Assembly (NCBI GenBank): GCA_019119495.1 | Contig: DWWX01000003.1 | Coordinates: forward strand, 1 to 64,000 | From: Candidatus Gemmiger stercorigallinarum | Lineage (GTDB): Bacteria; Bacillota; Clostridia; Oscillospirales; Ruminococcaceae | Length of the DNA stretch: 64,000 nt | Reading direction: 5' to 3' | Shown here: positions 1 to 64,000 of the stretch, piece after piece | Layout: the number at the start of each line of letters is the position of its first letter | Numbering within the stretch: the first letter of the stretch is position 1 | Notes under the pieces: model-generated | Told to the model about the DNA's origin: nothing | Seen by the model: the letters and a program-made list of their open reading frames with translations, nothing else | Database searches by the model: none | Program-made: the position numbers and the translations under genes

Positions 1-282
1 CACACCACCTTCGATGGCCACGTTTACGTCCTGAAGAAGGAAGAGGGCGGCCGTCATACCCCGTTCTTCAACAACTATCGTCCTCAGTTCTACTTCCGCA
101 CCACCGACGTTACCGGCATCATCACCCTGCCTGAGGGCACCGAGATGTGCATGCCCGGCGACAACGTCGATATGCATGTCGAGCTGATCACTCCGGTTGC
201 CATGGAAGAGGGCATGCGCTTCGCTATCCGCGAGGGCGGCCACACCGTCGGTTCCGGCGTTGTTTCCAAGATCGAGAAGTAA
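1..282 (+). CDS. tuf: Elongation factor Tu, C-terminal part (truncated by window start)
   Basis: Frame 1 reads [46 protein letters not shown]...[11 protein letters not shown], the EF-Tu domain 3 sequence; TAA at 280-282. Confidence 0.97.
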
Positions 283-318
283 TTTCTGTTGATCGCGGGA
301 TCTGCTGAATAAGCCGAA

Positions 319-350
319 AGGCCCCCTGCCGCAAGGCAGGGGGCCTTTTT
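319..350 (+). terminator. Rho-independent terminator after tuf
   Basis: AGGCCCCCTGCC-GCAA-GGCAGGGGGCCT followed by TTTTT. Confidence 0.9.
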
Positions 351-504
351 GTGTGCGCCGCGTAAAATTTCTGTCAACCGCCCCGCCGCCATGGACAGCC
401 GCGGCCGGTTCTGCTACACTGGTGGTGGAAATGACCGCGCCGCCATGCCGCATCCTTGACGCGGCGCCGGATCGACCGGAAGCAACAGGGGAGGGGGACC
501 CACC

Positions 505-1065
505 ATGTCCACCGTCATTCTTTATGGCAGCCGCTACGGCACATCCCGGCGGTACGCCCAGGCGCTGGCCGAACGTACCGGGCTGCCCTGCTATCCCGCC
601 GACCAGGCGGCCAGGGCCGAAGGCTGCGCCGAGCTTGTCTATGTGGGCGGGCTGTACGCCGGGGGCGTCTGCGGGCTGGGCAGGGCGCTGCGCGCGCTGG
701 CCCCCGACCCGGCCCGCCGCTACCTGATCGTCACGGTGGGGCTGGCAGACCCCCATGATGCTGAAAACATCCGCAACATCCGCACCGCCCTGCAGGCCCG
801 CCTGCCCAAACCGGTGCTGGACAATGCCCGGCTGTTCCACCTGCGGGGCGGCATAGATTACAGCCGGCTGAACTTTGCCCACAGGACGATGATGCGCCTG
901 CTGTACGCCGCGGCCAAAAATCAGCCGCCGGAACAGCAGAACGCCGAGACCCGCGCCATGATCGAGACTTACGGCAAAGCGGTGGACTTTGTGGACCTGG
1001 CAGCGCTGGGACCCATCGTGCAGGCGCTGGCAGGGCAGGGGGACGGGGAAAAACCGCAGGTCTGA
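505..1065 (+). CDS. Flavodoxin domain-containing protein
   Basis: ORF MSTVILYGSRYGTSRRYAQALAERTG.. has a flavodoxin-like FMN loop (YGSRYGTSRRYA); SD-like GGGGAGGGGG upstream. Confidence 0.75.
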   Translation: MSTVILYGSRYGTSRRYAQALAERTGLPCYPADQAARAEGCAELVYVGGLYAGGVCGLGRALRALAPDPARRYLIVTVGLADPHDAENIRNIRTALQARLPKPVLDNARLFHLRGGIDYSRLNFAHRTMMRLLYAAAKNQPPEQQNAETRAMIETYGKAVDFVDLAALGPIVQALAGQGDGEKPQV

Positions 1066-1190
1066 CACTGCGGCGCCCTGCGCCCCGGTACTGCGCCGTG
1101 CCCGCCGCCGTTTGGCCGCCCGCGCCGCCCTGCGCAGATACGGGGTGAAAAAGCATTACCCCGCCTGCAACCAAACGCAAACCAAACAGC

Positions 1191-1233
1191 AAGGCCCCGG
1201 CCGACACCGCAAAGCGGGTCGGCCGGGGCCTTC
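1191..1233. terminator. Terminator between the flavodoxin gene and htpG (convergent)
   Basis: AAGGCCCCGGCCGAC..GTCGGCCGGGGCCTT 15-bp perfect stem. Confidence 0.75.
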
Positions 1234-1340
1234 TCTATGATTTTGATTTTGCGTTGGCGCCGATTCGGTCAGCAGACAACCGCTTTGCGCGGCAGGCCAG
1301 CCGGCAGCTCCCGCCCGATGCAGACGGGCCGGCGGCGTTT

Positions 1341-3242
1341 TTACTTCATCAGCTCGCAGACCATCTGGGCGTAGGCGACGGGGTCCTCCAGCGGCAGGCC
1401 CTCGATCAGCAGCGCCTGGTCGTACAGCAGCTCGGCGTACTTGCTCACCTTGTCACTGTCGCCGGCGGCCTTGGCGGCTTTCAGCGCCTCAAACACCGGG
1501 TGGCCGGGGTTCAGCTCCAGCACCTTGGTGCTCTCCATGCCCTCGGCGTTGGGCATCCGGCGCAGCACCTTTTCCATCTCCATGGACAGGCCGCCCTCGC
1601 TGGACAGCGAGACCGGGTGGTCTTTCAGCGTCGGATTGACCTTGACGTCCTTGACCTTGCCCTTCAGCGCCGTCTTGATATCCGCAAACAGGTCCTTGTT
1701 CTCCTCGGCGGCGGTCTCGGCGGCCTTCTTTTCCTCCTCGGTCTCCAGGCCCAGGTCGCCGGAGTTGATGTTCTTGAACTCCTTTTCCTTGTAGTCGTGC
1801 ATCATTTGCAGGCAGAACTCGTCCACATCCTCCGGGCAGAGCAGCAGGTCGTAACCCTTGCCCTGCACCAGCTGGGCGTTGGGCAGCTTGGCCAGGCGCT
1901 CGGTCTCGTCGCCGGCGGCAAAGTAGATGCACTTCTGGTCCTCCGGCATCTTCTCCACATACTCGTCCAGCGTGACGTATTTCTGCTCCTTGGCGGACCA
2001 GAACAGCAGCAGGTCGGCCAGCAGGTCTTTGTGCATGCCGTAGTCGCCGTAGATGCCAAACTTGATCTGGCGGCCGAAGGCCTTCCAGAAGGTCTCGTAC
2101 TTCTCGCGGTCGTTGATCAGCATGGCGTGCAGCTCGTTCTTGATCTTCTTCTCCAGCGAGTTGCGGATCAGCCGCAGCTGGCTGTCCTTCTGTAAAGTCT
2201 CGCGGCTGATGTTCAGGCTCAGGTCCTCGCTGTCCACCACGCCCTTGATAAAGCTGAAGTAGTCGGGCAGCAGGTCGGCGCACTTGTCCATGATCATCAC
2301 GCCGGAAGCGTACAGCGCCAGGCCCTTCTCGTACTCCTTGGTGTAGTAGTCGTAGGGGGGGCGGCCGGGCACGAACAGCAGCGCGGTGTAGGTGGCGGTG
2401 CCCTCGGTGCGGCTGGTGATGACCCGCAGCGGATCGGTGTAGTCGTTGAAGCGGTTCTTGTAGAAGTCGTTGTAGTCCTTCTCGGTCACGTCCTTTTTGT
2501 CCCGCTTCCAGATGGGCACCATGCTGTTGACGGTCTCCAGCTCGGTGTAGCTCTCGTACTCCGGCTTGTAGTCCTCGCCGGCGTCCTCCGGCTTGGGCTT
2601 CTGGCGGCTCTTCTGGCGGTACATGGTGATGGGGTAGCGGATGTAGTCGCTGTACTTTTTGATCAGATCCACCAGCGTGTACTCTTCCAGGTACTGGCTG
2701 TAGTTGTCGTTTTCGGTGTCCTCTTTCAGCACCATGATAATGTCGGTGCCCGGCTCGCCCTTCTCGGCCTCGGTCAGGGTGTAGCCTTCCACGCCGCTGG
2801 ACTCCCACTTCCAGGCCTCGTCGCTGCCCTGGGCGCGGGAAATGACCGTGACCTTGCTGGCCACCATAAAGGCGGAGTAGAACCCGACGCCGAACTGACC
2901 GATGATGTCGATGTTTTCGTTCTGGTTCTCGGCCTTGAAGTCCATGCTGCCGGACCGGGCGATGGTGCCCAGGTTCTTCTCCAGCTCCTCCCTGGTCATG
3001 CCGATGCCGTTGTCGCTGACGGTCAGGGTGCGGCTGTCCCTGTCGGGGGCGATATGGATGTGCAGGTCCTCCTTGCGGATGCCCACCGAGGTGTCGGTCA
3101 GGCTTTTGAAATAGAGCTTGTCACAGGCGTCCGAGGCGTTGGAGATCAGCTCCCGCAGGAAGATCTCGCGGTTGGTGTAGATGGAATTGATCATCAGGTC
3201 CAAAAGCTTTTTGCTCTCGGCCTTAAACTGACGCATAGCCAT
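1341..3242 (-). CDS. htpG: Molecular chaperone HtpG (Hsp90)
   Basis: 633 aa; FKAESKKLLDLMINSIYTNREIFLRELISNASDACDKL and DNGIGMTREEL GHKL ATPase motifs. Confidence 0.97.
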   Translation of the reverse strand: MAMRQFKAESKKLLDLMINSIYTNREIFLRELISNASDACDKLYFKSLTDTSVGIRKEDLHIHIAPDRDSRTLTVSDNGIGMTREELEKNLGTIARSGSMDFKAENQNENIDIIGQFGVGFYSAFMVASKVTVISRAQGSDEAWKWESSGVEGYTLTEAEKGEPGTDIIMVLKEDTENDNYSQYLEEYTLVDLIKKYSDYIRYPITMYRQKSRQKPKPEDAGEDYKPEYESYTELETVNSMVPIWKRDKKDVTEKDYNDFYKNRFNDYTDPLRVITSRTEGTATYTALLFVPGRPPYDYYTKEYEKGLALYASGVMIMDKCADLLPDYFSFIKGVVDSEDLSLNISRETLQKDSQLRLIRNSLEKKIKNELHAMLINDREKYETFWKAFGRQIKFGIYGDYGMHKDLLADLLLFWSAKEQKYVTLDEYVEKMPEDQKCIYFAAGDETERLAKLPNAQLVQGKGYDLLLCPEDVDEFCLQMMHDYKEKEFKNINSGDLGLETEEEKKAAETAAEENKDLFADIKTALKGKVKDVKVNPTLKDHPVSLSSEGGLSMEMEKVLRRMPNAEGMESTKVLELNPGHPVFEALKAAKAAGDSDKVSKYAELLYDQALLIEGLPLEDPVAYAQMVCELMK

Positions 3243-3288
3243 ATGGATAACCCTTCTTTGTGTGATAGTGTATGGATTTGACGTTGAG

Positions 3289-3315
3289 TTAGCACTCTAA
3301 CGCTCAAAGTGCTAA
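3289..3315. promoter_or_regulatory. CIRCE element (HrcA operator) upstream of htpG
   Basis: TTAGCACTC-N9-AAGTGCTAA, 17/18 match to the CIRCE consensus TTAGCACTC-N9-GAGTGCTAA. Confidence 0.9.
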
Positions 3316-3319
3316 AGGT

Positions 3320-3348
3320 ATTCTAGCACTCTCTGTTTCAAAGTGCAA
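3320..3348 (-). promoter_or_regulatory. htpG promoter overlapping a second degenerate CIRCE-like repeat
   Basis: On the minus strand TTGCAC-17 nt-TAGAAT. The same interval reads CTAGCACTC-N9-AAGTGCAAG on plus (3323-3349). Confidence 0.7.
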
Positions 3349-3519
3349 GCCCCTTTGCCGGGCCGGGGCAAAAGATTCACAATTTGTTCAAAACACAGGG
3401 GCGGACCCCCTTTTCAAACGGGGCGGTTTGCGGTATGCTGGGTGTATACGATCTCGCGCCGCGCCGCCGCGTCCCAACTGCGGGCGGGACGCGGCGGGGA
3501 AAGAAGGATGTGAGCCAAA

Positions 3520-4026
3520 ATGTCAATCTATGGCGACCGGGCCGAACAGGCCTTTTATTCCGGCTGCAACTGCAGCCAGTCGGCGGTGCTGCCCTTTGCG
3601 GAGGAGATCGGCATGACGCGGGAACAGGTGCTCAAACTGGTGGGCGGCCTGGGCGGCGGCGTCGGCCGTATGCGGGAGGTCTGCGGCGCCTTTACCGGCA
3701 TCACGCTGGTGCTGGGGGCGCTGTACGGCTTTACCGACCCCAAGGACAAAAGCGCCTTTTATGCCGAGGTGCAGGCCCTGGCCAGGGAGTTCTGCGCCCG
3801 CAACGGCAAGGGCACGCTGATCTGCCGGGAACTGCTGGGGCTGGACAAGGCGGAAGGCACCCCGGTGGCGGAGGAGCGCACCGCCGAATACTACCAAAAA
3901 CGCCCCTGCCCCATGCTGGTGCGGGTGGCGGCGGACGTTATGGCCGAGTACATGGCCGCCCACCCGCTGCCCCGGACCGGCGGCGCGCAGGCCGGCCCGC
4001 CGGCGCAGGAGCCCGCCGCCCGCTGA
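3520..4026 (+). CDS. C-GCAxxG-C-C family protein (putative redox protein)
   Basis: SGCNCSQSAVLPFAEEIG...GLGGGVGRMREVCGAFTGITLVLGALYG...CPMLVRVAADVMAEYM pattern of the C_GCAxxG_C_C family. Confidence 0.85.
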   Translation: MSIYGDRAEQAFYSGCNCSQSAVLPFAEEIGMTREQVLKLVGGLGGGVGRMREVCGAFTGITLVLGALYGFTDPKDKSAFYAEVQALAREFCARNGKGTLICRELLGLDKAEGTPVAEERTAEYYQKRPCPMLVRVAADVMAEYMAAHPLPRTGGAQAGPPAQEPAAR

Positions 4027-4087
4027 CGCCCCGCGGGGAAACGCCGGTATACCAAAAGCAAATCTTTTTTGAAAGGAATCTTTTGCC

Positions 4088-4230
4088 ATGCAGTTGATCA
4101 CACAAACTTTGCCCGGCGGCGCGGTGCTGACCGGCTGGGTGCGCGCCCCCATCGACTCCTGCCCGGCCTTTGACCGCCGCCCCGCCGTGCTGATCCTGCC
4201 CGGCGGCGGCTACGAGTATTGCAGCCAGGG
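4088..4230 (+). pseudogene. 5' fragment of an alpha/beta hydrolase gene
   Basis: MQLITQTLPGGAVLTGWVRAPIDSCPAFDRRPAVLILPGGGYEYCS with an SD (GAAAGGAA); the frame then diverges and the sequence becomes D-LDH in another frame. Confidence 0.7.
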
Positions 4231-5016
4231 GTCAAATACCTGCTCTGCCGCTCCATCGGCTACGACCATGTGGACCGCGCCCGCGCCAAGGCCCATGGCA
4301 TGCGGGTGGCCAACGTGGGCTACACCCCCAACGGCGTGGCCAACTACGCCATCATGCTGATGCTGATGGCCACCCGCCGCATGGGGCATATCCTCAAGCG
4401 GGCGGAGATGCAGGATTATTCCCTCAAGGGCAAGATGGGGAAAGACCTGTCCGCCTGCACCGTGGGCGTTATCGGCGCGGGCAAGATCGGCCGCACCGTG
4501 CTCAAACACCTGTCCGGCTTTGGCTGCAAGCTGCTGACCTACGACGTGTACCAAAACCCGGAGGCCGCCGCCCTGGCCGAGTTCGTCCCGCTGGAGGAGC
4601 TTTACGCCCGCAGCGACGTCATCACGCTGCACACCAACGCCACCGCCGAAAACCACCACCTGCTGGACGCCGCTGCCTTTGCCAAAATGCGGGACGGCGT
4701 GGTCATCGTCAACACCGCCCGCGGCAGCCTGATCGACCCCGACGCGCTGATCGATGCCATCGAGAGCGGCAGGGTGGGGGCGGCCGCGCTGGACGTGCTG
4801 GAAAACGAAAACGGCCTGTACTACTACAACCACGCTGGCGACGTGCTGCAAAACCGGGAGCTGGCGCTGCTGCGCAGCTTCCCCAATGTGATCGTCAGCC
4901 CGCACACCGCCTTTTACACCGACGAGGATGTGGCCAGCATGGTGCAGGGAGCCTTTGAGGCGCTGCGCTGCTTTGCGGCCGGCGTCCCCACCGATCACGA
5001 GGTCAGCCTGCCGTGA
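4219..5016 (+). pseudogene. D-2-hydroxyacid / D-lactate dehydrogenase lacking its N-terminus
   Basis: GVKYLLCRSIGYDHVDRARAKAHGMRVANVGYTPNGVANYAIMLML...TVGVIGAGKIGRTVLKHL...; begins well inside the fold (265 aa instead of about 330), with only a TTG as possible start. Confidence 0.8.
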
Positions 5017-5702
5017 GCCGCCCGCTGCCGACCCCCGGCCGCTTTGCCGAGGAAGCCGACCTGGCCGCGCTGCCCCGCGTCGGGCTGGACGACCCGTTCC
5101 CCTTTGTCTGCGCCGGCTGCGGCGATTGCTGCCGCGCCCGGCGGGACATTGTGCTGTCCGGGCTGGACCTGTACCGGATGGCCCGGCGGCTGCGCCTGCC
5201 GCCCGCCCTGGTGGCCGAGGCGTTCTGCCGCGAGACCGCCGGCCTGCTGCCGGGACTTTGCCTCAAGCCCTCCCGCCGCACCGGCAACTGCCCCTTTTTT
5301 GAGGCGAACGCCTGCACCGTCCACGAGGCCCGGCCGCTGGCCTGCGCCCTCTACCCGCTGGGCCAGGCCATCGACCTGGACACCGGCCTGGCCGAGTATT
5401 ACCTCCAGCCGCCGCCGTGCGGGGCCAGGGCAGGGGAGCGGGACGGCGTGCGGACGCTGCGCACCTGCCTGGAAGAGTCCGGCGTGCTGGAACGGGCGGG
5501 GGCGGACGCTTTCTGGGCGCGCAGCTGCGCCCGGCTGGCCGGCCGCCTGGCCGCTTTGCAGGGCAGCCCCCGGCTGCCGGCCGTCCGCCGCCGGGTGCTG
5601 CGGGCGCTGTATTACGACTACGATTTCCGGGACGAGTTTGCGCCCCAGCTGCGCCAGAACCTGGCCCGGCTGGACGCTCTGCTGGACCGCCTGCCGGGCT
5701 GA
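5013..5702 (+). CDS. YkgJ family cysteine cluster protein
   Basis: FVCAGCGDCCRARRDIVLSGLDLYRMARRL...CPFFEANACTVHEARPLACALYPLG; GTG start overlaps the preceding stop (GTGA). Confidence 0.85.
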   Translation: MSRPLPTPGRFAEEADLAALPRVGLDDPFPFVCAGCGDCCRARRDIVLSGLDLYRMARRLRLPPALVAEAFCRETAGLLPGLCLKPSRRTGNCPFFEANACTVHEARPLACALYPLGQAIDLDTGLAEYYLQPPPCGARAGERDGVRTLRTCLEESGVLERAGADAFWARSCARLAGRLAALQGSPRLPAVRRRVLRALYYDYDFRDEFAPQLRQNLARLDALLDRLPG

Positions 5703-5857
5703 GATGTCCGGCGGCGCCCGACCGGCTCTGCGCCGGAGAATGCGCATCCTGTGCGGGCGGCCGGCCGATGCGGGACGGATTTCTGACCAATCTGCTCACT
5801 TTTGTTCAAACGGCGGCCGGAAATTATAGAAAATAACAAAAAGATAACAAAACGGAC

Positions 5858-5885
5858 TTGACAACATTGAAATCTCTGGTATTAT
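5858..5885 (+). promoter_or_regulatory. Promoter of the fatty-acid synthesis cluster
   Basis: TTGACA-16 nt-TATTAT about 90 bp upstream of acpP. Confidence 0.7.
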
Positions 5886-5896
5886 AGGACTCGGTA

Positions 5897-5922
5897 AATT
5901 ATCTAAATAAATTTAGGTAATT
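5897..5922. promoter_or_regulatory. Palindromic candidate operator between promoter and acpP
   Basis: AATTATCTAAAT-AA-ATTTAGGTAATT, 12-bp arms with one mismatch, just downstream of the -10. Confidence 0.6.
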
Positions 5923-5971
5923 CAAAATTCTGAATGTTTTCAAAAAAGTACCGTTAAAGGAGCGTATCACA

Positions 5972-6202
5972 ATGGATTTCGAGACTTTGAAGCAGGTTAT
6001 CGTTGACACCCTCAGCTGCGACGAGGACAAGGTCACTATGGAGGCCACCCTGGCCGAGGATCTGGGCGCCGACAGCCTGGACGCCGTTGAGCTGAACATG
6101 GCCATCGAGGAGTCCTGCGGCGTTGCCATCCCCGACGAGGAGCTGGGCAACATGAAGACCGTCGGCGACATCTTCAACTACCTGCAGGCTCACGCTGAAT
6201 AA
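5972..6202 (+). CDS. acpP: Acyl carrier protein
   Basis: 76 aa with LGADSLDAVELNMAIEE phosphopantetheine site. Confidence 0.97.
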   Translation: MDFETLKQVIVDTLSCDEDKVTMEATLAEDLGADSLDAVELNMAIEESCGVAIPDEELGNMKTVGDIFNYLQAHAE

Positions 6203-6216
6203 GTTCCCGCACCGCT

Positions 6217-6245
6217 GGCCCGCCTTTTCTTTGGCGGGCCTTTGG
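6217..6245 (+). terminator. Weak hairpin/attenuator between acpP and accD
   Basis: GGCCCGCC-TTTTCTTT-GGCGGGCC followed by TTTGG. Confidence 0.45.
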
Positions 6246-6352
6246 TTGCAAAAGGGGCGTGTCGTTTCGCGGCGCCCGGCGGCGGATGCCCGCCGCGGCT
6301 GCCGTGCGCTGCGCCCGGCCAGACCTGAAAAGCAAAAGCGAGGTATTTGGAT

Positions 6353-7237
6353 ATGCCAAACGTATTGGATATGCTGGGCGGCGTGGGCCGCGCCGGTGCG
6401 CTGGCCCGCAAGGCCGCGCCGGAATCCGGCGAGCTGACCCCCATCTGGCAGCCGCCGGTGTTCGTCACCTGCCCCGGCTGCGAGCGCCGCGCCACCCGCC
6501 GCGCCTGGGCCGAGAGCATGTACGTCTGCCCCAACTGCGGCAAGTATCAGCCCATCGGCGGCTATTACCGCCTGTCGCTGATTTTGGACCACGGCACCTT
6601 CCGCGAGCTGGACGAAAAGCTGGAGGGCAACGACCCGCTGGATTTCCCCGGTTATAAAGAAAAGCTGGCCAAGCAGACCCGCAAGACCGGCCTGTCGGAC
6701 GCGGCCATCGCGGCCACCGGCAAGATCGAGGGGATGCCGGTGGTGGCGGTCGTGATGGACAGCCATTTCTTTATGGGCAGCATGGGCACCGCGGTGGGCG
6801 AAAAGGTCACCCGCGCCATCGAGTACGCCTCCAGCAAAAAGCTGCCGCTGATCATCTTTTCGGCCAGCGGCGGCGCCCGTATGCAGGAGGGCATCCTCAG
6901 CCTGATGCAGATGGCCAAGACCAGCGCCGCCATCCAGGAGTTTTCCGCCAAGGGCGGGCTGTACATCAGCTACCTGACCCACCCCACCACCGGCGGCGTC
7001 ACCGCCAGCTTTGCCAGCCTGGGCGACATCATGCTGGCCGAGCCGGGCGCGCTGATCGGCTTTGCCGGCCCCCGCGTCATTGAGCAGACCATCGGCGAAA
7101 AGCTGCCGGCCGGCTTCCAGCGCAGCGAGTTCCAGGAGGAACACGGCTTTGTGGACGCCATCGTGCCCCGCAGCGAAATGAAAGCTACCCTGGCGCAGAT
7201 TTTGCGCCTGCACACCAAAGGAGGACGCCGCGGATGA
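6353..7237 (+). CDS. accD: Acetyl-CoA carboxylase carboxyltransferase subunit beta
   Basis: Zn-finger CPGCERR..CPNCGKYQPIGGYYRLSLILDHGTF and IFSASGGARMQEGILSLMQMAKTSAA. Confidence 0.96.
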   Translation: MPNVLDMLGGVGRAGALARKAAPESGELTPIWQPPVFVTCPGCERRATRRAWAESMYVCPNCGKYQPIGGYYRLSLILDHGTFRELDEKLEGNDPLDFPGYKEKLAKQTRKTGLSDAAIAATGKIEGMPVVAVVMDSHFFMGSMGTAVGEKVTRAIEYASSKKLPLIIFSASGGARMQEGILSLMQMAKTSAAIQEFSAKGGLYISYLTHPTTGGVTASFASLGDIMLAEPGALIGFAGPRVIEQTIGEKLPAGFQRSEFQEEHGFVDAIVPRSEMKATLAQILRLHTKGGRRG

Positions 7238-8163
7238 TCAAGGACGTTCTGCGCAGGATCGACGAGATCGACAAGGAACTGAAAAGCCTGGAGGGCGACC
7301 GCTCCGCGGTGGCAAAGCAGCGCCGCAAACAGCTGGAGCAGGGCCGTGCCGAGCTGCTGGAGGGCTGCGGCGACCTGACCGCCTCGGACAAGGTGTTCCT
7401 GGCCCGGCATCCCCACCGCCCCAAAATCGACGAGTACATCGGCGCGCTGTTTACCGATTTCTTTGTCCAGCGCGGCGACCGCCAGTGCAAGGAGGACCCC
7501 AGCATCCTGGGCGGCATCGCGCTGTACAAGGGCAGGCCGGTCACCGTCATCGGCCACCGCAAGGGCAATACCCTTGAGGAAAACATGAAATACAACTTCG
7601 GCATGCCCGGCCCCGAAGGCTACCGCAAGGCGCTGCGCCTGATGAAGCAGGCCGAAAAGTTCGGCCGGCCCGTCATCACCTTTATCGACACCCCCGGCGC
7701 CTACCCCGGCAAGGAAGCCGAGGAGCGGGGCCAGGGCGAGGCCATCGCCCGCAACCTGGCCGAGATGAGCGCCCTGACCGTGCCGGTCGTCGCCGTTGTC
7801 ACCGGCGAGGGCAGCAGCGGCGGCGCGCTGGCGCTGGGCGTTGCCAACCGGGTGCTGATGCTGGAAAACGCCATTTACAGCGTGCTCAGCCCCGAAGGCT
7901 TTGCCAGCATTCTGTGGAAGGATTCCAGCCGGCACGAGGAAGCCTGCGACGTGATGAAGCTGACCGCCCAGGACCTTTTGAACTACAAGGTCATCGACGA
8001 GATCGTGCCGGAGCCGCGGGGCGGCGCCCAGCTGGACCACAAGGCGCTGTTTGACGCGCTGGATGCCATCCTGGACCGGAACCTGAACCAGCTTTCCCGC
8101 ATGGGGGGCAATGCGCTGGCCGGCGCCCGCTACAAAAAGTTCCGCCAGATGGGCACCGTGTAA
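7234..8163 (+). CDS. accA: Acetyl-CoA carboxylase carboxyltransferase subunit alpha
   Basis: NFGMPGPEGYRKALRLMKQAEKFGRPVITFIDTPGAYPGKEAEERGQGEAIARNL; 4-bp overlap with accD. Confidence 0.96.
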   Translation: MIKDVLRRIDEIDKELKSLEGDRSAVAKQRRKQLEQGRAELLEGCGDLTASDKVFLARHPHRPKIDEYIGALFTDFFVQRGDRQCKEDPSILGGIALYKGRPVTVIGHRKGNTLEENMKYNFGMPGPEGYRKALRLMKQAEKFGRPVITFIDTPGAYPGKEAEERGQGEAIARNLAEMSALTVPVVAVVTGEGSSGGALALGVANRVLMLENAIYSVLSPEGFASILWKDSSRHEEACDVMKLTAQDLLNYKVIDEIVPEPRGGAQLDHKALFDALDAILDRNLNQLSRMGGNALAGARYKKFRQMGTV

Positions 8164-8266
8164 GAGCGGCGGAAACAACTGGATCTTATGCGGCGCGCAG
8201 ACGCGCCGTTTCGATATTCTCTTTCAGAGTTGGCAGCGCGGCCTACCCGCCTGCCGGGGAGGTTGC

Positions 8267-9223
8267 ATGACAGGACTGAAAATGATCGGCATTGGCCGGG
8301 CGCTGCCCGGCCGGTGCGTGACGAACGATGATCTGAGCAAGATCGTGGAGACCAGCGACGCCTGGATCTCGGAGCGCACTGGTATCCGCCGGCGCTATTA
8401 CTGCGGCGAGGGCGAAAGCACCAACACCCTGATCGTCTCGGCGGCCCGCCAGGCCGTCGCCAACGCCGGCCTTACGCCGGAGGACATCGACTGCGTTATC
8501 GTCGCCACCGTTTCCAGCGACTATGCCTCGCCCAGCGTCGCCTGCCTGCTGCAGGCGGAGCTTGGCATCCGCGAGAACATCCCCGTAATGGACATCAACG
8601 CGGCCTGTGCCGGCTTTTTGTACGGCACCGCCACCGCCTCCGGCATGCTGCAGGTCTATGGCGGCAGATACGCGCTGGTGGTGGGCGGCGAGCAGCTCTC
8701 CCGCCTGATGGACATGAACGACCGCAGCACCTGCGTGCTGTTCGGCGACGCCGCCGGCGCCGCCGTCTACGAGCGGGACGAGACTGCCGACCTCTGCGTT
8801 GATTTGGGCTCCCGCGGCAACCTGGAGATCGAGATCCAGGGCTGCGCCCGCCCGGAACCGTCCGTCATCAAGATGAACGGCAACGCGGTGTTCCGCTTTG
8901 CGGTGGGCGTTATCCCCAGCAGCCTGAACCGGGTGATGGCAAAGGCCGGCCTGACCATGGACCAGATCGACTGGGTGGTCTGCCACCAGGCCAACGCCCG
9001 CATCATCGACCACTGCGCCAAAAAGCTGGGCGCGCCCGAAAAATTCTACAAAAACATCGACCGCTACGGCAACACCAGCGCCGCCAGCATCCCCCTTGCC
9101 CTGTACGATATGTGGCAGGAGGGCCTTTTGCAGCATGAGGAAAAGGTGCTGGCTGTGGGCTTTGGCGGCGGCCTGACCTGGGCCGGCGCGCTGCTCAACC
9201 TCAGCCTGGGCGCGGTAAAGTGA
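8267..9223 (+). CDS. fabH: Beta-ketoacyl-ACP synthase III
   Basis: ISERTGIRRRYY...DINAACAGFLYG...VCHQANARIIDHCAKKLG...YGNTSAASIPLAL. Confidence 0.96.
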   Translation: MTGLKMIGIGRALPGRCVTNDDLSKIVETSDAWISERTGIRRRYYCGEGESTNTLIVSAARQAVANAGLTPEDIDCVIVATVSSDYASPSVACLLQAELGIRENIPVMDINAACAGFLYGTATASGMLQVYGGRYALVVGGEQLSRLMDMNDRSTCVLFGDAAGAAVYERDETADLCVDLGSRGNLEIEIQGCARPEPSVIKMNGNAVFRFAVGVIPSSLNRVMAKAGLTMDQIDWVVCHQANARIIDHCAKKLGAPEKFYKNIDRYGNTSAASIPLALYDMWQEGLLQHEEKVLAVGFGGGLTWAGALLNLSLGAVK

Positions 9224-9260
9224 TTTCGTACCCGGACACACCCCACATGGGAGGTAGACA

Positions 9261-10202
9261 ATGAAACTGCTCAACGAGATCCTTGGAACCAGATACCCCA
9301 TCATCCAGGGCGGCATGGCCAACATTGCCACCGGCGAGTTCGCCGCCGCCTGCTCCAATGCCGGCGCGCTGGGCCTGATCGGCGGCGGCGGCATGCGCAG
9401 CGGCGACGACCTGCGCGCCCACATCCGCCGCTGCCGCGAGCTGACCGACAAGCCCTTCGGCGTCAACATCATGCTGATGCACCCCTGCGCCGACGAGTTT
9501 GCCCAGATCGTCATTGACGAGAAGGTGCCCGTGGTCACCACCGGCGCCGGCAACCCCGGCAAGTATGTGGCCAAGTGGAAGGAAGCCGGCATCGTCGTCA
9601 TCCCCGTGGTGGCGGCCGCCGTGCTGGCCAAGCACCTGGCCAAAACCGGCGTGGACGCCGTCATCGCCGAGGGCACCGAGAGCGGCGGCCATGTGGGCGA
9701 GATGACCACCATGGCGCTGGTGCCCCAGGTGGTGGACGCGGTGGACCTGCCGGTCATCGCAGCCGGCGGCATCGCCGACGGCCGCCAGATGGCCGCGGCC
9801 TTTGCGCTGGGCGCCTGCGGCGTGCAAGTGGGCACCTGCCTGCTGACCAGCACCGAGTGCCCCATCCACGAAAACTACAAGAAAGCCCTGCTCAAGGCCA
9901 AGGACAGCGATACCATCGTCACCGGCCGCATCGGCGGCACCCCCGTGCGCGTGCTGAAAAACAAGATGGCCCGCGAGTACGTCCGCCGCGAGAAGGAGGG
10001 CGCCGACAAGATGGAGCTGGAAAACTACACCCTGGGCAGCCTGCGCCGCGCCGTGTTTGACGGCGACACCGACACCGGCAGCCTGATGGCCGGCCAGGTG
10101 GCGGGCATGCTGCACGACATCCGCCCGGTGGCCGACATCCTGGACGAGCTGTGGGCCGGCGCCCAAAAGCGCATCCGGGAGATCCAGACCATTGCCCATT
10201 GA
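9261..10202 (+). CDS. fabK: Enoyl-ACP reductase II (FMN-dependent)
   Basis: ILGTRYPIIQGGMANIATGEFAAACSNAGALGLIGGGGM...GTESGGHVGEMTTMALVPQVVDAV. Confidence 0.95.
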   Translation: MKLLNEILGTRYPIIQGGMANIATGEFAAACSNAGALGLIGGGGMRSGDDLRAHIRRCRELTDKPFGVNIMLMHPCADEFAQIVIDEKVPVVTTGAGNPGKYVAKWKEAGIVVIPVVAAAVLAKHLAKTGVDAVIAEGTESGGHVGEMTTMALVPQVVDAVDLPVIAAGGIADGRQMAAAFALGACGVQVGTCLLTSTECPIHENYKKALLKAKDSDTIVTGRIGGTPVRVLKNKMAREYVRREKEGADKMELENYTLGSLRRAVFDGDTDTGSLMAGQVAGMLHDIRPVADILDELWAGAQKRIREIQTIAH

Positions 10203-10237
10203 GATCGCCCGGACCACCGGATAAGGAGAGTTTGCGC

Positions 10238-11173
10238 ATGAAACTTGCATTTTTGTATGCCGGCCAGGGCAGCCAGCACGCCGGCATGGGCCGCGATCTG
10301 TACGAGGCCAACGCCGACTTCCGCGCGGCCTTTGACGCGGCGCACCTGGACTTTGATCTGAAAACCGTCTGCTTTGACGACCCCGACGGCGTCATCAACC
10401 AGACCCAGTACACCCAGCCCTGCATGGTGGCTTTTGCCGTGGGCATGACCGCCGCGCTGTACGCCAAAGGCATCCGGCCGGAGTACGCCGCCGGCCTGTC
10501 TTTGGGCGAGTATTCAGCCCTGAACGCCGCCGGCGTGCTGGACGCCGCCACCACGGTGGAGCTGGTGGCTTTCCGCGGCAAGGCGATGGCCAAGGCCGCC
10601 GAGGGCATCGAGTGCGGCATGACCGCCGTGATGATGCTGGACCGCGACAAGCTGCAGGCCTGCTGCGACCAGGCTTCCGCCCTGGGCGTGGTGCAGATCT
10701 GCAATTACAACTGCCCCGGCCAGCTGGTCATCGGCGGCGAGAAGGCCGCGGTGGACAAGGCCTCCGAGCTGGCCAAGGCCGCCGGCGCAAAACGCTGCAT
10801 CCCCCTCAAGGTCAGCGGGCCTTTCCACACCAGTTTGATGCACCCCGCCGGCGACGCGCTGGCCGAGCGGTTCCGGACGGTGGACTTCCAGCCGATGCAG
10901 CTGCCGGTTTTGTTCAACTGCCTGGGCCATGAAAAGGCGGACGACCAGACCATCCCCCAGCTGCTGGAGCGCCAGGTCCAGTCCAGCGTCTACATGGAGG
11001 ACACCATCCGCCGCCTGGCCGAGCTGGGCGTGGATACCATCGTCGAGATCGGCCCTGGCCATGCGCTGTCCGGCTTTGTCAAAAAGACGGTGGGCGCCGC
11101 CATCCGCTGCATCCCCGTCGAGACGGCCGCTGAGTTTGACGCCGCCGTCGCCGAGCTGACCAGGGAGGGCTGA
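10238..11173 (+). CDS. fabD: Malonyl-CoA:ACP transacylase
   Basis: FLYAGQGSQHAGMGRDLY...AGLSLGEYSAL...SGPFHTSLMHPAGDAL. Confidence 0.96.
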   Translation: MKLAFLYAGQGSQHAGMGRDLYEANADFRAAFDAAHLDFDLKTVCFDDPDGVINQTQYTQPCMVAFAVGMTAALYAKGIRPEYAAGLSLGEYSALNAAGVLDAATTVELVAFRGKAMAKAAEGIECGMTAVMMLDRDKLQACCDQASALGVVQICNYNCPGQLVIGGEKAAVDKASELAKAAGAKRCIPLKVSGPFHTSLMHPAGDALAERFRTVDFQPMQLPVLFNCLGHEKADDQTIPQLLERQVQSSVYMEDTIRRLAELGVDTIVEIGPGHALSGFVKKTVGAAIRCIPVETAAEFDAAVAELTREG

Positions 11174-11175
11174 GC

Positions 11176-11931
11176 ATGAAAGCAATGGAAGCGCCCGCCC
11201 GCCGCGTGGCGGTGGTCACCGGCGGCAGCCGCGGCATCGGCCGCGCCGTCTGCATCCGCCTGGCCAAGGCCGGGTATGACATCGCGCTGAACTACGCCGG
11301 CAACGCCGCCGCGGCCGAGGAGACCGCGGGCGTCTGCCGCGAGGCCGGCGCCGCTGTGCTGACCGTGCAGGCGGACGTATCGGACCCTGCCGGCTGCGAT
11401 GCGCTGATCGACGCCGTCAAGGCGCAGTTCGGCCGCGTGGACGTGCTGGTCAACAACGCCGGCGTCACCCGCGACTGCCTGCTGATGCGCCTGACCGAGG
11501 AGGACTACGACAAGGTTCTGGACACCAACCTGAAAGGCGCGGTGTTCTGCTGCAAAGCGGTCAGCCGCCTGATGATGAAGCAGCGGTACGGCCGCATCAT
11601 CAACATGTCCAGCGTGGTGGGCCTGCGGGGCAACGCCGGCCAGGTCAACTACTCGGCCAGCAAGGCGGGCCTGATCGGCCTGACCAAGAGCCTGGCCAAG
11701 GAGCTTGCCTCCCGCGGCGTCACCGTCAACGCGGTGGCCCCCGGCTTTGTGGGCACCGAGATGACCGACGCCATGCCGGAAGCCGCCAAGGCCGCCACCC
11801 TGGCTTCCATCCCCGCCGGCCGCATCGCCGACCCGGACGAGATCGCCCGCGCGGTGGAGTTCTTCGCCGCCGAGGGCAGCGGCTACATCACCGGCCAGGT
11901 CCTGTGCGTGGACGGCGGCATGGCGATGTGA
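11176..11931 (+). CDS. fabG: 3-oxoacyl-ACP reductase
   Basis: VAVVTGGSRGIGRAVCIRLAKAGYD...NNAGVTRD...YSASKAGLIGLTKSLAKE SDR motifs. Confidence 0.96.
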   Translation: MKAMEAPARRVAVVTGGSRGIGRAVCIRLAKAGYDIALNYAGNAAAAEETAGVCREAGAAVLTVQADVSDPAGCDALIDAVKAQFGRVDVLVNNAGVTRDCLLMRLTEEDYDKVLDTNLKGAVFCCKAVSRLMMKQRYGRIINMSSVVGLRGNAGQVNYSASKAGLIGLTKSLAKELASRGVTVNAVAPGFVGTEMTDAMPEAAKAATLASIPAGRIADPDEIARAVEFFAAEGSGYITGQVLCVDGGMAM

Positions 11932-12124
11932 AAAAATGGGACAGACCGGCGTCTTTGCCGCTTGACGGTCCGTTCCTGTGCGTGTTACATCTTTTTCAGG
12001 GCCGATGCTCCCATCGGCCTGTTGTGTTCCCGGCAGGGTGCCGGCGGGAAGGACCTGCCCCGGCGCCAAAAAACTTCCTCCTGCCGGGTTTCCGATCCTT
12101 TACTGAACAAGAGGAGTATCGTCT

Positions 12125-13372
12125 ATGGAAAAACGCAGAGTCGTGGTCACCGGCATCGGCACGGTGAACCCCATCGGCCTGAACGCCGCCGAGACCTGGG
12201 CCAACGCCCGCGCGGGTGTCTGCGGCATCGGCCCCATCACCCGCTTTGATACCACCAACTTCAAGGTCAAGCTGGCCGGCGAAGTCAAAAACTTTGACCC
12301 GGAGACCGTCATCGACCGCCGCGAGGCCAAAAAGATGGCCCGCTTTACCCAGATGGCCGTTGCCGCGGCCGACGAGGCCGTGAAGGACAGCGGACTGTCC
12401 ATCGAGAAGGACGACCCTGCCCTGGAACGCTGCGGCATCATCCTCTCCAGCGGCATCGGCAGCCTGCCCACCATCGAGGAGGAGCACAGCCGCGGCCTGG
12501 CCAAGGGCTTTGAGCGGGTCAGCCCCTTCTTTATCCCCATGGTCATCCCCAACATGGCGGCGGCGCAGATCGCCATCCGCACTGGCTTCAAGGGCATTTG
12601 CACCTGCCCGGTCACGGCCTGCGCCGGCGGCACCAACGCCGTGGGCGACGCCTTCCACCGCATCCGCGACGGCTACGAGGACGTGATGATCGCCGGCGGC
12701 ACCGAGGGCTGCGTCAGCGAACTGGCCATCGGCGGATTTTCCAGCATGAAAGCCCTGACCACCTGCGCCGACCCCGACGCGGCCAGCGTGCCCTTTGACG
12801 CCCGCCGTTCCGGCTTTGTGCTGGGCGAGGGCAGCGGCATCCTGGTGTTGGAGGAGCTGGAGCACGCAAAGGCCCGCGGCGCCAAGATCTACGCCGAGAT
12901 GGTCGGCTACGGCGCCAACTGCGACGCCTACCACATGACCGCCCCCGCGCCCCACGGCGCCGGCGGCGCGGCCTGCATGACGCTGGCCTTGAACGACGCC
13001 GGCATCCGCCCGGTGGATGTGGACTACATCAACGCCCACGGCACCTCCACCAAGATGAACGATTCCTGCGAGACCGAGGCCATCAAGACCGCCTTTGGCG
13101 ACTGGGCGTACAAGCTGTGCGTTTCCAGCACCAAGAGCATGACCGGCCACCTGCTGGGCGGTGCCGGCGGCGTCGAGGCGGTGCTGACCGCGCTGGCGGT
13201 GCGCGACGGCTTTGTGCCCGCCACCATCCATTACGAGCAGCCCGACCCGGAGCTGGACCTGGACTACGTGCCCAACGTCGGCCGCGAAAAGCCCCTGCGC
13301 TACGCCATGAGCAACAGCCTGGGCTTTGGCGGCCACAACGCCTGCATCGTGCTGAAAAAGTGGGAGGGCTGA
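12125..13372 (+). CDS. fabF: Beta-ketoacyl-ACP synthase II
   Basis: VVVTGIGTVNPIGLNAAETW...CPVTACAGGTNAVGDAFHRIRDG...INAHGTSTKMNDSCETEAIKTAFG. Confidence 0.97.
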   Translation: MEKRRVVVTGIGTVNPIGLNAAETWANARAGVCGIGPITRFDTTNFKVKLAGEVKNFDPETVIDRREAKKMARFTQMAVAAADEAVKDSGLSIEKDDPALERCGIILSSGIGSLPTIEEEHSRGLAKGFERVSPFFIPMVIPNMAAAQIAIRTGFKGICTCPVTACAGGTNAVGDAFHRIRDGYEDVMIAGGTEGCVSELAIGGFSSMKALTTCADPDAASVPFDARRSGFVLGEGSGILVLEELEHAKARGAKIYAEMVGYGANCDAYHMTAPAPHGAGGAACMTLALNDAGIRPVDVDYINAHGTSTKMNDSCETEAIKTAFGDWAYKLCVSSTKSMTGHLLGGAGGVEAVLTALAVRDGFVPATIHYEQPDPELDLDYVPNVGREKPLRYAMSNSLGFGGHNACIVLKKWEG

Positions 13373-13375
13373 GCC

Positions 13376-13867
13376 ATGACGGTTGAATCCAAGATCCCCG
13401 CCGCCCCGCGGGAGAACGCGGTCACCCTGACCTGCGACCAGATCGCCGAGATCCTGCCCCACCGCTATCCCTTTGCGCTGGTGGACCGCATCCTGGACAT
13501 GGAGCCGGGCCAGTGGGCCATGGGCCGCAAGTGCGTCAGCGGCAACGAGGCGTTTTTCTGCGGCCATTTCCCCGGCCACAAGGTCATGCCCGGTGTGCTG
13601 ATTTTGGAGGCGATGGCCCAGGTGGGCGGCGTGGCGCTGCTGTGCCAGCCGGAGAACAAGGGCAAGCTGGCGCTGTTCGGCGGCATCAAGAACGCCCGCT
13701 TCAAGCACCAGGTCACCCCCGGCGACGTGCTGGAACTCCAGTGCGAGATCGTCCGCCGCATGGGCCCCGTGGGCTACGGCATGGGCCGCGCCTACGTGGA
13801 CGGCAAGCTGGCCGCCCAGGCGGAGCTGACCTTTGCCCTGGTGGACGCGGACAGCGCAGCCAAGTAA
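13376..13867 (+). CDS. fabZ: 3-hydroxyacyl-ACP dehydratase
   Basis: [21 protein letters not shown]...[23 protein letters not shown]. Confidence 0.96.
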
Positions 13868-13883
13868 CGCTGATTTGATAACC

Positions 13884-13929
13884 AAAACCGGCAGGAGCCT
13901 GCAAATACGCAGGCTCCTGCCGGTTTTTT
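13884..13929 (+). terminator. Terminator of the fatty-acid synthesis cluster
   Basis: AACCGGCAGGAGCCTGC-AAATA-CGCAGGCTCCTGCCGGTT followed by a T-run. Confidence 0.9.
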
Positions 13930-14104
13930 GCATCTCTGGCTTTGGGGATGGGGGAAAGCCTGCCGTCCCGCTTTGCGGGGTAGGCGCGCTGGCCTGCGCC
14001 GGAAAACCGCTGCGGCTTTGTCGGCAGGGCGGGGGGCTGCCGGCAGACTGTCAAAAGCCGGCGTCCGCCGGGGCGGGGGAGAGGAGTGCAGCCCGTCCGG
14101 CCCT

Positions 14105-15178
14105 TCACCCGGCGGCAAACTCCGCCTTTGCCTCGGTCAGCCATTCGGCGAATGCCGGGTCGCCCTGCAAAAACGCCATGTCCGGGTCGGCGCCGGCCTG
14201 GCGGATCAGCTCGGCCATCATGGCCCGGTACAGCTCGGCGGTCTGCCCTTTGCCGTCCGGCTTTGCGGGCAGGTGGCGGAAAAACGGCTGTGCCTGCAGC
14301 GGCGGCTCCGGCCGCCTTGCCGCGTCCGACAGCTGCCGCAGCAGCGCCACGGCGCGGGGCGCGTCCTGCTGTTTCAGCGCGGCCACCAGCTCCAGGTGGA
14401 TGCCGGTCAAGCCCGGGTAGCCCAGCAGCGCCAGCATCTGCCGCCCTGCGGCGGCGATGGCGTCGGCGTCCGCGGGGCGCTGCTCGGCCAGGGCCACTTC
14501 CACCAGCGTGGCCAGCGCCTGCACCAGCGCCGAGACGGTCAGCGCCAGCCAGCTTTCGGTGACCTGCCCGGCTTCCGCCCAGCGGCCCTGGCTGCAGTAC
14601 AGGCCGGCTTGCATCTGCTCCTTGCCGGGCATCACCGGCCCCGGCAGTTCGGACAAAAGCGCCTGCGCCTCGGCGTAGCGGCCGGCGTCCCGGTAGCGCA
14701 GCACCAGCATGGTCTTGGCCTGCCGGGCCACCGTCTCGTCGGGGCTGGCGGCGGCTTTCTCGTACAGGGGCATGATCTCCGGCAGCATCCGGCTGCGCAG
14801 CGCCGGATCGGTGGCGCACAGCCCGTCCAGCGCCGTGGCGGCGTTCACCAGCAGCAGGCCGCTGGCGGGGTATTCCTGCAATTTGCGCCGGGCCAGGGCA
14901 AGGGCGGCGTCAAAGCCTTTCTGCCGCCCGGTGTCGCACAGCAGGTTCAAAAATTCTGCGATCTCGCTGCAGGCGGGCTCGGCGGAAAAGCCCAGCAGGG
15001 TGTTGGGGTCGGTCTCCAGCCGGCGGGCCAGGGCGGGCAGCAGCGCCATGTCGGGCAGGGACAGGTCGTTCTCCCACTTGCTCACCGCGGCGGCGGTCAC
15101 GCCCAGGGTGTCGGCCAGCTGCTCCTGGGTCAGCCCCAGGGCGCCGCGGCGGCTGCGGATGGTTTCGCTCAGTTTCAT
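14105..15178 (-). CDS. XRE-type HTH regulator with a long helical-repeat C-terminus
   Basis: MKLSETIRSRRGALGLTQEQLADTLGVTAAAVSKWENDLSLPDMALLPALARRL. Confidence 0.9.
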   Translation of the reverse strand: MKLSETIRSRRGALGLTQEQLADTLGVTAAAVSKWENDLSLPDMALLPALARRLETDPNTLLGFSAEPACSEIAEFLNLLCDTGRQKGFDAALALARRKLQEYPASGLLLVNAATALDGLCATDPALRSRMLPEIMPLYEKAAASPDETVARQAKTMLVLRYRDAGRYAEAQALLSELPGPVMPGKEQMQAGLYCSQGRWAEAGQVTESWLALTVSALVQALATLVEVALAEQRPADADAIAAAGRQMLALLGYPGLTGIHLELVAALKQQDAPRAVALLRQLSDAARRPEPPLQAQPFFRHLPAKPDGKGQTAELYRAMMAELIRQAGADPDMAFLQGDPAFAEWLTEAKAEFAAG

Positions 15179-15406
15179 TTTGCGGTCCTCGCTTTCAGAC
15201 AGGAAAGATGCCTTGCACTGCGGATGCCCACGGCCGTGTCTGCTTCCGTGCCTTTATCATACCACCGCCCCCACCCGCCGCACAATGGAGCCGTTGTTGC
15301 GCAAAGGTCGAAAAAATCAACCGGCGGTTGAAAAAGGCCCGCCGCAGAGCGTTGCCACTCTGCGGCGGGCCTTGGTTTGTATCAAAAAGGGGGGGGACGC
15401 TGCGGT

Positions 15407-18322
15407 TTACTCCGCCTTCTTCCGCCCGCGCTTTGCGGGGGCGGGGGCTTCGGCGGCTTCCGCGGCCTGGCGGGCTTTGCCGCGCTCCAGCACCGGTTTC
15501 AGGTACTGGCCGGTGAAGGACGCCGGGTTTTCGGCCACCTGCTCCGGCGTGCCGGTGGCGACCACGCGGCCGCCGCCGCTGCCGCCCTCCGGGCCCAGGT
15601 CGATCAGGTAGTCCGCCCGCTTGATGACGTCCAGATTATGCTCGATGACAATGACGGTGTTGCCGGCGTCCACCAGCTTGTCCAGCACCTTGACCAGCCG
15701 GTGCACGTCGGCCACATGCAGGCCGGTGGTAGGCTCGTCCAGGATATAGACCGTCTGCCCGGTGTCCCGGCGGGCCAGCTCGTTGGCCAGCTTGACCCGC
15801 TGGGCCTCGCCGCCGGACAGGGTGGTGGCCGCCTGGCCCAGCTGGATATAGCCCAAACCCACCTCCTGCAGGGTCTGCAGCTTGCGGGCGATCTTGGGCA
15901 GGTTGGCAAAAAAGACGCAGGCTTCCTCCACTGTCATGTCCAGCACGTCGGCGATGGTCTTGTCCTTGTAGTGCACCTCCAGCGTTTCGCGGTTGTAGCG
16001 TTTGCCCTTGCAGACGTCGCAGGGCACAAAGATGTCGGGCAGAAAGTGCATCTCGATCTGCAAAATGCCGCCGCCCTCGCAGGCTTCGCAGCGGCCGCCC
16101 TTGACGTTGAAGCTGAACCGCCCCGGCCCGTAGCCGCGCATTTTGGCGTCCTGGGTCTCGGCAAACAGGGTGCGGATGTCGGTGAACACGCCGGTATAGG
16201 TGGCGGGGTTGGAGCGGGGCGTCCGCCCGATGGGGGACTGGTCGATGCCGATGACCTTGTCCACCCATTCCATGCCCTCCACCTCGTCGCACTGGCCGGG
16301 GCGGCTGCGGGCGCCGTTCATGGCGGCGGCCAGCGTCTTGTACAAGATTTCGTTGACCAGCGTGGACTTGCCGGACCCGGACACGCCGGTGACGCAGATG
16401 AATTTGCCCAGCGGGAAATCCACCGTGATGTTGGCAAGGTTATTCTCCCTTGCGCCCACCACCCGCAAAAACTTGCCGTTGCCTTCCCGCCGGTGGCCGG
16501 GCACCTCCACCGCCTTGCGGCCGGAAAGATACGCGCCGGTGATGCTGCGCTTTGCCTTGCAGATATCCTCCACGCTGCCGGCGGCCACGATCTCGCCGCC
16601 GTGCACGCCGGCGCCGGGGCCAACGTCCACCAGGTAGTCGGCCTGGCGCATGGTGTCCTCGTCATGTTCCACCACGATCAGCGTGTTGCCCAGATCACGC
16701 AGCCGCTTCATGGTGGCGATCAGCTTGTCGTTGTCCCGCTGGTGCAGGCCGATGCTGGGCTCGTCCAGCACGTACAGCACGCCGGTCAGCGCGCTGCCGA
16801 TCTGGGTGGCCAGCCGGATGCGCTGGCTCTCGCCGCCGGAAAGCGAAGCCGCCCCGCGGGACAGCGTCAAATAGCCCAGCCCCACGCTCTGCAAAAAGCC
16901 CAGCCGCTCCCGCACTTCCTTGAAGATGGACGCGCCGATCATCTGGGCGCGCTCCGGCACGTGGGTGGTGCGGATATACTCCAGCTCCTCGTTGACGCTC
17001 ATGTCGCAGAAATCGGCGATGTTCAAATCGCCCACCGTCACCGCCAGGCTGGTGGGTTTCAGCCGGCGGCCATGGCAGGTGGGGCACTCCTCGCTGGACA
17101 TGACCTGGGCGATCTCCTCCTTGACCCACTCGCTGCTGGTCTCGCGGAAGCGGCGCTCCAGGTTGGTGACGATGCCCTCGAACTCGTTCATATAGCTGCC
17201 GGAACCGAACATGTTCTCGCGCTGCATCTCGATCTTTTCGCCCTTGGTGCCGTGCAGCAGGGCGTCCACCGCCTCCTTGCTCATCTCGCGGATGGGGGTA
17301 TCCAGCGTAAAGCCGTAGCGTTTGCCCAGCGCCAGATAGTACATCTCTGAGATGGAACCCTCGGCGTAGTACCAGCCGCTGGCCTTGATGGCGCCCTGCC
17401 GGATGGACTTGCGCCGGTCCGGGATGATGCGGGCCGGGTCCACCTTCATAAAGGTGCCCAGGCCGGTGCAGGTCTCGCAGGCGCCGAAGGGGTTATTGAA
17501 GCTGAACATCCGGGGCGTCAGCTCGTCGATGGAGATGCCATGCTCCGGGCAGGCGTAATGCTGGCTGAACTGCATCGGCTCGCCGCCGATGACGTCGATG
17601 GTGACCAGGCCGCCGGTCAGGTTCAGCGCCGTTTCGATGGAGTCGGCCAGGCGGCTGCGCACGCTGTCGTTGATGGTCAGGCGGTCCACCACCACCTCGA
17701 CGGTGTGCTTGATGTTTTTCTCCAGCTTGATCTCCTCGTCCAGGTCGTACAGGTTGCCGTCGATGCGCACCCGCACATAGCCGGCGCGCCGGGCGGCGTC
17801 CAGCTCCTTGGCCTGGGTGCCCTTGCGGGCGCGCACCACCGGGGCCAGCACCTGGAACCGGGTGCGTTCGGGCAGTTTCAGCACCTCGTCCACCATCTCG
17901 TCCACGCTCTGCTGGCTGATGACCCGCCCGCACACCGGGCAGTGGGGCACGCCGATGCGGGCGTACATCAGGCGCAGATAGTCGTAAATTTCGGTCACGG
18001 TGCCCACGGTGGAGCGGGGGTTGTGGCTGGTGGTTTTCTGGTCGATGGAGATGGCCGGCGACAGGCCGGTGATCTCGTCCACATCGGGCTTTTCCATCTG
18101 GCCCAAAAACTGCCGGGCGTAGCTGGACAGGCTTTCCATATACCGGCGCTGGCCATCGGCGTAGATGGTGTCAAACGCCAGGCTGGACTTGCCGGAGCCG
18201 GAAAGCCCCGTCATCACGATCAGCTTGTTGCGGGGCAGCACCAGGTCGACGTTTTTCAGGTTGTGCTCTCTGGCGCCCTTGATGGTGATGCGCTGGTTGG
18301 CGTCAATTTTGATCTTGCTCAA
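15407..18322 (-). CDS. uvrA: Excinuclease ABC subunit A
   Basis: 971 aa; [63 protein letters not shown]; two ABC modules and Zn fingers. Confidence 0.98.
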
Positions 18323-20385
18323 TGCTTTCCCTTCCCTCTGCTTGTTTTGCGGCCGGCCTTTGCGCCGCGGCGCTTTGCGTCGGCGGCCTTGCGTTCCTCG
18401 GCGTCCATGGTGGGGTCCTCGCCCCGTTCCAGCCGCTGGATCTGATCCCGCAGGAAAGCCGCGTGCTCAAACTCCAGCAGGCGGGCGGCCTCCTTCATCT
18501 CGCGGGTCAGGCGGGCGATGGTCTGCTCCCGCTCGGCCTTGCTCATGCGGCGCTGGCGCAGTTTTTTGTTTTCTTCCGACATGCTGATCTCCAGCCCGTC
18601 GGAGATGGCCTTGACGATGGTCTTTGGCGTGATGCCGTGCTCTTTATTATAGGCGTCCTGGATGGCGCGGCGGCGCTCGGTCTCCAGGATGGCCCGCTCC
18701 ATGCTGGGGGTCACCTCGTCGGCGTACATCAATACCACGCCGTTTGCGTTGCGGGCGGCGCGGCCGATGGTCTGGATCAGGCTGGTCTCGCTGCGCAGGA
18801 AACCCTCCTTGTCGGCGTCCAAAATGGCGATCAGCGATACTTCCGGCAGATCCAGGCCCTCGCGCAGCAGGTTGATGCCCACGATCACGTCGATGGCGCC
18901 CACCCGCAGGTCCTTGATCAGCTCCATCCGCTCAAAGGTATCCACCTCGTGGTGCATATACCGGGCCTTGACGCCGTGCTCTTCCAGGTAGTCGGTCAGA
19001 TCCTCGGCCATCTTGACGGTCAGGGTGGTCACCAGCGCGCGCTCGCCCTTGTCGATGCGGGTCTGGATCTCGCCCAGCAGGTCCTCGATCTGGCCTTCCA
19101 CCGGCCGCACCATGATAACGGGGTCCAGCAGGCCGGTGGGGCGGATGACCTGCTCGGCCACCTGGGTGGAGTGCTCCCGTTCGTAGGGGCCGGGGGTGGC
19201 GCTGACGTAGATGGTCTGGCCGACCTTTGCCTCAAACTCCTCAAACCGCAGCGGGCGGTTGTCGAAAGCCGAGGGCAGGCGGAAGCCGTAATCCACCAGC
19301 GTCTGCTTGCGGCTGTGGTCGCCGGCGTACATGCCCCGCACCTGGGGCAGCATGACGTGGCTCTCGTCCACCATCAGCAGGAAATCTTCGGGGAAATAAT
19401 CCAGCAGCGTGGTGGGGGTGGACCCGGGCGCGCGGCCGGACAGCACCGCCGAGTAGTTCTCGATGCCCTTGCACATGCCCACCTCCTGCAGCATTTCCAT
19501 GTCGTAGTTGGTGCGCTGGGCAATGCGCTGCGCCTCCAGCAGCTTGCCTTCCTGGGTGAAAAACTTCACCCGCTCGTCCAGCTCGGCGGCGATCTTGGCA
19601 AGGCCGGCCTTCATCTTTTCGGGGCCGACGATGTAGTGGCTGGCGGGGAAGATGGCCGCATGGCGCACCACGTTCTGCCGCTCGCCGGTCAGGGGGCGCA
19701 TCTCGCTGATGCGGTCGATCTCGTCGCCGAAAAACTCCACCCGGATGGCCAGGTCGTCCATGTAGGCCAGGTAGATGTCCACAATATCGCCGTGGACGCG
19801 GAACTTGTTGCGGGTAAAGTTGATGTCGTTGCGCTCGTACTGCAGCCGCACCAGCCGGCGGCAAAGCTCGTCCCGGCTCAGCTCCATGCCGGGGCGCAGG
19901 CTGATGACCATGCTGCGGTAGTCGATGGGGTCGCCCAGAGAGTAGATGCAGGAAACGCTGGCCACGATGATGACGTTGCGCCGCTCGCTGAGCGCCGCGG
20001 TGGCCGAGTGCCGCAGCCGGTCGATCTCGTCGTTGATGGCGCTGTCCTTCTCGATGTAGGTGTCGGTGGAGGGGATGTAGGCCTCCGGCTGGTAGTAGTC
20101 GTAGTAGCTGACAAAATATTCCACCGCGTCGTCGGGGAAAAAGCCGCGCATCTCGGTGCAGATCTGGCTGGCCAGCGTCTTGTTTGGCTCCAGGATCAGG
20201 GTGGGGCGGTTGCACCGGGCAATGATGTTTGCCATGGTAAAGGTCTTGCCCGAGCCCGTCACGCCCAAAAGCGTCTGGCCCTTGTCTCCGCGTTGGATGC
20301 CCTCCACCAGCTTGTCGATGGCCTGGGGCTGGTCGCCGGTGGGGGAGAAGGGGGCTTTTAAGTGAAAAATAGACTCCTCTTGCAT
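18319..20385 (-). CDS. uvrB: Excinuclease ABC subunit B
   Basis: [32 protein letters not shown]...[30 protein letters not shown]; 4-bp overlap with uvrA. I placed the start at 20385 ([13 protein letters not shown]). Confidence 0.97.
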
Positions 20386-20546
20386 GGGTGCTCCTTTGTG
20401 CGTTGCGGGGGCGGCAGGCCGCCCCTGTTCAGGTGTCCGATTTTCTGTGCCGGCAGGCGCACGGCAGCGCCCCGCACGCGGGCCCGGACCGGGCGGAAAG
20501 CAGACGGGACGCTGTCCTACATTTAACAACAATAGGTTGTAACTGG

Positions 20547-20575
20547 ATTATACCACGTTTTGTGTGCCGAGTAAA
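20547..20575 (-). promoter_or_regulatory. uvrBA promoter
   Basis: Minus strand TTTACT-17 nt-TATAAT; an inverted repeat ACAAC-N5-GTTGT lies just downstream (20526-20540). Confidence 0.6.
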
Positions 20576-20795
20576 CACCTGCGCAAGAAAAATGTCGCAT
20601 CGTCGGCAGCAGGCGGCAGAGGGGGGCGGTGACGGCGGCTTTGCCTGACGCGGTAAATTTGCGCATCTCGCCCCCCTGGCATCGCTGTGCGGATGGCCTC
20701 CGCCTTGACGGCCGCCCGCGCGAAAACTATACTTTGGGTATACGGCATACTGCGGCCCTTTGGGAAAGATCCGGGGCAGAGAGGGGCGGACCATC

Positions 20796-21587
20796 ATGGA
20801 AAACGCATTTCCCGCCACGCGGCAGGGACTGTTGGATCGCGCCGCCGCCTGTTACGGCGGCCGGCCGGAATACCCCTGGCGGGATTCGCCGGGGCATGCG
20901 GTGCTGCGCCACCCGGAAAACCGCAAATGGTACGCCGTGGTCATGGACGTGCCCCGGCAGAAACTGGGCCTGCCCGGCGGCGGATGCGTGGACATCGTCA
21001 ACCTGAAATGCGACCCTATCCTGTCCGGGTCGCTGCGCAGCCAGCCGGGCATCCTGCCGGCCTGGCACATGAACAAGGAGCAGTGGATCAGCGTGCTTTT
21101 GGATGGCACCGTCGACCCGGAGCAGCTGGGCTTTTTGCTGGAACTCAGCCATTCGCTGACCGGGCCGCGGCAGACTGGGGCGCGGGCGGCGCGGCGGCGG
21201 GAACGGGACTGGCTGGTCCCCGCCAACCCCGCCGTCTACGATGTGGAGCAGGATCTCGGCCGGGACGGGCATATTTTGTGGAAGCAGACCGCCCGCGTGC
21301 AGGCGGGGGATACCGTTTATATCTATATGGCGGCCCCGGTGTCGGCGGTGCTGTACCAGTGCACCGCTGTGGAGGTGGACCTGCCCGTGCCGGACGCCGC
21401 CCCCGGCAGCCGCGCCCGGTATCAGATGCGCCTGCGGCTGGACCGCCGCTTTGCCCCCGGCCAGATCAGCCGGGCGGTGCTGCAGGCACACGGCGTCCGC
21501 GGCGTGCGCAGCGCCCGCAGCCTAACGGCCGCCCTGCGGCAGTACATCCGCGCGCTGCTGCAGGAACCGCCGGCGGAAAAGCAGTGA
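20796..21587 (+). CDS. MmcQ/YjbR family protein with C-terminal EVE/PUA-like domain
   Basis: N-half KWYAVVMDVPRQKLGLPGGGCVDIVNLKCDPILSGSLRSQPGILPAWHMNKEQWISVLLDGTVDPEQLGFLLELSHSLT (YjbR-like); C-half DWLVPANPAVYDVEQDLGRDGHILWKQTARVQAGDTVYIYMAAPVSAVLYQCTAVEVDLP (EVE-like). Confidence 0.7.
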   Translation: MENAFPATRQGLLDRAAACYGGRPEYPWRDSPGHAVLRHPENRKWYAVVMDVPRQKLGLPGGGCVDIVNLKCDPILSGSLRSQPGILPAWHMNKEQWISVLLDGTVDPEQLGFLLELSHSLTGPRQTGARAARRRERDWLVPANPAVYDVEQDLGRDGHILWKQTARVQAGDTVYIYMAAPVSAVLYQCTAVEVDLPVPDAAPGSRARYQMRLRLDRRFAPGQISRAVLQAHGVRGVRSARSLTAALRQYIRALLQEPPAEKQ

Positions 21588-21648
21588 CGGCGGCAGCGGC
21601 ATTTTGCCGCGGCACGGCCGGGACGGGACATGACCGGGAAAAGCCTTC

Positions 21649-22299
21649 TCAATATTCGCTGTAATCCCGTATCTTTTTGACCACGCCGATGGAATCGCGG
21701 GCCGTCCCCCGGAAGCGTTCCGGGTCGATGGGGTGGTGGATGTTGTACAGGATGCCGGTCTCGCCGGTCCGGCCCAGGTCGGACTCGTTCAGGTGCCGCT
21801 CGTCAATGTGGGCGCAGACGATCTCCAGGCAGGCCAGAACATAGTCGTCCCCCTCGGCGATCTCCTTCTCCCAGCGGAAGCGGCATTCCAAATTCATAAA
21901 GCACTCGTCGACCATCGGGGCGTTCACCAGGTCGGCCGGGACCGGGGTCAGGCCGGCGGCTTTGATCTCGTCCGTATCAAAACCGTTGTTCCGGCAGGTC
22001 GACATACAGGCGTCGTACCGGTCGGCGGACATGAAATTGATGACAGCCTCCCCGGTCTCGTGCAGCGTCCGGTACAGATGCCCGTATTTGCTGACGGCGG
22101 AAACGATGGCAAAGTAGCCGTTCTTCCCGCCGGTGAAGGTGGTCCAGGACTGCATGCAGGCGTTGGACAGCCCGTTGCTTTTGCGGGAAGTCAGGAGATA
22201 CAGGGGCGATGGGATCGAGAGGACGAACTCCATCCAGTGGAAGCCGTACATCTCCATGTCCTTCATGGAGTCCGGCAGGGCGCTGTACTTCTTTTTCAT
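21649..22299 (-). CDS. Flavin reductase family protein
   Basis: PLYLLTSRKSNGLSNACMQSWTTFTGGKNGYFAIVSAVSKYGHLYRTLHETGEAVINFMS; ECRFRWEKEIAEGDDYVLACLEIV. Confidence 0.75.
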   Translation of the reverse strand: MKKKYSALPDSMKDMEMYGFHWMEFVLSIPSPLYLLTSRKSNGLSNACMQSWTTFTGGKNGYFAIVSAVSKYGHLYRTLHETGEAVINFMSADRYDACMSTCRNNGFDTDEIKAAGLTPVPADLVNAPMVDECFMNLECRFRWEKEIAEGDDYVLACLEIVCAHIDERHLNESDLGRTGETGILYNIHHPIDPERFRGTARDSIGVVKKIRDYSEY

Positions 22300-22592
22300 G
22301 GTATTCCCTCCGCAGATCGGGCTTTTTTGCCCTTTTTCCCATTCTACCATACTTTCAGGGGCAAAAACAGCTTTTTCCGGAGGGGAGAAAAACAGACCGG
22401 AAGCCGGGCCCGGAGGAGCGTCCGCCGGCCGTCCCGGCCGGGGAAACCGGGACTCTACCGCAGGTAAACTGCAAATCGGTTGCCCGCGCAGGCCGGCTGT
22501 GGTAGGGTAAAGCCGGCAGGCCGAACCGCCCCGCACCCGGCGGGGCCGGATACAGCCACGGCGCAAATACAACGCAAATAAGGAGGACCCTT

Positions 22593-23012
22593 ATGGAAGC
22601 AAATACCCCGGATACCCTGGGCGGGCGCATTGCCCGGCTGCGCAAAGAAAAAGGCATGACCCAGCTGGAGCTGGCCGACCGCATGGGCGTCACCGACAAG
22701 GCGGTGAGCAAGTGGGAGCGGGACGTTTCCTGCCCGGACATCGCCTCCATGCCCCGCCTGGCCGAGGTGCTGGGCGCCACGGTGGATGAGCTGATGCAGG
22801 CCCGGCCCGGCGCGGCCGCCCCGCGGCCGAAACCGGCCGGGAAGCAGGCGGGCAGGCTGGTGGAGCTGGCCCTCAAGGGCGTGGCGGCGGCCATGGGCAT
22901 CGCGGTGGCGGTGCTGACCATGCTGGACGCGCTGGACAGCCAGGCCGCCTTTTTGATGCTGGGGCTGGGCCTTGCCTGCCTGGCTATCGCTCAGCTGCCG
23001 GAAGGGGAGTGA
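22593..23012 (+). CDS. XRE-type HTH regulator with two C-terminal hydrophobic helices
   Basis: LGGRIARLRKEKGMTQLELADRMGVTDKAVSKWERDVSCPDIASMPRLAEVLG followed by a hydrophobic tail. Confidence 0.9.
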   Translation: MEANTPDTLGGRIARLRKEKGMTQLELADRMGVTDKAVSKWERDVSCPDIASMPRLAEVLGATVDELMQARPGAAAPRPKPAGKQAGRLVELALKGVAAAMGIAVAVLTMLDALDSQAAFLMLGLGLACLAIAQLPEGE

Positions 23013-23334
23013 CCCCGCCCCCGACCGCCGCGCCAAATACCCCGGCAAAAACGGCGCAAAGCCCCAAGAACCATAACAGCAAAGTCCGCCCGCGGGCCCC
23101 TGCCGGATGGCAGCCCGCGGGCGGACTTTGCGCGGTTTCGGGCAGAAAAAGCGCAAGGCGTTTTCAGCCGCCGGCCCGGCTTTCCGCCTCCTCCCACTTC
23201 TCAAAAACGATCCAGTTCCCATCGAAATTTACATACAGTTTGCCCGGCTCCCCGAGCAGGTAGTCATATCCCGCGCCAAAGTTGGATTCGCCGTCCTTTG
23301 CGGGCCATTCCCAGCTTTCCACAGACGCTGCGAC

Positions 23335-23356
23335 GGCGCCGTCGGGGACGGCGTCC
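23335..23356. repeat. Direct repeat copy 1 flanking the element (candidate target-site duplication)
   Basis: GGCGCCGTCGGGGACGGCGTCC; same as 23588-23609 except one base. Confidence 0.85.
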
Positions 23357-23587
23357 CAGCGTGTCGAGTCCCTCGACACGCTGCAAAGAGGGCAACGCTT
23401 CGACTGGCTGACGCCAGCTCGGCGCGTTTCCCCCTTTGGAATCCCCTTCGACAAAATTTTACGGCAAATCGCGCACTCGGAGCACAGCTCCTCGCACACA
23501 ATTTGCCGCAAAATTTCCCTGTAGGTGTCGCCGTCGTCGGCGCATGTCCGCCGACGGCGACGGAGTTTAACTTTTTCGACAATCTGT
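23357..23587. mobile_element. MITE-like 231-bp non-coding element made of chained hairpins
   Basis: Imperfect terminal inverted repeats CAGCGTGTCGA / CAGATTGTCGA (9/11); internal stems 23357-23383 (12 bp), 23454-23469 with 23501-23516 (15/16 bp), and GTCGCCGTC..GACGGCGAC near 23525-23565; direct repeats on both sides. Confidence 0.75.
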
Positions 23588-23609
23588 GGCGCCGTCGGGG
23601 ACAGCGTCC
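23588..23609. repeat. Direct repeat copy 2 flanking the element
   Basis: GGCGCCGTCGGGGACAGCGTCC. Confidence 0.85.
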
Positions 23610-23912
23610 GCTTGGATGCCGCCGTGCCGCTGCCCGGTGCTGGCGTAGGTCACCCCGTCCACGACCACAGCCGGCCGCATCGCCCAGCGGGCAGCATCGG
23701 GGGCGGGTGCGGGAGCAAGCCGGCCTGCCAGCAGAAGCAGCGCCAGGGCAAGCCCGGTCAGCAGCAACGCGCCTTTCATGTTGATCCGCCGCCTTTCTTT
23801 GCCGTCTTTGCAAATAAAGAAGGAAAAATATGCAAAAGGTTACGGCGCCGCGGCACCTGGCAAAATTCCGCCCCGTCCGCAAGGAAATAGCAGCCAACCC
23901 CCGCCGCTGCTA

Positions 23913-23941
23913 TTGACTTTTGCACCAAAAAAAGAGATAAT
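23913..23941 (+). promoter_or_regulatory. sepF operon promoter
   Basis: TTGACT-17 nt-GATAAT. Confidence 0.65.
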
Positions 23942-24039
23942 ACTTAATGTATATCGCTGTATGGGAGGAATTTGCCCTCCCGGCGGCGAGGCCGGCCCCC
24001 ACCGGGCCGCAGATGCAATAGCTTTAAGGAGAATCCACT

Positions 24040-24501
24040 ATGTCCATGTTTGAAGGCTTCAAGAATATGCTGGGCATCAACCAGGACCCGGAAGACGACG
24101 AGTACCTGGACGGCGGCGAGGACGAAGTCTTTGCCGGCGGCAATCAGGGCCAGACCGCGCCGGATGCCTATGCCCAGACCGAGGAGACCCGCCAGCGCAA
24201 CAAGGTGGTCAACATCAACGCCACCACCCAGCTGCAGGTGGTCCTGGTCAAGCCGGAACGCTTTGAGGACGCCTCGGCCATTGCCGACCAGCTCAACGCC
24301 AAGCGCACCGTCGTTTTGAACCTGGAGTCCACCAACAAGCAGGTGTCCCGCCGGCTGATCGACTTTTTGTCCGGCGTGGCTTACGCCAACAACGGCCAGA
24401 TCAAGCGGGTGGCCACCAGCACCTTTATCATCACGCCCTACAATGTGGATATCATGGGCGACCTGATCGACGAGCTGGAGAACAATGGCGTCTTCTTCTG
24501 A
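24040..24501 (+). CDS. sepF: Cell division protein SepF
   Basis: VVLVKPERFEDASAIADQLNAKRTVVLNLESTNKQVSRRLIDFLSGVAYANNGQIKRVATSTFIITPYNVDIMGD. Confidence 0.95.
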   Translation: MSMFEGFKNMLGINQDPEDDEYLDGGEDEVFAGGNQGQTAPDAYAQTEETRQRNKVVNINATTQLQVVLVKPERFEDASAIADQLNAKRTVVLNLESTNKQVSRRLIDFLSGVAYANNGQIKRVATSTFIITPYNVDIMGDLIDELENNGVFF

Positions 24502-25300
24502 TGCCGCCCAGCCGGCGGCGCGGGGCTTTCTGCCCCCGCAGAACGACGACGAGCGCCGCCTGATGCGCCGGGTCGAGGAACTGTGCGCCCTGGCCGAGCG
24601 CCGGGGCATCCCACGGCATACCGGCTTTCTGTCCGACCGGGAGCAGGTGCTGGCCAGGGCGGCCGCCAACCGGGCCGGGTGCGGCTGCATCCGCTTTTGG
24701 GGCGGCTTTGCCGGGGCCGAGCGCCGGGTGCTGTGCATCGAGCCGCCGGACACCTGGCAGCTGGAGCCGGTGGCCTGCCTGTGCGTCACCGCCCGCCTGG
24801 CTGCAGGGCAGGACGCCCCGCAGCACCGGGATCTTTTGGGCGCGGTGCTGGGCCTTGGCCTGGAGCGCGCCTGTGTGGGGGATATCCGCCCCGACCCGGA
24901 CCGGCCGGGGGTCAGCTACCTTTTTGTGCTGGAGGATAAGCGGGACTTTGTGGCGGGCAGCCTGTTTGAGGCCGGCCGCACCCCTGTCTCGGCGGAACCC
25001 TGCAGCCAGCCGCCGGCGTCCGCGCTGGCGGAGCCGGAGCGGGAACTGCGCCAGGCCACGGTGCCCTCGCTGCGGTCGGACTGCGTGCTGGGGGCGATGC
25101 TGCGCATCTCCCGCGGGCAGGCGGCCCGCCTGATCGCCGAAGGCCGGGTGGAGGTGGGCCATGTGCCGCTGCGCACCGGCCACGAGCCGGTGTATGCCGG
25201 CGATATCTTCACCGTGCGGGGCAAGGGCCGCTTCCGCCTGCAGCAGGTGGGCGGCAAAAGCCGCAGCGACCGCACCTTTATCCTGTTTTACCAGTATTGA
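24485..25300 (+). CDS. YlmH family S4-domain RNA-binding protein
   Basis: HTGFLSDREQVLARAAANRAGCGCIRFWGGFAGAERRVLCIEP...LRISRGQAARLIAEGRVEVGHVPLRTGHEPVYAGDIFTVRGKGRFRL. Confidence 0.9.
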   Translation: MASSSDAAQPAARGFLPPQNDDERRLMRRVEELCALAERRGIPRHTGFLSDREQVLARAAANRAGCGCIRFWGGFAGAERRVLCIEPPDTWQLEPVACLCVTARLAAGQDAPQHRDLLGAVLGLGLERACVGDIRPDPDRPGVSYLFVLEDKRDFVAGSLFEAGRTPVSAEPCSQPPASALAEPERELRQATVPSLRSDCVLGAMLRISRGQAARLIAEGRVEVGHVPLRTGHEPVYAGDIFTVRGKGRFRLQQVGGKSRSDRTFILFYQY

Positions 25301-25384
25301 GAGAGCCCGTCCGGCCCGCAGCCGGCGGCACGGCTGTGTTTGAGCCAATCCCGGACGATCCCGTCCGAGACAGGAGGAATTAGA

Positions 25385-26368
25385 ATGATCGCTTCGGAGG
25401 ATGTACGCCGCGTCACATTCGACAAGGCCATGCGGGGCTATCGGTGTGAGGATGTGGACGACTATCTCAGGCAGGTGGCCGACAGTCTGGACGCCCTCAG
25501 CGCCGAGAACGAGGACCTGCAGAAAAAGCTGGTGGTCCTGGCGCAGCGCATCGACCAGTACCGCGCCGAGGAGGACACGCTGCACACCACCCTCATCAAC
25601 GCGCAGCGCCTGGGCGAAAATGTCATCAAGGAGGCCAAGCAGAAGGCCGCCGAAGTGATCCGCGCCGCCAACATCAAGGCCGAGGACCGGGAGCAGCGCG
25701 CCCGCGACGAGGTGGAGCTGGCCCAGCAGGAGCTGGCCACCATCCACAAAGAGACGGCCAATTTCAAAAAATCGCTGCTGGAGATGTACCGCAAGCATGT
25801 GGAGCTGATCTCCAAGATACCGGAAAGCGGCGAGATCCCCGACGTGGACGAGGCCGACGTCCCCGCCGCGCCGGAGCCGCAGCCCGCCCAGCCGGTTTAC
25901 GAGACCCCGCAGCCCGTCTACGAGACGCCGCAGCCGGAGCCGGAGCAGCCCCAGCCGGAGAACATCCCTTACGAGGAGCCCGCCCCGGCCTATGAGCCGG
26001 CCCCCCAGCCGGAGGAACCGGAGCCCTACTACGACGACCCGGAGGACGACCTGCCGGAACCGGGCGAGGAAAAGGTGGACACCGTCGAGTTTGCCATCGC
26101 GCCCAAGCCGGACCAGCCGGAGGACCTGCGCGAGGACCCGCCGGCATCCGCCCCCGCGCGGCAGTCCAAGTTCCAGCCCGGCGCCGGCCTGTATGACGCG
26201 CCCGGCGAGGAGGAAGCCCCGGCCCCCAAAAAGACCACCCGCAGCCGTTCTTCCGGCAGCCGCAGCCGCGCTTCCGGCACCAGCCGCAGCCGCAGCAAAA
26301 AGGCCCAGCCGGAGACCGACCTGCCCGCGTCCTTTGACACCTTCGCCGGCGTCGATTTCGACAGCTGA
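25385..26368 (+). CDS. divIVA: DivIVA domain-containing protein
   Basis: IASEDVRRVTFDKAMRGYRCEDVDDYLRQVADSLDALSAENEDLQKKL, followed by Pro/Glu-rich and Arg/Ser-rich regions. Confidence 0.92.
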   Translation: MIASEDVRRVTFDKAMRGYRCEDVDDYLRQVADSLDALSAENEDLQKKLVVLAQRIDQYRAEEDTLHTTLINAQRLGENVIKEAKQKAAEVIRAANIKAEDREQRARDEVELAQQELATIHKETANFKKSLLEMYRKHVELISKIPESGEIPDVDEADVPAAPEPQPAQPVYETPQPVYETPQPEPEQPQPENIPYEEPAPAYEPAPQPEEPEPYYDDPEDDLPEPGEEKVDTVEFAIAPKPDQPEDLREDPPASAPARQSKFQPGAGLYDAPGEEEAPAPKKTTRSRSSGSRSRASGTSRSRSKKAQPETDLPASFDTFAGVDFDS

Positions 26369-26490
26369 CGTTTCCCCCGGCCTGCCAGCCAGGCCGGTAT
26401 AGCCCGCGCACCGTCCGCCCGGCCGTGCTTTCCGCCGCGCCGGGCCGATGTGTGTGCATGAACCATACAGCATAGAGGAGTGTAGCAACC

Positions 26491-29265
26491 TTGGCGCAGA
26501 ATTACAACGACACCATCCACCTGCCGTCCACGCCGTTTGCCATGCGTGCCGGCCTGCCGAAGAAAGAGCCGCAGATGCTGGCCGACTGGCAGAAAAACCA
26601 TGTCTATGAGCAGATGATCCAAAACAACGAGGGCAAGACCCGTTTCATCCTGCACGACGGCCCGCCGTATGCCAACGGCAGCATCCACATGGGCACCGCG
26701 CTGAACAAGATCATCAAGGACATCATCGTCCGCTACAAGAACATGTCCGGCTGCCAGGCACCCTACGTGCCCGGCTACGACACCCACGGCCTGCCCATCG
26801 AGCTGAAAGCCCTGGGCTCCCTGGGGGACAAAAAGGCCGGCGTTTCCAAGCTGGAGCTGCGCAAGATCTGCCGCGAGTTTGCCACCGAGCATATTGACGT
26901 GATGAACCAGCAGTTCCAGCGCCTGGGCGTGCAGGGCGATTTTGACGACCCCTACCTGACCCTCAAGCCGGAGTTTGAGGCCCGCCAGGTGGAGATCTTC
27001 GGCAAGATGGCTGAGAAGGGCTACATCTACAAGGGCATGAAGGCCGTTTACTGGTGCCCGGAGGACCACACCGCCCTGGCCGAGGCCGAGATCGAGTACG
27101 CCGAGGACCCCTGCGACTCCATCTACGTCCGCTACAAGCTGACCAAAGACCCCAACGGCGTGCTGGCCAAGTACGGCGTTCCGCTGGACAAGGCCTGGAT
27201 CGTCATCTGGACCACCACCACCTGGACGCTGCCCGGCAACGTGGCCACCTGCCTGAACCCCACGATCGAATATTCCTTTGTCAAGATCGGCGAGGAGTAC
27301 CACATCATGGCCGCCGACCTGGTCAAGGCCACCATGGAAGCCTGCGGCATCGAGGACTACACCGTCCTGGAGCCCCGCGTCCCCGGCGCCGAGTTCGAGC
27401 GCATGGAGTACCGGCATCCCTTCCTGGACCGCACCGGCCTGGTCATCCTGGGCGACCACGTCACGCTGGAAGGCGGCACCGGCTGCGTCCACACCGCCCC
27501 CGGCCACGGCGTCGAGGACTTTGAGGTCTGCACCCAGCATTACCCCGAACTGCCTGTGGTGGTGCCGGTGGACGAGGCCGGCCGCCTGACCGCCGAGGCC
27601 GGCGAGAAATTTGCCGGCCTGAAGGTCTGGGACGCCAACAAGGTCATTCTGGAGCACATCAAGGGCACCGGCCACCTGATGGGCGTCAAGCACATCACCC
27701 ACCAGTACCCCCACTGCTGGCGCTGCCACCATCCCATCATCTTCCGCGCCACCGAGCAGTGGTTCTGCTCCATCGACGCCTTCAAGGAGGATGTCTACAA
27801 GGCCATCGACAGCGTCAAGTGGCAGCCCGCCTGGGGCCACGACCGCATGGCCGGCATGGTGCGCGACCGCAGCGACTGGTGCATCAGCCGCCAGCGCGTC
27901 TGGGGCGTGCCCATCCCGGTGTTCTACTGCAAAAAGTGCGGCAAGTACCATATCACCGACGCGTCCATCCAGGCCGTCAGCGACCTGTTCCGCAGGGAGG
28001 GCAGCGACGCCTGGTACAAGTACGACGCCAACGACATCATGCCCAAGGGCGAGACCTGCGAGTGCGGCGCATCCGACTGGGAGAAGGACCCCGACATCAT
28101 GGACGTCTGGTTCGACTCCGGCTCCACCTGGAGCGCCGTCTGCCGCGAGCGCCCGGAGCTGACCTGGCCCGTTGACCTGTATATGGAGGGTGCCGACCAG
28201 TTCCGCGGCTGGTTCCAGTCCAGCCTGCTGACCTGCGTGGCCACCCAGGGCATCGCCCCCTACAAGGGCGTGCTCTGCCACGGCTGGGTCGTGGACGAGC
28301 AGGGCAAGCAGATGCACAAATCCGCCGGCAACGGCGTCGAGCCGTCCGAGCTGATCCGTGACTACGGCGCCGACATCGTCCGCCTGTGGGTTGCCTCCAG
28401 CGACTACACCGTGGACGTGCGCGCCGGCAAGGAGATCTTCCGCCAGCTGTCCGAGGCCTACCGCAAAATGCGCAACACCGCCCGCTTTATGCTGGGCAAC
28501 TTAAACGGCTTCGACCCCGCCAAGGATATGGTGGAGGACAGCCAGCTGTTCGAGATCGACCGCTGGGCGCTGGAAGCCACCCGCGCGCTGACCGCCACCG
28601 TGCGCGACGCCTACGAGAATTACGATTTCAGCCGCGCCTACCACGCCATCTACAATTTCTGCGTCATTGATATGTCCAACTTCTACATGGACGTCATCAA
28701 GGACCGCCTGTACTGCGCCGACGACCAGGCCCGCCGCTGCGCCCAGACCGCGCTCTACCGCATCCTGGTGGACTTTACCCGGCTGCTGGCGCCCATCCTC
28801 TGCTTCACCAGCCAGGAGATCTGGAGCTATGTTCCCAAGCTGCCCGGCATGAAGGAGTATGTGGTCTTTGAGCAGATGCCCGAGGCCGGCGCCCCCGCCG
28901 ACGAGGCTTTCACCGCCAAGTGGGACCGCATCATGGCGGTGCGCGACGACGTGAAAAAGGCGCTGGAGCAGGCCCGTGCGGACAAAAAGATCGGTTCCTC
29001 GCTGGAGGCTTCGGTCACGCTGTACTGCAATGCAGAGCTGTATGACTTCCTCAACGCCATCCCCATGGACGAGCTGGCCGACCTGATGATCGTCTCCCAC
29101 ATCGCGCTGGAACAGGGCGAGGGCGGCGTCAGGGGCCTGGTGGACGGACTGGGCGTCCAGGTGGACACCGCCGCCGGCGGCAAGTGCCTGCGCTGCTGGA
29201 AGTACCACCCCGCCGTGGGCGAGGACGGCCTGTGCCCCCGCTGCGCCCGCGTGCTGGGCAAGTGA
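26491..29265 (+). CDS. ileS: Isoleucyl-tRNA synthetase (TTG start)
   Basis: LHDGPPYANGSIHMGTALNKIIKDIIVRYK..; KMHKSAGNGVEPSELIRDYGADIVRLW; C-terminal Zn finger CLRCWKYHPAVGEDGLCPRC. Confidence 0.98.
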   Translation: MAQNYNDTIHLPSTPFAMRAGLPKKEPQMLADWQKNHVYEQMIQNNEGKTRFILHDGPPYANGSIHMGTALNKIIKDIIVRYKNMSGCQAPYVPGYDTHGLPIELKALGSLGDKKAGVSKLELRKICREFATEHIDVMNQQFQRLGVQGDFDDPYLTLKPEFEARQVEIFGKMAEKGYIYKGMKAVYWCPEDHTALAEAEIEYAEDPCDSIYVRYKLTKDPNGVLAKYGVPLDKAWIVIWTTTTWTLPGNVATCLNPTIEYSFVKIGEEYHIMAADLVKATMEACGIEDYTVLEPRVPGAEFERMEYRHPFLDRTGLVILGDHVTLEGGTGCVHTAPGHGVEDFEVCTQHYPELPVVVPVDEAGRLTAEAGEKFAGLKVWDANKVILEHIKGTGHLMGVKHITHQYPHCWRCHHPIIFRATEQWFCSIDAFKEDVYKAIDSVKWQPAWGHDRMAGMVRDRSDWCISRQRVWGVPIPVFYCKKCGKYHITDASIQAVSDLFRREGSDAWYKYDANDIMPKGETCECGASDWEKDPDIMDVWFDSGSTWSAVCRERPELTWPVDLYMEGADQFRGWFQSSLLTCVATQGIAPYKGVLCHGWVVDEQGKQMHKSAGNGVEPSELIRDYGADIVRLWVASSDYTVDVRAGKEIFRQLSEAYRKMRNTARFMLGNLNGFDPAKDMVEDSQLFEIDRWALEATRALTATVRDAYENYDFSRAYHAIYNFCVIDMSNFYMDVIKDRLYCADDQARRCAQTALYRILVDFTRLLAPILCFTSQEIWSYVPKLPGMKEYVVFEQMPEAGAPADEAFTAKWDRIMAVRDDVKKALEQARADKKIGSSLEASVTLYCNAELYDFLNAIPMDELADLMIVSHIALEQGEGGVRGLVDGLGVQVDTAAGGKCLRCWKYHPAVGEDGLCPRCARVLGK

Positions 29266-29405
29266 TCCCTGCCCGAACTTTTGCTTTTTGTTTTCCAGAC
29301 GAACAGCCGGTTTCCCTGCCTGACAGGGAGGCCGGCGTTCGGCTGACTTGAACACGGCGCGCCCGGCGGCTGCCGGCGCGTCTGTACATCCCGTAAGGAG
29401 CCTGT

Positions 29406-29930
29406 ATGCTGTACGGTATACTCTCGGTGGCGGCTGCCGCCGTGCTGGCCGGCATCGACCAGTGGATCAAGGCCTGGGCTACGGCCAACCTGCTGCCGGT
29501 GGGGGCTATGCCGCTGATCCCCGGCATCGTGGAGCTGCGCTATTCCCTCAACCAGGGCATGGCCTTCTCTCTTTTGTGGGGCAGGCAGGGCTTTCTCATT
29601 GCGGTCACCTCCATCGCGCTTCTTGCGGTGGCAGTTTACCTGTTCTGGAAACGCCCGCCCCTGGCCGAGCGCATCGCCTGGACGATGGTGCTGGGCGGCG
29701 GCGTGGGCAACCTGATCGACCGCATCGTGTCCGGGCAGGTGGTGGACTACATCAACCTGCTGTTTGTGGACTTTGCCATCTTCAACTTTGCCGATATCTG
29801 CGTCACCGGCGGCATCGCGCTGCTGTTTGCGGCCATCCTGGCCGGCGAGCTGCGGGAACGCCGGGGCCGGAAAGGGCAGGATGCCGGCACAAAACCGAAG
29901 GAGGGCCCCGCCCCCGATGCAGACGCTTGA
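29406..29930 (+). CDS. lspA: Lipoprotein signal peptidase
   Basis: AGIDQWIKAWATANLL...LNQGMAFSLLWG...GGGVGNLIDRIVSGQVVDYINLLFVDFAIFNFADICVTGG. Confidence 0.95.
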   Translation: MLYGILSVAAAAVLAGIDQWIKAWATANLLPVGAMPLIPGIVELRYSLNQGMAFSLLWGRQGFLIAVTSIALLAVAVYLFWKRPPLAERIAWTMVLGGGVGNLIDRIVSGQVVDYINLLFVDFAIFNFADICVTGGIALLFAAILAGELRERRGRKGQDAGTKPKEGPAPDADA

Positions 29931-30834
29931 GTTTACCGCCCCGCCGGAGGCTGCCGGCCAGCGGCTGGACCGCTTTCTGGCCGACGCCTGCGGCGGCCTG
30001 ACCCGCAGCGCGCTGCAAAACCTGATCGAGCAGGGGGCGGCGGCCGTCAACGGCCAGCCGGCCCCCAAGCGGTATAAGGTCCGGGCGGGGGACTGCGTGA
30101 CGCTTACCGTCCCCGACCCGCGCCCGTTGGAAGCGCAGCCCCAAAACATCCCGCTGGACATCGTCTACGAGGACGCCCACCTGATCGTGGTCAACAAGCC
30201 CAAGGGTATGGTGGTGCACCCCGCCCCCGGCAACCCGGACGGCACGCTGGTCAACGCGCTGCTCTACCACTGTGCGGGCGGTTTGTCCGGCATCGGCGGG
30301 GCCGTCCGCCCCGGCATCGTCCACCGCATCGACAAGGACACCAGCGGCCTTTTGGTGGTTGCCAAGGACGACGCCGCCCACCAGGGCCTGGCGGAGCAGA
30401 TGGCGGTGCATGCCATCTACCGCGTCTACCACGCCGTGGTCTACGGCAACCTGAAAGAGGATGCCGGCACGGTGGAAAAGCCCATCGGCCGCGACCCCCG
30501 CGACCGCAAAAAGATGGCAGTCACCGACCTGCACAGCCGCTATGCCTGCACCCACTGGCAGGTGCTGGAGCGGTTCGGCCAGTTTACCTACATTGCCTGC
30601 CGGCTGGAGACCGGCCGCACCCACCAGATCCGCGTGCACATGGCGTCCCTTGGCCATCCGCTGGCCGGGGACCCGGTCTACGGCCCCCGCAGTGTCATCA
30701 AGTCGCTGAACGGCCAGTGCCTGCACGCCAAGGAGCTGGGCTTTGTCCACCCGGTCACGGGGCAGTACATGCAGTTTGACTCGCCCCTGCCGGAGTATTT
30801 CACCGCATTTCTTGCCAGGCTGAGAAAGGGCTGA
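29917..30834 (+). CDS. rluD: RluA/RluD family pseudouridine synthase
   Basis: N-terminal S4-like region; NKPKGMVVHPAPGNPDGTLVNALL...RPGIVHRIDKDTSGLLVVAK; 14-nt overlap with lspA. Confidence 0.9.
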   Translation: MQTLEFTAPPEAAGQRLDRFLADACGGLTRSALQNLIEQGAAAVNGQPAPKRYKVRAGDCVTLTVPDPRPLEAQPQNIPLDIVYEDAHLIVVNKPKGMVVHPAPGNPDGTLVNALLYHCAGGLSGIGGAVRPGIVHRIDKDTSGLLVVAKDDAAHQGLAEQMAVHAIYRVYHAVVYGNLKEDAGTVEKPIGRDPRDRKKMAVTDLHSRYACTHWQVLERFGQFTYIACRLETGRTHQIRVHMASLGHPLAGDPVYGPRSVIKSLNGQCLHAKELGFVHPVTGQYMQFDSPLPEYFTAFLARLRKG

Positions 30835-30884
30835 CCGCAGCCGCCCGGCCGCCGATGAATCCCATATGGAAAGGAACGCCGTCC

Positions 30885-31712
30885 ATGAAGCAGACCCTGC
30901 GCGACTATCTTGTCTTTTGCGATATGGATAACACCCTGCTGACTGCCAAGGAGGGCATCCCTTCCTGCAACCGCACGGTCATCAAGCTGTTCACCCAGCT
31001 GGGCGGGCGGTTCACGGTGGCCACCGGCCGCCCGCCGGAGTCCATCCGCGCCGCGCTGGGGGACATCCAGCTGTCGCTGCCGGCCATCAGCTGCAACGGC
31101 TCGCTGCTGTATGACTTTTCCACCGACACCGTGCTGCGCCGCGCCACGCTGGACCGCAAGCAGGCCACCCTGGCCATCCAGGACGTGGTGCGGCAGTTCC
31201 CGCGTATCGGCGTCGAGGTCATGGCCCACGCGGGCGAGATGTTTGTGGTCCAGGCCAACGAGTACACCCACGCCCACCAGGTGGACGAGAAGATCACCGG
31301 CGTGACCTGCCCGCTGGACAGCGTGCCGGACGGCTGGGTCAAGGTGGTGTTTGCCAGCGATCCGGAGACTATCCGCAAGCTGTCCCAGTATGCCAAGACC
31401 CGCTACTACGGGCGGGAAAATTATTTCCTGGCCACCAACAGCATCTATTTCGAGATCATGCCCGGCGGCGTGGGCAAGGCCAGCGGACTGCGGGATCTTT
31501 GTACCCTGCTGGGCGAGCCGCTGCAAAAGACCATCGTCATCGGGGACTATTATAACGATTTGGAGATCATGCAGACGGCCGGGCACTCGGTGGCGGTGGC
31601 AAACGCCCCCTCGGAGGTGCGGGCCGCCGCCGACGAGGTGACCACCTGCACCTGCACCGACGGCGCGGTGGGCGAGTACCTGTACAAGCTGATCGACAAG
31701 GCCATGGGCTGA
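30885..31712 (+). CDS. Cof-type HAD hydrolase
   Basis: FCDMDNTLLTAKEGIP...GRPPESIRAAL...IGDYYNDLEIMQTAGHSVAVANAPSEVRAAADEVT. Confidence 0.88.
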   Translation: MKQTLRDYLVFCDMDNTLLTAKEGIPSCNRTVIKLFTQLGGRFTVATGRPPESIRAALGDIQLSLPAISCNGSLLYDFSTDTVLRRATLDRKQATLAIQDVVRQFPRIGVEVMAHAGEMFVVQANEYTHAHQVDEKITGVTCPLDSVPDGWVKVVFASDPETIRKLSQYAKTRYYGRENYFLATNSIYFEIMPGGVGKASGLRDLCTLLGEPLQKTIVIGDYYNDLEIMQTAGHSVAVANAPSEVRAAADEVTTCTCTDGAVGEYLYKLIDKAMG

Positions 31713-31738
31713 TATTTGCCGCAAAGGAGGCGCCGCCG

Positions 31739-32212
31739 ATGAAAGTCAGCCAGCTGCTCAGCCGCGAAAGCGTGCTGATCCATGCCGACGTGCCCGACGC
31801 CAGCAATGCCCTGGGCATCCTGGTGGAACTGCAGGAGGCCGGCGGCGTCATCACCAACGGCACCGCCTATTACAACGCCGTCTGCGACCGCGAAACGGCC
31901 GGCGGCTCCACCGCCATCGGCGAGGGCATCGCCCTGCCCCACGCCTGCAACGCCGGCGTGGCCGCGCCGGGGCTGGCGGCCCTCTGCCTGCGTAAAGGGG
32001 TGGACTGGGGCGCGCCGGACGGAAAGCCGGTGGACCTGATTTTTATGGTGGCCATGCCGCCCCACGCCCAAAGCGAGCATCTGCTGGTTTTGGCGCGGCT
32101 GGTCACGCTGCTGTCCGACCGGGGCCTGACCAAAGCCCTGCGCGGCGCCGTCTCCCGCGAGCGGTTCATCGAGCTGCTGGCCCGCGCCGAGGCGGAGTGC
32201 TTTGCCGAGTGA
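31739..32212 (+). CDS. PTS sugar transporter subunit IIA (fructose/nitrogen type)
   Basis: ETAGGSTAIGEGIALPHACNAGV...VDLIFMVAMPPHAQSEHLLVLARLVTLLSD; IGEGIALPHA active-site motif. Confidence 0.88.
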   Translation: MKVSQLLSRESVLIHADVPDASNALGILVELQEAGGVITNGTAYYNAVCDRETAGGSTAIGEGIALPHACNAGVAAPGLAALCLRKGVDWGAPDGKPVDLIFMVAMPPHAQSEHLLVLARLVTLLSDRGLTKALRGAVSRERFIELLARAEAECFAE

Positions 32213-32237
32213 GGGCCGGCGTTTTACGACAAAACAT

Positions 32238-32280
32238 AACGGCACAGCGCCAGAACCATCTGGCAGGCTGTGCCGTTTTC
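32238..32280 (+). terminator. Terminator after the EIIA gene
   Basis: AACGGCACAG..CTGTGCCGTT followed by TTC. Confidence 0.7.
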
Positions 32281-32405
32281 TGTTGGTGAGATTTGCCATG
32301 CCCGGACGATTGAAGCGGCGCGGCTGCCCGGCCTCCGCCGCTTTTGGGCAAAGCCATTTTGCAATTCGGGCACTTTTTGAAACAATCGGCCGGACCCGGA
32401 AAAGA

Positions 32406-32921
32406 TCATTGGATCTGCTGGACCGGCTTCCCGGTTTGCTGCTCTATAAAATGGCGGAACTCCTCGGCTGTCCCGCCCTGTAAATGCTGTTTGTCATACA
32501 GCTGGGCATGGCTTGCGCTGAAGATAAATACAAAAAAGCCGGCGGTTTCTGCAAGCATTGCGATTTTGTCGTATTTCCATTCGGTGGTTCCGACGTCTGT
32601 TGTGGAGGTAAAACCGCCTTCGGAAAATACCGTCACGGCCTTTTCCATACCGGGAAGAAGCTGCTTGCTGGCCACATATCCGTTGATCCGGTCCTCAAAC
32701 AGCAGGGCAAAAAGGATCACAGCCGCAGCAGCCAGCGTGATGACGGTGCGAAAGTTGAGGGCAAAACCGTTTATCAGAACAAGCAGCACGCCGAGCGCAA
32801 AAACGACCCAGCCAAATATGTGGGAACGGCGGCTGCGCTTTTTTCGGATGGTCTTTCGCAGCGCCCTGGCCATGACAACCATTGTTTTGGCGGTGTATTG
32901 CGTTTCAAAACGGAATTCCAT
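32406..32921 (-). CDS. YcxB-like membrane protein
   Basis: Two TM segments (IFGWVVFALGVLLVLINGFAL, VITLAAAAVILFALLF) then EWKYDKIAMLAETAGFFVFIFSASHAQLYDKQHLQGGTAEEFRHFIEQQTG. Confidence 0.7.
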   Translation of the reverse strand: MEFRFETQYTAKTMVVMARALRKTIRKKRSRRSHIFGWVVFALGVLLVLINGFALNFRTVITLAAAAVILFALLFEDRINGYVASKQLLPGMEKAVTVFSEGGFTSTTDVGTTEWKYDKIAMLAETAGFFVFIFSASHAQLYDKQHLQGGTAEEFRHFIEQQTGKPVQQIQ

Positions 32922-33216
32922 GATGCGGCACCCCCATGACCTGCCGTTGTTCCTGCGCGCAAAGCAGGACGGGCGTGCGGACGCGTTCCTGCTGTGCCTG
33001 GCATCAGTATATCACAGGCAGATGTGGTTTTCCATAACAAAAGCAGGGCAGTCCGCAAAAACGGCACCTAAACCGCCGCGAAAGCAGATTTTATCCGCTT
33101 TCCGCTATACAACCGGCCCGATTCCGTGGTACTATAAAAAGCAGAATGACGGCGCCGGCCGGCTGTGCATTGCCGGCCACAGAAAACCAACAGCGAAGAA
33201 AAAAGGGAGGATCACG

Positions 33217-34146
33217 ATGCAGCGGTATCTGGTACTGGACATTGGCGGCACTTTCATCAAATATGCCCTGATGGGGCAGGACGGCACGATCCTGGAGCAG
33301 GGCAAGGTCCCCTCGCCGCAGGAGAGCATGGACGCACTGCTGGCGGCCATCGCGCCCATCGGTGCAAAATTTGCCGGGCAGTATGCCGGCACGGCGGTGT
33401 CCATGCCCGGCCGCATCAACACCGCCCGCGGGGTTGCCCATACGGGCGGCATCTTTACCTTTATCAGGGACGCGCCCATGGCCCGCCTGCTGGCGGACTG
33501 CCTGCACGCGCCGGTGACCATCGCCAACGACGGCAAGTGCGCGGTGCGCGCCGAGGCGTGGAACGGCGCTTTGGCCGACGTGGAAAACGGTGCGGTCATC
33601 GTGCTGGGCACCGGCACCGGCGGCGGCCTGCTGCTGGGCCGCCGGGTCTGGATGGGTTCCAGCTATGCGGCGGGGGAACTGTCGGTGCTGGGCATGGATT
33701 TTGCCAGGATGGCCCGGGCCTGCACCGACGTCACCATGCTGAGCCGGGACACGCTGTGGAGCGACTGGATGTCTGCCAAGGGGCTGCTGGATCATTATAC
33801 CAGCCGCCGCGGCCTGCCGGAAGGCAGCGTGGACGGCTACGCCTTTTTTGACGCCTACGAGGCCGGCGAGCCGGAAGCCGCCGAGACGCTGCGCACCTTC
33901 GGCGAGATGGCGGCGGCCGGCATCTACTCGCTGCAGGCGGTGCTGGACCTGCAGCGCATCGCCATCGGCGGCGGCATCAGCGCCCGGCCGGAGGTCACCC
34001 GTGTCATCCGCGAGGCGGTGACGCGGCAGTTTGCGGCGGTGCGCTGCACCCCCATGCCGGCGCCGGAGATCGTGACCTGCCGCTACGGCAACGACGCCAA
34101 CCTGCTGGGCGCGCTGCAGTTCCATCTGGAATACAGGGGCGAGTGA
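33217..34146 (+). CDS. ROK family protein
   Basis: LVLDIGGTFIKYALM...SMPGRINTARG...IANDGKCAVRAEAWNGALADVENGAVIVLGTGTGGGLLL. Confidence 0.9.
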   Translation: MQRYLVLDIGGTFIKYALMGQDGTILEQGKVPSPQESMDALLAAIAPIGAKFAGQYAGTAVSMPGRINTARGVAHTGGIFTFIRDAPMARLLADCLHAPVTIANDGKCAVRAEAWNGALADVENGAVIVLGTGTGGGLLLGRRVWMGSSYAAGELSVLGMDFARMARACTDVTMLSRDTLWSDWMSAKGLLDHYTSRRGLPEGSVDGYAFFDAYEAGEPEAAETLRTFGEMAAAGIYSLQAVLDLQRIAIGGGISARPEVTRVIREAVTRQFAAVRCTPMPAPEIVTCRYGNDANLLGALQFHLEYRGE

Positions 34147-34304
34147 CCGGGAGCGGGGAACGGCGTCCCAAACATCCAATATCCGCAGGGCTGTGCCAGA
34201 TCCGGTACGGCCCTGCGGCTGATTTTGGCGGTAAAACGGTTCGGCTTTGTACAAAATGCTAAAAAGTGACCGGGACACAAGGGGGCAAATTGTCCGTTTG
34301 TCCA

Positions 34305-34334
34305 TTGCCAAGCCGACCGGCATATGCTATACTT
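34305..34334 (+). promoter_or_regulatory. Promoter of the ABC transporter SBP gene
   Basis: TTGCCA-18 nt-TATACT with extended TGC. Confidence 0.55.
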
Positions 34335-34438
34335 TAAAGCATTAAATCGGCAGAGGGGAGAGAGGACACCGCCCCGCCCAAGCGGCGGACGCCCTGTGCA
34401 GCGGTGCTCCCGGCCGAGAAAACAGGGGAGAGATACGC

Positions 34439-35494
34439 ATGAAAAAAGCAGTTTCCATTTTGACCGCGGCCTGCCTGGCGCTCAGCCTGGCGGCCTGCAG
34501 CTCCGACAGCCCGTCGTCTGCAGCGGCAGACCCGTCCAGCACTTCGGACACCAGCGAGAGCTCCTCGGCTGAGACCGCCGAGGATACCGGGACCGACGCA
34601 TCGGCTGCCGCCTATACCATCGGCATCTGCCAGCAGCAGCCCCACGAGGCGCTGGACGCCGCCACCCAGGGCTTTAAGGACGCCCTGGTGGAGGCATTTG
34701 GCGAGGACGGCGTCACCTTTGACGAGCAGAACGCCCAGGGCGACTCCAACACCTGCGCCACCATCATCAACGGCTTTGTCTCCGGCGGCTACGACCTGAT
34801 CATGGCCAACGGCAGCAGCGCCCTGCAGGCGGCGGCCGCCGGCACCGCCGACATCCCCATCCTGGGCACCTCCGTCACCGAGTACGGCGTCGCCCTGGGC
34901 ATCGACGGCTTTGACGGCACCGTGGGCGGCAACGTCTCCGGCACCAGCGACCTGGCCCCGCTGGACCAGCAGGCGCAGATGCTGGCCGACTTTTTCCCGG
35001 TGGACCAGTACCCCACCGTGGGCATGCTGTACTGCAGCGCCGAGCCCAACAGCGCCTACCAGGTGGAGCAGGTCACCAACTACCTGACCGAGATGGGCTA
35101 TACCGTTGAGGATTACTCCTTCAGCGATTCCAACGACCTGGCCACCATCGCCACCAACGCCTCCACCAGCTGCGATGTGCTCTACATTCCCACCGACAAC
35201 ACCGCCGCTTCCAACACCGAGATCATCCAGAACATCTGCCTGCCGGCCGGGGTGCCCATCATTGCGGGCGAGCAGGGCATCTGCTCCGGCTGCGGCGTGG
35301 CCACCCTGTCCATCAGCTACTACGACCTGGGTTACGCCACCGGCGAGATGGCCGTCCAGGTCCTGACCGGCGAGGCGGATATCTCCACCATGCCCATCGA
35401 GTACGCCCCCAACTTTACCAAGATGTACAACCCCTCCAACTGCGAGGCGCTGAACATCACGGTGCCCGACGACTACGTCGCCATTGAAGGGTAA
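34439..35494 (+). CDS. ABC transporter substrate-binding lipoprotein (TrpX-like)
   Basis: Signal peptide with LSLAAC lipobox; YTIGICQQQPHEALDAATQGFKDALVEAFG...NGSSALQAAAAGTADIPILGTSVTEYG. Confidence 0.88.
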   Translation: MKKAVSILTAACLALSLAACSSDSPSSAAADPSSTSDTSESSSAETAEDTGTDASAAAYTIGICQQQPHEALDAATQGFKDALVEAFGEDGVTFDEQNAQGDSNTCATIINGFVSGGYDLIMANGSSALQAAAAGTADIPILGTSVTEYGVALGIDGFDGTVGGNVSGTSDLAPLDQQAQMLADFFPVDQYPTVGMLYCSAEPNSAYQVEQVTNYLTEMGYTVEDYSFSDSNDLATIATNASTSCDVLYIPTDNTAASNTEIIQNICLPAGVPIIAGEQGICSGCGVATLSISYYDLGYATGEMAVQVLTGEADISTMPIEYAPNFTKMYNPSNCEALNITVPDDYVAIEG

Positions 35495-35520
35495 TACCGG
35501 AACCTTCTGACATACAGCAG

Positions 35521-35560
35521 AAAAGGCGGGAAAAGGGCTTCCCTTTTTCCCGCCTTTTTG
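35521..35560 (+). terminator. Terminator/attenuator between SBP and permease genes
   Basis: AAAGGCGGGAAAAGGG-CTT-CCCTTTTTCCCGCCTTTTTG. Confidence 0.85.
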
Positions 35561-35658
35561 CTATACTATAAAAGTCTGTAACTTTTTTGGCCGGCCCGTC
35601 GGGCCGGCCGGGGCAGGACGCCCGGTGCGCCCTGCAGAAACGGGGAGGTTTGTTTCTT

Positions 35659-36588
35659 TTGGATATCATGACATTGGTCAACGCCCTGCCCGGCGCGGTG
35701 GCGCAGGGCCTGATCTGGGCCATCATGGCCATCGGCGTCTACATCACCTACCGGGTGCTGGACATTGCCGACCTGACGGTGGACGGCACGCTGTGCACCG
35801 GCGGCGCGGTCTGCATCATGTGCATGCTGAGCGGCTGCAACGTGTGGGTGTCGATCCTGGCGGCCACCTGCGCCGGGCTGCTGGCGGGCTTTGTCACCGG
35901 CATTTTCCACACCTTCATGGGCATCCAGCCGATCCTGGCCGGCATCCTGACCCAGCTGGCCCTGTGGAGCATCAACCTTAAGATCATGGGCAAGTCCAAC
36001 CAGGCCATCAATGTGGACAAGTACGACCTGGCGGTGTCGCTGCGCTACATCAAGGATGTGCCCTTCTACCAGAACACCATCTTTGTGGTGGCGGTCGTCA
36101 TTGCGGTGGTCATCGCCATTTTGTACTGGTTCTTCGGCACCGAGCTGGGCTGCGGCATCCGCGCCACCGGCTGCAACGCCAGCATGGCCCGGGCCCAGGG
36201 CATCAACACCAGCCTGAACAAGGTCATCGGCCTGATGATCTCCAACGGCCTGGTGGCGCTGTCCGGCGCGCTGCTGGCCCAGTACCAGGGCTTTGCCGAT
36301 ATCAACATGGGCCGCGGCGCCATCGTCATCGGCCTGGCCGCCGTCATCATCGGCGAGGCTTTGCTCAGCCGCGTGTTCCACAACTTCGCCCTCAAGATGC
36401 TCTCGGTGGCGGTGGGCAGCGTCATCTACTACCTGGTCTACCAGGTGGTCATCTGGTTCAAGGTGGACACCGACATGCTCAAGGCGTTCAGCGCCGTGGT
36501 GGTGGCCATCTTCCTGGCCATCCCGTACTGGAAGGGCAAATACTTTACCAAACCCACGGTGGCAAAGGGGGCCGACAAGAATGCTTGA
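35659..36588 (+). CDS. ABC transporter permease (TrpY-like; likely TTG start)
   Basis: LPGAVAQGLIWAIMAIGVYITYRVLDIADLTVDGTLCTGGAVC...; multi-TM; GGGGAGG SD 11 nt before the TTG. Confidence 0.85.
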   Translation: MDIMTLVNALPGAVAQGLIWAIMAIGVYITYRVLDIADLTVDGTLCTGGAVCIMCMLSGCNVWVSILAATCAGLLAGFVTGIFHTFMGIQPILAGILTQLALWSINLKIMGKSNQAINVDKYDLAVSLRYIKDVPFYQNTIFVVAVVIAVVIAILYWFFGTELGCGIRATGCNASMARAQGINTSLNKVIGLMISNGLVALSGALLAQYQGFADINMGRGAIVIGLAAVIIGEALLSRVFHNFALKMLSVAVGSVIYYLVYQVVIWFKVDTDMLKAFSAVVVAIFLAIPYWKGKYFTKPTVAKGADKNA

Positions 36589-37375
36589 GATCAAAAACGT
36601 ATACAAGACCTTCAATGCGGGCACCGTCAACCAGAAGGTGGCCCTCAACGGCCTGGACCTGACGCTGGAGGACGGCGATTTCGTCACCGTCATCGGCGGC
36701 AACGGCGCGGGCAAGTCCACCATGCTCAATGCGGTGGCCGGCGTCTGGCCCATCGACATGGGCAAGATCCTGATCGACGGCAGGGACATCACCCGCCTGC
36801 CGGAGCACAAGCGTGCCAAGTACATCGGCCGGGTGTTCCAGGACCCGATGATGGGCACCGCCGCCACCATGGGCATCGACGAAAACCTGGCCCTGGCCCG
36901 TCGCCGCGGCCAGCCCCGCACGCTGCGCACCGGTATCTCGGCCAAAGAGCGGGCCGAGTTCCGCGAGCTGGTCAAAACGCTGGACCTGGGGCTGGAGGAC
37001 CGCATGACCAGCAAGGTGGGCCTGCTTTCCGGCGGCCAGCGGCAGGCCATCACGCTGCTGATGGCCACGCTGCAGAAACCCCGCCTGCTGCTTTTGGACG
37101 AGCACACCGCCGCGCTGGACCCCAAGACCGCCGCCAAGGTGCTGGCGCTCTCGGACCGGATCGTGCACGAGAACAACCTGACCACCCTGATGATCACCCA
37201 CAACATGAAGGACGCCATCCGGTACGGCAACCGTCTGATCATGATGTACGAGGGCCGCATCATCTACGACGTCCGCGGCGAGGAAAAGGCCGCGCTGCAG
37301 GTCTCGGACCTGCTGGCCCGGTTCGAGCAGGTCAGCGACGGCGAGTTTGCCAACGACCGCATGCTGCTGTCCTGA
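36581..37375 (+). CDS. ABC transporter ATP-binding protein (TrpZ-like)
   Basis: VIGGNGAGKSTMLNAVAG...LLSGGQRQAITLLMATLQKPRLLLLDEHTAALDPKTA. Confidence 0.92.
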   Translation: MLEIKNVYKTFNAGTVNQKVALNGLDLTLEDGDFVTVIGGNGAGKSTMLNAVAGVWPIDMGKILIDGRDITRLPEHKRAKYIGRVFQDPMMGTAATMGIDENLALARRRGQPRTLRTGISAKERAEFRELVKTLDLGLEDRMTSKVGLLSGGQRQAITLLMATLQKPRLLLLDEHTAALDPKTAAKVLALSDRIVHENNLTTLMITHNMKDAIRYGNRLIMMYEGRIIYDVRGEEKAALQVSDLLARFEQVSDGEFANDRMLLS

Positions 37376-37435
37376 CCTTCCAGGCCGGCGCGGCGTTCTG
37401 CCGCCGGCAAACTCGGACCTGTTCGACAGGCTGTC

Positions 37436-37477
37436 CGCCCGCAGGGCATGGCTTTGGCCGCCCCTGCGGGCGTTTTT
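37436..37477 (+). terminator. Terminator after the ABC transporter operon
   Basis: CGCCCGCAGGG..CCCTGCGGGCG followed by TTTTT. Confidence 0.8.
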
Positions 37478-37554
37478 GCGTCCGCGGGGCGGCGCACGGC
37501 GCGCCATCTTCCTGAATTTTTTATGAAAAGATGTGCAAACGGCAGGTTTTATGC

Positions 37555-37560
37555 TATAAT
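37555..37560 (+). promoter_or_regulatory. Extended -10 (TGCTATAAT) of the HAD gene promoter
   Basis: TGC-TATAAT upstream of the start; -35 weak. Confidence 0.5.
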
Positions 37561-37591
37561 ACCATTGATTATGCGCAGGAGGGGAGATAAA

Positions 37592-38242
37592 TTGCCGCGC
37601 TACGACGCTATCCTGTTTGATGTGGACGGGACGCTGATCCATTCGCGCCCCGGCATCGAGAATACCTTTGCCTATGCCTTCCGCCGGATGGGCCTGGACC
37701 CGGCGGACATCGATCTCAGCCGTTACCTGGGGCCGCCGCTGCGCTGGAGCTTTGCCCAGCACTTCGGCACCGACGCCGAGGTGGAGCGGGCGGTTGATCT
37801 TTACCGTGACCGCTACGCCCGCGAGGGCATGCACGAGTGCAGCCTGTTCCCCGGTGTGAAAGAGCTGCTTGCCCGGCTGAAGGAAGCGGGGCTGTTTTTG
37901 GCCACCGCAACCTCCAAGCCGCGGGACGTGGTGCTGCCGATCTTGGAGGAGCAGGGCATCCTGCCCTGCTTTGACCTGGTGGGCGGCGCCAGCATGGACA
38001 AAAGCGTGGACACCAAGACCGCGGTCATCCGCCAGGACCTGGCCGACCCGCGCCTGGCAGGCAGACGCATCCTGATGGTGGGCGACCGCCGGGATGACAT
38101 GCAGGGCGCCGCCGACTGCGGCCTGCCCGCCGCCGCGGTGCTGTACGGCTACGGCAGCCGCGCCGAGCTGGAGCCCTGGCGCCCGGTGTGTTTTGCGCCG
38201 GACACCGCCGCCCTGGCCGATTTTCTTTTGGCGGAAGCCTGA
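37592..38242 (+). CDS. HAD family hydrolase, phosphoglycolate phosphatase-like (TTG start)
   Basis: YDAILFDVDGTLIHSRPGIENTFAYAFRRMG...ATSKPRD...MVGDRRDDMQGA; AGGAGGGG SD. Confidence 0.85.
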   Translation: MPRYDAILFDVDGTLIHSRPGIENTFAYAFRRMGLDPADIDLSRYLGPPLRWSFAQHFGTDAEVERAVDLYRDRYAREGMHECSLFPGVKELLARLKEAGLFLATATSKPRDVVLPILEEQGILPCFDLVGGASMDKSVDTKTAVIRQDLADPRLAGRRILMVGDRRDDMQGAADCGLPAAAVLYGYGSRAELEPWRPVCFAPDTAALADFLLAEA

Positions 38243-38291
38243 CCCGCCCCGTTACGCCCGATGAACTACCATGGAAGGGGACTGACCCGTT

Positions 38292-39953
38292 ATGAGCCGT
38301 AATGAATCACAGCGCAAAGCGTCTTTCAGCCCCACACAGCGCAAGGCCTGCCTGGTGCTGGTGGGTTGTGTGGCGGCCGTTATCATCAGCTTTGTGGCAT
38401 CCTGGATCCTGCCCGGCGTGCTGTTTGGCAGCGCCGCCGGCGACTATGACCCCGAAGCCTACCCGGTGGATACCACGCTCAGCGCCGTGCTGACGGAAAC
38501 CAGCGACGCCGGCGCCGACTACATCAACGCCGCGGTCTTTGCCGGCGACGACAATGTTGTGGCCCTTACCGCGTCCAGCAGCATCACCATCGACCGCTAC
38601 GCGGGCCGCGACGGCCTGGCGGTGGGCGATCTGATCAGCGACGCCTGCGTCTACTTTGAGGACGACGCCAGCTCCTACACCATCCCCCAGGCCATCGCCA
38701 AGATGAAGCCCCGCCGCGTCATCGTCATGCTGGGGGCCAACAATGTGGACGGCAATACCACGCTGGACGCCTTTACTCAGGATTACCGCCAGGCGCTCAA
38801 CGCCATCAAAAACGCTTACAGCTACTGCGACATCATCGTAAGCTCCATCCCGCCGGTGGCCGAGGAGTCCGACAACGCCGCCGCCACCCAGACCATCATC
38901 GACCAGTTCAACCAGGCGCTGGCCCAGCTGTGCGAGTCGGACGGCTACCACTTCCTCAACGCCGCCGAGGCCCTCAAGACCGGCAGCGGCTTTGCCGAGA
39001 GCGCCTACCTGGACGCCGACGGCACCCTGAGCACGGCGGGCGTCAACGCCTACCTGAACTATGTGCGCACCCACGCCTACGACGGCGAGGACCGCCGCCC
39101 CGATACTGACGACATCCCCCGCCGCGCCAGCCAGGCCGCCCAGGCCGAAGCGACCCCCACCCCCACCGCCACGCCGCAGATGCACAATGTCCGCTACGGC
39201 GTGCAGTCGGGCAGCGGCACGCTGACCTACGGCGACCAGAGCGGCGTCAGCTCGCTGAACTTCCAGGTGGCGGACGGCGAGACCATCCGCGTCACCGCGG
39301 TGCCGGCGGACGGCTTTGTGTTTGACCGGTGGAGCGACGGCCAGACCAGCGCCACCCGCGTGGAGCAGGTCACCGGCGACATTGAGGTATCGGCCATCTT
39401 CAGCGACGCCCGCGTGGCCCTGACGCTGGACAAGGGCGATACCACCATCACCCTGGGCGAGAGCTTTACCATCAACGCCAGCGTCACGCTGGGCGGCGCC
39501 GCCGCCGACAACAGCCTGGTGCAGTGGGCGGTCAATGACGAACTGCAGACCACCGCCGGCAGCTTTACCTTCACGCCTGACCAGGCCGGCACCTACACCA
39601 TCAAGGCCGGCGTCGAGATCAACACCGGCCGCGCCGAAGCCACCATGACCCTGACCGTCAACGCGCCGGCCACCACCGTGAACATGACGGTGCCCCGGTC
39701 GATGCCGGCCGGCAGCACCGCCACGCTGTACGTCAATGTGGAAAACCGAAACGGCGATACCTCCTGGGCCTGCGACCAGCTGCCGGACTGGAAGCCCACC
39801 GGCGACAGCGTCCAGTTCACCCCGCCGCAGCCGGGCAACTACACCGTCCGGGCCACCAACAACGGCGTCACCGCCGAGTATACCATCTCGGTCACGGCGG
39901 CCGCCACGCCCACCCCCAGCCCGTCCCCGTCGCCCAGCGGCGAGGACGACTGA
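38292..39953 (+). CDS. Membrane-anchored extracellular protein: SGNH/GDSL-like domain plus InlB-B-type and Ig-like repeats
   Basis: N-terminal TM; NAAVFAGDDNVVALT...PRRVIVMLGANNVDGNTTLDAFTQDYRQALNAIKNAYSYCDIIVSSIPPV; then VPADGFVFDRWSDGQTSATRVEQVTGDIEVSAIFS and Ig-like segments with a Pro/Ser/Thr tail. Confidence 0.75.
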   Translation: MSRNESQRKASFSPTQRKACLVLVGCVAAVIISFVASWILPGVLFGSAAGDYDPEAYPVDTTLSAVLTETSDAGADYINAAVFAGDDNVVALTASSSITIDRYAGRDGLAVGDLISDACVYFEDDASSYTIPQAIAKMKPRRVIVMLGANNVDGNTTLDAFTQDYRQALNAIKNAYSYCDIIVSSIPPVAEESDNAAATQTIIDQFNQALAQLCESDGYHFLNAAEALKTGSGFAESAYLDADGTLSTAGVNAYLNYVRTHAYDGEDRRPDTDDIPRRASQAAQAEATPTPTATPQMHNVRYGVQSGSGTLTYGDQSGVSSLNFQVADGETIRVTAVPADGFVFDRWSDGQTSATRVEQVTGDIEVSAIFSDARVALTLDKGDTTITLGESFTINASVTLGGAAADNSLVQWAVNDELQTTAGSFTFTPDQAGTYTIKAGVEINTGRAEATMTLTVNAPATTVNMTVPRSMPAGSTATLYVNVENRNGDTSWACDQLPDWKPTGDSVQFTPPQPGNYTVRATNNGVTAEYTISVTAAATPTPSPSPSPSGEDD

Positions 39954-39997
39954 CCGGCCGGCCCCCAACCCGACAACCATCACAACAGGAGAAGATC

Positions 39998-40744
39998 ATG
40001 GCTTATTATACCTGCCTTTTGCTGGATGTGGACAACACCCTGCTGGACTTTGACGCCGCCGAGCGCCAGGCCCTGACCGATACCCTGACCCATTACGGCC
40101 TGCCCTGCGACGCGGCCGCCTGCGATACCTACCACCAGGTCAACCGCAAACTGTGGACCGGCCTTGCCAAGGGCGAGATCGGCCGCAGCAAGCTGTTTGC
40201 GGTGCGGTTTGCCCGCTTTCTGCAGGCCATGGGCCTGCCGGATAACGGCAAAAGCCGCGAGATCAACGACTATTACGAGGAGCAGCTGGCCCTGCACCCG
40301 GACATCCTGCCCGGCGCGCTGACGGCGCTGGACGAGCTGGCCGAGGTGGCCACGCTGGCCATCGTGTCCAACGGCGCGTACAAGGTGCAGCAGGCCCGCA
40401 TCCATGATTCCGGCATCGAGCCCTACATGGACGGCGTCTATATCTCGGAGAAGGTGGGCGCCGCCAAGCCCTCGGCCAAGCTGTTCGACCACGCGCTCAA
40501 GGACCTGGGCGTCACCGACCGCAGCCGCGTGCTGGTGGTGGGCGACGACCTGAACGCCGACATCAAGGGCGGCCGCAACGCCGGCCTGGATACCTGCTGG
40601 GTCAACTTTGCCGGCGCCGAGAACGACACCGGCATCCAGCCCAAACACACCATCACCAGCTACGAGGAACTGTACCGCATCGTGATGGAGCCGGAGGAGC
40701 TGGAAAACCTGGGCGTGCGCAACCGCCGCCACCGCGGCGACTGA
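39998..40744 (+). CDS. HAD hydrolase, YjjG-type
   Basis: LLDVDNTLLDFDAAERQALTDTLTHYGLP...IVSNGAYKVQQARI...GAAKPSAKLFDHAL...VVGDDLNADIKGGRNAGLDTCWVN. Confidence 0.88.
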   Translation: MAYYTCLLLDVDNTLLDFDAAERQALTDTLTHYGLPCDAAACDTYHQVNRKLWTGLAKGEIGRSKLFAVRFARFLQAMGLPDNGKSREINDYYEEQLALHPDILPGALTALDELAEVATLAIVSNGAYKVQQARIHDSGIEPYMDGVYISEKVGAAKPSAKLFDHALKDLGVTDRSRVLVVGDDLNADIKGGRNAGLDTCWVNFAGAENDTGIQPKHTITSYEELYRIVMEPEELENLGVRNRRHRGD

Positions 40745-40785
40745 CCCCTGCCCGGCGGGGCGCTGCCGATATTCAACATCCGCTC

Positions 40786-40826
40786 AAAGTTTGCCGCTGT
40801 TGTAAAAAAGCAGCGGCAAACTTTTG
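40786..40826 (+). terminator. Strong hairpin upstream of the ABC-F gene (terminator or attenuator)
   Basis: AAAGTTTGCCGCTG-N11-CAGCGGCAAACTTT, 14-bp perfect stem followed by TT. Confidence 0.6.
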
Positions 40827-40932
40827 GGTAAGGGCCTGCGCAGGGCGCAAACCGCAAAGACCCCGCGAAAGGCAGGCCCGCAGCAAACCTTTGCCCGCAG
40901 CCGCGGGCCGCGATTTTGAGGAATGAATCACT

Positions 40933-42822
40933 ATGCTGATCGAACTGCAAGACCTGGGCAAAAGCTTTGGCGAGCACGAGGTGCTGCGCGGCATCAACGC
41001 CGGCGTCGAAAAGGGTGACCGCATCGGCATCATCGGCGCCAACGGCACCGGCAAGACCACGCTGCTGCGCATCCTGTGCGGCCAGAGCCAGCCCGATACC
41101 GGCAGCGCCGACTTTGCGGCCGGCGCCACCTGCGGCTATCTGGAGCAGACCGCCCGCCTGGACCCGGCCCTGACCGTCTACGACACGATGAAGGAGTCCT
41201 TCCGCCCGGCGCTGGACGCCATGGCCCGGCTGGAAACGCTGCAAAAGCAGCTGGCCGCCGCGCCGGATGACGCTGCCGTCGCCGCCGGCATCGAGCACTG
41301 CACCGCCGTGATCGACTCGATGGACGCCTACAACATGGACACCCAGATCCGCAAGATGCTGTCCGGCATGGGCTTTCCGGCCGACACCTGGCAGAAAACC
41401 GCGGGGGTGCTTTCCGGCGGGGAGCAGACCCGCCTGCGCCTGGCCGGGCTGCTTCTGCGCCAGCCGGATATCCTGATTTTGGACGAGCCCACCAACCACC
41501 TGGACATCGAGACAATGGCCTGGCTGGAAAGCTACCTGAAAACCTGCCGCGGCGCGGTGCTGGTGGTCAGCCACGACCGCTATTTCCTGGACGCCGTCTG
41601 CACCAGGATCTGGGAGCTGCGGGGCAAGACCATCCAGGTGTTCAGGGGCAACTATTCCGCCTACCTGCCCCAGCGCCAGGCCGCCGACGAGCGCCAGTTG
41701 AAACAGCGCCAGGCCGACCTGGAAAAGGCCGCCAAGCTGCAGGACTACATCGACCGCAACCTGGTGCGGGCCTCCACCACCAAAATGGCCCAGAGCCGCC
41801 GCAAGCAGCTGGAAAAGCTGGAGATCACCGAGGCCCCCGTCGACGAGGCCAGGGAACTGAATTTCCGCTTTGAATACGACATCGAGCCTTACGACGAGCT
41901 GGTCACCATGAAGCACGTCTCCGTCCGCATCGGCGACCGCACGCTGGTCAAAGATCTGGATCACGTCGTCCACCGGGGGGACAAGCTGGTTATCGCCGGC
42001 CCCAACGGCACCGGCAAGTCCACGCTTTTGCAGGTGCTGGACGGCAAACGCCGGCCCTCCGGCGGCATGGTGCGGCTGGGCGGCGGGGCGCAGCCCGGCA
42101 TCTTTACCCAGCAGCAGGCCCGGCGGTTCGGCCGGGTCATCGACGCCATCTGGGACAAGTACCCCCGCTTTACCGAGCTGGAGGTCCGCAGCCACCTGGC
42201 CCGCTTCGGCTTCCGGGGCGAGGAGGTGTTCAAGGACTGCGCGTCGCTGTCCGGCGGCGAGCTGGCCCGCCTGCGCTTTGCCGAGCTGGCGCTGGAACGC
42301 CCCAACCTGATGTTTTTGGACGAGCCCACCAACCACCTGGACATCTACGTGCGGGAAAGCCTGACCCAGGCGCTGGCCGCCTACACCGGCACGCTGCTGC
42401 TGGTCACCCACGACCGCTACCTGATGCAGACGCTGGGCTGCCCCATCCTGTACCTGGAGGACGGGGACACCACCCTTTACCGGGACTTTTCCGCCCTGCG
42501 GGACAAAGACAGCGCCCCCGCCGCGCCGGCCGCCCGCGCCGAGGCAAAGCCCGCCAAGGCCGGCTACGGCAAGGAGCAGCGCCGCCGCCGCGCCGAAGTG
42601 CGCGCCCGCATCAAGGCGGTGGAGACCGAGATCGAGCAGCTGGGCGCCCGCATCGTCGAGCTGGAAAACGAGCTGAACGACCCGGAGGTGCTGCGCGACC
42701 ATATTCTGGTGCGCGACAAGTGCGACGACCTGGACGACACCCGCTTCCACCAGCAGGAGCTGTTTGACGAGTGGGAAAAGCTGCTGGAAGAACAGGAGCA
42801 GTTTGAGGCCGAGGACGAATGA
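40933..42822 (+). CDS. ABC-F family ATP-binding protein
   Basis: 629 aa with two ABC modules (GANGTGKTTLLRIL, GPNGTGKSTLLQVL; LSGGEQTRLRLAGLL, LSGGELARLRFAEL) and no TM domain. Confidence 0.93.
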   Translation: MLIELQDLGKSFGEHEVLRGINAGVEKGDRIGIIGANGTGKTTLLRILCGQSQPDTGSADFAAGATCGYLEQTARLDPALTVYDTMKESFRPALDAMARLETLQKQLAAAPDDAAVAAGIEHCTAVIDSMDAYNMDTQIRKMLSGMGFPADTWQKTAGVLSGGEQTRLRLAGLLLRQPDILILDEPTNHLDIETMAWLESYLKTCRGAVLVVSHDRYFLDAVCTRIWELRGKTIQVFRGNYSAYLPQRQAADERQLKQRQADLEKAAKLQDYIDRNLVRASTTKMAQSRRKQLEKLEITEAPVDEARELNFRFEYDIEPYDELVTMKHVSVRIGDRTLVKDLDHVVHRGDKLVIAGPNGTGKSTLLQVLDGKRRPSGGMVRLGGGAQPGIFTQQQARRFGRVIDAIWDKYPRFTELEVRSHLARFGFRGEEVFKDCASLSGGELARLRFAELALERPNLMFLDEPTNHLDIYVRESLTQALAAYTGTLLLVTHDRYLMQTLGCPILYLEDGDTTLYRDFSALRDKDSAPAAPAARAEAKPAKAGYGKEQRRRRAEVRARIKAVETEIEQLGARIVELENELNDPEVLRDHILVRDKCDDLDDTRFHQQELFDEWEKLLEEQEQFEAEDE

Positions 42823-43013
42823 CCCCAGCCGGAGACTCTGCTGCCTCGCCGCCGTGCTGGCCGCCCCCTGAACGGGCGCCGCGCGGCGGCGTTTTCACGA
42901 TATTTTTACATCTCTGTTTATGAACTGTAACTTGTTTTCTGTACAAAAAGCGATATACTTACATAATAAGGACATTATGTCCATGCAATAACGCATGGGC
43001 CAGGAAAGAGAGG

Positions 43014-43850
43014 ATGGCGCCGGCGCAACCTTTGCCCAATGCGGCGGGGCGGGGGGCAGCCGGCATCAAACGGGGAAACGTGGAAACCAAGATCATCATA
43101 GCGACGCACAAGCCCTACTGGGTGCCGGACGATCCCGTGTATCTGCCGGTGCAGGTGGGCCACGCGCTCCATCCGGACATTGGTTATATCGGCGATGACA
43201 CCGGCGAGAACATCTCATCCAAAAATCCCAATTTCTGCGAGCTGACCGGCCTGTATTGGGCGGTCCACAATGTGGACGCCGACTTTATCGGCCTGGTGCA
43301 CTACCGCCGCTATTTTGCCAGCCGCCGCCGTCGCTTCGCACCCAAAAAGCAGCGGGTCATCACCGGCGATGAGCTGGCCGAGATCCTGCAGCACACCAAT
43401 GTCATCCTGCCCAGGGAGCGGCACTATTTTATCGAGACCAACTACACCCAGTATATCCATGCCCATCACCAGCGGGACCTGACCGCCACCCGCCGCATCA
43501 TCGCCGGCAAATGCCCGGAATACCTGCCTGCCTACGACGAGTATATGTCCAAGACCCATGGGCATCATTTCAATATGTTCGTCATGCGCAAGGAGCTGCT
43601 GGAGCATTACTGCACCTGGCTGTTCGACATCCTGTTCGAGCTGGAGCGGGAGCTGGACATTTCCCACTATTCCGACAACGACAAGCGGGTGTTCGGCTTT
43701 GTCAGCGAGCGTCTGCTGGACGCTTGGCTGGTTACCAACCGCATCCATTTCCAGGAGCTGGACATCGTCTACCTGGAACCCCAGCGTTGGCTGAAAAAAG
43801 GCACCGCCTTTTTGGCCCGCAAACTTTTCCCCAAAAAGCAGGAGAGCTGA
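43014..43850 (+). CDS. DUF4422 domain glycosyltransferase
   Basis: KIIIATHKPYWVPDDPVYLPVQVGHALH...GDDTGENISSKNPNFCELTGLYWAVHNVDADFIGLVHYRRYF; a GTG start at 43080 is possible. Confidence 0.85.
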   Translation: MAPAQPLPNAAGRGAAGIKRGNVETKIIIATHKPYWVPDDPVYLPVQVGHALHPDIGYIGDDTGENISSKNPNFCELTGLYWAVHNVDADFIGLVHYRRYFASRRRRFAPKKQRVITGDELAEILQHTNVILPRERHYFIETNYTQYIHAHHQRDLTATRRIIAGKCPEYLPAYDEYMSKTHGHHFNMFVMRKELLEHYCTWLFDILFELERELDISHYSDNDKRVFGFVSERLLDAWLVTNRIHFQELDIVYLEPQRWLKKGTAFLARKLFPKKQES

Positions 43851-43897
43851 CCCGCCCGCGGCCGGCCCGGAAATCAGAGACAAAGGAGTGGACCCCC

Positions 43898-44809
43898 TTG
43901 CCGCGCATCACCGCCGTGGTCGTCACCTACAACCGCAGGGACCTGCTGGCCCGGTGCATCGCCTGCCTGCGGGCGCAGCAGGGGGCGTCCTGCCGCATCC
44001 TGGTCGTTGACAACGCCAGCACCGACGGCACCGGCGCGCTGCTGCAAAGCCTGGCCGGCCCGGACCTGACCGTCCACACCGCCGCCGAAAACCTGGGCGG
44101 CGCCGGCGGGTTTTCGCTGGGCGCCCGGCTGGCCGTGGAGGCCGGCTGCGACGCGGTCTGGCTGATGGACGATGACACGCTGCCAAAGCCCGGCGCCTTG
44201 GCGGCGCTTTTGTCTGCCTGGGCGGCGCAGCCCGGCTGCGGCTGGCTGTCCTCCCGTGCGGTGGATGCGGACGGGGCCGACCAGCCCATGAACCGCCAGC
44301 GCAGCACCCCCTACCGGGACATCCCCGGCTACGAAAGCCCCGGCGGCCGGCCCATCCCCAGCGTGATGGCCAGCTTTGTCTCGCTGCTGGTTCCGGCGCA
44401 GGCGGTGCGGCGGTTCGGCCTGCCCATCGCCGAGTTCTTTATCTGGTCGGATGACTGGGAGTATACCCGCCGCATCTCCCGCGCGCTGCCCTGCTTCACC
44501 GTGCCCCAAAGCGTGGTGGTCCACGCCATGCGGAACAAAAGCGTCGTCAGCATTGCCGCCGACACCCCCGACCGGCTGCCCCGCTACCGCTGGTTTTACC
44601 GCAACGACGTGGTGCTTTACCGGCGCGAGGGGCTGCGCGGCTGGCTCTGGCTGCTGGCCAAGGACGCCTGGCATACGGTGCAGGTGCTGGCCGGCCGCTG
44701 CCCGGACAAGCGGGCGCGCATCGGCATCATCTGGCGGGGCTTTTGGGCCGGGGTGCATTTTGCCCCGCCGGTGCGCTATCCTGCGCCGCCCCAAAACGCC
44801 CCGCGCTGA
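43898..44809 (+). CDS. Family 2 glycosyltransferase (probable TTG start)
   Basis: ITAVVVTYNRRDLLARCIACLRAQQGASCRILVVDNASTDGT...VWLMDDDTLPKPGAL. Confidence 0.9.
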   Translation: MPRITAVVVTYNRRDLLARCIACLRAQQGASCRILVVDNASTDGTGALLQSLAGPDLTVHTAAENLGGAGGFSLGARLAVEAGCDAVWLMDDDTLPKPGALAALLSAWAAQPGCGWLSSRAVDADGADQPMNRQRSTPYRDIPGYESPGGRPIPSVMASFVSLLVPAQAVRRFGLPIAEFFIWSDDWEYTRRISRALPCFTVPQSVVVHAMRNKSVVSIAADTPDRLPRYRWFYRNDVVLYRREGLRGWLWLLAKDAWHTVQVLAGRCPDKRARIGIIWRGFWAGVHFAPPVRYPAPPQNAPR

Positions 44810-44850
44810 CCCGCCCCCGTGCGGGTCTTAAAAAGAAAGGAGGGACCGCC

Positions 44851-46695
44851 ATGCCCCCGCAAGACAAACTGCCCGGCCGCTGCAAGGCGGCCGCCTTTGA
44901 TGTGTTCGATACCCTGCTCCACCGGGACGTGGCCGCCCCGGCGGATGTGTTTGCCTGGATGGAAGCCCGCGGCCATGCCCCCGCCGGCTTTGCCCAAAAC
45001 CGCCGCCAGGCCGAGGCCGAGGCCCGCGCCGCCGCGCCGGGGCGGGAGGTGACCCTGGCCGAGATCTACGCCCGGCCCCGGCTGGCCGGCCTGGACCCCG
45101 CCGCCGAGATCGCGGCCGAGCGGGCGCTGTGCGTGGCCGACCGCCGCATGCTGGCATTGGTGGAACGCTGCCGGGCCGCGGGCATGGCGGTGTACGCCGT
45201 GTCGGATATGTACCTGCCGGCGGACGCGGTCCGCGCGCTGCTGGACGGCTGCGGCTTCGGCCGGTGGGACGGGGTCTTTGTCTCGTCCGAGTACGGCGTG
45301 CAGAAGCGCAGCGGCAGGCTGTTCCGGGTGTTTTTGCAAAGCGCCGGCCTGCGCCCGCGGGACGTGGTGTTTTTCGGCGACGACCGCCGGGCGGACAGCC
45401 TGGGCGCGGCGCTGGCCGGCGTGCACTGTGTCCACACCCCAGGCCGCCCGCCGCTGCCCGCCTACCTGCCTGACCCCGAAACCCCGGAGCAGAAAGCCAT
45501 GTACGCCTGGCTTGCCAACCGTGCCCCGGACATCCGGGACGGGCAGGAGCGATTCGGCTTTACGGTGCTGGGGCCGCTGGCCGTCAGCTTTGCGGCCTGG
45601 CTGCAAGCGCAGGCGGCCGCCCGCCCCGGCAGCCGGCTGGTGCTGCTGGCGCGGGATATGGCCCTGGTGCGGGAAGCCTGCCGCCTGGACGGCGCGCGGG
45701 ACACCGCCTACCTGCGGGTCTCGCGCAAAAGCCTGTGCCCGGCGCTTTTGATGCGCCCCATGACGCCCCAGGCTCTGGAACTGCTGGCCGCCACGCTGCC
45801 GGGTCAGCTGCTGCGGGTGGACGAAATTTTGGCGTTCTGCGGCTTTGCCCCCGGCACCCGCCTGCCCGGCTATGACCCCGGCCTGACCTTTGACCTGCGC
45901 CGCCACCCGGCCTGCACGCCGGAGTCCGCCCTGGGCAAGCTGCTGTGTGCGGTCAGCGCCCTCAGCCGCGGCCCGGCGGGGGGGCCGGTGCGCTGCCAGG
46001 CCGCCGCGGCGCGGGCTTATCTTTCGCAGTTCGGGCTGGAACGGCCCGGCACGCTGGTGGTGGACCTGGGCAGCGGCGGCACCACCCAGCGCATTTTGCA
46101 GGAGCTGTGCGGCTGCGCGCTGCACGGGCTGTACCTGGCCTGCGACGGGCGGCTGTACCAAAACCTGCCGCGGGACGCCGCCGATGTGTTTTTGTTCGGC
46201 GGGCAGCCCGCGCCGCTGTGGTACTGGATGGCCCAGCCCATTTTGGAGTACCTGATCTCGGAGCCGGTGGGGGCCACCACCGGCTACCGCATGACGCCCC
46301 AGGGTCCCGCCCCCGTGCAGGAGGACGCCAGCCCGCCGGCGGAGCTGCTGGCGGTGCAGCGGGGGGCGCTGCGCTTTGCGCGGGAGTGGACGGCGTCGCC
46401 CCACCGGGGCACGGCGCTGGCGCCGGATGCGGCCATCGCGCCGTTTTTGAACATGGCCCGCCGCCCCCGCATGGAGCAGGCCGCCTGCTTCGGCGATTTT
46501 GTCTTTGAGGACGGCGTCCGCTTCCGGCTGGCTGCGCCCCGCACGGCGGGGGAGTACCTGCGCCGCCCCGCCGCCCTGGCCAAAGATTTTTCCGCCGCCC
46601 GGTGGAAGGTGGGCTTTTTGAAGCGGCTGTTCCGCCTGCCGCTGCCCTACGACGGCTTTTACGCGCTGCTCAAGCACCTGCGCGACCGGGACTGA
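44851..46695 (+). CDS. Large HAD-superfamily protein of glycan clusters (COG5610-like)
   Basis: AAAFDVFDTLLHRDVAAPADVFAWMEARG...VYAVSDMYLPADAVRALLDGCGF...VFFGDDRRADSLGA. Confidence 0.78.
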   Translation: MPPQDKLPGRCKAAAFDVFDTLLHRDVAAPADVFAWMEARGHAPAGFAQNRRQAEAEARAAAPGREVTLAEIYARPRLAGLDPAAEIAAERALCVADRRMLALVERCRAAGMAVYAVSDMYLPADAVRALLDGCGFGRWDGVFVSSEYGVQKRSGRLFRVFLQSAGLRPRDVVFFGDDRRADSLGAALAGVHCVHTPGRPPLPAYLPDPETPEQKAMYAWLANRAPDIRDGQERFGFTVLGPLAVSFAAWLQAQAAARPGSRLVLLARDMALVREACRLDGARDTAYLRVSRKSLCPALLMRPMTPQALELLAATLPGQLLRVDEILAFCGFAPGTRLPGYDPGLTFDLRRHPACTPESALGKLLCAVSALSRGPAGGPVRCQAAAARAYLSQFGLERPGTLVVDLGSGGTTQRILQELCGCALHGLYLACDGRLYQNLPRDAADVFLFGGQPAPLWYWMAQPILEYLISEPVGATTGYRMTPQGPAPVQEDASPPAELLAVQRGALRFAREWTASPHRGTALAPDAAIAPFLNMARRPRMEQAACFGDFVFEDGVRFRLAAPRTAGEYLRRPAALAKDFSAARWKVGFLKRLFRLPLPYDGFYALLKHLRDRD

Positions 46696-46727
46696 CCGGC
46701 CCGCCCATTCCGGAACAGGAACCGAAA

Positions 46728-46772
46728 AACCGCCCGCTTTTTGTGCCGCCAACCGCCCGCTTTTTGTGCCGC
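46728..46772. repeat. 22-bp tandem direct repeat sharing one downstream inverted complement
   Basis: AACCGCCCGCTTTTTGTGCCGC at 46728-46749 and 46751-46772; ACAAAAAGCGGGCGGT at 46782-46797 is complementary to both. Confidence 0.9.
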
Positions 46773-46778
46773 TATCGC

Positions 46779-46807
46779 TGTACAAAAAGCGGGCGGTACG
46801 TTATAAT
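46779..46807 (+). promoter_or_regulatory. hprK promoter
   Basis: TGTACA-17 nt-TATAAT, overlapping the inverted-repeat arm. Confidence 0.6.
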
Positions 46808-46873
46808 AAAGACAGACTGCGGCCGCAGCGGGCTGCCTGCCGCCGCACAGCAAACGAAAGGGGCGAACCGAGC

Positions 46874-47809
46874 ATGGAAGAACAACACTTTTTTGTGACG
46901 CTGGACCGCGTGGCCTCCGAGTCCGGCCTGACCGTGGCCTATACGCCGAAGGATTTGAAAGAGATCAAGATCTATGCCACCGAGGTGTACCGCCCCGGCA
47001 TCTTCCTGGCGGGGTACTACCAGTACTTTGACAATATGCGCATCCAGATCCTGGGCCTGACCGAGATGTCCTACCTCAACGAGCTGGAGGCCGACACCCG
47101 CCGCGCCCACCTGGAAAAGCTGTTTTCCTTCCAGCCGCCGGCCGTGGTGCTGACCCGCGGGCTGGAACCTTTGCCCGAAATGCTGGAGTTTGCCCGGCGG
47201 TACGGTGTGGCGCTGCTGCTCTCCAACGAGATGACCTCCCCCCTGATGGGCACCATGATCACCACGCTGAACATGGAGCTGGCCCCCCGCATCACCCGCC
47301 ACGGCGTGCTGGTGGAGGTCTACGGCGAGGGCATCCTGATCACCGGCGACTCCGGCGTGGGCAAAAGCGAGACCGCCATCGAGCTGGTCAAGCGGGGCCA
47401 TCGCCTGATCGCCGACGACGCGGTGGAGCTGCGCCGCGTCAGCTCCAAGCAGATCATGGGCTCCTCGCCGGAAAACATCCGCCATTTTATCGAGCTGCGG
47501 GGCATCGGCATCATCAACGTGGCCCGGCTGTTCGGCATCGGCGCGGTCAGAAGCAGCGTCCAGGTCGAGATCGTCATCGAGCTGGAACCCTGGGACCGCA
47601 CCAAAAACTACGACCGCACCGGCCTGGAAAGCCAGACCACCGACATTTTGGGCGTGCAGGTGCCCAACATGGTCATCCCGGTCATGCCCGGCCGCAACCT
47701 GGCCGTCATCATCGAGACCGCGGCCATGAACAACCGTTCCAAGGAAATGGGCTACAACGCCGCCAGGGAGCTGCTCAAGCAGCTGGGCCTGCAAAACGAC
47801 GTCCTGTAA
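46874..47809 (+). CDS. hprK: HPr kinase/phosphorylase
   Basis: GILITGDSGVGKSETAIELVKRGHRLIADDAVEL (Walker A); MNNRSKEMGYNAAREL. Confidence 0.96.
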   Translation: MEEQHFFVTLDRVASESGLTVAYTPKDLKEIKIYATEVYRPGIFLAGYYQYFDNMRIQILGLTEMSYLNELEADTRRAHLEKLFSFQPPAVVLTRGLEPLPEMLEFARRYGVALLLSNEMTSPLMGTMITTLNMELAPRITRHGVLVEVYGEGILITGDSGVGKSETAIELVKRGHRLIADDAVELRRVSSKQIMGSSPENIRHFIELRGIGIINVARLFGIGAVRSSVQVEIVIELEPWDRTKNYDRTGLESQTTDILGVQVPNMVIPVMPGRNLAVIIETAAMNNRSKEMGYNAARELLKQLGLQNDVL

Positions 47810-47838
47810 ACCGCACGAAAAGGAGACCAAAACCATCC

Positions 47839-48591
47839 ATGTATCCCGTCATCGCCGATCTTCACACCCATACCCTCAGCACCACCCACGCCTTCCATAC
47901 GCTGGACGCCATGGCCGCCGAGGCCGCCGCGCTGGGCTACCGGGCGCTGGCCGTCACCGACCATGCGCCCGCCATGCCGGACGCGCCGCATATCTGGCAC
48001 TTCCAGAACCAGGGCGCGGTGGACCGCCGGGTGCAGGGCGTTGTGATGCTGTTCGGCGCCGAGGCAAACGTCATGGATGTGGCCGGCGGGCTGGATATGC
48101 CCCAGTCGCTGCTGGCCAAACAGGACTGGGTGGTGGCGTCCATCCACAGCCCCTGCGTGCCGGGCCTTTTGACCGAGCGGGAGGCGACCAATCTCTGGCT
48201 GGCCGTGGCCGAAAACCCCTATGTCGACTGCATCGGCCACTCGGAGCAGCAGAACTACCGCTATGACTATGACCTGGTCACCAAAGCGTTTGCCCGCTGC
48301 CACAAGGTCGTGGAGCTCAACGGCAACTCGTTCAACGTGCGCAGGGACGGCATCCCCAACATGCGGGCGCTGGTGCGCGCCTGCTACCAAAACGGCTGCT
48401 ATGTGGCGCTGGATTCCGACGCCCATTCCACCCGTCAGCTGCGGGAAAACATGGCCCCGCTGCTGGCGCTGCTGGAGGAAGTGGACTACCCCGCCGACCA
48501 TGTGGTCAACAGCTCGGCGCAGGCGCTGGTCCATATTTTGAAGCTGCACCGCAGGGCTGCTGCGGAGGAGATAGGAGGATTTTTGTTATGA
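47839..48591 (+). CDS. PHP-domain phosphatase (YcdX-like)
   Basis: IADLHTHTLSTTHAFHTLDAMAAEAAALGYRALAVTDHAPAMPDAPH...ALDSDAHSTRQL. Confidence 0.88.
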   Translation: MYPVIADLHTHTLSTTHAFHTLDAMAAEAAALGYRALAVTDHAPAMPDAPHIWHFQNQGAVDRRVQGVVMLFGAEANVMDVAGGLDMPQSLLAKQDWVVASIHSPCVPGLLTEREATNLWLAVAENPYVDCIGHSEQQNYRYDYDLVTKAFARCHKVVELNGNSFNVRRDGIPNMRALVRACYQNGCYVALDSDAHSTRQLRENMAPLLALLEEVDYPADHVVNSSAQALVHILKLHRRAAAEEIGGFLL

Positions 48592-49541
48592 GCTATACCA
48601 TCGGCATCGACCTGGGCGGCACCACCATGACCGCCGGCCTGGTCAACGAAGACTACGAGATCGTGGGCAAGACCACCTGGGCCACCCGGCTGCCCCGCCC
48701 GGCCGCGGACCTGGAGGCCGCGCTGGCCAAGCTGTGCCGCACCGTTGCAAAGGAAAATAACGTCCCCTTTGACCAGGTGCGCTATGTGGGCATCGGCACG
48801 CCGGGCAGCGTCAACTTTACCACCGGCTTTGTGGGCTACAACACCAACTTCAACTACTACGACTGGAACCTGGGCTCCGATATGGAGGCACTGCTGGGCT
48901 GCAAGGTCTATGTGGAAAACGACGCCAACGCCGCCGCCTACGGCGAGTACATCGCCGGCGGCGCCAAGGGATACAGCGATGCGGTCATCATCACGCTGGG
49001 CACCGGCATCGGCAGCGGCATCATTTTGAGCGGAAAGATCCTGCGCGGCTTCAACTTTGCCGCCGGCGAGATGGGCCACACCGTCATCGTCAAGGACGGC
49101 CGCCCCTGCAACTGCGGCCGCAAGGGCTGCTGGGAGCGGTACGCCAGCTCCCGCGCGCTGAGCGAGGACACCCGCGAGGCCATGCGCCAGGACCCCGGCA
49201 CCATCATGTGGAAGATCGCCGGCGACCTGGACCACGTCAACGCCAAGACCGCCTTTGACGCCATGGAACAGGGCGACGCCACGGCAAAGCAGGTCATCGA
49301 CAACTGGCTGGAATATGTGGGCTGCGGCATTGCCAACGTGGTCAACACCTTTGAGCCGGAGGTCGTCTGCATCGGCGGCGGCGTTTCCAACCAGGGCGAG
49401 GTGCTGCTGGCTCCCGTGCGGGATTACGTGCAGAAGGAAACGCATAATATTACCACGGGCCGCTGCCCGGAGATCCGCGCCTGCCTGCTGCGCAACGACG
49501 CGGGCGTCATCGGCGCGGCGGCGCTGGAGCATTCCATCTGA
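48588..49541 (+). CDS. glcK: ROK family glucokinase
   Basis: IGIDLGGTTMTAGLVNEDY...GTPGSVN...ENDANAAAYGEYIAGGAKGYSDAVIITLGTGIGSGII...GHTVIVKDGRPCNCGRKGCWERYASSRAL. Confidence 0.9.
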   Translation: MSYTIGIDLGGTTMTAGLVNEDYEIVGKTTWATRLPRPAADLEAALAKLCRTVAKENNVPFDQVRYVGIGTPGSVNFTTGFVGYNTNFNYYDWNLGSDMEALLGCKVYVENDANAAAYGEYIAGGAKGYSDAVIITLGTGIGSGIILSGKILRGFNFAAGEMGHTVIVKDGRPCNCGRKGCWERYASSRALSEDTREAMRQDPGTIMWKIAGDLDHVNAKTAFDAMEQGDATAKQVIDNWLEYVGCGIANVVNTFEPEVVCIGGGVSNQGEVLLAPVRDYVQKETHNITTGRCPEIRACLLRNDAGVIGAAALEHSI

Positions 49542-49620
49542 ACGGCGGGGCCCCGCGGCTGCCGGGCCTGCCCCGGCGGCCGGCATCCGGCCATACTGAT
49601 ACAAAACGGAGGACCCCTTT

Positions 49621-50526
49621 ATGTCAGACATTGCGGCACTGGTACGGGCGCTGCGGGCCGAGCAGCTGCCCGCCCTGCAGGGCGAACCCCTGAGCCGGCA
49701 CACCACCTTTCAGATCGGCGGCCCGGCGGCGGTTTTCTGCCGGCCGGAGACCCCCGCCCAGCTGCTGCGCACGCTGGAACTCTGCCGTGAGCACGGCGTG
49801 CGCAGCTACCTGCTGGGCAATGGCTCCAACACGCTGTTTTCCGACGCCGGCTTTGACGGCGCGGTGGTCTGCACGGTGGAGATGAAAAGACCCGTCATCG
49901 TCAGCGGCAATGTGCTGCGGGCGGCGGCGGGCGCGCCGCTGGGGGCGGTCTGCCGCAAAGCGCAGCAGGCCGGCCTGGCCGGGCTGGCGTTTGCCTTTGG
50001 CATCCCCGGCACGGTGGGCGGCGCAGTGTATATGAACGCCGGCGCCTACGGCGGCGAGCTGAAGCAGGTGTTGCGTCGGGTGACCTTTCTGGACCGGGCG
50101 CTGCGGCTGGACTCGCTGCCGGTGCAGGAGCTGGCGCTGGGCTACCGCACCAGCCGCTTCGAGACCGAGGGCGGCGTCATTTTGGAGGCCGAGTTCAGCC
50201 TGGCCCCCGGCGACCCGGCGGCCATCGAGGCCGAGATGCAGGAGCTGATGGCCCGCCGGCGGGAAAAGCAGCCGCTGGAACTGCCCTCGGCGGGCAGCAC
50301 CTTCAAGCGGCCCCAGGGGGCCTTTGCCGGCGCGCTAATCGAGCAGTCCGGCCTGCGGGGCTTTGCGGTGGGCGGCGCGGCCGTCAGCACCAAGCACTGC
50401 GGCTTTGTGGTCAACACCGGCGGCGCCACCTGCGCCGACGTGGTGGCCCTGACCGAGGAGGTCGCCCGCATCGTGTACGAGAAAACCGGCTACCGCCTGG
50501 AGCGGGAGATCCGCGTGGTGCAGTAA
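49621..50526 (+). CDS. murB: UDP-N-acetylmuramate dehydrogenase
   Basis: LSRHTTFQIGGPAAVFCRPET...LGNGSNTLFSDAGFDGAVV...AFGIPGTVGGAVYMNAGAYGGE...PSAGSTFKRPQG. Confidence 0.95.
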   Translation: MSDIAALVRALRAEQLPALQGEPLSRHTTFQIGGPAAVFCRPETPAQLLRTLELCREHGVRSYLLGNGSNTLFSDAGFDGAVVCTVEMKRPVIVSGNVLRAAAGAPLGAVCRKAQQAGLAGLAFAFGIPGTVGGAVYMNAGAYGGELKQVLRRVTFLDRALRLDSLPVQELALGYRTSRFETEGGVILEAEFSLAPGDPAAIEAEMQELMARRREKQPLELPSAGSTFKRPQGAFAGALIEQSGLRGFAVGGAAVSTKHCGFVVNTGGATCADVVALTEEVARIVYEKTGYRLEREIRVVQ

Positions 50527-50611
50527 GCGCCGCGCCGCCGCTCCGGCGGGGCGGACAGGCCCGGCAGGGGACTGCCGGCCGGATACAAAAACGAGAAAGA
50601 GGGTGGGACAG

Positions 50612-51475
50612 ATGAATCTGCTGGTGGTGACCGGCCTTTCCGGCGCGGGCAAGTCGATGGCCGTGAACGCGCTGGAGGATATCGGCTTTTTCTGCATCGA
50701 CAACATCCCGGCAGGGCTGATGCCCCGCCTGATCGATTTTGCCCTGCAGGGCGAAAACCAGCTCAGCCGGGTGGCGGTGGTGCTGGACGTGCGCGGCCTG
50801 CGCACCGCCCGCGACGTGGACAAGGCCCTGGCCGCGCTGGACGAAAAGCAGGTGGACTGCGAGATCCTGTTTTTGGACGCCTCCGACGAGGTGATCCAGC
50901 GCCGCTACAAAGAGACCCGCCGCCAGCATCCGCTGACCATCAGCGAGGGGCTGCCCATCCGGGAGGCCATCGCCAGGGAGCGCCAGATGCTGACCCCCCT
51001 GCGGGAGCGGGCCAAGTATGTCATCGATACCTCGATGCTCACCACCGCCCAAAACCGCGAGCGGGTGTGCAGCCTGTTTTTGAACAAGGGCCAGACCGGC
51101 ATGTCGCTGATGGTGGTGTCCTTCGGGTTCAAGTACGGCGTCCCCCAGGAGGCCGACCTGGTGTTTGACGTGCGCTGCCTGCCCAACCCCTTCTATGTGC
51201 CGGAGCTGAAAAACCTGACCGGCCTGGACCAGGCGGTGGTGGATTACGTGATGCAGTCGCCGGAGTCCCAGGAGTTCCTGCGCCGCATCGAAAGTTTTTT
51301 GGAGTACGCGCTGCCCCTTTATGTCAAGGAGGGCAAAAGCCAGCTGATGATCGCGGTGGGCTGCACCGGCGGCAAGCACCGGTCCATCACCTTTGCCCGC
51401 AAGATCGGCGAGTTCTGCCAAAAGCTGGGCTACGCCCCCAGCGTGCAGCACCGGGACGCAAAGCGAACGATGTGA
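50612..51475 (+). CDS. rapZ: RNase adapter RapZ
   Basis: LLVVTGLSGAGKSMAVNALEDIGFFCIDNIPAGL...SFGFKYGVPQEADLVFDVRCLPNPFYVPELKNLTGLD...AVGCTGGKHRSI. Confidence 0.96.
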   Translation: MNLLVVTGLSGAGKSMAVNALEDIGFFCIDNIPAGLMPRLIDFALQGENQLSRVAVVLDVRGLRTARDVDKALAALDEKQVDCEILFLDASDEVIQRRYKETRRQHPLTISEGLPIREAIARERQMLTPLRERAKYVIDTSMLTTAQNRERVCSLFLNKGQTGMSLMVVSFGFKYGVPQEADLVFDVRCLPNPFYVPELKNLTGLDQAVVDYVMQSPESQEFLRRIESFLEYALPLYVKEGKSQLMIAVGCTGGKHRSITFARKIGEFCQKLGYAPSVQHRDAKRTM

Positions 51476-51539
51476 ACGGGGGCGTTCCGCGCCCCAAAAG
51501 GATCGCACCCGGTCTATTTTCTGTTTTGGAGGCTTCCCA

Positions 51540-52493
51540 TTGAGCTTTTCTCAGGATGTCAAAAACGAGATCCTGCGCCGCAAGATCCAGCGCCACTGCT
51601 GCACCCAGGCTGCCGCTTACGCGGCGGCCTGTTTCGGCAAATATTTTGACGACCGCGGCGTGGTGCTGCAGACCGAGCAGGAGGGCGTTGCCGCCCTGGT
51701 CCGCAAGCTGTACGAGCGATGCGGCATTGCCGGCACCGTCACCGAGAAGCAGCGCCCTTCCGGCCCGGTATACGAGTTTGCCGTCAAGGACCCGGCCGAG
51801 GTGGGCAAAATGCTGGCCCTGTTCGGCCACACAGGGCGGGAACCCTCGCTGCGCATCAACCCGGACTGCTTTGCCTGCCAAAACTGCGTGTCCTATTTTT
51901 TGTCCACGGCGTTTTTGTGCTGCGGCACCGCCACCGACCCGGAAAAGGGCTACACCATCGAGTTTTCGTCCCAGCGGTATCATGTCTCGCGCCAGCTGGA
52001 AGCCCTGTTGTCCGAGCATCATTTTCGCCCCCACCGCACCCAGCGCAAGGGCGTCAACGTGGTCTACATCAAGGCCAGCGACCAGATCGAAAACCTGCTG
52101 GCCTTTATGGGGGCGGGGGGCGCCGCCATGCGGGTGATGGAGCAGCGCATGTACAACGATATGCGCAACCGCACCAACCGGCTTTCCAACTGCGAGACCG
52201 CCAACCTGGGCAAAAGCGTCCAGGCGGCGGTGCAGGTGCAGCTGGCCATCCGCACGCTGCGGGATGCCGGTGCGCTGGACACGCTGCCGGACCAGCTGCG
52301 CGAGACCGCCCGCCTGCGCATGGAATACCCTGACCTGCCCCTGGCCCGCCTGGCCGAAAAGTTTGACCCGCCGGTCAGCAAGGCGGGGCTTTCCCACCGG
52401 TTCAAGCGCATCCAGGAGGCCGCCCGCCGCGTCGAGACCGCCCGCCGCCCCGGGCCCGAACCCACCCCCCAAGCCGAGAAGGAAGTGCCATGA
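51540..52493 (+). CDS. whiA: DNA-binding protein WhiA (TTG start)
   Basis: SFSQDVKNEILRRKIQRHCCTQAAAYAAACFGKYF...MYNDMRNRTNRLSNCETANLGKSVQAAVQVQLAIRTL...LAEKFDPPVSKAGLSHRFKRI. Confidence 0.95.
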   Translation: MSFSQDVKNEILRRKIQRHCCTQAAAYAAACFGKYFDDRGVVLQTEQEGVAALVRKLYERCGIAGTVTEKQRPSGPVYEFAVKDPAEVGKMLALFGHTGREPSLRINPDCFACQNCVSYFLSTAFLCCGTATDPEKGYTIEFSSQRYHVSRQLEALLSEHHFRPHRTQRKGVNVVYIKASDQIENLLAFMGAGGAAMRVMEQRMYNDMRNRTNRLSNCETANLGKSVQAAVQVQLAIRTLRDAGALDTLPDQLRETARLRMEYPDLPLARLAEKFDPPVSKAGLSHRFKRIQEAARRVETARRPGPEPTPQAEKEVP

Positions 52494-55400
52494 GCGAAAC
52501 AAAACGCCAGTTTACCCACCTGCATGTCCATACCGAGTACAGCCTTCTCGACGGCGCCTGCCGCATCGACCGGATGTTTGACCGCCTGAAAGAGATGGGC
52601 CAGACCGCCGTGGCCATCACCGACCACGGCGTCATGTACGGCAGCATCCAGTTTTACGACGCCGCCGTGGCCGCGGGCATCAAGCCCATCATCGGCTGCG
52701 AGGTCTATGTTGCCACCCGCACCCGCTTCGACAAGGTCAACCGGGTGGACGGCAACAACCACCTGGTCCTGCTTTGCAAAAACGAGACCGGCTACAAAAA
52801 CCTGATCAAGATGGTGTCGGCCGGCTTTCTGGAAGGCTTTTACTCCAAGCCCCGCATCGACAAGCAGCTGCTGGAGCAGCACCACGAGGGTCTTGTCTGC
52901 CTGTCCGCCTGCCTGGCCGGCGAGATCCCCCAGGCCATCCTGGCGGGGGACTACGCCCGCGCCAGGCAGGCGGCGCTGTACTACAACGACCTGTTCGGCC
53001 AGGGCAACTACTATATTGAACTGCAGGACCACGGCCTGGACGAGGACCGGGTGGTGCTGCCCCAGCTGATCCGCCTCTCGCGGGAAACGGGCATCCCGCT
53101 GGTGGCCACCAACGACGCCCACTACATCCGCAAAGAGGACGCCAAGATGCAGAGCATCCTGCTCTGCATCCAGACCGGCAAGACCATCGCCGACGTGGAC
53201 CGGATGGAGTTCCAGACCGACGAGTTCTACCTGAAAAGCACCGACGAGATGTACGACCTGTTCTCAATGGTGCCCGAAGCCTGCGAGAACACCAACAAGA
53301 TCGCCGATCTGTGCGATTTCCACTTTGAGTTCGGCAACACCAAGCTGCCCTACTTCAAAGCGCCTGACGGCATGGACAACCAGGATTATTTTGAAATGCT
53401 CTGCCGCGAGGGCCTGGAACGCCGCTACCCCGGTAAGGTCACCCGGGAGCTGAAAGACCGTCTGGAATACGAGATCAACGTCATCAAGACGATGGGGTAC
53501 ACCAACTATTACCTGATCGTCTACGATTTTATCAACTACGCCAAAAGCCGGGGCATCCCGGTGGGGCCGGGCCGCGGCTCCGGCGCCGGCAGCCTGGCGG
53601 CCTACTGCGTGGGCATCACCGACATTGACCCCATCCGCTACAACCTGATCTTCGAGCGTTTTTTGAACCCGGAGCGCGTTTCGATGCCCGACTTTGACGT
53701 GGACTTCTGCTACGAGCGCCGGCAGGAAGTCATCGACTACGTCAACGAGAAATACGGCCGGGACCACGTGGCGCAGATCGTCACCTTCGGCACCATGGCC
53801 GCCCGCAACGCGGTGCGGGACGTGGGGCGTGTCATGGGCCTGCCCTACCAGGACGTGGACAAGGTGGCCAAGCTGATCCCCATGGAGCTGAAAATGACGC
53901 TCCGCCACGCACTGGAAGTCTCGCCCGACCTGAAAAAACTCTACGAAAACGACGAGAAGATCCACGAGCTGATCGACACCGCCATCGGCGTCGAGGGCAT
54001 GCCCCGGCACGCCTCCACCCATGCGGCCGGCGTCGTCATCACGCGGGAACCGGCCACCGAGTATGTGCCGCTGTCCACCAACGACGGCCTGCCGGTGACC
54101 CAGTTCAATATGACCGAGATCGAGCGCCTGGGCCTGCTCAAGATGGACTTTCTGGGCCTGCGCACCCTGACCGTCATCCACGACACCGAGGTCGCCGTCC
54201 GGCGCCATACCCCGGACTTTGCCGTTGCCAAGATCGACTACGACGACCCGGCCACCTACGCCATGCTGACCAACGGCGAGACCGAGGGCGTGTTCCAGCT
54301 GGAATCCACCGGCATGCGCCAGGTGCTCACCGGCCTGCGCCCCAAAAATTTGGAGGACATCATCGCCCTGATCTCGCTCTACCGCCCGGGGCCGATGGAT
54401 TCCATCCCCACCTACCTGCGCAACCGCAAGGAGCCGGACAAGATCAGCTACAAGACCCCCCGGCTGGCCCACATCCTGGACGTGACCAACGGCTGCATCG
54501 TCTACCAGGAGCAGGTCATGCAGATCTGCCGCGAGCTGGCGGGCTTCAGCTACGGCCAGGCCGACAATGTCCGCCGCGCCATGAGCAAGAAAAAGCACAA
54601 GGTCATGGAGGCCGAGCGGGAACACTTTGTCCATGGCTGCACCGAGCCCGGCCGCGAATGCCCCGGCTGCGTCAACAACGGCATCCCGGAACAGGTGGCG
54701 AACGAGATCTACGACGAGATGATCAGCTTTGCCTCCTACGCCTTCAACAAATCCCACGCGGCCTGCTATGCCTACGTGGCGTTCCAGACCGCCTATCTCA
54801 AGTGCCATTATCCCAGGGAGTTCATGGCCGCGCTGCTGACCAGCGTGCTGGACAACACCTCCAAGGTCATCGAGTATTCCACCGAGTGCCAGCGCCTGGG
54901 CATCAAGGTGCTGCCGCCGGACATCAATGTCTCCCGCGGGGGCTTTACGGTGGACGGCGACGCCATCCGCTATGGCCTGAGCGCGGTCAAAAACGTGGGC
55001 CGCAACCTGATCGACACCGCCATCGCCAAGCGGGAGGAACGGCCCTTCCGCGGGCTGTACGATTTCTGCAAGCGGCTGCACGGCGCCGAGCTGAACCGCC
55101 GCGCGGTGGAAAGCCTGATCCGCGCCGGCGCCTTTGACGGGCTGGAACCCTCCCGCCGGGGCATGCTGGAAAGCGTCGAGCCGATTTTGAAAAGCATCGA
55201 GAGCGACCAGCGCCACAACCTGGACGGTCAGATCGACCTGTTCGGCCTGATGTCCGGCGGGGAAGAGCAGGCAAACGACTACAAGGTGCCGCCCATGGCG
55301 GAGTTTTCGCCCGCGGAGCTGTTGCAGATGGAAAAGGAGGTCTCCGGCCTGTACCTGTCCGGCCACCCGCTGGACGCCTACCGGGCGGAGATCGCCAAGG

Positions 55401-56011
55401 TCTCCACCTGCACCGTCGCCCGCCTTTCCGGTGAGGACGCCAGGGAACTGGACAACCAGATGGTGACCATTTTGTGCACCGTGGTCAAAAGCAAGGTGAT
55501 GACCACCCGCTCCAACCAGCTGATGGCCTTTACCACCATCGAGGACCTGACCGGCACCATCGAGATGCTGGTGTTCCCCAAGATCTACGCCGAGTGCCGC
55601 GCCTGGCTGCAGGAGAATGCGGTCATTGTGGTGCAGGGCCGCGTCTCCTACAAGGAGGACGAGGGCACCCGCCTGCTGGTGGAGGGGGTGCGCCCCATCG
55701 ACGGCTACGACCCGGACAGGACCTTTGGCGAGAACCGGGCCGCCGCGGCAGGGGAGCAGCGCCGCGCCAGCGCGCGGGTCACCGCGCTGTGGCTGCTGGT
55801 GCCCAGCATGCACAGCGAGCAGATGCACCGCATCGAAAACCTGCTGCAAAACATTTTTGACGGCACAACGCCGGTCTATTTCAAGTTCGAGGACAGCGGC
55901 CAGCGGATGCGCGCGCCGCAGAGCATGTGGGCCAACGACCACCCGCTGCTGCGCGCCGAGCTGGAGCGGATTTTGGGCAAGGACCATGTAAAACAGCAAA
56001 CTGCAAAATAA
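52490..56011 (+). CDS. dnaE: DNA polymerase III subunit alpha
   Basis: 1173 aa; FTHLHVHTEYSLLDGACRIDRMFDRLKEMG (PHP); GPGRGSGAGSLAAYCVGITDIDPIRYNLIFERFLNPERVSMPDFDVDF. Confidence 0.98.
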   Translation: MSETKRQFTHLHVHTEYSLLDGACRIDRMFDRLKEMGQTAVAITDHGVMYGSIQFYDAAVAAGIKPIIGCEVYVATRTRFDKVNRVDGNNHLVLLCKNETGYKNLIKMVSAGFLEGFYSKPRIDKQLLEQHHEGLVCLSACLAGEIPQAILAGDYARARQAALYYNDLFGQGNYYIELQDHGLDEDRVVLPQLIRLSRETGIPLVATNDAHYIRKEDAKMQSILLCIQTGKTIADVDRMEFQTDEFYLKSTDEMYDLFSMVPEACENTNKIADLCDFHFEFGNTKLPYFKAPDGMDNQDYFEMLCREGLERRYPGKVTRELKDRLEYEINVIKTMGYTNYYLIVYDFINYAKSRGIPVGPGRGSGAGSLAAYCVGITDIDPIRYNLIFERFLNPERVSMPDFDVDFCYERRQEVIDYVNEKYGRDHVAQIVTFGTMAARNAVRDVGRVMGLPYQDVDKVAKLIPMELKMTLRHALEVSPDLKKLYENDEKIHELIDTAIGVEGMPRHASTHAAGVVITREPATEYVPLSTNDGLPVTQFNMTEIERLGLLKMDFLGLRTLTVIHDTEVAVRRHTPDFAVAKIDYDDPATYAMLTNGETEGVFQLESTGMRQVLTGLRPKNLEDIIALISLYRPGPMDSIPTYLRNRKEPDKISYKTPRLAHILDVTNGCIVYQEQVMQICRELAGFSYGQADNVRRAMSKKKHKVMEAEREHFVHGCTEPGRECPGCVNNGIPEQVANEIYDEMISFASYAFNKSHAACYAYVAFQTAYLKCHYPREFMAALLTSVLDNTSKVIEYSTECQRLGIKVLPPDINVSRGGFTVDGDAIRYGLSAVKNVGRNLIDTAIAKREERPFRGLYDFCKRLHGAELNRRAVESLIRAGAFDGLEPSRRGMLESVEPILKSIESDQRHNLDGQIDLFGLMSGGEEQANDYKVPPMAEFSPAELLQMEKEVSGLYLSGHPLDAYRAEIAKVSTCTVARLSGEDARELDNQMVTILCTVVKSKVMTTRSNQLMAFTTIEDLTGTIEMLVFPKIYAECRAWLQENAVIVVQGRVSYKEDEGTRLLVEGVRPIDGYDPDRTFGENRAAAAGEQRRASARVTALWLLVPSMHSEQMHRIENLLQNIFDGTTPVYFKFEDSGQRMRAPQSMWANDHPLLRAELERILGKDHVKQQTAK

Positions 56012-56061
56012 GTCCATGGGTTTTGCAAGATTCGTCCATAATCCGCACTGGGGTGCTGTGG

Positions 56062-56067
56062 TATAAT
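56062..56067 (+). promoter_or_regulatory. -10 (TATAAT) of pfkA, with a leader of about 175 nt
   Basis: TATAAT at 56062; start codon at 56249; -35 not convincing. Confidence 0.45.
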
Positions 56068-56248
56068 AGCGGTGGGATCGCATATCCCCGCAAGGATCTT
56101 CCGCACATGGGGTCCTGCCGGCGCAGCCCGGCGGGCCCTGCCGCCGCCCCACGGCCGGCGGCCGTGCCTGTTTCCGGCCATGGATGTTTGCTGCCATGGT
56201 TTGTGAAAATTTTAATAATCGCTTGCTGCAACAGGAGGGGCAACTCTT

Positions 56249-57223
56249 ATGGCAAAGGAAATCAAAACAATCGGCGTTCTGACCAGCGGCGGCGACGCGC
56301 CCGGCATGAATGCGGCGGTCCGCGCCATCGTGCGCGCCGGCATCAGCAAGGGCTACCGCATGATGGGCATCCAGCGCGGCTACAACGGCCTGATCAACGG
56401 CGAGTGCTACGAGATGAACGTCCGCAGCGTTTCTGAGATCATTCACCGCGGCGGCACCATCCTGTACACCGCCCGCTGCCTGGAGTTCAAGACGGCGGCC
56501 GGCCAGGCCAAGGCGCTGGCCCGCTGCAAGGAGCTGGGCATCGACGCGCTGATCGTCATCGGCGGCGACGGTTCCTTTATGGGCGCACGGGCGCTGGCCA
56601 ACCAGGGCATCCCCTGCGTGGGCATCCCCGGCACCATCGACAACGACATCGCCTGCAGCGAGTATACCATCGGCTACGACACGGCCATGAACACCGCCGT
56701 GGAGGCCATCGACAAACTGCGCGACACCACCCAGAGCCACGACCGCTGCAGCGTCGTGGAGGTCATGGGTCACCATGCCGGCTACATCGCCCTGAACGTG
56801 GGCATCGCCACCGGCGCGCTGGCGGTGCTTCTGCCGGAGCGTCCCTTTGACTTTGAGCGGGACATCCTCTCCCGCATGCGCCAGACCCAGGTCACCGGCA
56901 AAAAGCACTTTATCGTCATCGTGTCCGAGGGCGTCGTGGGCGCCCAGGAGCTGGCCAACCAGATCCAGGCGGCCACCGGCGTGGACAGCCGCGCCACCGT
57001 CCTGGGACACATCCAGCGCGGCGGCTCGCCCACCGTGCGCGACCGCGTCAACGCCTCGCTGATGGGCTACCACGCCATCGACCTGCTGGACAAGGGCATC
57101 TACAACCGCGTTGTGGCTGTTTCCGGCGACAAGATCGTCGATTATGACGTCAACGTCGCCCTCTCGATGCACAAATCCATCGACATGGATATGGTCGAGA
57201 TCGCCAACGCCATCTCCATCTGA
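56249..57223 (+). CDS. pfkA: ATP-dependent 6-phosphofructokinase
   Basis: IGVLTSGGDAPGMNAAVRAIVR...IGGDGSFMGA...GIPGTIDNDI...EVMGHHAGYIALNVGIA. Confidence 0.97.
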   Translation: MAKEIKTIGVLTSGGDAPGMNAAVRAIVRAGISKGYRMMGIQRGYNGLINGECYEMNVRSVSEIIHRGGTILYTARCLEFKTAAGQAKALARCKELGIDALIVIGGDGSFMGARALANQGIPCVGIPGTIDNDIACSEYTIGYDTAMNTAVEAIDKLRDTTQSHDRCSVVEVMGHHAGYIALNVGIATGALAVLLPERPFDFERDILSRMRQTQVTGKKHFIVIVSEGVVGAQELANQIQAATGVDSRATVLGHIQRGGSPTVRDRVNASLMGYHAIDLLDKGIYNRVVAVSGDKIVDYDVNVALSMHKSIDMDMVEIANAISI

Positions 57224-57262
57224 CCACGGCCCCGCATCCGGGGCCGCCCGGCACAACAAAAC

Positions 57263-57313
57263 AAAGAGCCGCACCGGCGGGGGGGAAAACTCCCTTTCCG
57301 GTGCGGCTCTTTT
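57263..57313. terminator. Bidirectional terminator between pfkA and the PatB-like gene
   Basis: AAAGAGCCGCACCGG..CCGGTGCGGCTCTTT with flanking A/T tracts. Confidence 0.85.
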
Positions 57314-57354
57314 TGGGTTTTGCTCTGTGCTGTTTTGGGGCGGCAGCTGGATGG

Positions 57355-58554
57355 TCAGGCGTTGAACACGTACCGGTCCAGACGCTCCAGGGCGTCCTGC
57401 ACCACATGGGTGGGCACGGCCAGGTTCATGCGGATGCTGCACGCACCGTGGAAGGGCCGGCCGTCCTGCCAGATCACGCCCACCCGCACGCCGGCTTTCA
57501 GCAGGTCGTCCAGCGTTTTGCCGTGGGCCCGGCACCAGTTGGTGCAGTCCAAAAACAGCATGTAGGTGCCTTCCGGCTGTGCCAGCTCCACGCCGTCAAA
57601 ATGGGCGCGGATGTACTCCACCGCCCGGCGCACGTTTTCGCCCAGCACCTGGCGCAGCTCGTCCAGCCAGGCCGCGCCGGTGTCCGAGTAAGCGCCCATC
57701 AGCGCGTGCATCCACAGCACGTTCATCTCGTTGTAGTGGGGCAGCGACGACTCCTTGTCGATGCGGTCCCGCAGGCGGTCGTTGTAGATGATGTGGTAGC
57801 TGCCCACCAGCCCCGCCAGGTTGAAGGTCTTGGAGGGCGCGTACAGCGCCACGGTGCGCTGGCGGGCATCCTCGCTGACCGACTGGGGCGGGATGTGCTT
57901 GTGGCCGGGCAGCACCAGGTCGCTCCAGATCTCGTCCGAGATCACCGTCACGTCGTTCTGGCGGTAGACCTCCATGGCCTGCTCCACCTCCCCGCGGGTC
58001 CAGACCCTGCCGCAGGGGTTGTGCGGCGTGCAGAAGATGGCCGCGTGGATGTGGTTCTCCTTCAGCTTTTTGTCCATGTCGGCGTAGTCCATCCGCCACA
58101 CGCCGTCCTCGTCCTGGTACAGCGGGCTGAGCACGATGCGGTAGCCGTAATTTTCCAGCACATGGGTAAAGCCGATGTAGGTGGGTGCGTGCAGAAGGAT
58201 GGCGTCGCCGGGCGAGCACAGCACCCGCAGCGCGGTGGCCACGCCGCCCAGCACGCCGTTTTCGTAGCCGATGTGCCTGGCTTCCAGGCCGGTCACGCCG
58301 TTGCGGGTGCGCTGCCAGTTCAAAATGGCGTCATAGTATTCCTGCCGGGGCGTAAAATAGCCAAAGGCGGGGTGCCGGGCGCGGTCGATGATGGCGTCGG
58401 TGATGCTGGGGGCGGTGGCAAAGTTCATGTCCGCCACCCACATGGGGATGCGGCTGAATCCGGGGTTCACCTGGGCGCCGGGGATGGGGATGCTTTCCAC
58501 CGCAATGGCGTCCCGGCCTTCCCGCGGCAGCATGGTGGTAAAGTCAAATGGCAT
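57355..58554 (-). CDS. MalY/PatB family PLP-dependent aminotransferase / cystathionine beta-lyase
   Basis: IPMWVADMNFATAPSITDAIIDRARHPAFGYF...APTYIGFTHVLENYGYRI...FCTPHNPCGRVWTRGEV...ALYAPSKTFNLAGLVGSY. Confidence 0.93.
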   Translation of the reverse strand: MPFDFTTMLPREGRDAIAVESIPIPGAQVNPGFSRIPMWVADMNFATAPSITDAIIDRARHPAFGYFTPRQEYYDAILNWQRTRNGVTGLEARHIGYENGVLGGVATALRVLCSPGDAILLHAPTYIGFTHVLENYGYRIVLSPLYQDEDGVWRMDYADMDKKLKENHIHAAIFCTPHNPCGRVWTRGEVEQAMEVYRQNDVTVISDEIWSDLVLPGHKHIPPQSVSEDARQRTVALYAPSKTFNLAGLVGSYHIIYNDRLRDRIDKESSLPHYNEMNVLWMHALMGAYSDTGAAWLDELRQVLGENVRRAVEYIRAHFDGVELAQPEGTYMLFLDCTNWCRAHGKTLDDLLKAGVRVGVIWQDGRPFHGACSIRMNLAVPTHVVQDALERLDRYVFNA

Positions 58555-59014
58555 AGGGGCTGGCACTTCCTTTTTTGGTTTGGGCGGGACCCTGCTGCAC
58601 AGCCGGCGGAACGCCGGCCGCAGGGGAGGGACCCGGATGCTTCGTCCCTGATTGTATCATACCGCCCTGCCAAATACAAGGCGGCGGCAGCGGCGGCCCG
58701 GCCGGGGCGGCGAAATATAAAATTGCGGTAAAATCCGGCCAAAACAGGTGGAATTTCCTGTTTGCCGTGGTATAATGAAAAAAACAATTCAGCGGCCGAC
58801 AAAGCGGAGTAGGCATAAGGAAGCTTTGGTTTTGCTGCGCAAGCGGCAAAACTGCGAAGTACCGAAAAATCCCAAAAACAGGTTGGCGGCAAGGCGCTGG
58901 AACGCCGGCGTCCTTTGCGGGCGCCAAGCGGCGGCAGCGCAGCCAACGGCCTGTTTTGCTGGATTTTGCGGCAAAGCATCCCTGTGCGCACTCTGCGAAA
59001 GGCAAAGCGGGGCG

Positions 59015-59407
59015 ATGGACATGGCAGACCGCGGCAGGGCGCTGCGGCTGGCTGCCGCGGTGCTGGCGGCGATGGCCGCCATTGCGCTGGGGGCGGCTTT
59101 CCTCATCGCGCCGGTGTGGCAGCCGGGCTATGCGCCGGCGGGCGCTTTGCCCGCCGCGTCGGCCGTGCAGGACGGGGCCGTGCCCGGCGCGCCGGCGGAG
59201 GGGGAGGCGGTCCCCGTCAACGTCAACACCGCCGGGCTGGAGCAGCTGATGCAGCTGCCCGGCATCGGCGAGGCAAAGGCCGGGGCCATCCTGGACTACC
59301 GCGAAAGGCACGGCCCCTTTGCCGCGGTGGAGGAGCTGGCCGAGGTCAGCGGCATCTCGCTGCGGATGGTGGAACAGTGGGGCAGCCTGGTGACGGTGGG
59401 GGAGTAA
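59015..59407 (+). CDS. ComEA-like helix-hairpin-helix protein
   Basis: N-terminal TM; VNVNTAGLEQLMQLPGIGEAKAGAILDYRERHGPFAAVEELAEVSGISLRMVEQW. Confidence 0.85.
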   Translation: MDMADRGRALRLAAAVLAAMAAIALGAAFLIAPVWQPGYAPAGALPAASAVQDGAVPGAPAEGEAVPVNVNTAGLEQLMQLPGIGEAKAGAILDYRERHGPFAAVEELAEVSGISLRMVEQWGSLVTVGE

Positions 59408-59510
59408 GCCCCCGCGCCGGCCGCCGCAAAAATACCAACCCGGCGGGCGCCGCCCGCCCTGCCGCCCAAGGCGGCATACGCGCATCACACAGGAGCAGGA
59501 GGGAACCATT

Positions 59511-61703
59511 TTGGAAACGAACGATTCCATCTTTATCAACCGTGAGCTCAGCTGGCTGGACTTTAACAGCCGTGTGCTGGCCCTCGCCAAGGAAAAGCCG
59601 GTGCCTTTGGGCGAGCGCCTCAAGTTTGCCGGCATCTACGGCAGCAACCTGGACGAGTTTTTTATGGTCCGGGTGGGCTCTTTGTACGACCAGACGCTGC
59701 TGAAGGACAACAAGCCCGACCTGATGACCCACATGACCGCCTCGCAGCAGCTGGCGGCCATCATGCCCCGCGTGGCGGAGCTGCAGGCCAAGTGCGACAA
59801 GTATTACCTGCACCTGATGCAGCAGCTGGCGGACCACGGCTACCAGAAGGTGGATTTTGCCCATCTGGACAAAAAGGAGGAGCGCCGCTGGAAAACCTAT
59901 TTCCAGAACGAGGTGTTCCCGGTGCTCAGCCCGCAGATCGTGGACCAGCGCCATCCCTTCCCGTTTCTGCGCAACAAGGAAACGTATTTTATCGTGCAGC
60001 TGTTCAGCAAAACCGACGGCCTGCACTACGGCATCATCCCCATCAACAGCCAGTTTGAGCGGGTGCTCTACGTCAAGGAGGGCGAGGTCACCCGGTTCGC
60101 CTTCATCGAGGAGCTGGTCGCCCATTTTGCGGCCATGGTGTTCGGCAAGAGCAACGTGCAGAAAAGCTGCCTGTTCCGCGTCACCCGCAATGCCGACATC
60201 ACGGTGGACGAGGGCATGATGGACCATGACATCGACTTCCGCGACGTGATGAGCGAGCTGCTCAAAAAGCGCCGCAAGCTGGCGGCCGTCCGGCTGCAGT
60301 TCTGGCCGGAAGCCCCCCAGGAGATCGTCCGTTTCCTGCGCGAAAAGCTGCTGGTGCCCGCCGACCGCTGCATCGCCCAGACCGCGCCGCTGGACCTGGG
60401 CTGCATGTTCAAGCTGGCGTCCCGCCTGTCCGCCGACGGCCATGCGGAGCTGGCCTACCCGCCGGCAAAGCCCATCCAGGCCCCCCACGATTACAGCCTG
60501 TACGACGAGGCCCGCAAGCACGATGTGCTGATCGCCTACCCCTACCAGAGCATGCGCCCCTTTATCCGCATGCTGCTCAGGGCCGGGTCCGACCCCAACG
60601 TCGTCTCCATCAAGATGACTCTCTACCGCCTGGCCAACGACTCGCAGATCGTGCAGGCGCTGATCAACGCCGCCGAAAACGGCAAGCAGGTGGTGGCCAT
60701 GGTGGAGCTGCGCGCCCGCTTTGACGAGCAGAACAACATCGACTGGTCCAAACAGCTGGAGGACGCCGGCTGCACCGTCTTTTACGGCTTTGACGACTAC
60801 AAGGTCCATTCCAAGCTGACGCTGATCACCAGCAAGGTGGACGGCAAATACCGCTACCTGACCCAGATCGGCACCGGCAACTACAACGAAAAAACCAGCG
60901 AGCAGTACACCGACCTGTCCTTCATCACCGCCGACCAGCAGATCGGCGAGGAGGCCAGCGCCGTATTCAACAATATGGCGCTGCAGCGCCTGACCAGCGA
61001 TGTGGACACCATGCTGGTTGCCCCGCTGCGCTTCAAGAGCGTTTTGATGAAGGAGATGGACAACGAGATCGCCCGCGCCAAAAGCGGCCTGCCGGCCTCG
61101 ATGATCCTGAAAAACAACTCCATCAACGACCCGGAGATCATCGCCAAGCTCAGCGAGGCCAGCTGCGCCGGCGTGCGGGTGGATATGATCGTCCGCGGCA
61201 TCTGCTGCGTGCGGGCCGGTGTGCCGGGCAGGACCGAGAACATCCACATCCGCAGCCTGGTGGGCCGCTACCTGGAGCACTCCCGCATTTACTGCTTCGG
61301 CACCGGCGCGGACATGCGCATCTACATTGCCTCCGGCGACTTTTTGACCCGCAACACCGAGCGCCGCGTCGAGGTGGGCGTGCGCATCCGCGACCCGTAC
61401 ATTGCCAAACAGCTGTACGGCATCCTGGAGCTGCAGCTGCGGGACACCGTCAACGCCCGCGTCATGCAGCCGGACGGCAGCTATGTCAAGGTCAAGCCGC
61501 TGGAGGGGCAGCCCCCGGTGGACAGCCAGATGGCCATGTACGGCTACTTCCAGCACGGGTGGGAGCCCCGGCCGGAAACCGTGCCGCAGCGCCCCGCCCC
61601 GGCGCCCCGTGCGCCCCGGCCGGCCAAAGCGGCGGAAAAGCCGGAATCTTCGCTGCGGTTCCGCGGCATCTTTGACGCGCTGTTCGGCCGCGGCAAAAAG
61701 TAA
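59511..61703 (+). CDS. ppk1: Polyphosphate kinase 1 (TTG start)
   Basis: FINRELSWLDFNSRVLALAKE...LRAGSDPNVVSIKMTLYRLANDSQIVQALINAAENGKQVVAMVELRARFDEQNNIDWSKQLEDAGC...KVHSKLTLI. Confidence 0.97.
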   Translation: METNDSIFINRELSWLDFNSRVLALAKEKPVPLGERLKFAGIYGSNLDEFFMVRVGSLYDQTLLKDNKPDLMTHMTASQQLAAIMPRVAELQAKCDKYYLHLMQQLADHGYQKVDFAHLDKKEERRWKTYFQNEVFPVLSPQIVDQRHPFPFLRNKETYFIVQLFSKTDGLHYGIIPINSQFERVLYVKEGEVTRFAFIEELVAHFAAMVFGKSNVQKSCLFRVTRNADITVDEGMMDHDIDFRDVMSELLKKRRKLAAVRLQFWPEAPQEIVRFLREKLLVPADRCIAQTAPLDLGCMFKLASRLSADGHAELAYPPAKPIQAPHDYSLYDEARKHDVLIAYPYQSMRPFIRMLLRAGSDPNVVSIKMTLYRLANDSQIVQALINAAENGKQVVAMVELRARFDEQNNIDWSKQLEDAGCTVFYGFDDYKVHSKLTLITSKVDGKYRYLTQIGTGNYNEKTSEQYTDLSFITADQQIGEEASAVFNNMALQRLTSDVDTMLVAPLRFKSVLMKEMDNEIARAKSGLPASMILKNNSINDPEIIAKLSEASCAGVRVDMIVRGICCVRAGVPGRTENIHIRSLVGRYLEHSRIYCFGTGADMRIYIASGDFLTRNTERRVEVGVRIRDPYIAKQLYGILELQLRDTVNARVMQPDGSYVKVKPLEGQPPVDSQMAMYGYFQHGWEPRPETVPQRPAPAPRAPRPAKAAEKPESSLRFRGIFDALFGRGKK

Positions 61704-61787
61704 GCCCCACGGCGCGGCGGAAACGCGCCGCAAAAAAACGGTATCTGAAAAAGCAGCCCGGCGGCTGTTCAAGGAGGATCTTCCCAC

Positions 61788-62168
61788 ATGAAAAACTGCG
61801 TACTGACCCACACCTTTTCCTGCGACCCCATGCGGGTCTGGCTGTACCTGACCAACCCCACGCTGCAGGGCTGGCGGCGGGACGTCAAGTCGGCCGAGCT
61901 CAGCGACGACGGCATGCACCTGGTGGAGACCGCCCCCGACGGCAGCACCACCGACATTCGCTTCTCGGTCAAAGAAAAGCCCCGCCGCATCAGCTGTACC
62001 TTTGTGCACGGACGCGTCCAGGGCGAGTTTACCGCCATCCTGCTGGGCGGCGGCGATTCCACCAGCGTGGAGTGCACCATGCAGGTCAAGGGGCTGGGGC
62101 TGTTTGCCAAGCCCAAAAAGCTGCTGGAGGAGCGCATGCAGATGCTGGCCGGCGTGCTGGGCGCCTGA
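61788..62168 (+). CDS. SRPBCC-like small protein
   Basis: MKNCVLTHTFSCDPMRVWLYLTNPTLQGWRRDVKSAELSDDGMHLVETAPDGSTTDIRFSVKEKPRRISC; resembles the START/SRPBCC fold pattern. Confidence 0.55.
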   Translation: MKNCVLTHTFSCDPMRVWLYLTNPTLQGWRRDVKSAELSDDGMHLVETAPDGSTTDIRFSVKEKPRRISCTFVHGRVQGEFTAILLGGGDSTSVECTMQVKGLGLFAKPKKLLEERMQMLAGVLGA

Positions 62169-62185
62169 AAAAGTATTCCGGCAAA

Positions 62186-62237
62186 GGCATCCCCGCCGGG
62201 GCGCGGCTTTCTGCCCGCCCGGCGGGGATGCTTTTTT
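62186..62237 (+). terminator. Terminator after the SRPBCC-like gene
   Basis: GCATCCCCGCCGGG..CGGCGGGGATGC followed by TTTTTT. Confidence 0.85.
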
Positions 62238-62325
62238 GCCGGCTGCCCGCATACGCCGCCGCCCGGCCGCATACCTTTGACTGTGCGGACAACGCGGGTA
62301 CCCCCGCGGGAAGGAGGCAGGCGGC

Positions 62326-63156
62326 ATGTGGGAGGATGCGACCCCCAAACCGGTACCGGACGCCGGCGACGCGGCGGAGACCGGCCGCCCTGCCGGCGGG
62401 CGCCCGGCGCGGGAAAAAGCCGGCGAAAACTATGTGCTGTGGGCGCAGATCATCCTGGTGGCGCTGGCGCTGGCCGGGGTGTTTGCGGCCCGGCAGCTGG
62501 GCCTGCCGGCGTACGCCGCGCTGCGCACCGCCTTCCGCCAGGCAATGCAGGAGCAGGGCGTGGACGCCTTTGGCGATGAGCGGGAGCTGGTGCGGTTTAT
62601 CCAGACGGGGCTGGCGGACCTGGAACAGGCCGCGGCCCAGGCGGCGGTCCGCCTGGCGGACGGCGCCGCCACGGCCGAAAGCGCCCGCGCCGCCCACGGG
62701 CAGCCGGCCCGCGCCGCGCCCGCCGGCGCCAGCACCGAAAGCTACCAGCCCGCCTTTGCGCTGGCCCTGCCGCTGCCGGCGGGCTTTGCCCCCACCTCCG
62801 GCTACGGCTGGCGGGACGACCCCCTTACCGCCGACGGCAGCGAGGACTTCCACCTGGGGGCGGACCTGGCCGCCGCCGAGGGCACCCCGGTCTATGCGGC
62901 CGCCGACGGCGTGGTGCGCTGGTCCGGCCTGGGGCAAAGCTACGGCAACTACCTGCGCATCCTGCATGCGGACGGCGACGAGACGCTGTACGCCCACATG
63001 CAGTATCTGTTTGTTCATCCGGGGCAGCAGGTCCGCCAGGGGCAGGTGATCGGCACGGTGGGCCAGACCGGAGACGTCACCGGCCCCCACCTGCATTTCG
63101 AGCTGCTGCACGAGGGCATCCGCTATGACCCCGCGGCCGCGCTGGGCCTTGGCTAG
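62326..63156 (+). CDS. Membrane-anchored M23 family metallopeptidase
   Basis: TM YVLWAQIILVALALAGVFAA; SGYGWRDDPLT..DFHLGADLAAAEGTPVYAAADGVVRWSG..YGNYLRILHADGDETLYAHM..GPHLHFELL; HxxxD and HxH Zn ligands present. Confidence 0.9.
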   Translation: MWEDATPKPVPDAGDAAETGRPAGGRPAREKAGENYVLWAQIILVALALAGVFAARQLGLPAYAALRTAFRQAMQEQGVDAFGDERELVRFIQTGLADLEQAAAQAAVRLADGAATAESARAAHGQPARAAPAGASTESYQPAFALALPLPAGFAPTSGYGWRDDPLTADGSEDFHLGADLAAAEGTPVYAAADGVVRWSGLGQSYGNYLRILHADGDETLYAHMQYLFVHPGQQVRQGQVIGTVGQTGDVTGPHLHFELLHEGIRYDPAAALGLG

Positions 63157-63598
63157 GCGGCTGCGGCTGCGGTCGCCCTGCCTGGTGCTGTTTGCCGGCA
63201 CGCTGGCCCTGCTGGCGGACACCACCGGCGTGCTGCGCATCGGCATCCTGTGCGCGCTGTTGCACGAGTGCGGCCACATTGCGGTGTTCTGCCTGCTGCT
63301 GCGCCGGCCCCCGGTGCTGGAAGTTTCGCTGGCGGGGGTCTGCCTTTCCATGCGGAGCGTTATGCTGCCGCCGGGGCACATGCTGGCCCTGGCTGCCGCG
63401 GGGCCGGCGGTCAACCTGCTGCTGGCCGCCGGCATGCTGGCCTGGATGGACGGGCCGGGGCAGTACGGCTATTTCGGCATGTGGTTCGCCGCCACCCATC
63501 TGCTGGTGGGCGGCTTCAACCTGCTGCCGCTGCCGGGGCTGGACGGCTGGCAGATCGCCGCCAGCCTGCGCGCGCTGGCCGGCCGCCGCAGACCGTGA
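63125..63598 (+). CDS. M50 (site-2-protease-like) intramembrane metalloprotease
   Basis: ILCALLHECGHIAVF (HExxH) and FNLLPLPGLDGWQI (LDG) in a multi-TM protein; a TTG start at 63149 is also possible. Confidence 0.78.
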   Translation: MTPRPRWALARRLRLRSPCLVLFAGTLALLADTTGVLRIGILCALLHECGHIAVFCLLLRRPPVLEVSLAGVCLSMRSVMLPPGHMLALAAAGPAVNLLLAAGMLAWMDGPGQYGYFGMWFAATHLLVGGFNLLPLPGLDGWQIAASLRALAGRRRP

Positions 63599-63625
63599 CG
63601 CCGGTACCATATAAAATAAGAAAAT

Positions 63626-63697
63626 AAAAACCGCGGAAACGCCCGCCGGGGCAGGGGAGAGGCTCCCTCTGCGCCCGGCGGGCGTTTTGCGGTTTTT
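63626..63697. terminator. Bidirectional terminator with nested stems
   Basis: AAAAACCGC..ACGCCCGCCGGG..CCCGGCGGGCGT..GCGGTTTTT. Confidence 0.8.
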
Positions 63698-63704
63698 GAT
63701 AGGG

Positions 63705-64000
63705 TCATTCGTAAGTGCGGCGCCCGGCAAACACACACAGCGGCCGTCTGGACTTGCCGGCGTTCATCAGCTGCACGGCGGCGGCCAGCGTGGCGCCGGC
63801 GCTGGTGCAGGCGGGCACGCCGTCAAAAAACAGCACCTCCCGCGCGGCGCGCTCGGCGTCGGCGGTGGAGACGGTCAGCACCGTATCCACCACGTAGGGG
63901 TTGTAGTTTTCCGGCACAAAGCCGGGGCCGATGCCCGCAATGCCGTGGTGGCCGACCATGCCGCCGCTGATGGCCGCGCACTCGCTGGGTTCCACCGCCA
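63705..64000 (-). CDS. PLP-dependent cysteine synthase-like protein, C-terminal part (truncated by window end)
   Basis: VEPSECAAISGGMVGHHGIAGIGPGFVPENYNPYVVDTVLTVSTADAERAAREVLFFDGVPACTSAGATLAAAVQL matches cysteine synthase C-terminal architecture. Confidence 0.75.
   Translation of the reverse strand, partial: AVEPSECAAISGGMVGHHGIAGIGPGFVPENYNPYVVDTVLTVSTADAERAAREVLFFDGVPACTSAGATLAAAVQLMNAGKSRRPLCVFAGRRTYE

What the first reader, a model, noticed from the sequence alone, without database searches (positions are those of the whole stretch)
23335..23609. MITE-like element cleanly interrupting a secreted-protein gene
Two near-identical 22-bp direct repeats (GGCGCCGTCGGGGAC[G/A]GCGTCC at 23335 and 23588) bracket 231 bp with imperfect inverted ends (CAGCGTGTCGA / CAGATTGTCGA). 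Removing 253 bp (one repeat plus the element) fuses ...QADAVPDGA to VAASVESW... and gives a continuous 120-aa minus-strand ORF with a signal-like N-terminus. That is the expected footprint of a non-autonomous insertion with a long target duplication, in a window with no transposase gene.
Basis: partly seen in the sequence, partly recalled or inferred. Interest (0 to 1): 0.75.

Follow-up and report, generated by a model that had tools for sequence, protein, structure and literature searches.

The report
Mini-transposon that targets DNA hairpins
A 230-bp non-autonomous transposon of Gemmiger bacteria, carrying the ends of an IS1182-family insertion sequence, jumped into a hairpin-forming stretch of a small gene and duplicated the whole hairpin; its relatives do the same elsewhere, so the duplication is as long as the hairpin that was hit.

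Summary
(1) The element is multicopy: about 25 full or partial copies in this genome and matches in 26 of 34 other genomes of the genus (Gemmiger). (2) A congener has the empty allele: one 22-mer, no element, an intact 120-aa ORF, flanks 95-97% identical; empty sites were found for three more copies. The "22-bp TSD" is not a fixed length. It is the complete stem-loop that was hit: in 33 of 54 MITE copies the duplication (14-41 bp) is centred on a hairpin, mostly terminator-like (controls: 2 of 2000 sites). The autonomous partner is very probably a clade of IS1182-family DDE transposases with the same CAGNNTGTCGA ends and the same whole-stem-loop duplication (11 of 13 insertions). The staphylococcal relative IS1272 also targets stem-loops but deletes or replaces them; whole-loop duplication had only been drawn as a hypothetical branch in the papers held. 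The interior is four hairpins with strong covariation but few G-T intermediates, which fits DNA palindromes better than a plus-strand RNA.

The parts
23357..23586 (+). MITE, 230 bp, type I subfamily
   Evidence: about 25 full or partial copies in own genome, matches in 26 of 34 congeners; absent from the orthologous locus of G030
23335..23356 (.). left copy of the duplicated target stem-loop (22 bp)
   Evidence: differs from the empty allele by one base that makes the stem perfect
23588..23609 (.). right copy of the duplicated target stem-loop (22 bp), identical to the empty allele
23357..23383 (.). left terminal hairpin, CAGCGTGTCGAG NNN CTCGACACGCTG (left end plus its inverse)
   Evidence: (I6), helix 1
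23385..23437 (.). internal hairpin 2
   Evidence: helix 2, 7 of 15 pairs with two-sided changes
23454..23516 (.). internal hairpin 3
   Evidence: helices 4-6
23526..23562 (.). internal hairpin 4
   Evidence: helix 7, 6 of 15 pairs with two-sided changes
23572..23586 (.). right end TTTTTCGACAATCTG, matching ends of IS1182-family elements (TTTTTCGACAGNCTG)
23610..23779 (-). 5' part of the broken 120-aa host gene (starts at 23779; frame continues into the right 22-mer)
23164..23334 (-). 3' part of the broken host gene

Best explanation
The 230-bp stretch is a MITE mobilised in trans by a DDE transposase of one IS1182-family clade. The transposase recognises the CAGNNTGTCGA ends of the element and, in the target, a stem-loop (probably an extruded cruciform) rather than a sequence. 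[quoted passage not shown] gap repair then copies the whole stem-loop on both sides, so the duplication is as long as the hairpin. Here the hairpin lies inside a small gene, which the insertion breaks; most other copies sit in terminator-like hairpins. Shown: multicopy mobility, empty sites, hairpin targets, hairpin-sized duplications, and the same ends and duplication habit in IS1182 elements. Inferred: that this transposase moves this MITE, the cruciform intermediate, and the strand chemistry.
For: Copies in 27 of 35 genomes of the genus. Empty alleles at four loci. Whole-stem-loop duplication of 14-41 bp in 33 of 54 MITE copies against 2 of 2000 control sites; hairpin and duplication share a centre within about 1 nt in 40 of 43 cases. 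CAG-ended IS1182 elements show the same duplication in 11 of 13 insertions; five copies of one IS in one genome have duplications of 20, 21, 22, 26 and 30 bp, each the target hairpin. CAG-ended transposases form one clade (97/95), including copies in the genus. A cruciform model with exactly this outcome as one branch was drawn for IS1272 (PMC5678879).
Against: No IS1182 transposase was found in the source assembly or in several MITE-rich congeners, although these are incomplete draft assemblies. 21 of 54 MITE copies lack a recognisable duplication. No biochemistry; the cruciform is inferred.
Confidence: 0.85

Rival explanations
1. A MITE mobilised by another, unseen transposase family that happens to share the ends.
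For: No IS1182 transposase in G000 or in several MITE-rich congeners.
Against: The match covers both the ends and the very unusual whole-stem-loop duplication, and an IS1182 element with such an end is present in congener G010.
Confidence: 0.06
2. The transposase makes an ordinary fixed staggered cut anywhere, and copies survive mainly in terminators because those sites are harmless (selection, not targeting).
For: Most copies lie in intergenic terminator-like hairpins.
Against: Duplication length varies from 14 to 41 bp, matches the hairpin and is centred on it, also for identical copies of one IS; a fixed cut cannot give that. The window copy sits in a hairpin inside a gene.
Confidence: 0.03
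3. The element encodes a conserved structured RNA that is the selected unit (for example a guide or a retroelement RNA), and mobility is secondary.
For: Strong base-pair covariation in four hairpins; a subfamily with a different sequence keeps the layout.
Against: G-T cells (8) are fewer than A-C cells (20) on the plus strand; no Rfam match; DNA-type ends shared with IS1182. A minus-strand RNA is not excluded.
Confidence: 0.06

Closest known systems
IS1182 family, CAG-ended clade found here in the order (e.g. L174, L204, L205, L213, L225)
   Different: The IS carry a DDE transposase of about 480 aa; the MITE has no transposase gene and has an interior of hairpins.
IS1272 / TnSha1 (IS1182 family, Staphylococcus; PMC5678879, PMC4923244)
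   Same: Targets stem-loops regardless of sequence, often terminators.
   Different: IS1272 and TnSha1 delete or replace the stem-loop and give no duplication; here the stem-loop is kept and duplicated.
Typical bacterial MITEs
   Same: Short, no transposase gene, inverted ends, flanking duplications, multicopy.
   Different: Duplications usually have a fixed short length (established knowledge); here they are set by the target hairpin.

Membership tests
MITE | Short, without a transposase gene | tested here: met
   230 bp; no ORF of transposase size
MITE | Multicopy and dispersed, with empty alleles | tested here: met
MITE | Terminal inverted repeats and target duplication | tested here: met
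   imperfect 11-bp ends; duplication in 33 of 54 copies
MITE | Ends shared with an autonomous element | tested here: met
   IS1182 clade
IS1182-derived MITE | Partner transposase of the IS1182 family | tested here: met
   NF033551 above cut-off for L174, L204, L213 and others; Pfam DDE_Tnp_1_6 and DUF772 in L174
IS1182-derived MITE | Autonomous copy in the same genome | tested here: inconclusive
   none in the 86.6% complete assembly; partial copies in congener G010
IS1182-derived MITE | Transposase acts on the MITE | not testable with these tools
   needs a transposition assay
IS1272-type stem-loop replacement | Target stem-loop lost, no duplication | tested here: not met
   stem-loop present on both sides and single at empty sites

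The most novel reading that the evidence does not exclude
A clade of IS1182-family transposases acts on an extruded four-way junction (cruciform), cutting at the 5' foot of both hairpins whatever their length, so that target duplication is set by target structure and not by transposase geometry. The palindromes inside its MITEs would be kept perfect by arm-to-arm correction at the DNA level, which gives covariation without an RNA.
Probability: 0.5. Interest if true: 0.65.

Novelty: new variant of a known kind. Interest (0 to 1): 0.5.

Why it matters
A target duplication whose length follows the target hairpin makes structure-directed (cruciform) transposition testable from sequence and simple assays, and supplies natural examples of a branch that was only drawn as a hypothesis for IS1272. 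Because terminator hairpins are doubled rather than destroyed, such elements can probably spread through intergenic regions at little cost. The covariation also warns that base-pair covariation in a repeat need not mean a structured RNA.

Tried and rejected
Rfam search: only chance-level hits. Search for kb-sized elements with the MITE's own left-end hairpin: none, only about 220-470 bp versions. L177 (G005) first looked like an IS with a matching end, but that end belongs to a MITE-like end beside an IS of another IS1182 subgroup. A first tree used wrong frames for minus-strand loci and was redone. The empty-site search gave no clean junction for copy L006, and L008's two flanks lay on different contigs. 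Literature searches found no description of this MITE and none of whole-stem-loop duplication as an observed IS1182 outcome in the held papers; the main IS reviews are not held, and the ISfinder entry for IS1182 (from memory: duplications of widely varying length) could not be read here, so part of this may already be on record. The window was not searched exhaustively for other transposases.

Full report
Observation. The two 22-mers at 23335 and 23588 match at 21 of 22 positions and are the only such sequences in the window. Comparison with other copies sets the element at 23357-23586 (230 bp), with one extra T at 23587 that is either untemplated or a changed base of a 23-bp duplication. The left 27 bp form a perfect hairpin of the terminal sequence with its own inverse.

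Mobility. The element has about 25 full or partial copies in the 2.06-Mb source genome, several at contig ends as expected for an assembly-breaking repeat. Of 61 genomes searched, 27 have matches, all of one genus; none of the 26 other genera has one. A sample of 120 family genomes adds only two weak partial matches outside the genus. A scan of named genomes puts it in Gemmiger, with a few records labelled Anaerofilum, Faecalibacterium or uncultured Oscillospiraceae.

Empty sites. In congener G030 the same gene is uninterrupted: flanks 97% and 95% identical, one 22-mer, no element, and an intact 120-aa ORF (L196:1309-1671). Copies L005 and L003 also have empty sites in G030, and L002 has one in the more distant G011. 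The 22-mer of the empty site equals the right copy; the left copy carries one change that makes the stem perfect.

Target and duplication. In copy after copy the duplicated sequence is an entire stem-loop, often with the A and T tracts of a terminator, for example 25 bp in L003, 34 bp in L094, 36 bp in L127 and 41 bp in L132. Of 54 non-redundant MITE insertions with both flanks, 33 have a duplication of 14-41 bp, against 2 of 2000 random control sites. With the IS1182 copies included, duplication length follows hairpin span (Spearman 0.61, n = 43), and duplication and hairpin share a centre within about 1 nt in 40 of 43 cases. Of the copies without a duplication, thirteen keep a strong hairpin on one side, two have unlike hairpins on both sides, and six have none; later deletion or recombination between copies would explain this, but it was not shown. 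In L151, L088 and the IS copy L174 the loop is inverted between the two copies, a known habit of palindromes.

Autonomous partner. IS1182-family transposases (NF033551) in the same order include elements of about 1.5 kb with ends CAGNNTGTCRAA...TTYGACANNCTG, very close to the MITE right end. They too are flanked by a duplicated whole stem-loop: 10 of 12 and one more, L203 (28 bp). Six copies in genome G237 with equal scores and lengths are the cleanest case: five have duplications of 20, 21, 22, 26 and 30 bp, each the target hairpin. In a tree of 27 transposases the CAG-ended ones are one clade (97/95), including two partial copies in the Gemmiger genome G010. IS1182 relatives outside that clade have other ends and showed no stem-loop duplication; one, L209, appears to have duplicated only a 7-bp loop. 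No IS1182 transposase was found in the source assembly, which is 86.6% complete.

Mechanism. Wan et al. 2017 (PMC5678879) showed that IS1272 replaces target stem-loops, and drew a cruciform model in which attack at the 5' feet would duplicate the whole stem-loop (pathway b) and attack at the loop would duplicate the loop (pathway c). Furi et al. 2016 (PMC4923244) reported hairpin targeting with deletion for TnSha1, and cite a review saying that some IS1182 members target palindromes. The elements here behave as pathway b predicts. The strand chemistry and the cruciform are inferred, not shown.

Interior. Thirty copies support four hairpins: 98% of cells paired, 20 of 63 pairs with compensatory changes on both sides, no shuffle of 500 as high, and slid controls far lower. 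A second subfamily of 221 bp keeps the same layout with different sequence. Among departures from the commonest pair, two-sided changes dominate (70 cells), while G-T cells (8) are fewer than A-C cells (20) on the plus strand. That does not look like an RNA read from that strand. Maintenance of DNA palindromes, by selection or by one arm correcting the other, fits better, and the perfected 22-mer at 23335 is one direct example. A minus-strand RNA is not excluded, and the cells are not independent.

Verdict. A real MITE with an unusually complete case: empty sites, a likely mobilising clade and a structural target rule. The kind is known; the hairpin-sized duplication as the standard outcome of an IS1182 clade is, as far as the held literature shows, a new variant.

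Noticed in passing
L007, L015, L018, L022, L167; in inverted orientation in L075, L145, L063: A module of about 65 bp made of hairpins (CTGCGCCCGCAGGCGC...GGCCGGAGAT) sits in the loop of the MITE's hairpin 4, in both orientations and in two subfamilies; it may be a second small mobile element.
   Followed up: partly
L009, L012, L013, L014, L017, L167: A module of about 100-150 bp (GTCCGGGTTGCGGTGCCC...GGCTCCGCAG) interrupts MITE copies between hairpins 2 and 3; several contigs end in it.
   Followed up: no
L062, L117, L142, L160 (about 256-bp elements); L085, L147 (about 396 bp): Further subfamilies share the 27-bp left-end hairpin and the right end but have quite different interiors, also hairpin-rich and flanked by duplicated stem-loops.
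   Followed up: partly
L209 (G205): An IS1182 element with GCGCTGTTGACAAA ends lies between the two arms of a hairpin with a 7-bp direct repeat of the loop (CAAAATG), as the loop-duplication branch of the IS1272 model would predict.
   Followed up: no
L151, L088, L174: The loop of the duplicated hairpin is inverted between the two flanking copies.
   Followed up: no
L031, L032, L080, L082, L124, L125, L166, L173 and others: When only one flank of a MITE copy keeps a hairpin it is more often the left one (10 left, 3 right); unexplained.
   Followed up: no
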